In this document: positions 1 to 31,154 of the stretch, piece after piece
Layout: every line of letters begins with the position of its first letter
How positions within the stretch are numbered: the stretch's first letter is position 1
Source of the DNA: a virus
DNA: 31,154 nt
Virus record (IMG/VR): IMGVR_UViG_3300003324_000172
Location: 1-31,154 of that record
Reading direction: 5' to 3' (one strand)
The notes under the pieces: generated by a model
The model's database searches: none
What the model saw: the letters and a program-made list of their open reading frames with translations, nothing else
Told to the model about the DNA's origin: nothing
Translations under genes and position numbers: made by a program

Positions 1-22
1 CAATAAAGGCAGGGCAGTAGTG

Positions 23-745
23 ATGATTTTAATAGCTGGTGGTGAGGGCTTTATAGGCAGTAATTTAGCCCGGCTGTTTGATAATTACGATTTAGGGCAA
101 TATGAAATAGCTGACCTTAAGAGCGGCACAGATATTTGTGATGTAGATGGTAGTAAATATGATGTAATAGTGCTTTTGGCGGCTAACCTAAACCACGACT
201 TGCAAATGTTTCAAGACAACCTACGCATTTACAAATGGGCAATGCGACAACCTGCACACATTATTTATACAAGCTCTGCAGCGGTCTATGCTGATAGCGT
301 ACAGCCGCATAGTGAGGATGAGCCAACACCAGCACCCACTATTTACGGTAGGTCTAAGCTGATTGGTGAGCAACTAATTAAAAGGGCTTGCAAGCACTAC
401 ACTATTTTACGACTCGCCAATGTTTACGGTAATGGTGATGGTAATGGCGTAATTGACATATTTAAGCGCGGAGGTAGCAGCATTTATGGCATGGGCAATG
501 ATATTAGGGATTATGTGAGTGTTAAAACCGTTTGTAATGCCATTAAGGATATTGCGCTAAACCCAAGCCAATACGATAAAGAAACATTTAACATTTCTAG
601 CGGTATTGGTAAGACTACTAACCAAATCTGGGATGAGTACGGTACTGGTGTAGGCAATTATGTGCCTAGCCGAGGCTTTGATGTAGAATGCTCAATTTTA
701 AACAATCGTAAAGCGGTAAATGCCGGGCTAATCTATGAAAATTAG
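23..745 (+). CDS. NAD-dependent epimerase/dehydratase (extended SDR)
   Basis: This is probably a sugar-nucleotide epimerase or reductase acting in the cytoplasm. With the GTG start numbered 1, the Rossmann motif GGEGFIG is at residues 7-13, TSSAAVY carrying the catalytic Ser/Thr is at 84-90, and the catalytic YGRSK (YxxxK) is at 109-113. At about 240 residues it is shorter than usual for extended SDRs (300 or more), so the C-terminal substrate lobe is reduced and the substrate cannot be read off. The ATG at 23 follows a GTG at 20. No in-frame stop separates it from the window edge, so a longer N-terminus outside the window is possible. It overlaps the next gene by 11 nt, which implies translational coupling with the glycosyltransferase-like protein. 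Confidence 0.85.
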   Translation: MILIAGGEGFIGSNLARLFDNYDLGQYEIADLKSGTDICDVDGSKYDVIVLLAANLNHDLQMFQDNLRIYKWAMRQPAHIIYTSSAAVYADSVQPHSEDEPTPAPTIYGRSKLIGEQLIKRACKHYTILRLANVYGNGDGNGVIDIFKRGGSSIYGMGNDIRDYVSVKTVCNAIKDIALNPSQYDKETFNISSGIGKTTNQIWDEYGTGVGNYVPSRGFDVECSILNNRKAVNAGLIYEN

Positions 746-1394
746 TGTTACTGTCATGGCGCACCCTAAGCGCAAGCTACAGGCTGAGTATTTACGCTCT
801 ATATTGAGCCTCTACCCATTTTGTCATGTTGGTATTGTCTATGATGGTGAAAATGCTAGCTCACACCAAGAGGAATGGGATAATGGCACTAGAGCGCTGC
901 AGGATGGGCTAGGTAAAGGTGATTGGCATGTTGTTATACAGGATGATGCCATACTAACACCTTATTTTTATGAAAACATTGAGGGTGCTATTAATAACTG
1001 TCCGGGCGGCAAAGCTCTTATATCGCTTTATACCGGCAAGCCGCGCCCACTTAAGCAAAGGGTAGATAAGGCAGTTGCCAAAGCCAAAGATGATACTTGG
1101 TTGCGTTTCTGGCTGCTTATGTGGGGCGTTGGCATTGTTTTGCCTACTAGCCACATAGAGCCTCTAATAGAGTTTGTAGCGGACCGCACAGAGCAATATG
1201 ACACTCGCATTGGTATTTTCTACCAGCGTAACCGGCTACCTGTTTATTACACTATGCCTAGCTTAGTAGACCATGATGATGATTTGCCTAGTTTGCTTGG
1301 TGGGCATGGGCGCGACATTAACGGTGATAAGCGTGTTGCTCACAGAATAGCTACCGGGCTTGTGGCTTGGAATAATAAGGTTATAGACATATAG
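735..1394 (+). CDS. glycosyltransferase-like protein
   Basis: The 219-residue protein opens with a beta-strand-like segment (MKISVTVMAHPKRK). It has an acidic VIQDDAIL motif near residue 70, where GT-A fold enzymes bind metal and nucleotide sugar, and an Asp/His-rich DHDDDLPSLLGG segment in the last third. Similar small glycosyltransferase-like proteins occur in actinobacterial phages, where they are thought to decorate virion or host glycans; that comparison is from memory. The start overlaps the upstream epimerase by 11 nt, and the two form a two-gene rightward unit ending at the hairpin at 1400-1422. The donor and acceptor are unknown. Confidence 0.65.
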   Translation: MKISVTVMAHPKRKLQAEYLRSILSLYPFCHVGIVYDGENASSHQEEWDNGTRALQDGLGKGDWHVVIQDDAILTPYFYENIEGAINNCPGGKALISLYTGKPRPLKQRVDKAVAKAKDDTWLRFWLLMWGVGIVLPTSHIEPLIEFVADRTEQYDTRIGIFYQRNRLPVYYTMPSLVDHDDDLPSLLGGHGRDINGDKRVAHRIATGLVAWNNKVIDI

Positions 1395-1399
1395 ACACA

Positions 1400-1422
1400 A
1401 AAGCCCCCATTATAGGGGCTTT
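1400..1422. terminator. bidirectional hairpin between convergent operons
   Basis: AAAGCCCC and GGGGCTTT form an 8-bp perfect stem around a 7-nt loop. It lies just after the stop of the rightward glycosyltransferase gene and beyond the end of the leftward dehydratase gene, so it can stop transcription from both sides. The flanking T-tracts are short. The remaining bases up to 1545 show no gene, tRNA or repeat that I can support. Confidence 0.7.
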
Positions 1423-1545
1423 CATGCTTTAAACCACACCTCACATGTAGTTAGCGGAGGCTGCAACTATTACGCTGCATTGAACATCTATTAACCTTAC
1501 TGGCTTGCGCCTCACAGGGTCGCACCACCGAACAACTATTTTACT

Positions 1546-2556
1546 CTAAAACATCCATTCGGGATGTGCGATTGTCCACTCCACAGTATTTTTAAGGCTC
1601 TCATCAAGTGTTAGCGGTGCTTTCCATCCAAGGGCGGCTAACTTACTGCCGTCTAGTGCATAGCGCAAATCGTGACCGGGGCGGCTACTATGAAAATCAA
1701 CAAGCTCATATCTAAGCTCTTTGCCCAATATCTTAGCTACCATTTCTGCTAGCTCTAGGTTAGTAACTTCGCGCTCACCAACCACATTGTACCGGGCTAT
1801 ATCTTTGCCGGTGCTGTACTTTGGAAAATCTACATTTTTTAGTAGGAATACCAGCGCATCAGCTTGGTTGCGTGCATGTAGGTAATAGCGGCTGCCAATT
1901 TTGCTGCCATCTGCATTAGCGTGGATGGTTAGCAAGCGGTTTAGCTGCACACTCTTGATAATCATAGGCAAGTATTTCTCTGGGTCTTGCATTTCACCTA
2001 TGATATTCATTGTGTTAGTAATACAAATTGGCAAATCGTATGTACGCCAATAACTGTATGCAATATCCTCTTGAGCTGCCTTGCTAGCGCTGTATGGGTT
2101 ACTTGGGCGGTGCGGTTCACCCTCTTTGTGATTGTGACCCTCTGGGGCTGGACCATACACCTCATCTGTAGATATTTGTATAAACTTATCCACAGGGTTT
2201 TGCCTAATGTACTCAAGCATTGTAAGTGTCAGATGCACATTATTCTCAATAAAGTCTCTTGGGTCAGTAATTGAGCGGTCTACATGGCTCTCTGATGCCA
2301 TATTGATTACATAGTTTATTGGACCAATGCGGTCTATAAGCTGTTTGCTGAATGGGGCTTTTAGGTCATGGGTAATGACTGTTAGCCGCTCGCGCCAATC
2401 TGGGTGGCTCTCTAGCATTTCGGTAATGCGGTCTGTTTTGCCTTTATGCCTAAAGCTATCCAATATGGTTACATTCCAATCAGTGTTATGCATGATGTGT
2501 GCAAATGTGTGACCGCCAATAAAGCCACCGCCGCCAGTTAGTAGTACAGTTTTCAT
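1546..2556 (-). CDS. rfbB: dTDP-glucose 4,6-dehydratase-like protein (RmlB family)
   Basis: This is an extended SDR of 336 residues, full length for the family. It has the nucleotide-binding GGGGFIG at 8-14, STDEVYG at 129-135 holding the Thr-Asp-Glu triad that RmlB uses for 4,6-dehydration, and the catalytic YSASK at 155-159. RmlB converts dTDP-glucose to dTDP-4-keto-6-deoxyglucose, the precursor of L-rhamnose and other deoxysugars. No RmlA, RmlC or RmlD is in the window, so it must borrow host steps or feed a different sugar. The gene is the last of the leftward early operon; its ATG overlaps the previous stop (TAATG) and has a GGGAGG ribosome site. A related NDP-sugar dehydratase or epimerase cannot be excluded. 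Confidence 0.85.
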   Translation of the reverse strand: MKTVLLTGGGGFIGGHTFAHIMHNTDWNVTILDSFRHKGKTDRITEMLESHPDWRERLTVITHDLKAPFSKQLIDRIGPINYVINMASESHVDRSITDPRDFIENNVHLTLTMLEYIRQNPVDKFIQISTDEVYGPAPEGHNHKEGEPHRPSNPYSASKAAQEDIAYSYWRTYDLPICITNTMNIIGEMQDPEKYLPMIIKSVQLNRLLTIHANADGSKIGSRYYLHARNQADALVFLLKNVDFPKYSTGKDIARYNVVGEREVTNLELAEMVAKILGKELRYELVDFHSSRPGHDLRYALDGSKLAALGWKAPLTLDESLKNTVEWTIAHPEWMF

Positions 2557-3080
2557 TAAATTAACCTCCCTTGGTTATTATTTGTTTGTGGATAATTCGG
2601 GCGGATGCCTACAGGTCTGCCATCATCATCAAAATACTCAAATGTGGTTTGCACATAAGGCTCACCATGCCAGATGTCTCTTAGATACACTAGCCGGTCA
2701 GATTGCTTGCCCGGTACATTGTGACCGTTCTTAACCATTCTGAATTGTGGCAATGCTATCTCACCTCTAAGCCATGACCAACCATTGCGAGTAATCAAAT
2801 ACCGGCGCTTATGGACCTTGCCATTTACTTTTACATGAGCTACTAGCCCATGATAGCGCATGTGACTAAAGTTACTAAAAAACTTAAAATCACCATCCTC
2901 AGTAAAGTCTCTAATCTCAAAATCATTTTGCATGGTATGCATTACATGCTCTGCAGCGCGCTTTAGCATAATTGCACAGGCTTTATTTAGTATTTCTTTG
3001 CGCTGTAGCTGTATACGCTGACCGCAATGGTCACAACGCTCATTTAGTGGCTCTATAGCCGGGGTTTCTATTAATGGCAT
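2556..3080 (-). CDS. hypothetical protein with N-terminal CxxC
   Basis: I do not recognise this 174-residue protein. A CDHCGQR motif near residues 16-22 gives one CxxC knuckle, perhaps a zinc site completed by His residues or by a dimer. The middle is basic and aromatic (KVHKRRYLITRNGWSWLRG), and the C-terminal part has EYFDDDGRPVGI. The start is firm: GAATTGGAGG at 3087-3096 lies 6 nt before the ATG. The stop overlaps the dehydratase start as TAATG. It belongs to the leftward early operon. Confidence 0.75.
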   Translation of the reverse strand: MPLIETPAIEPLNERCDHCGQRIQLQRKEILNKACAIMLKRAAEHVMHTMQNDFEIRDFTEDGDFKFFSNFSHMRYHGLVAHVKVNGKVHKRRYLITRNGWSWLRGEIALPQFRMVKNGHNVPGKQSDRLVYLRDIWHGEPYVQTTFEYFDDDGRPVGIRPNYPQTNNNQGRLI

Positions 3081-3086
3081 GATTTA

Positions 3087-3096
3087 CCTCCAATTC
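3087..3096 (-). promoter_or_regulatory. GAATTGGAGG ribosome-site leader
   Basis: One of four perfect copies of this 10-mer upstream of early-operon genes. It contains the Shine-Dalgarno core GGAGG, 6 nt from the ATG at 3080, preceded by an invariant GAATT that anti-Shine-Dalgarno pairing alone does not explain. Confidence 0.7.
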
Positions 3097-3097
3097 T

Positions 3098-3229
3098 TTA
3101 ATCACACTCTTTTTGACCGTTACCGTATACGCGATGGTGGCAAGTGTAACCCATGCTCTCTTTATGGCACTGCCTGTAATTAAACATATCGCGTAACCGT
3201 AACCAAAACATTGCTAGCCTAAGCCTCAT
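3098..3229 (-). CDS. 43-aa basic protein with Cys/His pairs
   Basis: This small ORF starts MRLRLAMFWLRLRD and contains QCHKES, YTCHHR and KECD. Its three Cys and several His residues could hold zinc. Its start overlaps the upstream stop as ATGA, the standard coupling in this operon, and its stop is immediately followed by the strong ribosome site of the next gene, so it fills the gap exactly. I recognise no function. Two GGTTACGG-like words in its first half may also be regulatory DNA. Confidence 0.55.
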   Translation of the reverse strand: MRLRLAMFWLRLRDMFNYRQCHKESMGYTCHHRVYGNGQKECD

Positions 3230-3660
3230 AGCTTGCCCTCCTGTAAGATTAATGGTATCTGTTTAGCCCAACTATTATCATAGGCACTAATGCCGCTTGA
3301 ATTGATAATAAAGCCATCCTGCTTTTTGTCTGGGCTGTCATACTTAACCATTTCATTAAGGCGCGGTAGCCACTCTGGTATTAGCTCTAAGAGCCGGATG
3401 CAGCGCCGCCTATCATCTGCATCACTTGGTGGCATAAAGCCAAATGCAGCCTCAGCACTAATGCCGGTCATATGCTTTGCTATGGCTTTAGATGATATAC
3501 CAGACTCACCGGCAAGCGCCCAAAATAACGCCCTGCCCTCTATTGGTATGTTATGGCATTGGGTAGGCTGCTCACAGTTTGGGCAACACCCTACGCCGCC
3601 TATCATCTTTACAGTGTAAGCATTGTTAGCTTTATAGTTGCGGTCACAAATCTTACTCAT
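3226..3660 (-). CDS. Zn-knuckle plus helix-turn-helix-like phage protein
   Basis: The 144-residue protein has a Cys cluster near residues 25-35 (CCPNCEQPTQC), consistent with a zinc knuckle. A helical segment follows, GESGISSKAIAKHMTG, with helix-turn-helix character, then SDADDRRRCIRLLE. The pattern of GxSSKxI, then PPSDxxDxxRCxRLLE, then EW recalls small prophage proteins of unknown function in other bacteria. I infer DNA binding or regulation. The start has GAGGG about 6 nt upstream, and the end couples to the next small gene through ATGA. Confidence 0.7.
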   Translation of the reverse strand: MSKICDRNYKANNAYTVKMIGGVGCCPNCEQPTQCHNIPIEGRALFWALAGESGISSKAIAKHMTGISAEAAFGFMPPSDADDRRRCIRLLELIPEWLPRLNEMVKYDSPDKKQDGFIINSSGISAYDNSWAKQIPLILQEGKL

Positions 3661-4036
3661 CTGTAACCCTCTTTAGATTAAGGTTATTACCCTTAATATC
3701 AGCCACTATGTATTTGCCATCTAGCGGACCAAAGCCCTCTAAATGTATAGGCTGGTTAATCATGTTTTCATTGATGTTACCCGGCGCGCGGTACTGAGCA
3801 TATACTTTGCTGTACCAAAGTGCCTGTTTGCCGGGGCGTTCAATTCTGCCAATGATGCCCTTTTTAGCGGCTCGCTTGAATACGCCGCCTAGTGGTGTGT
3901 AGTTATCTAAGCCATAGCCTGCAGACTCTAGGAAAATAATAAGCATGTCTGCTACTAAATATTTATTCTCAACTGCAAGAGTGGCTAACAGCTCATCCGC
4001 TGCATCACGCCATGCTTGGCTTTTACCGTCAATCAT
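3653..4036 (-). CDS. winged-helix-like hypothetical protein
   Basis: I chose the ATG at 4036 because AAGGAGGGG lies 4-5 nt before it; an upstream in-frame ATG at 4057 would put that ribosome site inside the gene. The resulting 127-residue protein has FKRAAKKGIIGRIER followed by LWYSKVYAQYR. This is the helix-then-hydrophobic-wing layout seen in small phage winged-helix proteins that act near replication. The function is unproven. It overlaps both neighbours by 8 nt. Confidence 0.7.
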   Translation of the reverse strand: MIDGKSQAWRDAADELLATLAVENKYLVADMLIIFLESAGYGLDNYTPLGGVFKRAAKKGIIGRIERPGKQALWYSKVYAQYRAPGNINENMINQPIHLEGFGPLDGKYIVADIKGNNLNLKRVTDE

Positions 4037-4217
4037 GTTGCCCCTCCTTATGTGCATCAGTTAATGCATCTGCTAGCTTTTTATTAGCTCTAGCATCAAT
4101 GCGCTTTTGTAAAGCCTCATCAGTAACCACAATAACCTGCACAAATGCTTGGCTATCACAGCCTTTGATTGGGCAAGTGCCAGTTATGTGCTTAACGCCG
4201 GGCTTTTGCTCAGCCAT
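4029..4217 (-). CDS. small hypothetical protein with CPIKGC
   Basis: A 62-residue soluble protein with one C-x4-C pair (CPIKGC) near residue 15 and a charged helical second half (RIDARANKKLADALTDAHKEG). Its ATG overlaps the stop of the secreted-protein gene (TAATG), with GGAGGT 6 nt upstream. I do not recognise it. Its place after two membrane or exported proteins suggests one transcript, not necessarily one function. Confidence 0.65.
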   Translation of the reverse strand: MAEQKPGVKHITGTCPIKGCDSQAFVQVIVVTDEALQKRIDARANKKLADALTDAHKEGQHD

Positions 4218-4549
4218 TACTTACCTCCGCACTGCGCCGCCTGTGGTTGCGCTGGTGTTATGGTTTCTATGGGTACAGGCTGCTCATGTTGTGCCACAAA
4301 TGCAGCAATACAAGCATCCTCACCGGCTTTAGTGCTAAATGCCTTAATGCACTCTGGCACAGCCGGGTCACTATTATCACAACCATCTGCCGGGTTGCTC
4401 CATCTATCCGGGTATTGGCAGTTGCTATGGTCAAATGGCACTGCTTGGCTTGCACTAGCAGGCTGTGGGCGCGTTTGGACCGGCAAAGCGGTACTTATTC
4501 CAACTGCTAGCAATGCAATGCCTAGCGCGCTTAAAATAAGCCGTTTCAT
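4217..4549 (-). CDS. exported Cys-containing protein
   Basis: The 110-residue protein begins with a clear signal peptide: MKRLILSALG, a hydrophobic core LALLAVGI-type stretch, then STALP. The mature part carries five Cys residues (NCQYP, GCDN, PECIK, DACIA, QCGGK) and a Pro/Gln-rich tail, so one or two disulphides are plausible after export. No lipobox Cys is seen. It could act at the cell surface, for example in exclusion of other phages or in envelope modification; this is inference from export plus position in the early operon. Its ATG overlaps the stop of the 32-aa membrane peptide as ATGA, so the two are translationally coupled. Confidence 0.75.
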   Translation of the reverse strand: MKRLILSALGIALLAVGISTALPVQTRPQPASASQAVPFDHSNCQYPDRWSNPADGCDNSDPAVPECIKAFSTKAGEDACIAAFVAQHEQPVPIETITPAQPQAAQCGGK

Positions 4550-4644
4550 TTCTTTTTACCTTTGACTGCAGTTATAACAGCTTGTACCAATAAAGCTGCA
4601 TAGCTCATTAGTGCTACTAGCTGCCAGAATAATTGCCATTTCAT
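4546..4644 (-). CDS. 32-aa single-span membrane peptide
   Basis: A small ORF, MKWQLFWQLVALMSYAALL then VQAVITAVKGKKK: one hydrophobic segment of about 22 residues ending in a Lys-rich tail, as expected of a peptide with its C-terminus in the cytoplasm. The start is well supported by a perfect GAATTGGAGG 6 nt upstream (4651-4660), and the stop overlaps the next start as ATGA. It probably works with the exported protein that follows. The function is unknown; it is too short for a classical holin. Confidence 0.65.
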   Translation of the reverse strand: MKWQLFWQLVALMSYAALLVQAVITAVKGKKK

Positions 4645-4645
4645 G

Positions 4646-4819
4646 CTATACCTCCAATTCGTTTTCTAGCTTATCTAATATTGACTCATCACCTGTATGC
4701 AAATAGGTCTCAAATATTTCAGAGTTATAGCCGGTAGCTGGGTAATATTTACCGTCTACTTTGAAAATGGTTATAACCTCTGCATTTTTACGCATCACTT
4801 TGCCAACTAATTGAGCCAT
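4646..4819 (-). CDS. small hypothetical protein
   Basis: The start is taken at 4819 (MAQLVGKVMRK), since AAAAGGA lies 8 nt before it while an ATG at 4828 would overlap that ribosome site. The 57-residue product is acidic at its C-terminus (LDKLENELEV) and has a short beta-rich middle (VITIFKVDGKYYPATGYNS). I do not recognise it. It begins 2 nt after the preceding stop. Confidence 0.65.
   Translation of the reverse strand: MAQLVGKVMRKNAEVITIFKVDGKYYPATGYNSEIFETYLHTGDESILDKLENELEV
4651..4660 (-). promoter_or_regulatory. GAATTGGAGG ribosome-site leader
   Basis: Second perfect copy of the early-operon 10-mer, 6 nt before the ATG at 4644. It fixes the start of the 32-aa membrane peptide and lies across the stop of the preceding gene. 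Confidence 0.7.
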
Positions 4820-4820
4820 T

Positions 4821-5165
4821 TTAATCATCCTTTTTATCGCTTAGAGCAACCATAATATCTATGAGTTGCTTGGTTTTTTTATCTTTTTGAGCCTCTTGCC
4901 ATGCGGCTAGCTCATCCCTAGCATCGCGGACCACATATTGCATTGCCGCCATGATATTTAGCCAACCGTTCATATACTTAAGCTCACGCCCGGCAAACAA
5001 AAACTTGGTAGGCTCATACTTGCTAGACTTACCAAACTTATTGCCCTGCTCCATGCCATCCTTATTGACTAGAGCAATTTGGTTATTCTCAAAATCAATA
5101 CGCACATGCAAGGTTGTACCATCGCTGAAATCGTAACGCTTAATTTTTAGCAGTTCTGTTGCCAT
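4821..5165 (-). CDS. hypothetical protein, early operon
   Basis: I place the start at 5165 (MATELLKIKRYD), preceded by AAAGGTG; a longer reading from 5201 has no better ribosome site and lies deep in the upstream gene. The 114-residue protein has a beta-rich N-terminal half (TTLHVRIDFENNQIALVNKDG) and a charged helical C-terminal half ending in DKKDD. No family is recognised. It overlaps the upstream winged-helix gene by 26 nt. Confidence 0.65.
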   Translation of the reverse strand: MATELLKIKRYDFSDGTTLHVRIDFENNQIALVNKDGMEQGNKFGKSSKYEPTKFLFAGRELKYMNGWLNIMAAMQYVVRDARDELAAWQEAQKDKKTKQLIDIMVALSDKKDD

Positions 5166-5454
5166 TGCCTTGCACCTTTCGTAATTGCCGGTAGGCTGCA
5201 TTTAGCGCCTGTGGCTCACCTTTTAATAATACAACTGTACCCCTAAATGTACTGTCTACCACTACACCAGCATCATAAAGCAGCTTTGATAGCTTTTGTG
5301 CCTTATGGTAACCAACACCCATCTTGCGGCTTAGGTTAAAGGTGTCTGGGTTGCCGGTTTGTAATGTCACTAAGACCGCTAGCCTTACATCCTTTTTGGT
5401 AATAGGCTGATTAAATATTTTGTTATAGGTTTTAGCTTTAGGCGGTACTTTCAT
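5140..5454 (-). CDS. FtsK-gamma-like winged-helix protein
   Basis: Residues about 35-65 read LSRKMGVGYHKAQKLSKLL then YDAGVV. This closely matches the pattern of the FtsK gamma domain (xRxFRIGYxRAxxLxxxLExxGIV), the winged helix that reads the polar KOPS sequences guiding the FtsK motor. Here it is a free-standing 104-residue protein with no ATPase, so DNA recognition is inferred and translocation is not. It may be a transcription regulator, or an adaptor that recruits a host translocase. The gene starts 2 nt after the upstream stop with no clear ribosome site, so it probably depends on coupling. Confidence 0.7.
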   Translation of the reverse strand: MKVPPKAKTYNKIFNQPITKKDVRLAVLVTLQTGNPDTFNLSRKMGVGYHKAQKLSKLLYDAGVVVDSTFRGTVVLLKGEPQALNAAYRQLRKVQGNGNRTAKN

Positions 5455-5456
5455 GG

Positions 5457-5870
5457 CTATTTTTCTTTTACGATTAAATTAACATCGCCTAGCCGGGTTG
5501 CCTGTATATCATCTATGGCAATAAGTAGGTCACAATGCTGCCTAATTTCTGCATGTTCTAGCTTGCTAGCATATCGCCAAACATATTTATCTAGCCCTAA
5601 GCGCCTACCCCACATTGCAGCATAATCTTTGCCGCCCCCGGACCAAACAACAATTCTGATGTTCTTATAGGTACTCAGCACCTGCAGGGTAGTAATCTGA
5701 TGCACAATAGGCACATCACCATCATTTACAGTGCCATGCTGCCGGTCTGCGCTACCGTTCTGTATAAGCGTACCATCTACATCAAAGGCTATAATTACCT
5801 TTTGCATTGCGCCATCTGCGCTGCGCGGCAGGTCTGCAGGCTTAACAATATCAATAGCTGTGCCGGTCAT
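5457..5870 (-). CDS. HAD-like phosphatase domain protein
   Basis: The 137-residue protein contains AFDVDGTLI at about 28-36 (HAD motif I with nucleophile and acid Asp), then VVWSGGG (motif II strand ending in Ser) and LLIAIDD (a motif IV-type acidic end). This is the core of a haloacid-dehalogenase hydrolase with no large cap. The substrate is unknown. The start overlaps the previous stop as ATGA with AAGGTGG upstream; an internal Met 22 just before the domain is an alternative start. It is one of two HAD genes in the operon. Confidence 0.75.
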   Translation of the reverse strand: MTGTAIDIVKPADLPRSADGAMQKVIIAFDVDGTLIQNGSADRQHGTVNDGDVPIVHQITTLQVLSTYKNIRIVVWSGGGKDYAAMWGRRLGLDKYVWRYASKLEHAEIRQHCDLLIAIDDIQATRLGDVNLIVKEK

Positions 5871-6088
5871 TTCTTTGCCACCTTTTTTGGCTTGGTTGGT
5901 ATTTCGCCAACTTCCTCATACTCAAGCTGGTAATCAGATAGCTTGCAGCCTAAAGTAGCTTTAACGCTTTTGTCTGCGCCCCGATAGGTTCGGACCACCT
6001 TTATAAACTTTGTATATTCGGTTTCGCTAAGATGCTTTACAAACAGTACAGCATCCTCATAGGTTGGTTTTTTATTAAATAGACCCAT
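5867..6088 (-). CDS. small Lys-rich hypothetical protein
   Basis: 73 residues, opening MGLFNKKPTYEDAVLFVKHL and ending in a Lys-rich tail (TKPKKVAKK). It is mostly helical and soluble. The start is secured by GAATTGGAGG 10 nt upstream and a promoter-like element at 6127-6155. It is the first gene after an internal promoter and couples to the HAD gene by ATGA. I do not recognise it. Confidence 0.7.
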   Translation of the reverse strand: MGLFNKKPTYEDAVLFVKHLSETEYTKFIKVVRTYRGADKSVKATLGCKLSDYQLEYEEVGEIPTKPKKVAKK

Positions 6089-6098
6089 TTGTGTAATC

Positions 6099-6108
6099 CC
6101 TCCAATTC
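6099..6108 (-). promoter_or_regulatory. GAATTGGAGG ribosome-site leader
   Basis: Third perfect copy of the early-operon 10-mer, 10 nt before the ATG at 6088. Confidence 0.65.
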
Positions 6109-6126
6109 GCTCACACTTATAACCCT

Positions 6127-6155
6127 AGTGTATTAAACTACCTAGAGTTTTGCAA
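6127..6155 (-). promoter_or_regulatory. internal early-operon promoter
   Basis: On the minus strand, TTGCAA (6155-6150), a 17-nt spacer and TACACT (6132-6127) form a plausible promoter over the 3' end of the HAD-SAK-like gene. The same TTGCAA -35 is seen before the first early gene at 8410-8415. It would start transcripts just ahead of the 73-aa gene. Confidence 0.5.
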
Positions 6156-6597
6156 GCATATTTTCTGGTGCATTTAAATGAGCTATTACAGCCTCTGTTA
6201 TTTCCTCAGTAATACCATTTTCAAAGCTAGTTTTAAACAGCCATTGGTGTGGCAAAAAATCACTATCATCATCCAATATGGCGTATTGGGTAACTTCCGG
6301 GTGCTTATCAAGCCATGCTTGGACCTCTAGCCCTCGCTCTACAATGCCGCGCTTTGCTCCGGCTTGGTAATCTACGGTGCAATCAATAAAATCACACACA
6401 TCACGCTTAACAACGGCTCTAGCCTCTGGGTAAAGCCGCCATGTGCTGCTTAGGACCACAGCACATTTAGTTTGTTCTATAATCCTGCGGACCAGCTTAA
6501 CAAGCTCTGGGTCAGTGCCATGCCACATACTGTTGCCTGCCTTTGCCCATTCCGCTGAATTACAAACACCATCAATGTCTAAAAATAATACTTTCAT
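6142..6597 (-). CDS. HAD-superfamily protein (Swiss-Army-Knife RNA-repair type)
   Basis: The 151-residue protein starts MKVLFLDIDGVCNS, the HAD nucleophile motif at the very N-terminus. It continues with VVLSSTWR (motif II, the LSSTWR form typical of HAD domains found in RNA-repair contexts) and AILDDDSDF (the acidic metal motif). It is therefore a compact, probably metal-dependent phosphatase acting on nucleic-acid ends or nucleotides; the substrate is inferred from the family only. It has no clear ribosome site, and the overlapping 40-aa membrane peptide gene upstream suggests coupled translation. Confidence 0.8.
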   Translation of the reverse strand: MKVLFLDIDGVCNSAEWAKAGNSMWHGTDPELVKLVRRIIEQTKCAVVLSSTWRLYPEARAVVKRDVCDFIDCTVDYQAGAKRGIVERGLEVQAWLDKHPEVTQYAILDDDSDFLPHQWLFKTSFENGITEEITEAVIAHLNAPENMLAKL

Positions 6598-6694
6598 AGA
6601 TTGCTAACAGTAGTATAACTATTGCCTTAAGCATTAACCAGACCACATATAGCAAAGCTATTATTGGTGCAAAAATTAGTAAAAAAATTATCAT
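6572..6694 (-). CDS. 40-aa hydrophobic membrane peptide
   Basis: A small ORF reading MIIFLLIFAPIIALLYVVWL then a second hydrophobic run (KAIVILLLAIYESIIF), so nearly the whole peptide is membrane-compatible. Its start overlaps the methyltransferase stop as ATGA, and its end overlaps the HAD start by 26 nt. The start coupling matches the rest of the operon, which argues that it is real. Unknown function; one of two membrane peptides flanking the methyltransferase. Confidence 0.55.
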   Translation of the reverse strand: MIIFLLIFAPIIALLYVVWLMLKAIVILLLAIYESIIFRH

Positions 6695-7725
6695 GCTAGT
6701 ATTCGCTCAAATACTGCTTGGATTACTGTAGTTGTTACGGCATTGCCTGCCATCTTATAACGCTGAGTATCGCTAACCTCTTTGCCGTCTACATCGTATT
6801 TAGTCCAATCATCAGGAAATGCTTGCAGGCGCTCACACTCTAGCGGTGTTAGTCTACGCACAGTTTGCCCATCATCAATGCCCTGAGTAGCCAGCGTGTC
6901 TACTGTATAGCTTATTTTGGCATCATCGCCATCTTTAAAGCCTTTTCCGTTTTGTGATTTTTTCATGCCACGAATATCTTGCAATATTTTGGGTTGCCGT
7001 CTACCACCCTGCATTGTGTTTAAAGTAGGTGATATTCCCTCTGGTGCATAAACTCTGTCGTTACTATGAGTAGGCTGATTTAGTTGGATTATGTGGCTAC
7101 CCTTGCCACCTTTGTAATATGTGGCTGTTATGGTTTGTGCAACTGGGCGTATTTTGGCACTTTTGCCATCAGCTTTTTGGTCTGCTCTTGTGATAGGAAA
7201 TACTTGGGGTCTGGCTGTTCCTCTAAGATGTCCGACAATGATAATGCGCTCTCTGTTTTGGGGTACACCAAAGTCCTTGCTGTTAAGCACCTGCCATTGG
7301 CAATCATACCCCAATTCATCAATCGCTTTGAGGATTGTGCGGAAAGTTCTGCCACTGTCGTGGTTGAGAAGTCCTTTAACATTTTCAAATACGAATAGTC
7401 TAGGTTGTTTTGCTCGCAAAATTCGCGCAAGGTCAAAGAATAATGTACCTCTGGTGTCATCAAAGCCGTTTCGTTTTCCGGCAATACTAAAGGCTTGGCA
7501 TGGAAAACCGCCAACCAAGCAATCAAAGTCTGGTAGGCTCTCTGCCTTAATTTTTGTAATATCACCATAGTTTTTTACCCCCTTATAGTGTCGCTCAAAA
7601 ACCGACACTGCATATTTATCTATTTCACTATAACCAACTAATTTAATTTCATGTTTGCCTTGCGCCGCATTCTCAATGCCAATTTCAAATCCACCAATGC
7701 CGGTAAATGTGCTAAAGACTTTCAT
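6691..7725 (-). CDS. DNA (cytosine-5) methyltransferase
   Basis: A full-length C5 methyltransferase of 344 residues with its motifs in canonical order: SAM-binding FTGIGGFEIG at 7-16, GGFPCQAFS at 72-80 with the catalytic Cys 76, FENVKG at 113-118 (the Glu that protonates cytosine), QNRERIIIVG at 156-165, a target-recognition region at roughly 185-300, and the C-terminal GNAVTT motif. No partner restriction enzyme is nearby, so it is an orphan enzyme likely to protect phage DNA or alter host regulation. The target sequence cannot be read from the protein. It overlaps membrane peptide genes at both ends (14 nt upstream, ATGA downstream). Confidence 0.93.
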   Translation of the reverse strand: MKVFSTFTGIGGFEIGIENAAQGKHEIKLVGYSEIDKYAVSVFERHYKGVKNYGDITKIKAESLPDFDCLVGGFPCQAFSIAGKRNGFDDTRGTLFFDLARILRAKQPRLFVFENVKGLLNHDSGRTFRTILKAIDELGYDCQWQVLNSKDFGVPQNRERIIIVGHLRGTARPQVFPITRADQKADGKSAKIRPVAQTITATYYKGGKGSHIIQLNQPTHSNDRVYAPEGISPTLNTMQGGRRQPKILQDIRGMKKSQNGKGFKDGDDAKISYTVDTLATQGIDDGQTVRRLTPLECERLQAFPDDWTKYDVDGKEVSDTQRYKMAGNAVTTTVIQAVFERILA

Positions 7726-7843
7726 TTTGTTGCTCTACCCTCTGTCTTTCAAAGTTTGTATTCCCCTCAATCCACCAGCCGTACACTGTAATGCTATATA
7801 GTACCAGCGCCACTAAAAATAAGACCCATAACCACCGGCGCAT
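7712..7843 (-). CDS. 43-aa single-span membrane peptide
   Basis: I start this at the ATG at 7843, which overlaps the previous stop as TAATG; a longer frame reading from 8017 lies wholly inside the upstream gene and looks spurious. The peptide MRRWLWVLFLVALVLYSITV then YGWW has one transmembrane span after a basic N-terminus, then a charged tail (NFERQRVEQQNESL) facing outward or periplasm-like space. Unknown function. Confidence 0.6.
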   Translation of the reverse strand: MRRWLWVLFLVALVLYSITVYGWWIEGNTNFERQRVEQQNESL

Positions 7844-8346
7844 TATTTTGCAGTACCTAGTACATTTTCTTGGTAATATCGGCGCGGTGATTTGCAGTTT
7901 TTCAATGCGGTAGCCATCTGCTTTTGATTTATGCCCTTGCGTGCGGCATATTCCAGCAAGTCTACAAAGCCTGCCTGACCATTTACATTGATAAATTCCT
8001 GCGCTTTTCGTACCCAATACTTTTGATACTTGCCAAAGCCAAACTTAATGAGCTTGTCATGCACATACAGCTTAAGCTCGCCGGCAACCTCTTTGACTGC
8101 CTCAACAAATTTATAAGTGCCGTCTTTAATCATTTTGCACATCTTGGCAAAGTACCGGCTAGGCTGCTCTTTAGTAAGGGCGGTCTCAATCATTTTTGCC
8201 CACTCAGCCGCCTTATCCATGCGCTCTAATTTGATTTGTATACTTCGGTAGAATGGTAGAAATGCTTGGTTATCAATGAGCTGCACTGCATCACCTAAAC
8301 GCTCTATCATCGTTTGTTTTCGCTGGTCATTAAGACTGTAAGACAT
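7843..8346 (-). CDS. first gene of the leftward early operon, unknown
   Basis: A 167-residue basic, helical protein. Notable segments are PSRYFAKMCKMIKDGTYKF in the middle and QMATALKNCKSPRRYYQE near the end. I recognise no domain with confidence. Its place directly behind a promoter and next to a repeat-rich AT region suggests a role in replication initiation or early control, which is inference only. The ribosome site GAATTGGAGG is 13 nt upstream, a wide gap. Confidence 0.7.
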   Translation of the reverse strand: MSYSLNDQRKQTMIERLGDAVQLIDNQAFLPFYRSIQIKLERMDKAAEWAKMIETALTKEQPSRYFAKMCKMIKDGTYKFVEAVKEVAGELKLYVHDKLIKFGFGKYQKYWVRKAQEFINVNGQAGFVDLLEYAARKGINQKQMATALKNCKSPRRYYQENVLGTAK

Positions 8347-8359
8347 AAGTTTTTGTTAC

Positions 8360-8369
8360 CCTCCAATTC
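8360..8369 (-). promoter_or_regulatory. GAATTGGAGG ribosome-site leader
   Basis: Fourth perfect copy, ahead of the first early gene. The 13-nt distance to the ATG at 8346 is long for a ribosome site, which hints that the 10-mer has a function besides 16S pairing. Confidence 0.6.
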
Positions 8370-8385
8370 ATTTGTCTTGAGCCTT

Positions 8386-8415
8386 AATATAGCACTAGCT
8401 GCTTTTGCTTTGCAA
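8386..8415 (-). promoter_or_regulatory. early-operon promoter
   Basis: TTGCAA (8415-8410), an 18-nt spacer ending in TGC, and TATATT (8391-8386) give a TGn-extended -10 promoter reading left into the early operon. It is followed at once by GGCTCAAG, a word also present over the ribosome site of the divergent LysM-CHAP gene, so a shared regulator is possible. Confidence 0.7.
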
Positions 8416-8433
8416 ATTGCCTGTGCAAAAAAC

Positions 8434-8453
8434 TGTGGGTAGATTGTGGAAAA
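8434..8453. other. weak DnaA-box-like pair, possible origin
   Basis: TGTGGGTAG and TGTGGAAAA each resemble the DnaA box TGTGNATAA, with two and one mismatches. They sit beside an AT-rich stretch with direct repeats in the only long non-coding region near early genes. This is suggestive of an origin but weak. Confidence 0.25.
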
Positions 8454-8474
8454 GTAAGCCCTTTATCTGTTGTT

Positions 8475-8528
8475 TCTATATAGTATGTAAAAATGTTTTA
8501 AATAAACATATCTATATAGTATGTAAAA
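8475..8528. repeat. 18-bp direct repeat pair
   Basis: TCTATATAGTATGTAAAA occurs exactly at 8475-8492 and 8511-8528, start to start 36 bp. Each copy contains the palindrome CTATATAG. The pair lies in non-coding DNA between the 59-aa gene and the early promoter, as expected for operators or replication iterons. Confidence 0.75.
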
Positions 8529-8549
8529 GCAGTGAATTAACAGAGGTGA

Positions 8550-8729
8550 CTAGCCTACTTGGTGAGTAAGCTGGTAAACAAATGCCCGGTGGTTTCGGAT
8601 GATGCTTTTAATTCGGTAAGCGTGAAACTGTCGCTTATTGATAAGCTCGCCACCAGAATAGATGGGCAGAAATTCGCCGTATTGGTAGGTATAGTATTTT
8701 GTTTTGATGATGTTTGTTATTCTTTTCAT
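8550..8729 (-). CDS. 59-aa basic protein in the control region
   Basis: An ORF starting MKRITNIIKTKYYTYQYGEF and ending FVYQLTHQVG, rich in Lys, Arg, His and Tyr and so nucleic-acid-binding in character. It lies 9 nt after a good -10 and has no Shine-Dalgarno, so its mRNA would be leaderless or nearly so. A 76-codon frame on the other strand covers the same DNA but starts with TTG or GTG and runs through both promoters, so I prefer this strand. Its codons favour ATC and CGA more than neighbouring genes. It could be a small regulator of the divergent switch. Confidence 0.5.
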   Translation of the reverse strand: MKRITNIIKTKYYTYQYGEFLPIYSGGELINKRQFHAYRIKSIIRNHRAFVYQLTHQVG

Positions 8730-8738
8730 AACAATACT

Positions 8739-8766
8739 ATTCTAGCACACAACACTATTTTTGTCA
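8739..8766 (-). promoter_or_regulatory. leftward promoter of the control region
   Basis: TTGACA (8766-8761), a 16-nt spacer ending TGC, and TAGAAT (8744-8739) form a near-consensus promoter with an extended -10. The predicted start point is within about 3 nt of the ATG at 8729. Confidence 0.75.
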
Positions 8767-8778
8767 ATGGTGCAAGTC

Positions 8779-8809
8779 TTGACATGTAATTGCTTATGGC
8801 TGGTATACT
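8779..8809 (+). promoter_or_regulatory. rightward promoter of the LysM-CHAP gene
   Basis: TTGACA (8779-8784), a 19-nt spacer ending TGG, and TATACT (8804-8809) with an extended -10. Its -35 is only 12 nt from the -35 of the leftward promoter, so one bound protein could control both. Confidence 0.75.
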
Positions 8810-8864
8810 CAAATGGTCAATAATTTTTTGGAGACACAAATAGAGCCGCGCCACCCTACCCTAA

Positions 8865-8877
8865 CTTGAGGCTCAAG
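8865..8877. promoter_or_regulatory. dyad over the lysin ribosome site
   Basis: CTTGAG-G-CTCAAG is a perfect 6-bp inverted repeat with one central base. It overlaps the AAGG ribosome site of the gene at 8882. The half-sequence GGCTCAAG recurs in the leader of the first leftward early gene, so this may be an operator. Confidence 0.45.
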
Positions 8878-8881
8878 GATT

Positions 8882-9628
8882 ATGAAACGCATACTTACAT
8901 TGCTGCTAACTGGCATAGTAATCGCTACACCGGCTACAGCATCAGCACAGTCAAACATCTGGGTTAATAATGATGTTAAAGACATGTTCAGCATTAAGCT
9001 CTATGAGCCTAAAGCGCCTTTTATCAAGGTAGAGGTAAAACCAGAGGAAACAAAAAAGCCGGTTGCAGAGCCTAAAAAGCCTGAGCCGGTTATTTATTCT
9101 GTGGTAGCTGGTGACAACCTCACTAAGATTGGTACAGCTTACAATGTGGAGTGGCAACGCCTGTGGGCTAAAAACACTCAGCTTACACACCCGGACCTTA
9201 TACATATTGGTGACCAAATAACCATTCCTGAGCCGTCTGAGCAGCTATCACGCGATATACCGGCTGCAGTGTCATTACCGGCTGAAACGCCCAATGTAGC
9301 GCCTCTGCGCGATTATGGCGGTGGTAATGGCTATGACTATGGTTACTGTACTTGGTATGTTAAAAACCGCCGGGGCGCATCCATTCCTAATAATTTAGGC
9401 AATGCAAATACTTGGTACTACCGGGCGCAAGCGGCTGGTATGTCTGTTGGCTCTACACCAAGAGCCGGGGCGGTTGGTACTACTACGCGCGGTGCATTAG
9501 GTCATGTGGTGTATGTGGAGTCAGTAAATGCAGATGGTTCTATAAATATTTCTGAAATGAATGCACCAACATGGGGCGCTGTTACCTACAGGACCGCTAG
9601 CGCTGGTGAGTTTCTATACATCTACTAA
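8882..9628 (+). CDS. exported LysM-CHAP peptidoglycan hydrolase
   Basis: The 248-residue protein has a Sec signal peptide (MKRILTLLLTGIVIATPATASA). A Pro/Lys/Glu-rich spacer follows at about 45-70, then a LysM domain at 72-116 (YSVVAGDNLTKIG through IGDQITIPEP) that binds glycan. A CHAP amidase/endopeptidase domain covers 148-248, with Cys 156 in YCTWYV and His 208 in GHVVYV as the catalytic pair. It would act outside the cell membrane. Its own strong promoter and opposite orientation separate it from the lysis cassette, so it may remodel the host wall early, or provide export-dependent lysis. The domain order and CHAP signature recall exported proteins of Ca. Saccharibacteria; this is a memory-based comparison. 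Confidence 0.9.
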   Translation: MKRILTLLLTGIVIATPATASAQSNIWVNNDVKDMFSIKLYEPKAPFIKVEVKPEETKKPVAEPKKPEPVIYSVVAGDNLTKIGTAYNVEWQRLWAKNTQLTHPDLIHIGDQITIPEPSEQLSRDIPAAVSLPAETPNVAPLRDYGGGNGYDYGYCTWYVKNRRGASIPNNLGNANTWYYRAQAAGMSVGSTPRAGAVGTTTRGALGHVVYVESVNADGSINISEMNAPTWGAVTYRTASAGEFLYIY

Positions 9629-9703
9629 CAAGCACTGCGCCACAAATTATACAAACACCCGGCTCTAGCTGGCTGTAGTGCGCTGGGCATTCGTAAATAA
9701 TCA

Positions 9704-9871
9704 TTACCTACCTATTGGCATAGCAAATGGCTGGTAAATGCCTTTGAGGTCATACATGAGCTTTAGGACCGTATAAACTTTGCCGTCAATAGTTACCTTT
9801 TCACCAGTTGGCACACATACCAGCGCCGGTATACCTTTATTGACTGATTTGTAATGCCCTCTGTTGCTCAT
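9704..9871 (-). CDS. 55-aa small hypothetical protein
   Basis: The ORF reads MSNRGHYKSVNKGIPALV, then VTIDGKVYTVLKLMYD and ends FAMPIGR. It looks like a small beta-rich protein. Its start overlaps the upstream gene as ATGA, which supports it. The 75 bp between it and the lysin stop hold no clear gene or strong terminator. Unknown function. Confidence 0.6.
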   Translation of the reverse strand: MSNRGHYKSVNKGIPALVCVPTGEKVTIDGKVYTVLKLMYDLKGIYQPFAMPIGR

Positions 9872-10038
9872 GCTGCACCATCCGGCGGCTCTGGGCGCTC
9901 AAAGACTAATAAGTTACGCATATCATGCAAGGCGGCTCTTAGGGCAGGTCTAGCAAGTCTCTGCAGCCTCAGCTTTTCCTCTAGGTGTGGGTATTCATCC
10001 ATATAAGCGATGTTGTCAGTGGGCGGCTCTTTTTCCAT
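9868..10038 (-). CDS. 56-aa small hypothetical protein, probably leaderless
   Basis: The ORF starts MEKEPPTDNIAYMDEYPHLE and continues with a helical, Arg/Leu-rich segment (LRLQRLARPALRAALHDM). The ATG lies 7 nt after a TGT-TATAAT element and has no ribosome site, which fits a leaderless transcript. It ends in an ATGA overlap with the next small gene. Unknown function; it sits just beyond the terminase terminator. Confidence 0.6.
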   Translation of the reverse strand: MEKEPPTDNIAYMDEYPHLEEKLRLQRLARPALRAALHDMRNLLVFERPEPPDGAA

Positions 10039-10045
10039 AAGCAGT

Positions 10046-10054
10046 ATTATAACA
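10046..10054 (-). promoter_or_regulatory. extended -10 promoter, leaderless gene
   Basis: TGT-TATAAT (10054-10046) is a perfect extended -10. It lies directly after the T-tract of the terminase terminator and 7 nt before an ATG. No -35 is evident. Confidence 0.65.
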
Positions 10055-10060
10055 AAGCAA

Positions 10061-10085
10061 AAACCCCACCAGCGCGGAGGGGTTT
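10061..10085 (-). terminator. terminator after the large terminase gene
   Basis: AAACCCC and GGGGTTT pair over 7 bp, with a small inner CC/GG stem and a T-rich tract on the minus-strand downstream side. It closes the terminase transcript. The bases between it and the terminase stop contain GAATTGGAG on the plus strand with no plausible gene behind it. Confidence 0.7.
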
Positions 10086-10145
10086 GATTGCCGAATTGGA
10101 GTTCTAGGCAACTAGGCTGTCTTACGACCTAGAGCCATGCAAGCA

Positions 10146-11618
10146 CTATACCATTATGCTCTGACCACTACCACTGGTAGTTTTTTCTTTTTTAAACCTT
10201 ATAGCGCCATAGTATGCAAATGCCGCCGCCTCTGTTGGGTCACTCTGTATGTCCGGGTTCATGGATGCAAAACCATACATGCCATCTTTACCAATGCTGC
10301 GCCTCTTAACGGTGCGGATTGAAACATTTAAAGCAGGTTGGTTGTAGTGAGTAAGTAATTTGTTCTCTATGGCGGTATAAAAGCCACCATATGCCGCGCC
10401 TGCCTCTTTAGCATTAGGGGTTAATATCTTTTTAGACATTTTGCGCTCTGTTCTAACCAGCTCCTCTACAAGCAGTTGCGTACCGGCTGCACCATCAATT
10501 ATTATTTTGTTGGCTTTTTTCCATCGGTTATTATCCATTAAGAATTGCACCAGCCATGATGTGCCTGCACTCATTGCGCGGCGCTCCATCAGCTCAACAT
10601 GGACCAAGCCATTTGCTAGGACCACACCAATAGCCAATGATACAGCGCTGCCATCCGGCGCAAACTTAATGGCATACACATGCATGTAATTCTCTGGTAG
10701 CTCTACTTTGGTAACTGCCAGAGGTGACCATAACTCATCAGAAATAGCGCGGCGGCTCTCTACCCCTGCAATCCAGCCAAGGCGCATTTTGTTAAAGCTA
10801 TCAACTGCCATTTTATTAGCCTCATTTTTAACAGCGCGGACCATCAAGAAATAGCCAAGGCTTGGGTTTGCCTCATACCATGCATCCTCATCATGTGGGT
10901 CTCGCATAGTTTCAACGCTCCACTCTTGCCAACAGGTATCAGTATCTTTGCCGTCTAGCACAGCCTGCCTAACACGCATAAACACTGTGCCGGTGCTGCC
11001 ACCGCTTGGCGGCGTACCTGCCCTAATCGTTTGGCTGTTTTGGCTTTTACCGGCTGAAATGGTAGGCAATAGCGCCTCCTGCTGCGCGTCTGTTTCCTCT
11101 TGGTCCTCATCCAATATTAGGGTGTCATTGGTAGTACCCAAGCCGCCGGTTCGGGTTCTGGTTCTAAACTGGCATAAGCCTTTATTGCGTAATTCCACAT
11201 AGTCAAAGCTCTTAGGTTCTTTATCAAATTCCTCAGTTAGTAGGTCTCTAATTTCCTCCTCAGCATCATAAAAAAACCTAAGCACGCGGCGCTTAATGGC
11301 TGCAACCGTCTTATCTGAGTGGGCTGTATAAATTAATGCCTCACCTAAAAACACCATGCCGCCAATGATGCGCGCAATAATAATCTCTGACTTGCCGTTT
11401 TGCCGGGGCGCTAACAATCCAACTTCTGGGTTTACCCATAACCATTTGCCATCAACTAGCTCTACAGCCATCCACCTATAAATGATTGATTTTTGCCAAG
11501 GCAATAGAGTAATACCGTATTCCTCTAGCAACTGTATGGTTTTATCAGCAAGCCAAATATCACCATCCCGGTAAATGTCTATGCGTGGTTTTTGGTTGCC
11601 AAATCGTTTTTCTGCCAT
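10146..11618 (-). CDS. terL: terminase large subunit
   Basis: The ATP-driven DNA-packaging motor and headful or cos nuclease, 490 residues, normal for a siphophage TerL. An adenine-motif region (LLPWQKSII) precedes Walker A APRQNGKS at 70-77; Walker B is LILDED at 167-172; a coupling SA(GK) segment follows; the C-terminal nuclease half has IIIDGAAG. It starts 2 nt after the small-subunit stop, with GAGGG as ribosome site, and is followed by a hairpin terminator. It lies far downstream of the capsid genes, unlike the usual terminase-portal order. The single GGTCC of the window falls in the codons of Walker B. Confidence 0.93.
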   Translation of the reverse strand: MAEKRFGNQKPRIDIYRDGDIWLADKTIQLLEEYGITLLPWQKSIIYRWMAVELVDGKWLWVNPEVGLLAPRQNGKSEIIIARIIGGMVFLGEALIYTAHSDKTVAAIKRRVLRFFYDAEEEIRDLLTEEFDKEPKSFDYVELRNKGLCQFRTRTRTGGLGTTNDTLILDEDQEETDAQQEALLPTISAGKSQNSQTIRAGTPPSGGSTGTVFMRVRQAVLDGKDTDTCWQEWSVETMRDPHDEDAWYEANPSLGYFLMVRAVKNEANKMAVDSFNKMRLGWIAGVESRRAISDELWSPLAVTKVELPENYMHVYAIKFAPDGSAVSLAIGVVLANGLVHVELMERRAMSAGTSWLVQFLMDNNRWKKANKIIIDGAAGTQLLVEELVRTERKMSKKILTPNAKEAGAAYGGFYTAIENKLLTHYNQPALNVSIRTVKRRSIGKDGMYGFASMNPDIQSDPTEAAAFAYYGAIRFKKEKTTSGSGQSIMV

Positions 11619-11619
11619 A

Positions 11620-12414
11620 CTAGCCCTCTAAATCTTTAATGGTTACTCTGCTTGCATAACTGGTGTTGCGAGTGCCGCCGCCATTCTTGCCGGGGCGCTT
11701 TTTGCCCTCAGTAATACCAACATCTGCACCGGGCATACCGCTCATCAACTGACCTAGCTTAGTAGTCTTTTTAGGACCAAGCCGCTTTTCATAATCGCTA
11801 ATGGCTGTCATAACTTCCGTTAATTCACGCGCTAGGGCTGCAGTATCACGCGCACCAGCGCCTTTATCAAGTTTTGCGGCTAGTTTGTCGCGTGTGGCTT
11901 TTAAAACGCCTAGGCGGTCATTTTTGAGCGCCATAGCAACAATGCCATCATCACCATTGCCTTTAGGACCACTAAGAGCTGATTGGTGAATTTTAGCAAT
12001 GCGCTGTGGGTTACTGATAATGTCATGCCACATGCGTAATGCACTATAAGCCTCAGCATCAAGCATATCTTGCCCAATGCGTACCAATATGCGGATATGG
12101 CTAGCAGGAAATGTTTTAAAGTAATTAAGCCAATGGTCATAGTCTGGCTGTTTCTCAATCTTGATTTTTAGCTGCTGCTCTACATAGACCTCACAGAGCG
12201 CTTTAAACTCATCCTGTGATAGCTTATAAAAATGCTTTTCAAACATTGCCGGTGTAATCTTAGGCGCTGCTTTTTTGGCTGGTTTCTTTTTTTGAGCAAC
12301 TTTTTTACTCGCCTTAACTGCTACCTTTTTTCCCTTAAGTATATCTTTAACAGGGGTAGGCTCACTAGCTTTGCGAGTTCCCTTAGTTTGCGCTGGTTTC
12401 TTTTGGGCAGGCAT
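11620..12414 (-). CDS. terminase small subunit (probable)
   Basis: 264 residues. The first 55 are a Lys/Ala/Pro tail (KKVAQKKKPAKKAAPK) resembling histone H1 tails, followed by helical DNA-binding-type segments (FEKHFYKLSQDEFKALCE). A C-terminal helix RDTAALARELTEVMTAISDY matches the helix seen in small terminases of many siphophages. The assignment rests on this pattern and on lying 1 nt upstream of the large subunit. It would bind the packaging site and load TerL. The basic tail is longer than usual. Confidence 0.75.
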   Translation of the reverse strand: MPAQKKPAQTKGTRKASEPTPVKDILKGKKVAVKASKKVAQKKKPAKKAAPKITPAMFEKHFYKLSQDEFKALCEVYVEQQLKIKIEKQPDYDHWLNYFKTFPASHIRILVRIGQDMLDAEAYSALRMWHDIISNPQRIAKIHQSALSGPKGNGDDGIVAMALKNDRLGVLKATRDKLAAKLDKGAGARDTAALARELTEVMTAISDYEKRLGPKKTTKLGQLMSGMPGADVGITEGKKRPGKNGGGTRNTSYASRVTIKDLEG

Positions 12415-12416
12415 GG

Positions 12417-12668
12417 CTATCGCTCCACATCCACTGCCCTAAAGCCCATAGGCGGCTTTTTATCTGGGTATACGCCCGGACCTTTATAGATGCAATATGC
12501 CTCTGGCACATATACCTCTTTGAGCGCTACATTATCATCAGTTGTATAGGGCTGCACAATCCAATAAACTGCGCCACTTAAATACTCAACCTTGCCGGTG
12601 GCTATGCCAATGGTCTTACTGGTTACATCCTCAATCTCATCACCTAGCTTAATACCCTTTTTTGCCAT
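12417..12668 (-). CDS. small SH3-like hypothetical phage protein
   Basis: 83 residues with a beta-rich pattern: LGDEIEDV, then GIATGKVEYLSGAVYWIVQP, then YVPEAYC. Small proteins with the GxATxxVEYLxG pattern are common in phage packaging and head regions, and their function is unknown to me. It lies 2 nt before the terminase small subunit and 15 nt after the ParB-like gene, so it is part of the packaging operon. Confidence 0.7.
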   Translation of the reverse strand: MAKKGIKLGDEIEDVTSKTIGIATGKVEYLSGAVYWIVQPYTTDDNVALKEVYVPEAYCIYKGPGVYPDKKPPMGFRAVDVER

Positions 12669-12683
12669 GATGGTATTAAGCCT

Positions 12684-13175
12684 TTATTCAGATTTGCCAA
12701 GCTCAAAATGGAAACCACAATTTGGGCATGTTACATCATGGGGCTGGTGTTCGCCTTTATCATCACCGTCACCGCCATCAGAGCCGCCAAACTTAAAGTC
12801 TGCGCCCCAATCCTTAAGCTCATCCATATCCCACTCATTGGCTAAAATATCAGTATCCCAATCACCACTATGGGCATTGTCTTTAATGATAAATTCGCGC
12901 TTTTTAGCCTCACTGAGACCAAGCACCTGCTTTACCCTTACATCAGAGTATTGCAGCTCCTCAAGCGCATAGGTGCGCTGATTACCAGCCAGAATAAGCA
13001 TGTTTTCATCTACTACAATTTCCCTAATGTCTTTCATTTCTGGGAAATCCTGCAGAGACTTTAGCAGCTCTTGGTACTTCTTTTTGGATTTTATATAGCG
13101 TGGGTTTTTATCGTTATGCACCAAATCACTTAATTTGGTCACGAAAATTTTAACCTCAAACTCTTGCTTGCCCAT
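12684..13175 (-). CDS. ParB-like nuclease domain protein with C-terminal zinc ribbon
   Basis: The 163-residue protein opens with a ParB/sulfiredoxin fold: KLSDLVHNDKNPR at 14-26, REIVVDENMLILAGNQRTYA at 51-70 carrying the GNQR signature, and DNAHSGDWDTDILANEW at 99-115. The C-terminal tail holds a CPNCGFHF knuckle, one half of a zinc ribbon. Such proteins often precede terminase genes in siphophages and may nick or bind DNA during packaging. The ribosome site AAAGGAG is 9 nt before the ATG. Confidence 0.8.
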   Translation of the reverse strand: MGKQEFEVKIFVTKLSDLVHNDKNPRYIKSKKKYQELLKSLQDFPEMKDIREIVVDENMLILAGNQRTYALEELQYSDVRVKQVLGLSEAKKREFIIKDNAHSGDWDTDILANEWDMDELKDWGADFKFGGSDGGDGDDKGEHQPHDVTCPNCGFHFELGKSE

Positions 13176-13253
13176 TCCGCCTGCTCCTTTCTTAACCGGG
13201 TAGTTCCCGTCTACGGTTTGGTTTATGTTGTAATTGTACCATAAGCGCTACTG

Positions 13254-13259
13254 TATAAT
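13254..13259 (+). promoter_or_regulatory. rightward -10 for the HNH gene
   Basis: A perfect TATAAT in a TTGTA/GTACA-rich stretch lies about 30 nt before the HNH ATG. No -35 at normal spacing stands out. The opposite strand in the same stretch must also drive or carry the leftward packaging genes. Confidence 0.5.
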
Positions 13260-13290
13260 AATTTTGTACAGATTGGAGGTAACAACACTT

Positions 13291-13680
13291 ATGGACCGTA
13301 CACCAAAAAAGCCCTGTAAGCATTGTGGGCTGATGGGTCACTTTGCATATGCGTGCTATCAAAACCCTAAGCGCACACTAAAACAGCTCAAGCGGTCACC
13401 AATTAAAAAGGTGGGCAAACAAACAAAACAATGGCTAGTAACTCGCGCCACATGGATTAGGCACAATCCACCAACTATAGAGGGTAAATATTGGATGTGC
13501 TATTTGCGTATACACCCTTGGTGTCCGGGGCGCATTGATGTAGCACACTTAACCTTGGACCATGTAGTTAGCCGGAGTAGAGACCCTAGCAAGCGGTTTA
13601 GTGCTGATAATCTAAAGCCTGCCTGCATCTACTGTAATGGTGAAAAGGGTAGTAAAGCGCTTGACCAAGTTAAGCCATAG
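13291..13680 (+). CDS. zinc-knuckle HNH endonuclease
   Basis: I start at 13291, where GATTGGAGG lies 11 nt upstream, rather than at the upstream frame opening at 13234. The 129-residue protein begins with a true CCHC knuckle, CKHCGLMGHFAYAC (C-x2-C-x4-H-x4-C), of the retroviral nucleocapsid type. A basic linker follows (LKQLKRSPIKKVGKQTK), then an HNH core with HLTLDHVVSRSR, FSADNLKPAC and IYCNGEKGSK. HNH proteins next to terminases stimulate cos cleavage in several phages, so a role in genome end formation is plausible. It faces opposite to the packaging genes and has its own promoter and terminator. Confidence 0.85.
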   Translation: MDRTPKKPCKHCGLMGHFAYACYQNPKRTLKQLKRSPIKKVGKQTKQWLVTRATWIRHNPPTIEGKYWMCYLRIHPWCPGRIDVAHLTLDHVVSRSRDPSKRFSADNLKPACIYCNGEKGSKALDQVKP

Positions 13681-13727
13681 CTTGTACAATTTATTTATTC
13701 ACTATTCAAAATAAACAGTGACCAATA

Positions 13728-13759
13728 AAATAAAGCGCCATTGCGAGGGCGCTTTATTT
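13728..13759. terminator. strong bidirectional terminator
   Basis: AAATAAAGCGCC and GGCGCTTTATTT form a perfect 12-bp stem with an 8-nt loop, A/T-rich on both flanks. It serves the rightward HNH gene and the leftward holin gene, which converge here. Confidence 0.88.
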
Positions 13760-13773
13760 GGTTTTAGGCTAAG

Positions 13774-14022
13774 TTATTTAGCGCGGCGGTTCTGTAAGTA
13801 AGCTATCACTGCCGCTGGTACACCAACAAGCACTGCCAAGCCAACAAGCAGGTCAAAACCTTGTGTCTTAACAAAGTTATGCGTGTAATCACTTACACCC
13901 GGCAACTGCCATAGACCGTATAGATAAGCTACTATTGTAGCGCCAACACTCTGCAGAAAAGTACGCAATGATTTTGCTTTTGGTGTGTTGTTTTGTGGAT
14001 TTAGTAAGTTGTTATTGTTCAT
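13774..14022 (-). CDS. holin-like membrane protein
   Basis: 82 residues with a polar Asn-rich N-terminus, two hydrophobic segments (about 26-42, SVGATIVAYLYGLWQLPG, and about 56-76, FDLLVGLAVLVGVPAAVIAY) and a basic C-terminus (QNRRAK). This is the build of a two-span class II-type holin. It directly follows the endolysin by 11 nt, which supports the role of permeabilising the membrane at the end of infection. The ribosome site is AAGGGG. No sequence family is recognised. Confidence 0.7.
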   Translation of the reverse strand: MNNNNLLNPQNNTPKAKSLRTFLQSVGATIVAYLYGLWQLPGVSDYTHNFVKTQGFDLLVGLAVLVGVPAAVIAYLQNRRAK

Positions 14023-14033
14023 ATTATCCCCTT

Positions 14034-14882
14034 TTAATCTTTAGCTATTAATCCTAATAACTGACCAAGGCGGCGCAACCATGATTTACCAGCCGCCTCA
14101 TCTGCGCGCTGCTGTGCCTCAAGCTCTAGCACCCTCTTACCTGCCTCTGTTGCTTTAGCGGTTTCCTCAGCCACCTTTGCATTAGCCTCAGCCACTGCCT
14201 TTTGTGCAGCAATAACTTCTGCCTTAGAGCCGCCTAAAGCCTGCTCTAGCTCAACTACGCGGCGCTTAAGAGCCTCCTTAGCATCGCGGTAGGCTTGACC
14301 ATTAACCCATTGCCGCCAAATGAAATCTTTGACCGGCGTATTAATGTAAGTGTCCATAAACAACTTATCAAACTCACCGGCATGGGTGCGGTGCAAATCC
14401 CAGCCGCCTATTTCACTGTGACCTATTCGCAACAGTCCTACATCATCTTTAGTAATCATTTCCTCTTGCCCTCCATCTATTACCCATTTATCAAAATTAA
14501 CAAATTGCTGACCTTGTGAGATTGGGCGCGTGTTTTTGGTGGTATAGAGCGCCCTAGCACCGTTTGACTCATAGTTTGCCTCGCCTTGCAGGTCTACCCA
14601 TATATGCCCATAGTGTACACCGCCTATATAGCCCATGTCACGATTGACCACCATAGTAAGCCAACCTTTGCCCTCTGTGCCTAAGCCCTGCCTAATATAA
14701 GTATCACCAGCATCAATAGCATTGCCGCGTGCGGCATATGGGTTAGGTACACCCAAAAACTCCATGAGCGCCTTAGTAAGAGTTACACATTGACCGTTAA
14801 GGTCTGGGTAGCCGGGATGTGGCACAATCGTACCAACTTTGCTATCAAGAAATGCGCGTATTTCAGCTTTCGTTCTCGCCAT
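14034..14882 (-). CDS. CHAP-domain endolysin with coiled-coil tail
   Basis: 282 residues. The N-terminal 100 or so form a CHAP domain: NGQCVTLTKAL with catalytic Cys 32, and HYGHIWVDL with His 93. Residues about 210-265 form a long Ala/Glu/Lys coiled coil (VVELEQALGGSKAEV, AEANAKVAEETAKA), ending in a short hydrophobic tail. CHAP enzymes cut peptide bonds or amides in peptidoglycan. There is no signal peptide, so release needs the adjacent holin. The coiled coil in place of a wall-binding domain is less usual and might mediate oligomerisation. The start has TGGAGG upstream and overlaps the 32-aa gene. Confidence 0.85.
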   Translation of the reverse strand: MARTKAEIRAFLDSKVGTIVPHPGYPDLNGQCVTLTKALMEFLGVPNPYAARGNAIDAGDTYIRQGLGTEGKGWLTMVVNRDMGYIGGVHYGHIWVDLQGEANYESNGARALYTTKNTRPISQGQQFVNFDKWVIDGGQEEMITKDDVGLLRIGHSEIGGWDLHRTHAGEFDKLFMDTYINTPVKDFIWRQWVNGQAYRDAKEALKRRVVELEQALGGSKAEVIAAQKAVAEANAKVAEETAKATEAGKRVLELEAQQRADEAAGKSWLRRLGQLLGLIAKD

Positions 14883-14961
14883 CGCTAGCCTCCATTACCT
14901 CAGACTCTGGTACATAGGCTTTGATTGCTTTGTTGCTAATTTCTGGTTGTTCGTCAGCCAT
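14863..14961 (-). CDS. 32-aa acidic peptide of the lysis unit
   Basis: The ORF reads MADEQPEISNKAIKAYVPES then EVMEASDGENES, strongly acidic and soluble. It has a good AAAGGAG 8 nt before its ATG and an extended -10 just upstream, and it overlaps the endolysin start by 20 nt, so it leads the lysis transcript. It may simply couple endolysin translation, or it may be a small timing factor; neither is shown. Confidence 0.6.
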   Translation of the reverse strand: MADEQPEISNKAIKAYVPESEVMEASDGENES

Positions 14962-14986
14962 CGCACAACTCCTTTTCTATAAAGTC

Positions 14987-14995
14987 ATTATATCA
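14987..14995 (-). promoter_or_regulatory. lysis-unit promoter
   Basis: TGA-TATAAT (14995-14987) is a perfect extended -10. TTGGTA 15 nt further upstream is a weak -35. It would give the lysis genes a transcript of their own. Confidence 0.7.
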
Positions 14996-15006
14996 CGCTT
15001 GCGGTT

Positions 15007-15321
15007 TTACCAAGGATTTGATAGCGGCACTTGATTAGCTACCTGCTTATGTGCGTAATCCTCAGCCATCCTAGCGCCTTTTTTACGGTTGCAGCGGTGA
15101 TGTGTAAGCTGCAGGTTTTCAAGGGCATAAAGTTGCCCACCACGCGAGCGCGGCACAATATGGTCTACCTCCACTGCTAAAGGCGTGTTTTTTGGTGCAT
15201 CTAAATCAATAGCCCTGTGACAAATCGCACAAATAGCATCTAGGCTATTAATAGCGCGCCTGCGCGCTGCTGCCCATTCTGTACCGTTTAGTTTTGGCTG
15301 CGCTGGTATATAGCCATCCAT
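15007..15321 (-). CDS. HNH endonuclease
   Basis: 104 residues with CAICHRAI (first Cys pair), VEVDHIVPRSRGG (the HNH Asp-His core), LENLQLTH (the Asn) and HRCNRKKGAR (final His and Cys). It is a compact structural-zinc HNH nuclease, the second in the window and without a zinc knuckle. It lies between the tail and lysis genes; it could be a homing or packaging nuclease. It starts 5 nt after the 70-aa gene with a weak AGAG site. Confidence 0.85.
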   Translation of the reverse strand: MDGYIPAQPKLNGTEWAAARRRAINSLDAICAICHRAIDLDAPKNTPLAVEVDHIVPRSRGGQLYALENLQLTHHRCNRKKGARMAEDYAHKQVANQVPLSNPW

Positions 15322-15326
15322 AATAA

Positions 15327-15539
15327 CTACTCTGGCTTATTTTTCTTGAAATCGTATTTAAAAGGCTTTTTCTTTTGCTTGTCGTACCACTCAGCAAAGT
15401 CTTGGTAGTATCGGTTAGTTGGTTCGCATGGCACTATAGCGGTAACATCATCTTTATAGGTAAGTCTAAAAAATGGTGTCTCTAGCTCATCGCCATAATC
15501 GTTTGTAGTTACTAATTCTGCTGTTTTTAGATTATCCAT
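15327..15539 (-). CDS. small hypothetical protein after the tail fibre
   Basis: 70 residues: MDNLKTAELVTTNDYGDELE, an aromatic middle (NRYYQDFAEWYDKQ) and a Lys-rich end. Its place directly behind the fibre gene (3 nt gap, GGAG site) suggests a small tail-assembly or fibre-associated protein, but nothing in the sequence proves it. Confidence 0.6.
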   Translation of the reverse strand: MDNLKTAELVTTNDYGDELETPFFRLTYKDDVTAIVPCEPTNRYYQDFAEWYDKQKKKPFKYDFKKNKPE

Positions 15540-15542
15540 AAT

Positions 15543-16688
15543 TTACATCTCCGAGTCTGCCGCATAAATACTATCCGCCTCTGTATGGAAACGGTTACCA
15601 GTGGTCATGCCGCTAAAACCTTGAACATTTAATGTCATACCTTGTGTTAATGCGCTAGCGCTAGTTATAGCCAATGGTGATGGTGTCCTAGAGGCTACCC
15701 ATGTTTCCTCATGGGCTGCAGAGGTATTTAGGACCGTAACTGTAGGTGTAGCGCGTTTTATCGCTCTAAACTGCACCAATAGCTTTGCTGTAGCTGCTGA
15801 CCCTACCTGCCCAAAAATACCGCGCCCAAACACCTCATAGTATCGCATACAAGCTGCAAGCTCTACTGCAACTGGTCTAGGTATGAATTGGCTAGCCTTT
15901 GAGCCTATATTTAACTGTACTTGAGTAACAAAGAAATCATCACCTGCGGCTATAGTGCCATCATCTACCCAAATGACTAGAGCAACATTTTTGGTGCTTG
16001 CAGTATCAATAGGCACATTCTCAATAGTGAAACGCTGCCAACTAGATGTAAGGCTTAAGTCTGCCGGGGTGTTTTCCATAGTCCAGTTAGTTGCCCATGT
16101 TGGATTAGTGCCACTTTGCGCCCAAGTGCCTACAACATCGCTTGTAACTACATCCTCTGTGCCAGTCCATGACAGAATTGCACAGCGCAATTTAGCTATC
16201 TCAGTACCATTGGTCTTGGCATAAAAGCTAGCTGATACACTTTTGCCAAAGAGCTTTGCCGCATCAGATGCCTCTAATATTTGCACAATGCCACACTGGT
16301 TGTTTAGCGTAACATTACTAAACTTTATGCTGTATTTGCTGCCGCCATTGCTTGGCACATCTGTATCACGCGCCACAGTCCAAGCGCCATTAGCCTCTGT
16401 TAGAAAATTCCAGCGGTCACAGCCTATGTAAACATCATCATTTGGTGTTGCGCTAGTATTCCGCTGCCAAATATCACATGAGCCATTAATAAGTATATTC
16501 TGTGATAGATTTAGCCCGGCTAATACGCTCTCTACAGAGCTAGAGCTAAGGTTTGCATTAATAAAGTCAAGCAGGGTTTGTAAAGTAGTGCGCTTAGTGG
16601 TTGGACCTGTAGGGTCATTTAAAGGGAAATAATGCCCAGCATCTATACTGGTATCGTTTGGTAATCCACTTACTTTTACTTCTGACAT
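15543..16688 (-). CDS. tail fibre / receptor-binding protein
   Basis: 381 residues. The N-terminus has a fibre-adaptor style DAGHYFPLNDPT then KRTTLQTLLDFI. The centre opens with NILINGSCDIWQRNTS and GCDRWNFL, a pattern common in phage fibre and baseplate proteins with carbohydrate-binding-like beta sandwiches. The C-terminal 120 residues contain a RYYEVFG-type motif also usual in such fibres. It would contact the host surface. The ribosome site AAGGA is 12 nt from the ATG, and a TATAAT in the same leader may be a promoter. Confidence 0.8.
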   Translation of the reverse strand: MSEVKVSGLPNDTSIDAGHYFPLNDPTGPTTKRTTLQTLLDFINANLSSSSVESVLAGLNLSQNILINGSCDIWQRNTSATPNDDVYIGCDRWNFLTEANGAWTVARDTDVPSNGGSKYSIKFSNVTLNNQCGIVQILEASDAAKLFGKSVSASFYAKTNGTEIAKLRCAILSWTGTEDVVTSDVVGTWAQSGTNPTWATNWTMENTPADLSLTSSWQRFTIENVPIDTASTKNVALVIWVDDGTIAAGDDFFVTQVQLNIGSKASQFIPRPVAVELAACMRYYEVFGRGIFGQVGSAATAKLLVQFRAIKRATPTVTVLNTSAAHEETWVASRTPSPLAITSASALTQGMTLNVQGFSGMTTGNRFHTEADSIYAADSEM

Positions 16689-16716
16689 GGTTTTATTATA
16701 TCCTTATTGGTTAAGT

Positions 16717-18948
16717 TTAACTAGGCGCGCTTGGGTTAGCAACTGTTTGCTCTGCAATCAAGCTGCGCTGCATCTGTTCTACAACGGTAGGTAGGTTTTT
16801 AGGCAACATGCCTAGTGTTAATGTGACTGCGCCCGGCGTATAATCGCGGCGCACAATCAATAACTGCATTTCATCAATAAAGTTACCAAAGTTACCAAAT
16901 CCAACTACCTTGCCCGGCACTAGCAGGCTAATATCCATGACATTTGCCGGGATAATAACAGTGGTTTGCTGTTTCTCGCCGCCAAACTCATCTAGCATAC
17001 TTTCACCAACAGCATCTGCAGTGGCAGAAACCGTAACGCGGTTGTCGCTCTTGCGGTTAAGGCGCGGACCATAAAGGTTAATGCTGTCGCTATCTAGGTA
17101 TTGCTTATAGAGGTTTTGACCACCGCCAGTATCACCACCACTAAACAGTACCTTATTTTTCACATTCTCAATGCTTAGGGTTAGCTGCAATTCATTTATA
17201 TGGATGTTTTTAATTAGCGTGTAATCTGCAGAGGCGGATATTTCTTTAAATACCATTTCATCAGTACCAACATCTATGCGCCAATAAAAATCAGATGGTG
17301 ACATATCTTTTATAGCTTTAATTGCCTCTAGGACTGTTTGAACACTAAATGTATACGATAAGCTCAAGCCGGTTGCATCAACATCTGCGGTTGCTGCAGT
17401 AATCCTACCGCCTTGGTCATTGTAATCATCCATAATAGGCACAAACATGCCGGTTGTAGGGTCTGCACTGGTAAATACTGCTTGAGTGTTTAATACACCG
17501 CTATAAGCCTTAAAGTACAAATCTTGCCCGGTTACTATTCCATAACTGCCGCCGCCGCTACCACCAGAGTAGCTAGAGCTATACATATCACCACCGCTAT
17601 AACCGCCTGCAGTATTAATGCCAACCTGTATAGATTGTCCGGGGTCTACTGATACAGCCGCAAAAGCGGTTGTTAAGCCGGTAGTAAATTCTGAAAATAC
17701 AAATTGCACATCCGCATTGGTTGCAACAACATCTTTGCTAGTGCTGGTTAATAGTGAGCCATTTGGTGCATCATAAAGCGATACAGTAACCCTAGCTGTA
17801 CCGTTTAGCCTTAGTGTCACAGCCGCAATATTAGTGCCTACAACTGTTATTACTTGACCGCACCTATTCCAGCCTGCGCCCTTGCTATCTTGAGTAACAG
17901 TAAAGTTGCTGTTGCTGGTAGTCTGCGCTTGCTGCTCAGTTAGGCTAGGCGGCACACCGCGAGTAATATAATTATCCAGCTCTGTGCCATCACTCATTAA
18001 CTGCAGGCTTATAACAGAGTTATTACCGCCAAATCGCGCATTAACGCGCTGTATTTGACCACTATACATGGCTTTGCCATTCGGGTAGTAATAACAGTAT
18101 TCAACTACAACAACGCGGTTACCGTTTTTGAGCAAGCTATTGTTATTATCATCTGTACCTATAGTAAATGGCATAATTCCGCCATCTGTTACTAAATAGC
18201 GCCCTGCCTCATCAGTTATGTACTCACCTGCCTCTGTCGTAAGCCGTTTGCTGCGGTCTCTGGTAATGTCTGCATTTAAGCCTACATCAATGCTAAGGCT
18301 CACACCGGCTGTTTCTATATCCTCGCTAAATTGAAATGGGGTAATGACATTGGGGATGTTGCCAAGGTATGTACCGGCGTTATCGTAAACCTTATACACA
18401 TGGCGCTTTGGTACATCTGCAGGCGGCACATCAAAGTCATAGTGCCAATAGACCGTTAAGCGCATGTAATCTACAGCAATGCTAAAGTCATTTGGGCTAG
18501 AGGTAAATGTAGCTGCAAATACTAAACCAAAGTTGGATGCATTTATTTCTGCCGGTGTCCAAGTCGTACCCCACAAATCAGCCTCACCGCCGTAAGTCCA
18601 TACATTGCTTAATGATGAGCCTGTACCGGCTTTATTATCACCAACAGTTGTACCGGCTTTTTGCAGCCGGACCGTACCATTAGACTCTGCCCACCTTGTA
18701 CTGCTTGGCACTTCAATCTGCGCTACTATACCATCAATAACTGCATTTGTAGGTATATCAAAGCCAAAGCCGCGCCCTATGAGGTCTTGAGTAACAAATA
18801 TGGTATTAAAAAAGCTAGAGGTGGCATTTGAGCCATCATCAGCAAATATATTAGCCGGATTTGCCCATTGGCTATCAGTACCAGTGCCGTTAGTGGTTGG
18901 CGTTGTGGTTGGGTATTTCGGACCTGTGCTGTAATTTAGCGGAGGCAT
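16717..18948 (-). CDS. minor tail / baseplate protein with N-terminal beta-sandwich
   Basis: The second largest structural protein, 743 residues. About 1-170 look like a jelly-roll (WANPANIFADDGSNATSSFF, FGFDIPTNAVIDGIVAQIEV), a fold often used for adhesion. About 180-330 and 530-740 look like a gp27/Tal-type tail-tip core (PFQFSEDIETAGVSLSID; LVPGKVVGFGNFG; LLIVRRDYTPGAVTLTLG). Between them lies a Gly/Ser-rich loop. It follows Dit, as the tail-associated protein does in siphophages. A host-binding role for the N-terminal domain is inference. Confidence 0.75.
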   Translation of the reverse strand: MPPLNYSTGPKYPTTTPTTNGTGTDSQWANPANIFADDGSNATSSFFNTIFVTQDLIGRGFGFDIPTNAVIDGIVAQIEVPSSTRWAESNGTVRLQKAGTTVGDNKAGTGSSLSNVWTYGGEADLWGTTWTPAEINASNFGLVFAATFTSSPNDFSIAVDYMRLTVYWHYDFDVPPADVPKRHVYKVYDNAGTYLGNIPNVITPFQFSEDIETAGVSLSIDVGLNADITRDRSKRLTTEAGEYITDEAGRYLVTDGGIMPFTIGTDDNNNSLLKNGNRVVVVEYCYYYPNGKAMYSGQIQRVNARFGGNNSVISLQLMSDGTELDNYITRGVPPSLTEQQAQTTSNSNFTVTQDSKGAGWNRCGQVITVVGTNIAAVTLRLNGTARVTVSLYDAPNGSLLTSTSKDVVATNADVQFVFSEFTTGLTTAFAAVSVDPGQSIQVGINTAGGYSGGDMYSSSYSGGSGGGSYGIVTGQDLYFKAYSGVLNTQAVFTSADPTTGMFVPIMDDYNDQGGRITAATADVDATGLSLSYTFSVQTVLEAIKAIKDMSPSDFYWRIDVGTDEMVFKEISASADYTLIKNIHINELQLTLSIENVKNKVLFSGGDTGGGQNLYKQYLDSDSINLYGPRLNRKSDNRVTVSATADAVGESMLDEFGGEKQQTTVIIPANVMDISLLVPGKVVGFGNFGNFIDEMQLLIVRRDYTPGAVTLTLGMLPKNLPTVVEQMQRSLIAEQTVANPSAPS

Positions 18949-18961
18949 TAATCATTACCCC

Positions 18962-19762
18962 CTATAGGTACATCTTGTAATATTCAATTAATATATCAAA
19001 GTTTCGCGCTGTAAAACCATCTGAATAATTAAAGGTGGTTGCGCCCGGCTCAAATTCTGGCACAGCGCCGGTATAGTCTATGGGCGCGCCATTGAGTTTA
19101 ACCAATTCGCCATTTTCATCTGCAGGGTTAATAACTAGGGTGTCACCGGCTTGGAATGTTACGCCGGTAATGTTTACGCTCTGTCCATTACTTGAGTTAC
19201 CAAAGCTAAGGTAGCCTGTGCCGCCGCTCACACTGTTAATTTCAATAGTAATTATAGGCAGTTGGAATGGTGCAGTACCAAGGAATGTGTAATCATCTGC
19301 ATAGCTGCTGCTGGTGCGCCCTGTGGCATTTAAGGCAGTAGTCTTTACAATATCGCTACCAAATGGGTTAGTGCATAGGAAACCAGCGGACCATTTAGCT
19401 ATAAAGTTGCTGCCATTTTGGTCAATAGATAATGCATTAAGAGTAGCTTTAAAGCGCCGGGTTGCGCCGCCCTTTTCAATGTCTAAGTTACCATCCTTAG
19501 CCCTTAAATAACCGTTAAATACATCAATGCGGCTATCTAGGTCACTTTGGCTACTACCTTTAATAACACCGCTTAGAGAAACCGCGCGGCTTGGGTAATC
19601 AACATTAGGTATTACTGACCTATTGGCATTTGCTAGGGCAAAGAGGGCGGCAATTTTGGCAGGTAGGTCATTAATTTTAAAGTCATTAACAACAATGCCT
19701 ACATTAGTAGCAGGGTCGTATGTTTGTAGGTTATTGCTATCAAAGCTAACTGCACCAGTCAT
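18962..19762 (-). CDS. distal tail protein (Dit-like)
   Basis: 266 residues between the tape measure and the large tail protein, the standard place for Dit. The N-terminal part has VNDFKINDLPAKI and YPSRAVSLSGVIKG, with the short LDSRIDVFNGYLRAKDGNL helix-loop of Dit belt domains. The C-terminal half is a galectin-like beta sandwich (LPIITIEINSVSGGTG, SVNITGVTFQAGDTLVIN). It forms the hexameric ring joining tail tube and tip. Its ATG overlaps the tape-measure stop (TAATG), with AGGGGG 8 nt upstream. Confidence 0.8.
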   Translation of the reverse strand: MTGAVSFDSNNLQTYDPATNVGIVVNDFKINDLPAKIAALFALANANRSVIPNVDYPSRAVSLSGVIKGSSQSDLDSRIDVFNGYLRAKDGNLDIEKGGATRRFKATLNALSIDQNGSNFIAKWSAGFLCTNPFGSDIVKTTALNATGRTSSSYADDYTFLGTAPFQLPIITIEINSVSGGTGYLSFGNSSNGQSVNITGVTFQAGDTLVINPADENGELVKLNGAPIDYTGAVPEFEPGATTFNYSDGFTARNFDILIEYYKMYL

Positions 19763-21684
19763 TAGTATGCCCCCTGTACAGGCGTTGCACCCATACCCAC
19801 ATTGATTGTATCTTGATTAAGTTGTTTCCAAAACTCTTTAACAGCGCTCTCATCACCTAATACCACAGTGCCAATAGTAACTGTTTGCTGCTTATTGCCG
19901 CCCGGTGATGGTGGGGCTAGTGCATTGATGCTTTTAGCGCCAAAGGCAAGGCTAGGGTCATAGAGTGGGCTGGTAATGCCTACAATAGCCTTATCTGCCA
20001 TATTTGTGGCTGCTTTTTTGACCATTTCAGCATTTGCATCAATACCTTGTGCTAAACCGGCAGGCACTTGCATACCAAGCCCGGCTGCTACCCTTGATGG
20101 TGAGTGAATGCCCAGAGCTGATTTAATTGGACCGGGTATTTTGTCTTTAACAAAGCCAACAATCTTATCTTTGAGCCAGCCGCCCATATCCTGTATACCA
20201 TTCCACAAGCCTTGTACCACATTTTTACCGATATTGAATAGGCTGCTTGGTGATAGCACATTGCCAATGGTTTTAATAATATCCCATGCCGCGCTCGCTA
20301 TGCTGCCTACCATGCTCACAATGCCAGATATGACCGCTTTAAGCAGTTGCACACCTGCATCAATCATTTGGCGTATAAATACCGGGTTAGTTAGGACCGC
20401 TAGGATGTTTTTAATAATGACCGGCAGGGCAGAGACCAATGCATTAACAATGATTGGTATAGCGGTAACCAGCGCCATCATTAGCTGTACAAAGCCCATG
20501 ATGATTTGCTGCAGCGCTGTTGGCTCTGTGAGGCTGGTAACAATAGCATCTACTATCTCTGGTATAGCTTGAGAAATGATTTGTATGATTTGTGGTAATG
20601 CCTGCAAAATCGCTAAGAATAGCTGCACAAAGGCTTTAATCAGTACCGGCAGGGCGGTTACTAATACCTGCACAATGGTAGGCAATGCTTGGATTAGGGC
20701 ATTTAGCAGGTCTTGGACCGCTTGAATAAGGGCAGGCACTAAAGTAGGCAATGCTTTAGCTAATGCTGGTACTAGAGCCTGTAGGACCGCGCCAATGCCC
20801 TGCACAATCTTTGGTAGCATGGCAACAATCTGCGGTATGGCAATCTCAATGGTATTAATAAGGCTGTCTATAAAGTCACCAACATCACCTTGCCCAGATA
20901 GCAGGTTATCAAAGGCTTTTTTGGTCGTATTAAGTGAGCCAGATAATGTTTCATTTTCTTTGGCATAGTTACCGGCATATTTGGCGGTCTTTTCCATAAA
21001 CATCTGCTGCGCCAAGCCTACCTTTTCCTGTATAGACATTTGAGCAGTAGTTTTGTTAATGCCCTTTTCTAGCGCATATGCTCCAATGGCGGTGTCATTC
21101 ATGGCAACACCCAAGTTATCCATCATGGTAAAGTTGCCCTTAGCCATGCCAGTTACAGCCTCTAGCGCATCAGTTGTACTAATGCCCATGATTGAGGCAA
21201 TATCGCTAGCGCGCTGCATAGAGTCTGCAGACATTTGCATTGAGGCTTGCACGCTAAAGCCAGCGCCTTGGAATAGAGACCCCATTTTGTTAGCGCCCTG
21301 TAGAAACTCTTGCTGTGACAGACCGGCAGTTTTAAATGCCTGCGCTCCCTTTTCCTGTATGGTCTTAGCAAACTCACCAAATACAGCCTCAGAGCCGCCA
21401 AGTTGCTGCTCAAGCTCTGCGGCTGACATAACAGCCTTTGTAGTTAGTGCGGCAAGCCCGGCTGCGCCTGCCAGCATACCGCCAGCAATCGCAACACCTG
21501 CACCTTTAGCAAAACCGCCTAGTTTACCTAGAGCGGCTTGGAATGGACCAGAATTAGCATTAACCTCATCACCAAGAGCAGCGGTAGCCGGACCTGCAGA
21601 GCCTTTAAACCCAGCGGCAATTTTGCCTTGGATGCCCTGCATGTTGGGCGCTACTTTTACATATGCTGTTCCGATGTCTGCCAT
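19762..21684 (-). CDS. tape measure protein
   Basis: 640 residues setting tail length. N-terminal helices have ADIGTAYVKVAPNMQGIQGK and a Gly/Ala-rich hydrophobic part. Residues about 120-260 are helical (SADSMQRASDIASIMG). Residues about 285-450 form a long series of hydrophobic heptads (ALVPALAKALPTLVPAL, ALPTIVQVLVTALP), typical of membrane-inserting tape measures. A C-terminal part with GIHSPSRVAAGLG follows. The start has no close ribosome site: AAGGT is about 16 nt away, and a TGT-TATAAT promoter lies at 21754-21762. At this length the tail would be fairly short. Confidence 0.92.
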   Translation of the reverse strand: MADIGTAYVKVAPNMQGIQGKIAAGFKGSAGPATAALGDEVNANSGPFQAALGKLGGFAKGAGVAIAGGMLAGAAGLAALTTKAVMSAAELEQQLGGSEAVFGEFAKTIQEKGAQAFKTAGLSQQEFLQGANKMGSLFQGAGFSVQASMQMSADSMQRASDIASIMGISTTDALEAVTGMAKGNFTMMDNLGVAMNDTAIGAYALEKGINKTTAQMSIQEKVGLAQQMFMEKTAKYAGNYAKENETLSGSLNTTKKAFDNLLSGQGDVGDFIDSLINTIEIAIPQIVAMLPKIVQGIGAVLQALVPALAKALPTLVPALIQAVQDLLNALIQALPTIVQVLVTALPVLIKAFVQLFLAILQALPQIIQIISQAIPEIVDAIVTSLTEPTALQQIIMGFVQLMMALVTAIPIIVNALVSALPVIIKNILAVLTNPVFIRQMIDAGVQLLKAVISGIVSMVGSIASAAWDIIKTIGNVLSPSSLFNIGKNVVQGLWNGIQDMGGWLKDKIVGFVKDKIPGPIKSALGIHSPSRVAAGLGMQVPAGLAQGIDANAEMVKKAATNMADKAIVGITSPLYDPSLAFGAKSINALAPPSPGGNKQQTVTIGTVVLGDESAVKEFWKQLNQDTINVGMGATPVQGAY

Positions 21685-21753
21685 ATAGTTGGGTGTTTAC
21701 CTTGATTTAAAGCCAGTTTCACCGCAACTGTTGGCGTGTTGTTTATATTGCAA

Positions 21754-21762
21754 ATTATAACA
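21754..21762 (-). promoter_or_regulatory. tape-measure promoter
   Basis: TGT-TATAAT (21762-21754) within CTTATGTTATAATTTGC, nearly the same as the element before the tail chaperone gene (TTATGCTATAATTTGG). No -35 is seen. It gives the tape-measure unit an independent start. Confidence 0.65.
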
Positions 21763-21769
21763 TAAGCTG

Positions 21770-22060
21770 TTAGCCGCGCCCAGCATCCTTACACCTAGCT
21801 AAGACATAATGCCCAATATAGTTTTGGTGCTTATTTCTGCCCTCTGCAGAAATGGTTGCTATGGCACGAATACCACGCTTAATTGTACCTACTTTTGTTG
21901 TGACACTAATATTAGGCGGTGTCTTACTCATGCTGCCAGCCATTGACTGTGCGCGCGCTGCCATTGCATCAGCCTTTTGTTTGATGGTTGGCATTGCCAT
22001 TTGGGTAAGAATATCTTGACCGCCTTTAGGGTCTAATGAGAATGATACATCTTTACTCAT
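21770..22060 (-). CDS. small structural protein before the tape measure, probably leaderless
   Basis: 96 residues, basic and Ala/Met-rich (MPTIKQKADAMAARAQSMAG), followed by a beta-like part (NISVTTKVGTIKRGIRAIAT). Its position and basic helix-plus-strand build suggest a small neck or minor virion protein of the gp10 type, with low certainty. The ATG lies 6 nt after TGA-TATACT and has no ribosome site, so its mRNA should be leaderless. Confidence 0.6.
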   Translation of the reverse strand: MSKDVSFSLDPKGGQDILTQMAMPTIKQKADAMAARAQSMAGSMSKTPPNISVTTKVGTIKRGIRAIATISAEGRNKHQNYIGHYVLARCKDAGRG

Positions 22061-22066
22061 AAGGTT

Positions 22067-22075
22067 AGTATATCA
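22067..22075 (-). promoter_or_regulatory. extended -10 promoter, leaderless gene
   Basis: TGA-TATACT (22075-22067), then six bases, then the ATG at 22060. A start point six or seven bases past the -10 would put the first transcribed base on the ATG. Confidence 0.6.
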
Positions 22076-22170
22076 CTAATGCTTATGGGTACTCCCCTAC
22101 TCTGCCTTGTGTGTCGCATGAAAAAAAGGCGTAAGGTGTTTGACAGGCTGTAAATTTTATTATGATAGGG

Positions 22171-22182
22171 CAGGGGAGTGGT
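22171..22182 (+). repeat. CAGGGGAGTGGT repeat, copy 1
   Basis: A 12-bp word in the non-coding stretch 22061-22254. It runs straight into GTGGT-C-ACCAC, a 5-bp dyad. A third, shorter match (GGGGAGT) lies on the minus strand at 22091-22100. Confidence 0.65.
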
Positions 22183-22241
22183 CACCACCCCTGTTAAGCG
22201 TTGTATTGCCTACAATGCCATATTTTGCCAAAAAAAGCCAG

Positions 22242-22253
22242 CAGGGGAGTGGT
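22242..22253 (+). repeat. CAGGGGAGTGGT repeat, copy 2
   Basis: An exact second copy, 71 bp from the first, directly behind the tail-chaperone stop. The interval also has a TTGACA at 22140-22145 on the plus strand with a poor -10; I see no supported gene in 22061-22254. Confidence 0.65.
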
Positions 22254-22254
22254 T

Positions 22255-22671
22255 TTAGACCCCTCTAGGGGTATTTAACCAGCTCTTTATATCGTCTACA
22301 GTCATAGCCTCAGAGCCTTTATTAATGGCGCTAGGTGGCTGCTTTGGTTTCATAAAGTCTGGTATGTATAGTTGCGGTTTATTGAGCTTGTGCTTGGCTA
22401 ATTTAGCCTTATTGCTTGGTGTAGCATTCTGCCATGTAATCAGCTCAAGCAGATAGTTAGCCTTATTAGCAAAGGTCTCTGCCCATCCCCACTGCACAGC
22501 CGGATTAATAGCCTTAAATACCCTGCATTCGCGCGGCAACTGAAACAATAGCCGGGCTGCTCTTTTGCGGCTGGTGGCTAAAACATCCGCGATGTCTAGG
22601 TTGTAGTATTGCTGAAAGTCTGCCTCAAGCTCATCAAAATGCTCGCGGAGTACCTTGATTAAGGCTAGCCT
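22255..22671 (-). CDS. tail assembly chaperone, frameshift extension (T part)
   Basis: This frame has no good start of its own. It is open from the slippery site at 22671 and reads RLALIKVLREHFDELE onward, then LLFQLPRECRVF, NPAVQWGWAETF, KLAKHKLNKPQLYIPDFM. The T part binds the tape measure in lambda-type gpGT proteins. A -1 shift would give a 245-residue fusion (107 residues of G plus 138 of T). A TTG at 22548 is present but lies inside a continuous reading frame. Confidence 0.8.
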   Translation of the reverse strand, partial: RLALIKVLREHFDELEADFQQYYNLDIADVLATSRKRAARLLFQLPRECRVFKAINPAVQWGWAETFANKANYLLELITWQNATPSNKAKLAKHKLNKPQLYIPDFMKPKQPPSAINKGSEAMTVDDIKSWLNTPRGV

Positions 22672-22991
22672 TTTGGGTCAAACTTCTCAATGATTGCAAG
22701 GTACACATCACTAAGTACCTCAATACGCATACGCGCCTTGTAGCCCTCTTTACCCTCATGGGCTTTTGCATCCTCAGCAACAAAGTGTGCCTTGAGCTTT
22801 GCAAATTCATCTGCACCCATAATGTGCTTAAGCAATGATAGGACCACTGCGGTCTGCCCTTGGCTCTCAATGCGCTCAATGTATTCTAGTGAGTCCACAT
22901 CATCCAAAAGGTCAGTATCTACAGTAAATTTGTAGCCCTTTACATCAATTTCTTTTACGGTGCTAGTTTCTTTTTGGTCTGTCTCAGCCAT
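22665..22991 (-). CDS. tail assembly chaperone (G part)
   Basis: The 108-residue acidic protein sits between tail tube and tape measure and ends two codons past a slippery heptamer, as gpG-type chaperones do. It begins MAETDQKETSTVKEIDVKG and has helical segments (LEYIERIESQGQTAVVLSLL). It coats the tape measure during tail assembly. The promoter TGC-TATAAT at 23024-23032 and the ribosome-like GATTGGAG are upstream. Confidence 0.85.
   Translation of the reverse strand: MAETDQKETSTVKEIDVKGYKFTVDTDLLDDVDSLEYIERIESQGQTAVVLSLLKHIMGADEFAKLKAHFVAEDAKAHEGKEGYKARMRIEVLSDVYLAIIEKFDPKG
22671..22677 (-). promoter_or_regulatory. -1 programmed frameshift site CCCAAAA
   Basis: Frame zero reads C CCA AAA GGC TAG; slipping back one base gives CCC AAA AGG. 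This is a canonical X-XXY-YYZ heptamer placed two codons before the stop. A small CCTT-GATT-AAGG hairpin follows the stop. Confidence 0.8.
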
Positions 22992-23023
22992 AGTGATTGC
23001 TCCAATCCTTAGTTAATATCCAA

Positions 23024-23032
23024 ATTATAGCA
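23024..23032 (-). promoter_or_regulatory. tail-chaperone promoter
   Basis: TGC-TATAAT (23032-23024) in TTATGCTATAATTTGG. It comes right after the T-run of the tail-tube terminator. Confidence 0.7.
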
Positions 23033-23042
23033 TAAACAAAAA

Positions 23043-23058
23043 CGCCCCAAATGGGGCG
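23043..23058 (-). terminator. tail-tube terminator
   Basis: CGCCCC-ATTT-GGGGCG followed by TTTTTG on the minus strand, a textbook intrinsic terminator closing the major tail gene. The high tube-protein demand explains an isolated transcript. Confidence 0.85.
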
Positions 23059-23080
23059 CTCTTGCGGTATCTCAGCTTTA

Positions 23081-23641
23081 TTAAGAGCTAAGTGCTGTGG
23101 CAATGTACTCTTTGTGAGTGTCACCGTTGCTATCTGGATAAGCAACAAACACTGCAGGGTACGCGATAGCCTCACCATCAACATAGGTGATTTCACCACT
23201 GCGGTCTGCGATTTGTGCGTTAGGCACAACGATACGCTTAATGCGCCCGCCGGTCATAACAAGCTCAAATACAACAGAAACGCGCGGTAATTCCTCATTG
23301 GTTTGGGTTACGGTGATTGAGCCGTTACCCTCCTCAACAACATTATCGCTGCCATAGTAAACCTTTAATGCCTCTGTATTGGTCTCAATGAGATTAACAG
23401 TAAACATTTCCTTAAAGGTGGTCTGCCCTGACAAAACAAGGTCACCGCCCCAAGCGTTTACTTCCTCTACATCGGTCTCAACACCATTGACAAGCCCATC
23501 CTCTGAGACATACCCAAGCCCCTTAAAAGCGGCGTTAAGAGTCTGCCAAGCAGTGGTTGGCAATGTAGTACCATAAGGGGCTACAAATACCGCACCAGTG
23601 GATTTAGGCTTACCAAATGACACATTATCGGAGTCATTCAT
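23081..23641 (-). CDS. major tail (tube) protein
   Basis: 186 residues, mostly beta strands: STGAVFVAPYGTTLP, VEEVNAWGGDLVLSGQTTF and ITVTQTNEELPRVSVVFELV. This fits the tail-tube fold, and the position just before the tail chaperones is standard. It has its own promoter (TGC-TATAAT, 23710-23718) and its own terminator, as expected for an abundant virion protein. AGGA lies 10 nt before the ATG. Confidence 0.85.
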   Translation of the reverse strand: MNDSDNVSFGKPKSTGAVFVAPYGTTLPTTAWQTLNAAFKGLGYVSEDGLVNGVETDVEEVNAWGGDLVLSGQTTFKEMFTVNLIETNTEALKVYYGSDNVVEEGNGSITVTQTNEELPRVSVVFELVMTGGRIKRIVVPNAQIADRSGEITYVDGEAIAYPAVFVAYPDSNGDTHKEYIATALSS

Positions 23642-23709
23642 ATGGTTAGTTTCCTGTACAGTTTTGTTGGCACAACAATGCGCTTGGCAAAGCTCTGCTT
23701 TATGGCTGC

Positions 23710-23739
23710 ATTATAGCACAAGCACTTAATTATTTGCAG
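23710..23739 (-). promoter_or_regulatory. tail-tube promoter
   Basis: CTGCAA (23739-23734), an 18-nt spacer ending TGC, and TATAAT (23715-23710). The -35 is close to the TTGCAA seen at the early promoters. It overlaps the 3' end of the membrane-anchored protein gene. Confidence 0.7.
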
Positions 23740-24583
23740 GCTCTTGGCGGCAACCAAACTTTATTACAAAGTCTACAGTGCAGCGCTCTACAAATCGCGG
23801 TGCAGGCTCAGAGGCTGCAGCCGGGTTATTAGTGGTGTAGCTATTGTAGGTATTATTTGTGGTTGGCTGTATTTCTCGCGGTTGTACAGTGTCCGGGGCG
23901 CTCTGTGGGCTAGTTTGCTGCTCTGTCTGGGTAGCATTAGGATTATCATTTATATAGTTACAGTCCTTGCGCCCAGATGCCTCACATTCAAGCTGTTGGC
24001 GGCGCTCTTTAGTCACAATGCTAAAGTTTTGCGTGTAATACTGATATTCAACATGCCTAGTGCCAAATAGGGTAGGGATGTTATATACATTGGTAAACTG
24101 CAACACGCAATTTGAGCCTACTGGTATATCTGCAGGCAGTAATCCAATGGTTACACTCAAGCCCTCTATTTTGCGTGGTATGCTCTGGGTGTCATAAAAG
24201 TCACCATTCCGGGCGCTCTCTGGTGGTGCAATGATATTTTTATAATTCTTACAAAATACCTCTCTTAGCACCCGGACCTCACCCTTATGGTAAATCTCAC
24301 CAAAGAATATTCCGCTAATTTCCTCACCGGGATAATAACTAGCTTGGTCTGTTGCTACAGGCACTTTAATGTCTGCAACCTTGATTGGGCGGACCTGCAA
24401 CCATATGAGAGCAATTAACGCCACTACACCAATGGTAAATGCGGCAATCGTAAGTATATTGGTGATTGTTCCTAGCAGGATGCGGTTTTTAGTGTAAAAG
24501 CTACCCACACCGCGCCCAAAGCCAACAAATAGCTCTTTTGTATTTGCTGCTAGACTAATGACTTTTAATTTGTACCTGTGCAT
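23726..24583 (-). CDS. membrane-anchored protein with extracytoplasmic domain
   Basis: 285 residues. A basic N-terminal part is followed by one transmembrane span at about 40-63 (ILTIAAFTIGVVALIALIW). A folded outer domain lies at about 75-195 (YYPGEEISGIFFGEIYHKG, Cys in VFCKNY and SNCVLQF). A Gln/Thr/Asn/Pro-rich linker of about 60 residues and a short Cys-bearing tail (ERCTVDF, FGCRQE) complete it. I know no family for it. It is not an obvious virion protein, yet it lies inside the head-tail gene cluster with two other membrane genes. A cell-surface role in exclusion or envelope change is inferred. Confidence 0.75.
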   Translation of the reverse strand: MHRYKLKVISLAANTKELFVGFGRGVGSFYTKNRILLGTITNILTIAAFTIGVVALIALIWLQVRPIKVADIKVPVATDQASYYPGEEISGIFFGEIYHKGEVRVLREVFCKNYKNIIAPPESARNGDFYDTQSIPRKIEGLSVTIGLLPADIPVGSNCVLQFTNVYNIPTLFGTRHVEYQYYTQNFSIVTKERRQQLECEASGRKDCNYINDNPNATQTEQQTSPQSAPDTVQPREIQPTTNNTYNSYTTNNPAAASEPAPRFVERCTVDFVIKFGCRQEPANN

Positions 24584-24710
24584 TCCTCTTACTTGCCCTC
24601 TCTAAAGCCTCTAAGTGTGGTTGTAATTGTTTTTGAAAGCGGCGGCGCAAATATATACGGCTGCCACTACTCAACAGTATTATAACAATAAGCGTAAGGG
24701 CTGTAGCCAT
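24555..24710 (-). CDS. 51-aa single-span membrane protein
   Basis: A small ORF starting MATALTLIVIILLSSGSRIY, then a basic, helical tail (LRRRFQKQLQPHLEALERAS). GAGGT 8 nt upstream supports this ATG; an in-frame ATG six codons earlier is possible. It begins 1 nt after the previous stop and overlaps the next gene by 29 nt. The positive residues after the span put the tail in the cytoplasm. It could be a spanin-like, holin-partner or accessory membrane protein. Confidence 0.6.
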   Translation of the reverse strand: MATALTLIVIILLSSGSRIYLRRRFQKQLQPHLEALERASKRNAQVQIKSH

Positions 24711-24711
24711 G

Positions 24712-24933
24712 CTAATTACCTCGCTCATTGTCCAGCCTTTTTTCTAGGCGCTCTACCACACTTAACATCTTGGTATCTACCTCTGTACTCTTATTAATTG
24801 CATCAACAGTTTTTTGAGCTATGTCTTTAACATAACTATTATACTCTTTACTAATAGATGCATTCTGCCAAATAAAATACAGTAACAGTGCTACCGGCAG
24901 TCCAAAATCTTTGATTAGGGGTGCTATATCCAT
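24712..24933 (-). CDS. BhlA/UviB-like small membrane protein
   Basis: 73 residues: a short outer N-terminus, one span (FGLPVALLLYFIWQNAS) and a charged coiled-coil tail (DTKMLSVVERLEKRLDNERG). This is the build of BhlA/UviB-type holin-like proteins associated with bacteriocin release and phages of Gram-positive bacteria. Here it lies among head-tail genes, not beside the endolysin. Either it is a second holin or it forms a membrane complex with the two genes that follow. Confidence 0.7.
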   Translation of the reverse strand: MDIAPLIKDFGLPVALLLYFIWQNASISKEYNSYVKDIAQKTVDAINKSTEVDTKMLSVVERLEKRLDNERGN

Positions 24934-24941
24934 AGCCCTAC

Positions 24942-25388
24942 CTATGAGCTATAAATACTATAGCCGTACAAATCCTGTGATGTGCTTAGGCTATCAAGGG
25001 TTTGTGTACCGTATAAGCCAATAAGCTGCAGTTCTGCCTTTTTAAAATACAAATCACCGGCAGGGTTACTATACTTAAAGTTTTCACTGTATGGACCGGC
25101 TGTTTGGCTATATGTCTCAGTGGGTAGCTGGTCTAGCGGTGCTTGCAGCGCGCGCTTGGCTGCCTCCATTACTACACCTTGAACATTTAAGAAATAGACC
25201 TCATTAGCATTAACTAGAGCATCTAGGTCTTTATTAACATCCAAAGCAATCTGCCTTAGCCGGTTGCTAGCCATCTTTAGTATGTAATCTGCCCGGTTTC
25301 CATCTGTAGGCGCTTGCCAATACAGAGTTAAATCATCCTTATTTGCATAGGTGTTAGGTGCTGATACTGGTGTAGTTACGCCTGCCAT
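24942..25388 (-). CDS. head-tail connector (adaptor) protein
   Basis: 148 residues, helical in the first half (RADYILKMASNRLRQIALDV, EVYFLNVQGVVMEAAKRAL), then SQTAGPYSENFKYSNPAGDL, the short beta segment typical of siphophage Gp15/Gp19-type adaptors that sit under the portal. It directly follows the portal gene (1-nt overlap region, GGAGGT 8 nt upstream), which supports the call. Confidence 0.8.
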   Translation of the reverse strand: MAGVTTPVSAPNTYANKDDLTLYWQAPTDGNRADYILKMASNRLRQIALDVNKDLDALVNANEVYFLNVQGVVMEAAKRALQAPLDQLPTETYSQTAGPYSENFKYSNPAGDLYFKKAELQLIGLYGTQTLDSLSTSQDLYGYSIYSS

Positions 25389-26719
25389 TACTGGTTACCT
25401 CCAAATACACTGCCTGCGGTACTTGCAGCGCGTTTAGCCTGCAATTCCTCAGCCTCTTTAATGCTCAAGCCCAAGAAACGGTAACCGGCAACAGAGCCTT
25501 GCAACTCTGGCATAACTTCAAACAGCTTAAATATAGCATCACCGGCTGCGCCAATATCAATTTGAAATATCGGTTTCCATGCCGGTACAATCTTGCGTAA
25601 TTCTGGTGGCACAGTATCATTATCATCTAGCGCTAGGCGCAATGTAATACAAAGCTCTTTAATTTGCCTGCCCAATTCCTCTTGTGAGTTGGTAGCCTCA
25701 AGCAGCAAATCATCTGACATTGCCGCCAAGCTCTCTGGGCTGCTTGGGTTAGATGTTTCATAGCCTAGGTTTCGGAGGGTTAGCCCGGTCTCAGCACAAA
25801 AATCACGCGCCTTATCTTTTTTGGCAGTCTCAAATTGGTCAATGCTCATTTGGGTTAGCTGCCCAATTTCTGGCTTGTCACCATCCTCATCTTTGGTGAT
25901 TGCCCAGACTTTACCAATAGCACTATCTAGGTTGCTATCTTTTTTAGCACCCTCAGCCAAGCCATTAATATAGCGCTGTGGCAGGCTGTAAAATTCCTCT
26001 GCTATTTCCTCTCGCCTTTTAAGCCGCCCTACCTCATTAATAATGCGGCGGACCGTATTACTTATGCGCGACTTACCCAATGGGCGGTTAGCGCTAGCCC
26101 GGCGTGTTAAAGGATGTAGCAGAGTACGACCTGTAGGGTTTGGTATAATCTCAACCAATTCACGATTTACGAAAATGGCGGTATAAACAGGGGTAAATAC
26201 TAAATAATCAGCCGGTGCAAAGCGCACACCAGCTTTTTTGGGCTGTGGTTCTGCCCAGCGCGTAACTGCCATACCGTATTTGAGCAAGCCAGTGGTTTGG
26301 TCTATGCATCCTGTAGCCTCTTGCGCGGTAAATGGCACTAATATCTTTTTGCCTGTCTCTGCATCATCTGAAACGGCTATAAAAGCACAACCACCAATGT
26401 AAGTATCATGTTTACCATTATTAATGACACCAAAGCCGTTAATACCCTCAAGGTATTCATTAATGCCAAACTTATCATTAGCAAAACCCTCAAAAACAAC
26501 ACGGTCACTAAGAGTATTAACCGCGCGACTAGCCCAGCCAATGCCGGGGCGGATATGAATTAATTTAGCCGGGGTAGAAATGCCATAGTCTGCAATGTCA
26601 TTGTCAGCATCGTAATACTCATATTTCTTTTGCACCCTTGGCTCACAGCTTGCCAACTGCAAAACTAGCTTTTGCGCTAGTTGGTTCGCTGCTTGTATTA
26701 GTGGGTTTTCCGGCTGCAT
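25388..26719 (-). CDS. portal protein (SPP1 gp6-like)
   Basis: 443 residues, the DNA gateway of the capsid. Features include the N-terminal EYYDADNDIADYGIS, a beta region VFEGFANDKFG, the stem and helical core LGKSRISNTVRRIINEVGRLKR and SLPQRYINGL, and the crown-side SPESLAAMSDDLLLEA. This pattern fits SPP1-type portals. It has its own TGG-TATAAT promoter (26781-26789) and an AAAGGA site. Unusually, it is transcribed after the capsid gene. Confidence 0.88.
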   Translation of the reverse strand: MQPENPLIQAANQLAQKLVLQLASCEPRVQKKYEYYDADNDIADYGISTPAKLIHIRPGIGWASRAVNTLSDRVVFEGFANDKFGINEYLEGINGFGVINNGKHDTYIGGCAFIAVSDDAETGKKILVPFTAQEATGCIDQTTGLLKYGMAVTRWAEPQPKKAGVRFAPADYLVFTPVYTAIFVNRELVEIIPNPTGRTLLHPLTRRASANRPLGKSRISNTVRRIINEVGRLKRREEIAEEFYSLPQRYINGLAEGAKKDSNLDSAIGKVWAITKDEDGDKPEIGQLTQMSIDQFETAKKDKARDFCAETGLTLRNLGYETSNPSSPESLAAMSDDLLLEATNSQEELGRQIKELCITLRLALDDNDTVPPELRKIVPAWKPIFQIDIGAAGDAIFKLFEVMPELQGSVAGYRFLGLSIKEAEELQAKRAASTAGSVFGGNQ

Positions 26720-26780
26720 GTATTCTTAGTCCTTTTAGCCGGATTTGCCGCACCGTATGCGTGGTTTGTTATTGGTTAAT

Positions 26781-26789
26781 ATTATACCA
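26781..26789 (-). promoter_or_regulatory. portal promoter
   Basis: TGG-TATAAT (26789-26781), a perfect extended -10 with no -35, in the 104-bp gap between RusA and the portal gene. Confidence 0.7.
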
Positions 26790-26823
26790 GATATTGTAAT
26801 TGTAACATAAGGGCTTTGCATAG

Positions 26824-27183
26824 CTAGTTTATCTCTGTTATTCGTATAAAAGCGCCGGGCTGCCCTTTGCGGTATTCCGCTTGGGCTGCCATCTGTGGCA
26901 CATTCTGCCATTTATCATCAGTAAGCACCAAGCCCTCAACTAGCATATCTAGGATGCTTGTAAGGCGGTTATCTAAATCAGCTCTGCCTCTAGTGCCAAA
27001 GTAAATTATAACCTCTACCATGACCGGCACATAAAAGCGCTGCCGGGTCTGCACTCTGATTTGCTTTAGCGCATCATTCTGCCATTGAATAAATTTATTA
27101 TTCGGTACTGATATGCCAGTGCGAGTATGAGCGCGGCTATTCTTTTTGCTTGGTACATTGCCCTCAAGTACCAGCTCTATCAT
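26824..27183 (-). CDS. rusA: RusA-family Holliday-junction resolvase
   Basis: 119 residues with GNVPSKKNSR at 8-17 (N-terminal basic loop) and RADLDNRLTSILDML at 67-81, then LTDDKW at 87-92. The acidic residues D69, D71 and D89/D90 match the catalytic set of RusA, which cuts four-way DNA junctions. It could clear branched DNA before packaging. The gene is embedded in the head genes between the MuF-like and portal genes, and its start overlaps the MuF-like stop as ATGA. Confidence 0.85.
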   Translation of the reverse strand: MIELVLEGNVPSKKNSRAHTRTGISVPNNKFIQWQNDALKQIRVQTRQRFYVPVMVEVIIYFGTRGRADLDNRLTSILDMLVEGLVLTDDKWQNVPQMAAQAEYRKGQPGAFIRITEIN

Positions 27184-27869
27184 TTCATTTGCGCCTGTAG
27201 CTTTTTGATAATTTTAGGGTCATATATCGCAATGCCGCCTAGTGGGTCTACAGTAGCTGATACCTCAGCCGCCTTGTAGCCAAGGTAGCGCACATAGCTT
27301 GGTATAAAATCATTGGGGTCTAGGCTGTTGCCGGTGCGTACTGCCCACTTTTCAGCATCTAATATAAGTTTCTGATATTGGTTATCACTAGCAATTAATA
27401 AAATATCTTTGCTCTTAAGGGGTAGGCTTAATTGTGCGACATTGCCAAAATTGGCTGCAGTGGCAGTATCACGCGCAACATAGAAACCGCTGCCTAGTTC
27501 TAGCCCGGCGGCACTGACATTATTGCCTGTGCCTCTAAATACAACCTGCCCACCATCCGGCGCGATAGGTGCAGCCGCGCCGCCGCTTGGCGCTTTGCCT
27601 GCTTTGTAGTTTCCTAGCAAGCCATTGCGTGAGCCATAGCCCTTAGTGACTATTTTGCCCTCACAGCCACCATGCCGCTCAAATACATCACTGCCGGGGT
27701 CTGTATATGTGCCAACCTTTGATTGACACCACTTACAAGCATCACCATGCTCTGTGCGCGTAACAGTGGGGCGCTTGCCGGATTGCCGGGCAGTAGTAGT
27801 AGCATCCATCTGCGCCTTAGATGCACTGCTCATTAAAAAGTTTGCTACATATTCTTGTATAACTGCCAT
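27180..27869 (-). CDS. MuF-like minor head protein with ADP-ribosyltransferase-like C-domain
   Basis: 229 residues in two parts. Residues 1-75 resemble the C-terminal end of MuF/SPP1-gp7 minor head proteins: a helix, then C45-x2-C48 (ACKWC) and H66-x2-C69 (HGGC), a probable zinc site. After a Gly/Ala/Pro linker (about 85-105), residues 106-222 recall ADP-ribosyltransferase toxins: VVFRGTG with Arg 112, GSGFYVARD at 126-134, AANFGN, then LGYKAAEV and IAIYDPKI. A clear catalytic Glu in a QxE/ExE motif is not evident (Glu 202 is a candidate), so activity is uncertain. MuF proteins carrying effector domains are known to enter the host with the DNA. Confidence 0.65.
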   Translation of the reverse strand: MAVIQEYVANFLMSSASKAQMDATTTARQSGKRPTVTRTEHGDACKWCQSKVGTYTDPGSDVFERHGGCEGKIVTKGYGSRNGLLGNYKAGKAPSGGAAAPIAPDGGQVVFRGTGNNVSAAGLELGSGFYVARDTATAANFGNVAQLSLPLKSKDILLIASDNQYQKLILDAEKWAVRTGNSLDPNDFIPSYVRYLGYKAAEVSATVDPLGGIAIYDPKIIKKLQAQMK

Positions 27870-27871
27870 AA

Positions 27872-28459
27872 TTAACCCCCTGTAGATACGCTGTTACTTG
27901 CGACCTTAGCCATTCCATAAAACCTATCATCAATGCCAGAGCCGGTAGTATGGGCAATATCCATATCAAAAGCATTCATTTCATAGGTTTTTGCATAAAT
28001 TGTTTGTGCAACTTCCCTTAAAAATATCTCTTGGTTGCGCTGCCGGGTCTCTGGTTCAATCTCTGGGTTATTCAGTAGCCTAATACCCTCAAGCACTTTT
28101 GGGGTAAGCTCTCTAGCCTTTTTGCCATAATCAAGCGGTGTGGTGCTGTTTGGAAAATCCCAAGCATCCACCTCTTTTTTAATATCCTCTAGGATGCCGG
28201 TAACACTAACTATGCGCTTTTTTGAGTAGACTGTACCGCGTGCAGGCTCTTTAGTGGCAATGAGTACATCTATAAATTTGGATGCCTGCAAATCGGTGAG
28301 TGCATGGGTAATCTCAGCTATGGTTTGGGCATTTTTAACAATTTCAGCATCAGCACCAATAATGTCATTGGCTATAAGCAGCTCTTTGACCTCTTTAAAT
28401 TCCTTGGTCTTTTTAACTGCTAAATCTGCAATGTATTTACTTTGTGTCTCGCTTGCCAT
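27872..28459 (-). CDS. hypothetical head-cluster protein
   Basis: 195 residues, helical and charged. The N-terminus SKYIADLAVKKTKEFKEVKE, then an alpha segment TIAEITHALTDLQASKFIDV, resembles small helical domains often found at the ends of phage nucleic-acid proteins. The middle has KKARELTPKVLEGIRLLNN. Its place before the MuF-like gene suggests a head-associated or injected protein. I recognise no family. The ribosome site GGAGG is 7 nt upstream. Confidence 0.65.
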   Translation of the reverse strand: MASETQSKYIADLAVKKTKEFKEVKELLIANDIIGADAEIVKNAQTIAEITHALTDLQASKFIDVLIATKEPARGTVYSKKRIVSVTGILEDIKKEVDAWDFPNSTTPLDYGKKARELTPKVLEGIRLLNNPEIEPETRQRNQEIFLREVAQTIYAKTYEMNAFDMDIAHTTGSGIDDRFYGMAKVASNSVSTGG

Positions 28460-28709
28460 TTGCAGCCTCCAACTCTACTGGCTCATCTGTTTCTGTCAAA
28501 TCTACTATAGCAGTACCCATATGTGTTTTACCATCACTGCCAGTGACCGGGGCGCTTAATTTAAACCTAAAGACCTTTTTACCCTCTTTATTGCGGACCA
28601 CCTTAGCACGTTCCCAATCCTCATTGAGTAATTTACCTTGCGCTTTGGTGAGTGGTTGGATTTCACCACTAAACCTATTCATGTATGGGTAGATTTTTGC
28701 TTTAGTCAT
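28437..28709 (-). CDS. small hypothetical protein, probably leaderless
   Basis: I start it at 28709 (MTKAKIYPYMNRFSGEIQPL): the other ATG, at 28715, would begin directly against a TGG-TAAAAT element, whereas 28709 lies six bases after it, the same spacing as two other leaderless-type genes. The 90-residue product is beta-rich (KKVFRFKLSAPVTG, GTAIVDLTETDEPVEL). It follows the capsid terminator. Unknown, perhaps a head-decoration or assembly protein. Confidence 0.65.
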   Translation of the reverse strand: MTKAKIYPYMNRFSGEIQPLTKAQGKLLNEDWERAKVVRNKEGKKVFRFKLSAPVTGSDGKTHMGTAIVDLTETDEPVELEAANGKRDTK

Positions 28710-28715
28710 AAGCAT

Positions 28716-28724
28716 ATTTTACCA
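28716..28724 (-). promoter_or_regulatory. extended -10 promoter, leaderless gene
   Basis: TGG-TAAAAT (28724-28716), six bases before the ATG at 28709 and about 36 bases after the capsid terminator. Confidence 0.55.
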
Positions 28725-28760
28725 CGCTTATGCCGAATAAATTATTTGCACAAAGAGAAA

Positions 28761-28778
28761 AGACCGCCTAAGCGGTCT
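28761..28778 (-). terminator. major capsid gene terminator
   Basis: AGACCGC-TTAG-GCGGTCT followed by TTTTCTCTTT on the minus strand, a clear intrinsic terminator 29 bp after the capsid stop. Confidence 0.88.
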
Positions 28779-28806
28779 AATTCCCTAATTCCTTGAGCGG
28801 ATTAAA

Positions 28807-29721
28807 CTAAGAGCTTGCGCCTTGTGAGCTGATGATGCTAAATGCAGCACCGTCAAAGATTGCAAAGCCAAACACTGCCTCAGCGCGGATTGCAATTTCG
28901 TTGGTTCGCTTTAGGTCACCTGCGCCATCTGGGTCACCATACTCAATGGTTTCTAGTGGCACTTCGCGTGCAACACCCCACTTAAATGCGCGCCAGTCAC
29001 CAAGGATAGCTTGGATGCTAACCTCAGATGCCTCTAGCTCCTGCCGACCTGAGACAGTATCGCTAGATGCAGCCTGCAGACCTTGGAAACTATCAAATCC
29101 GAAACCAAGCCCCAATTCTGGGTACAGTGGGCGGTTCTGACTGTCCTTTTTGCGTGCGAGCTGACCAGCAAATACAGGGTCAAGGGCAATACCAGTGGCA
29201 ATGTAACCAGCCTCTTGCAAATCGCTAGCAGCGGTTTCAAGGTCAGTTTGAACATTACCAGTAGAAACTACGCGAGCTACACCGTTTCCGGCTTTATCAA
29301 AGTAGTTAGTAACACTGGATGCAATTTCGCCGGTAAGTGGGTTAATACCATGAATGGCAACAAGGTCAAGGGCGCGGCTGAGGGCTGTAGCAACATTGGC
29401 AACAAGCGCATCAACAATACCTGCTTGATAATCCTCATCTTCCCACATCACTTCATTGCTAAAGCGGTAGGTGATTTGGACCTTGTAAGTCTTAACAGTA
29501 GCCTTGCTAGGCGTACCATCCATGCTTGACTTACTTGCAGACTCACCAACCAGCTCTGCCTTTGGCGTTGCTGTAAATGTAAAGTGGTCTGTGCTGCCTA
29601 CTTTTACATCTGGCAAAGATGGTGCTAGTGCAGCAAGTACACCACCACGAATGTTTTTGCTCCAAGACTCGCCAGTGTGATTGGCAAGGTTCAAGGCGCT
29701 AGTGCGGAGGGGATTACCCAT
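28807..29721 (-). CDS. major capsid protein (HK97 fold)
   Basis: 304 residues forming the icosahedral shell. The N-arm is short. The E-loop/P-domain segment is DVKVGSTDHFTFTATPKAEL, then TYKVQITYRFSNEVMWEDED, LDLVAIHGINPLTG, and the A-domain GYIATGIALDPVFAGQLARK and FKWGVAREVPLETIEYGD. The order and the preceding scaffold gene support the HK97 fold. There is no long N-terminal delta domain, which agrees with a separate scaffold. GAGGT is the ribosome site; transcription comes from the scaffold promoter and ends at 28761-28778. Confidence 0.9.
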   Translation of the reverse strand: MGNPLRTSALNLANHTGESWSKNIRGGVLAALAPSLPDVKVGSTDHFTFTATPKAELVGESASKSSMDGTPSKATVKTYKVQITYRFSNEVMWEDEDYQAGIVDALVANVATALSRALDLVAIHGINPLTGEIASSVTNYFDKAGNGVARVVSTGNVQTDLETAASDLQEAGYIATGIALDPVFAGQLARKKDSQNRPLYPELGLGFGFDSFQGLQAASSDTVSGRQELEASEVSIQAILGDWRAFKWGVAREVPLETIEYGDPDGAGDLKRTNEIAIRAEAVFGFAIFDGAAFSIISSQGASS

Positions 29722-29751
29722 AATGAATTACCTCGTAACAATTAAATTGGT

Positions 29752-30234
29752 TTAATCGTCAGAGCTTGAGCCGCCGAATAGACTTTTTGCGATTTTCTTG
29801 CTGTCAGTTTGCTTATCACCGGGCTTTTGGTCTTTTTTAATTACAACCTTGCCACCGCTAGTACCAATGCCTTTAGACAACTTTTCAGCTCTCTCGCGCA
29901 TTTCGTCTGCAGTGTCACCAGTAACAAATTCTGCAAGTTCATCTGATAGCTTAAATTCCGAAACAATTTTAACCTTATCGGTCTCAAGTTTGGCTTTGCC
30001 TAGGTCACCAGTTAGCGAGCTAATAGTAGTGTCCTTTTCCTTGAGCTTTGTTTCGTATTCTGACTTGATGGTTTCAACTTTGCCTGCGGTCTCTTTGAGT
30101 GTATCGTAATCCGCAAATTTCTTGCGTTCGCGCTCCAAGCGACTTTCAACAACTTTGTCTACATCTGCCTGAGTATGCAAAGTATCATCTACCTTGACAT
30201 AATCATCGCCATCTTTTTTAAAGTATTCAGCCAT
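29752..30234 (-). CDS. scaffold protein (GP20-like)
   Basis: 160 residues, highly charged and coiled-coil (VDKVVESRLERERKKFADY, KSEYETKLKEKDTTISSL), ending in a Gly/Ser/Asp tail. This is the profile of the phage minor structural GP20/scaffold family that guides procapsid assembly. It directly precedes the capsid gene. The ribosome site GAGGGG is adjacent to the start, and a promoter lies at 30285-30293. Confidence 0.88.
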   Translation of the reverse strand: MAEYFKKDGDDYVKVDDTLHTQADVDKVVESRLERERKKFADYDTLKETAGKVETIKSEYETKLKEKDTTISSLTGDLGKAKLETDKVKIVSEFKLSDELAEFVTGDTADEMRERAEKLSKGIGTSGGKVVIKKDQKPGDKQTDSKKIAKSLFGGSSSDD

Positions 30235-30258
30235 TCCCCTCTTTTCCTTTCCGGTGAG

Positions 30259-30302
30259 TAACCGTTTTAGTCTGACTTATCCCCAATATACCATAACCGT
30301 TT
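30259..30302. repeat. TAACCGTTT direct repeats flanking the capsid-operon promoter
   Basis: TAACCGTTT occurs at 30259-30267 and 30294-30302, on either side of the extended -10 at 30285-30293. The 35-bp spacing places one copy over the upstream promoter DNA and one in the leader, as operator pairs often are. Confidence 0.55.
30285..30293 (-). promoter_or_regulatory. scaffold-capsid promoter
   Basis: TGG-TATATT (30293-30285) is an extended -10 with TTGTTG 18 nt upstream as a weak -35. It would drive scaffold and capsid together, about 45 nt before the scaffold ATG. Confidence 0.65.
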
Positions 30303-30328
30303 ATAATGCAACAACTATTTTGAACAAA

Positions 30329-30700
30329 TTATGTGTTCCGCGCGCCCCAAACATCAACATAGATTTGGTAGCGGTGGTATTGGGCTAATGTATCATCCAA
30401 ATTAACCACAGAGTTTACCTTTGCCCTAGTAATATTGGCATTGTAGGCACATAACTCAATTACCCGGTCTGCAATATCATTGGCTTTGTTCTTGGCTGTG
30501 GCGCGGCTGGTTTTGTGATAGACCTCTATTAATATTTCTGCCTTATCCAACACCATGCTTTCACGCGGACCACCAGTACGGTCTACTAATATGTATTGGT
30601 CACCGGCATTGTCCGGCTTATCGCCATGCGCTGCCCATCCTGTGCCAACTATTGAATTTAGCCAAGCAATTACTACTGCCTCAACATCAACTTTAGCCAT
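30329..30700 (-). CDS. tail terminator / tail completion-like protein
   Basis: 123 residues with the alpha-beta pattern of siphophage tail-terminator proteins: an N-terminal helix VEAVVIAWLNSIVG, strands QYILVDRTGGPRES and AEILIEVYHKTSR, a helix KNKANDIADRVIELCAY, and a last strand HRYQIYVDVW. Such proteins cap the tail tube and join it to the head. The start overlaps the previous stop (TAATG). It is unusual for this gene to lie upstream of the scaffold. Confidence 0.75.
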   Translation of the reverse strand: MAKVDVEAVVIAWLNSIVGTGWAAHGDKPDNAGDQYILVDRTGGPRESMVLDKAEILIEVYHKTSRATAKNKANDIADRVIELCAYNANITRAKVNSVVNLDDTLAQYHRYQIYVDVWGARNT

Positions 30701-31041
30701 TATGCATTTACACTTTCTGCGCGATAGTATCTATTCCACCTAGTAGGCGTGTTACCATCCATAAACTTAACGCTGCTGCTATCAACCGCAAAGGTCTTGC
30801 CATCGTAATCAAAGGTAGAGTTGCCAACATCAGCCGTACTAGCCTTTGGCATGTGTACGCGCACTTGGTCTTTGGACTGCTCCATTGCTTGCTGTTCGCG
30901 TGCTGTGGTTGGTTCAGTAATTGGTGCAACTAGGCAATCAGAAACAGTGACTTGCTGGGTGGTATAGGTTGGATTATTTAAATCATCCACCGCCCCGGCT
31001 ACCTTTTGAGTAAATACTATTTCCATGCCTACCATAAACAT
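30700..31041 (-). CDS. head closure-like protein
   Basis: 113 residues, beta-rich: EIVFTQKVAGAVDDLNN, QQVTVSDCLVAPITEP, QVRVHMPKAST, FDYDGKTFAVDSSSV and NRYYRAESV. This fits head-closure or head-tail joining proteins of the SPP1 gp16 type. AAAGGTG 8 nt before the ATG at 31041 favours that start over an internal Met at 31026. It pairs with the tail terminator that follows. Confidence 0.7.
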   Translation of the reverse strand: MFMVGMEIVFTQKVAGAVDDLNNPTYTTQQVTVSDCLVAPITEPTTAREQQAMEQSKDQVRVHMPKASTADVGNSTFDYDGKTFAVDSSSVKFMDGNTPTRWNRYYRAESVNA

Positions 31042-31154
31042 TATTTTAGCACCTTTTCAATGTCAGAATAAAACGCTTGTCAAAGTTACCCCCGAAAATT
31101 CGGCATTTACACGGCGGAGTCTAAAATTAACAGAGGTAGGTGACCCTCCCCCCC
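31042..31154. other. non-coding right end with C-run
   Basis: No gene is visible. TTGACA on the minus strand at about 31078-31083 is a possible -35 without a good -10. The sequence AATTAACAGAGGT recurs in the control region near 8535. The window ends in GGTGACCCT followed by a run of C, which on the minus strand reads GGGGAGGGTCACC, similar to the repeat unit at 22171. This may be a physical genome end or an assembly artefact. Confidence 0.4.

Follow-up and report, generated by a model that had tools for sequence, protein, structure and literature searches.

A virus record of 31,154 bases (IMGVR_UViG_3300003324_000172), analysed here over its whole length and hereafter referred to as the window, carries three genes, A, B and C, between its head–tail adaptor and tail tube genes; judged from sequence and gene context, their products are most likely involved in the timing and execution of host lysis. 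We propose, with a probability of roughly 55%, that A-B-C is a portable lysis-control cassette, in which a two-part holin would consist of one-span A, perhaps joined by B, and of an 82-amino-acid (aa) protein encoded beside the resident lysin. This proposal draws on context and topology, and lysis is the most likely role because relatives carry A-B-C, or unrelated stand-ins, beside lysin genes. The genes and their neighbours are arranged as follows.

24942–25388, minus strand: head–tail adaptor Gp19/Ad1, upstream border of the slot (PF09355, 4.4e-15; phrog_137).
24712–24933, minus strand: gene A, 73 aa, called the 'holin-like' member.
24555–24728, minus strand: gene B, 57 aa from the first ATG, or 51 aa if translation starts at the internal ATG of codon 7.
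23726–24583, minus strand: gene C, 285 aa, with a span, an outside domain, a linker and a Cys tail.
23642–23718, minus strand: downstream border of the slot, an extended −10 promoter-like motif and a conserved leader (AAGCAGAGC, stem-loop, GTTGTGC), before the tail tube gene.
23081–23641, minus strand: tail tube protein, downstream neighbour (phrog_117, 2.7e-48).

The sequence-only reading of this DNA had described a contiguous, overlapping three-gene cassette flanked by a connector gene and the tail tube gene. The overlaps of 17 nucleotides (nt) between A and B and 29 nt between B and C bear this out, the Pfam and PHROG matches place the two flanking genes as it stated, and its coordinates and lengths for A and C, on the minus strand, are correct. 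It gave B 51 aa, the length obtained from a start codon inside the frame; counted from the first ATG, B has 57 aa. All three are real genes under purifying selection, with dN/dS values between the window and its relatives of 0.05–0.12 for A, 0.05–0.17 for B and 0.11–0.12 for C in the pairs with unsaturated dS (dS was saturated in four of seven pairs for C and one of seven for B). The view that the genes go together was supported for A and C, which were both detected in 12 of 34 whole IMG/VR records and in none of the others; neither was found alone in an unrelated context in these 34 records. Searches of A, B and C against Pfam, PHROGs, NCBIfam and PADLOC returned no convincing family.

The evidence for a role in lysis comes mainly from the places in which relatives of these genes are found. 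In a second lineage (L008, L009, L032 and L038), A, B and C stand in the same order in all four records, and A is 34–40% identical across the two lineages, compared with 78–95% inside the lineage of the window. The window-type capsid protein was searched for in these records and found in none of the four, and similarity to the window in the tape measure protein is just ~25–31%, over parts of the protein. There, tail-fibre-like genes precede A-B-C, which is followed after 43–44 base pairs by a lysin gene and then by a gene for a 100–108-aa membrane protein. The lysin is a GH25+LysM protein in L008 and L009 and a phrog_4018 amidase in L032, with the L038 lysin 93% identical; in Pfam, the L032 lysin reached just 0.11 (Amidase_2) and the L038 lysin gave no match at 0.001. 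An occupant of the same slot unrelated to A-B-C, a single 103-aa protein (the L22 type, in L022, L024 and L025), also has relatives directly 5′ of lysin genes, one preceding a CHAP gene (L049, 1.4e-13) and the other an M23 gene (L050, 2.2e-13); these are two of the five loci found, and a search of both records for the window capsid protein found none. Late lysis control had been one of several roles suggested for the cassette, and it is the one that these lysin-side positions, 4/4 for A-B-C and 2/5 for the unrelated occupant, support.

In the window itself, the lysin genes lie elsewhere.

14034–14882, minus strand: probable endolysin, CHAP-like, apart from the cassette (phrog_7 endolysin, 0.0053, a weak match).
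13774–14022, minus strand: 82-aa small membrane protein adjoining the lysin, proposed partner of A.

This lysin and holin-like pair is ~10 kb downstream of A-B-C. Lysins at the resident endolysin place in relatives match CHAP, Amidase_2 or M23, so the lysin type varies while the 82-aa protein can persist; the latter is 90% (L017) and 87% (L027) identical and adjoins the lysin gene there too. It has one strong hydrophobic stretch above the threshold and a second, weaker one visible by eye. Since the window phage has this pair at the usual place, its cassette need not be lytic, and genes adjoining lysins can be accessory, with another function. The resident pair thus counts against the lysis role, as do the single above-threshold span of the proposed partner and the lack of a holin-family match in the cassette. 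Separately, a LysM+CHAP protein with a signal-like start (8882–9628, plus strand; CHAP 3.7e-18, LysM 4.8e-9) is encoded on the opposite strand, away from the lysin, and may be an additional secreted wall enzyme or the product of a host-derived gene.

We collected relatives by scanning IMG/VR with the tail tube protein, A, C and further proteins; many of the records compared are fragments. The place between adaptor and tail tube was occupied in all 25 contigs counted (the window and 24 loci) and never empty. Both borders are visible in 23 of these; the contigs of L015 and L047 break off within the slot, and L003/L004 and L018/L019 are near-duplicates there. Of the 29 loci examined, L027 and L031, which start inside the tail-tube gene, and L028–L030, which are distant and have no detectable adaptor, were left out of the count. 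Five mutually exclusive sets fill the slot: A-B-C (9/25), a set of 103+75+119/136 aa (9/25), a set of 140+100+191 aa (3/25), and single genes for proteins of 126 aa (1/25) and 103 aa (3/25). As judged from sequence, the slot is hypervariable and its content independent of phage relatedness. Capsid proteins are 94–95% identical to that of the window in L014, L016 (where the match covers part of the protein), L047 and L018, yet these loci carry other slot sets; the capsid protein of L026 is only 66% identical, yet this locus carries A-B-C.

Despite this turnover, the sets resemble each other in design. In every set, one small protein combines a hydrophobic N-terminal stretch with a long, charged tail; in the 100-aa protein of L018, the stretch falls below the hydropathy threshold. 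Under a crude hydropathy threshold, a span was scored in 10 of 12 distinct slot proteins, compared with 6 of the 41 remaining window genes (Fisher p 2e-5). The test sets the proteins of several phages against a single genome and counts one homologous pair, and the threshold passes over the likely span of the 100-aa protein of L018. No homology of A to two other A-like families of the slot was detected, and hhalign gave a probability of 0.2% for the L22-type occupant against A. The L018 100-aa protein matched phrog_2658 ('hol-like chemotaxis', 7.2e-9) and phrog_214 (Rz-like spanin, 1.8e-5), matches to be read with the caution that coiled coils call for. In the named-phage collection, we found no relative of C or of the five A-like proteins of related phages that were searched there, the 126-aa occupant among them. 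In IMG/VR, the most frequent occupant other than A-B-C (the L14 type) was seen solely in the slot, at 8/8 loci, as was the L18 type (3/3), which also counts against a role in lysis.

The position of the slot raises the question of whether C, or A-B-C together, might be virion or assembly factors required at the neck; such factors would sit between adaptor and tail tube, and the slot would always be filled. The neck genes expected at this place, and reported as missing from it by the earlier reading, are however encoded upstream of the scaffold gene.

30329–30700, minus strand: tail terminator (phrog_123, 2.8e-12).
30700–31041, minus strand: head closure protein Hc1 (phrog_501, 1.9e-9).

With the adaptor, head closure and tail terminator functions all encoded outside the slot, the second-lineage cassette lying beside a lysin far from neck genes, and membrane spans in the proteins, for which the PHROGs connector families gave no match to A, B or C, a neck function is highly improbable. 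Elsewhere in the head region, the minor head protein (27180–27869) keeps its first ~88 residues in relatives and the remainder is often replaced; the C-terminal part looks by eye like an ADP-ribosyltransferase-type domain, with no Pfam match. L014 and L021 carry ~3 kb extra between the minor head protein gene and a RusA-like gene.

The borders of the slot suggest how the cassette may be expressed. In its strict form, TGnTATAAT, the extended −10 motif has seven copies on the late strand of the window and one on the opposite strand. Five of the late-strand copies stand directly before the portal, tail tube, 108-aa, tape measure and lysin-region genes; another lies within B, one is at 10054, and none directly precedes A. 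The copy before the portal gene lies here.

26781–26789, minus strand: extended −10 motif, probably where the portal-adaptor-A-B-C unit begins.

Because the motif precedes the portal and tail tube genes and is not found before A, A-B-C probably forms the 3′ end of the portal–adaptor unit and would be co-transcribed with it. The excess on the late strand suggests many short late units; a generic promoter scan of the slot region showed no excess (15 versus a shuffle mean of 18.9). Downstream of the slot, AAGCAGAGC is present in 22 of the 22 leader sequences read (the window and 21 loci), whatever the slot contains. It can pair with GTTGTGC (GCA.AGC/GTT.TGC) round a variable stem-loop, and RNAalifold on the 18 aligned leaders gave eight pairs, one of them changed on both sides (GC 7/18, CG 7/18). 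The leader had no Rfam match in the window and is possibly a regulatory RNA.

Hydropathy gives A a single N-terminal span (~residues 3–21) followed by a 52-aa charged part (35% DEKR), and B a single N-terminal span followed by a basic C-terminal part. Neither has a lysine or arginine ahead of its span, whereas C has seven before its span and three in the following 15 residues, with the bulk of the protein after the span. By the positive-inside rule, A and B are therefore predicted to be N-out/C-in and C to be N-in/C-out with a single span, topologies that derive from hydropathy and charge only, with a crude threshold. The label 'BhlA/UviB-like', given to A beforehand, finds no support in family searches: Pfam returned no family at E ≤ 10 (DUF2746 was not among the matches), NCBIfam none, and PHROGs a sole holin match at E 0.086 (phrog_4898); the 11 members of A8 matched no holin family. 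With no confident family match, the label describes a likeness of topology only. A match of B to UNC45 (0.049) was judged to reflect low complexity or chance. By eye, a second in-frame start, ATG or GTG (Met and Val alternating), is present in 13 of 13 B genes, at codon 7 in nine of nine and at codon 9 in the four second-lineage genes. It may be a dual-start switch of the holin/antiholin kind, kept here as a lead only; the region overlaps gene A, which limits its freedom to change.

The AlphaFold model of C (12 sequences, mean pLDDT 62.8) agrees with the architecture first read from the letters, a span, an outer domain, a Thr/Asn/Gln linker and a Cys tail. It comprises a span helix (residues 34–64), a β-sandwich (~80–190, within an outside domain set at ~67–192), a disordered Thr/Asn/Gln linker (~211–263, pLDDT < 50) and a C-terminal Cys hairpin. 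The outside domain modelled alone (66–198) has identical strands and a mean pLDDT of 74.0. All 12 sequences in the alignment keep the same four cysteines (111, 159, 268 and 278). Across seven relatives, the Ig core is 48–94% identical to that of the window, the anchor 23–67% and the linker 24–67%; the conserved part of C is thus its outside domain, and the anchor and linker are variable. The C protein of L004 (L004:2459–3304) seems identical to that of L003 minus four residues in the outside domain.

The modelled sandwich resembles Ig/arrestin-like sandwiches in a general way only. A fold search of the PDB gave no match at E ≤ 0.001; the best Z scores, 8.7 for the full model (Spo0M; rmsd 3.4, 105 aligned) and 8.2 for the ectodomain (Spo0M; rmsd 4.4, 112 aligned), are near the values that common arrangements reach. 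Profiles of C searched against the PDB gave nothing convincing, and the one BFVD match (3.4e-7) comes from an uncultured phage and is uncharacterised. Against PADLOC-DB, the only match was at 0.015, over the linker and tail (198–274). A New_glue match of one C member (0.0012) was judged low-complexity or chance. The best reading is that C is a new membrane-anchored, Ig-like envelope factor that would act from outside in egress.

C could alternatively be a spanin-like or LysZ-like envelope factor for which A and B are just assembly or anchoring partners, with the 82-aa protein as the true holin. Its predicted N-in/C-out topology is that described for LysZ (PMC13056207); it is also predicted for the final protein of the L018 set, which matches an Rz-like spanin weakly (0.0065). 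The L20 and L22 slot types nevertheless consist of a lone A-like protein with nothing C-like, so the A-like part, rather than C, is the constant element, and we regard this alternative as quite unlikely.

The main rival to a lysis role is superinfection exclusion or another accessory function, in which the proteins would sit in the membrane of the infected cell and block other phages, and the slot would be a landing site. Whole sets swapped irrespective of relatedness are typical of accessory genes, and C combines an outside domain with a fast-changing anchor and linker. A dispensable accessory gene would not be expected to fill the slot in 25 of 25 contigs, however, and A has no promoter-like motif of its own, two unrelated occupants occur beside lysins, defence models give only the weak match (0.015) to C, and the outside domain is conserved rather than variable. 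We consider exclusion unlikely overall, but it keeps some weight because accessory membrane genes may likewise collect near lysins.

If A-B-C does control lysis, the cassette, at the 3′ end of the portal–adaptor unit, would be made late alongside the head proteins. Once enough A (perhaps with B) had accumulated, the membrane lesion would be completed with the resident 82-aa partner and the endolysin could then act. C would remain membrane-anchored and expose its Ig-like domain on the outside, acting on the envelope or regulating triggering from there. A one-span cassette that other phages keep beside the lysin would here close the portal unit, leaving the lysis system split in two. A broader and doubtful extension, to which we give well under even odds, is that a dedicated exchange slot swaps unrelated, complete egress modules, each built around a one-span 'timer'; that a timer behind the portal ties lysis timing to head production; and that C is the founding member of a new class of Ig-like egress factors, which are anchored in the membrane and act on or sense the host envelope from outside.

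One-span holin-like proteins have little sequence in common, and for this reason most lysis genes in phages of uncultured bacteria lack annotation; an always-filled, fixed slot with interchangeable sets offers a positional handle for finding them. If the proposal is true, the window phage has a split lysis system with its trigger wired to the head genes, and a new Ig-like family joins the envelope factors. We claim no host, since a pattern scan of GTDB contigs found no relative of C, the window capsid protein matched only four loci at 42–43% (all Lachnospiraceae-type) and the window contains no tRNA genes. Nothing found here speaks for the earlier suggestion of release from a host that itself lives on another cell.

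Compared by gene order and topology, the second lineage, with a one-span gene, an endolysin and a holin-like gene in 4/4 records, resembles SPP1 (gp24.1/gp25/gp26) and PBSX (XhlA/XlyA/XhlB). In SPP1 (PMC6316719), one-span gp24.1, the endolysin and two-span gp26 follow in this order; the holins work jointly, and gp24.1, made late, is proposed to determine the tempo of lysis. The SPP1 pair 24.1/24.1*, also from a one-span gene, recalls the second in-frame start of B. The span of XhlA and gp24.1 is C-terminal, whereas that of A is N-terminal, and the one-span genes of the window lie ~10 kb from the lysin and come with two further proteins, B and C.

In the F1 mycobacteriophages, as described in PMC13056207, the one-span, N-out/C-in LysF1b and the two-span LysF1a govern lysis. 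A shares with LysF1b the single N-terminal span and, as predicted, the orientation and the highly charged cytoplasmic part, but is shorter (73 versus 92–150 aa) and has no DUF2746 or any other Pfam match. By the same account, LysF1b is paired with a small two-span protein, whereas the candidate partner of A has one strong span and is encoded ~10 kb away, and A in the window lies outside the lysin cassette. A also resembles the BhlA/UviB holins in its small size, one N-terminal span and charged tail, with no sequence family match.

By description (PMC13056207 and PMC9671378), C is like the Corynebacterium phage LysZ and the T4 holin T in its predicted single span, N-in/C-out topology and outside bulk. 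C differs in its Cys tail, its Ig-like sandwich and the length of Thr/Asn/Gln linker between them. Only in the second lineage does the C gene lie beside the lysin, as in a LysZ-type cassette.

Distal holin-like cassettes are described in Gordonia phages and mycobacteriophages (PMC9671378), where CaiB and the cluster B/AN phages carry holin-like genes away from the lysin, as here, and the lysis genes of P2-like phages are located between tail and head genes (PMC3091744), within the structural cluster, as proposed for the window. A swappable slot between adaptor and tail tube with mutually exclusive sets is not part of the available descriptions of the CaiB, B/AN and P2-like systems (PMC9671378 and PMC3091744), and in this the arrangement reported here would differ from them.
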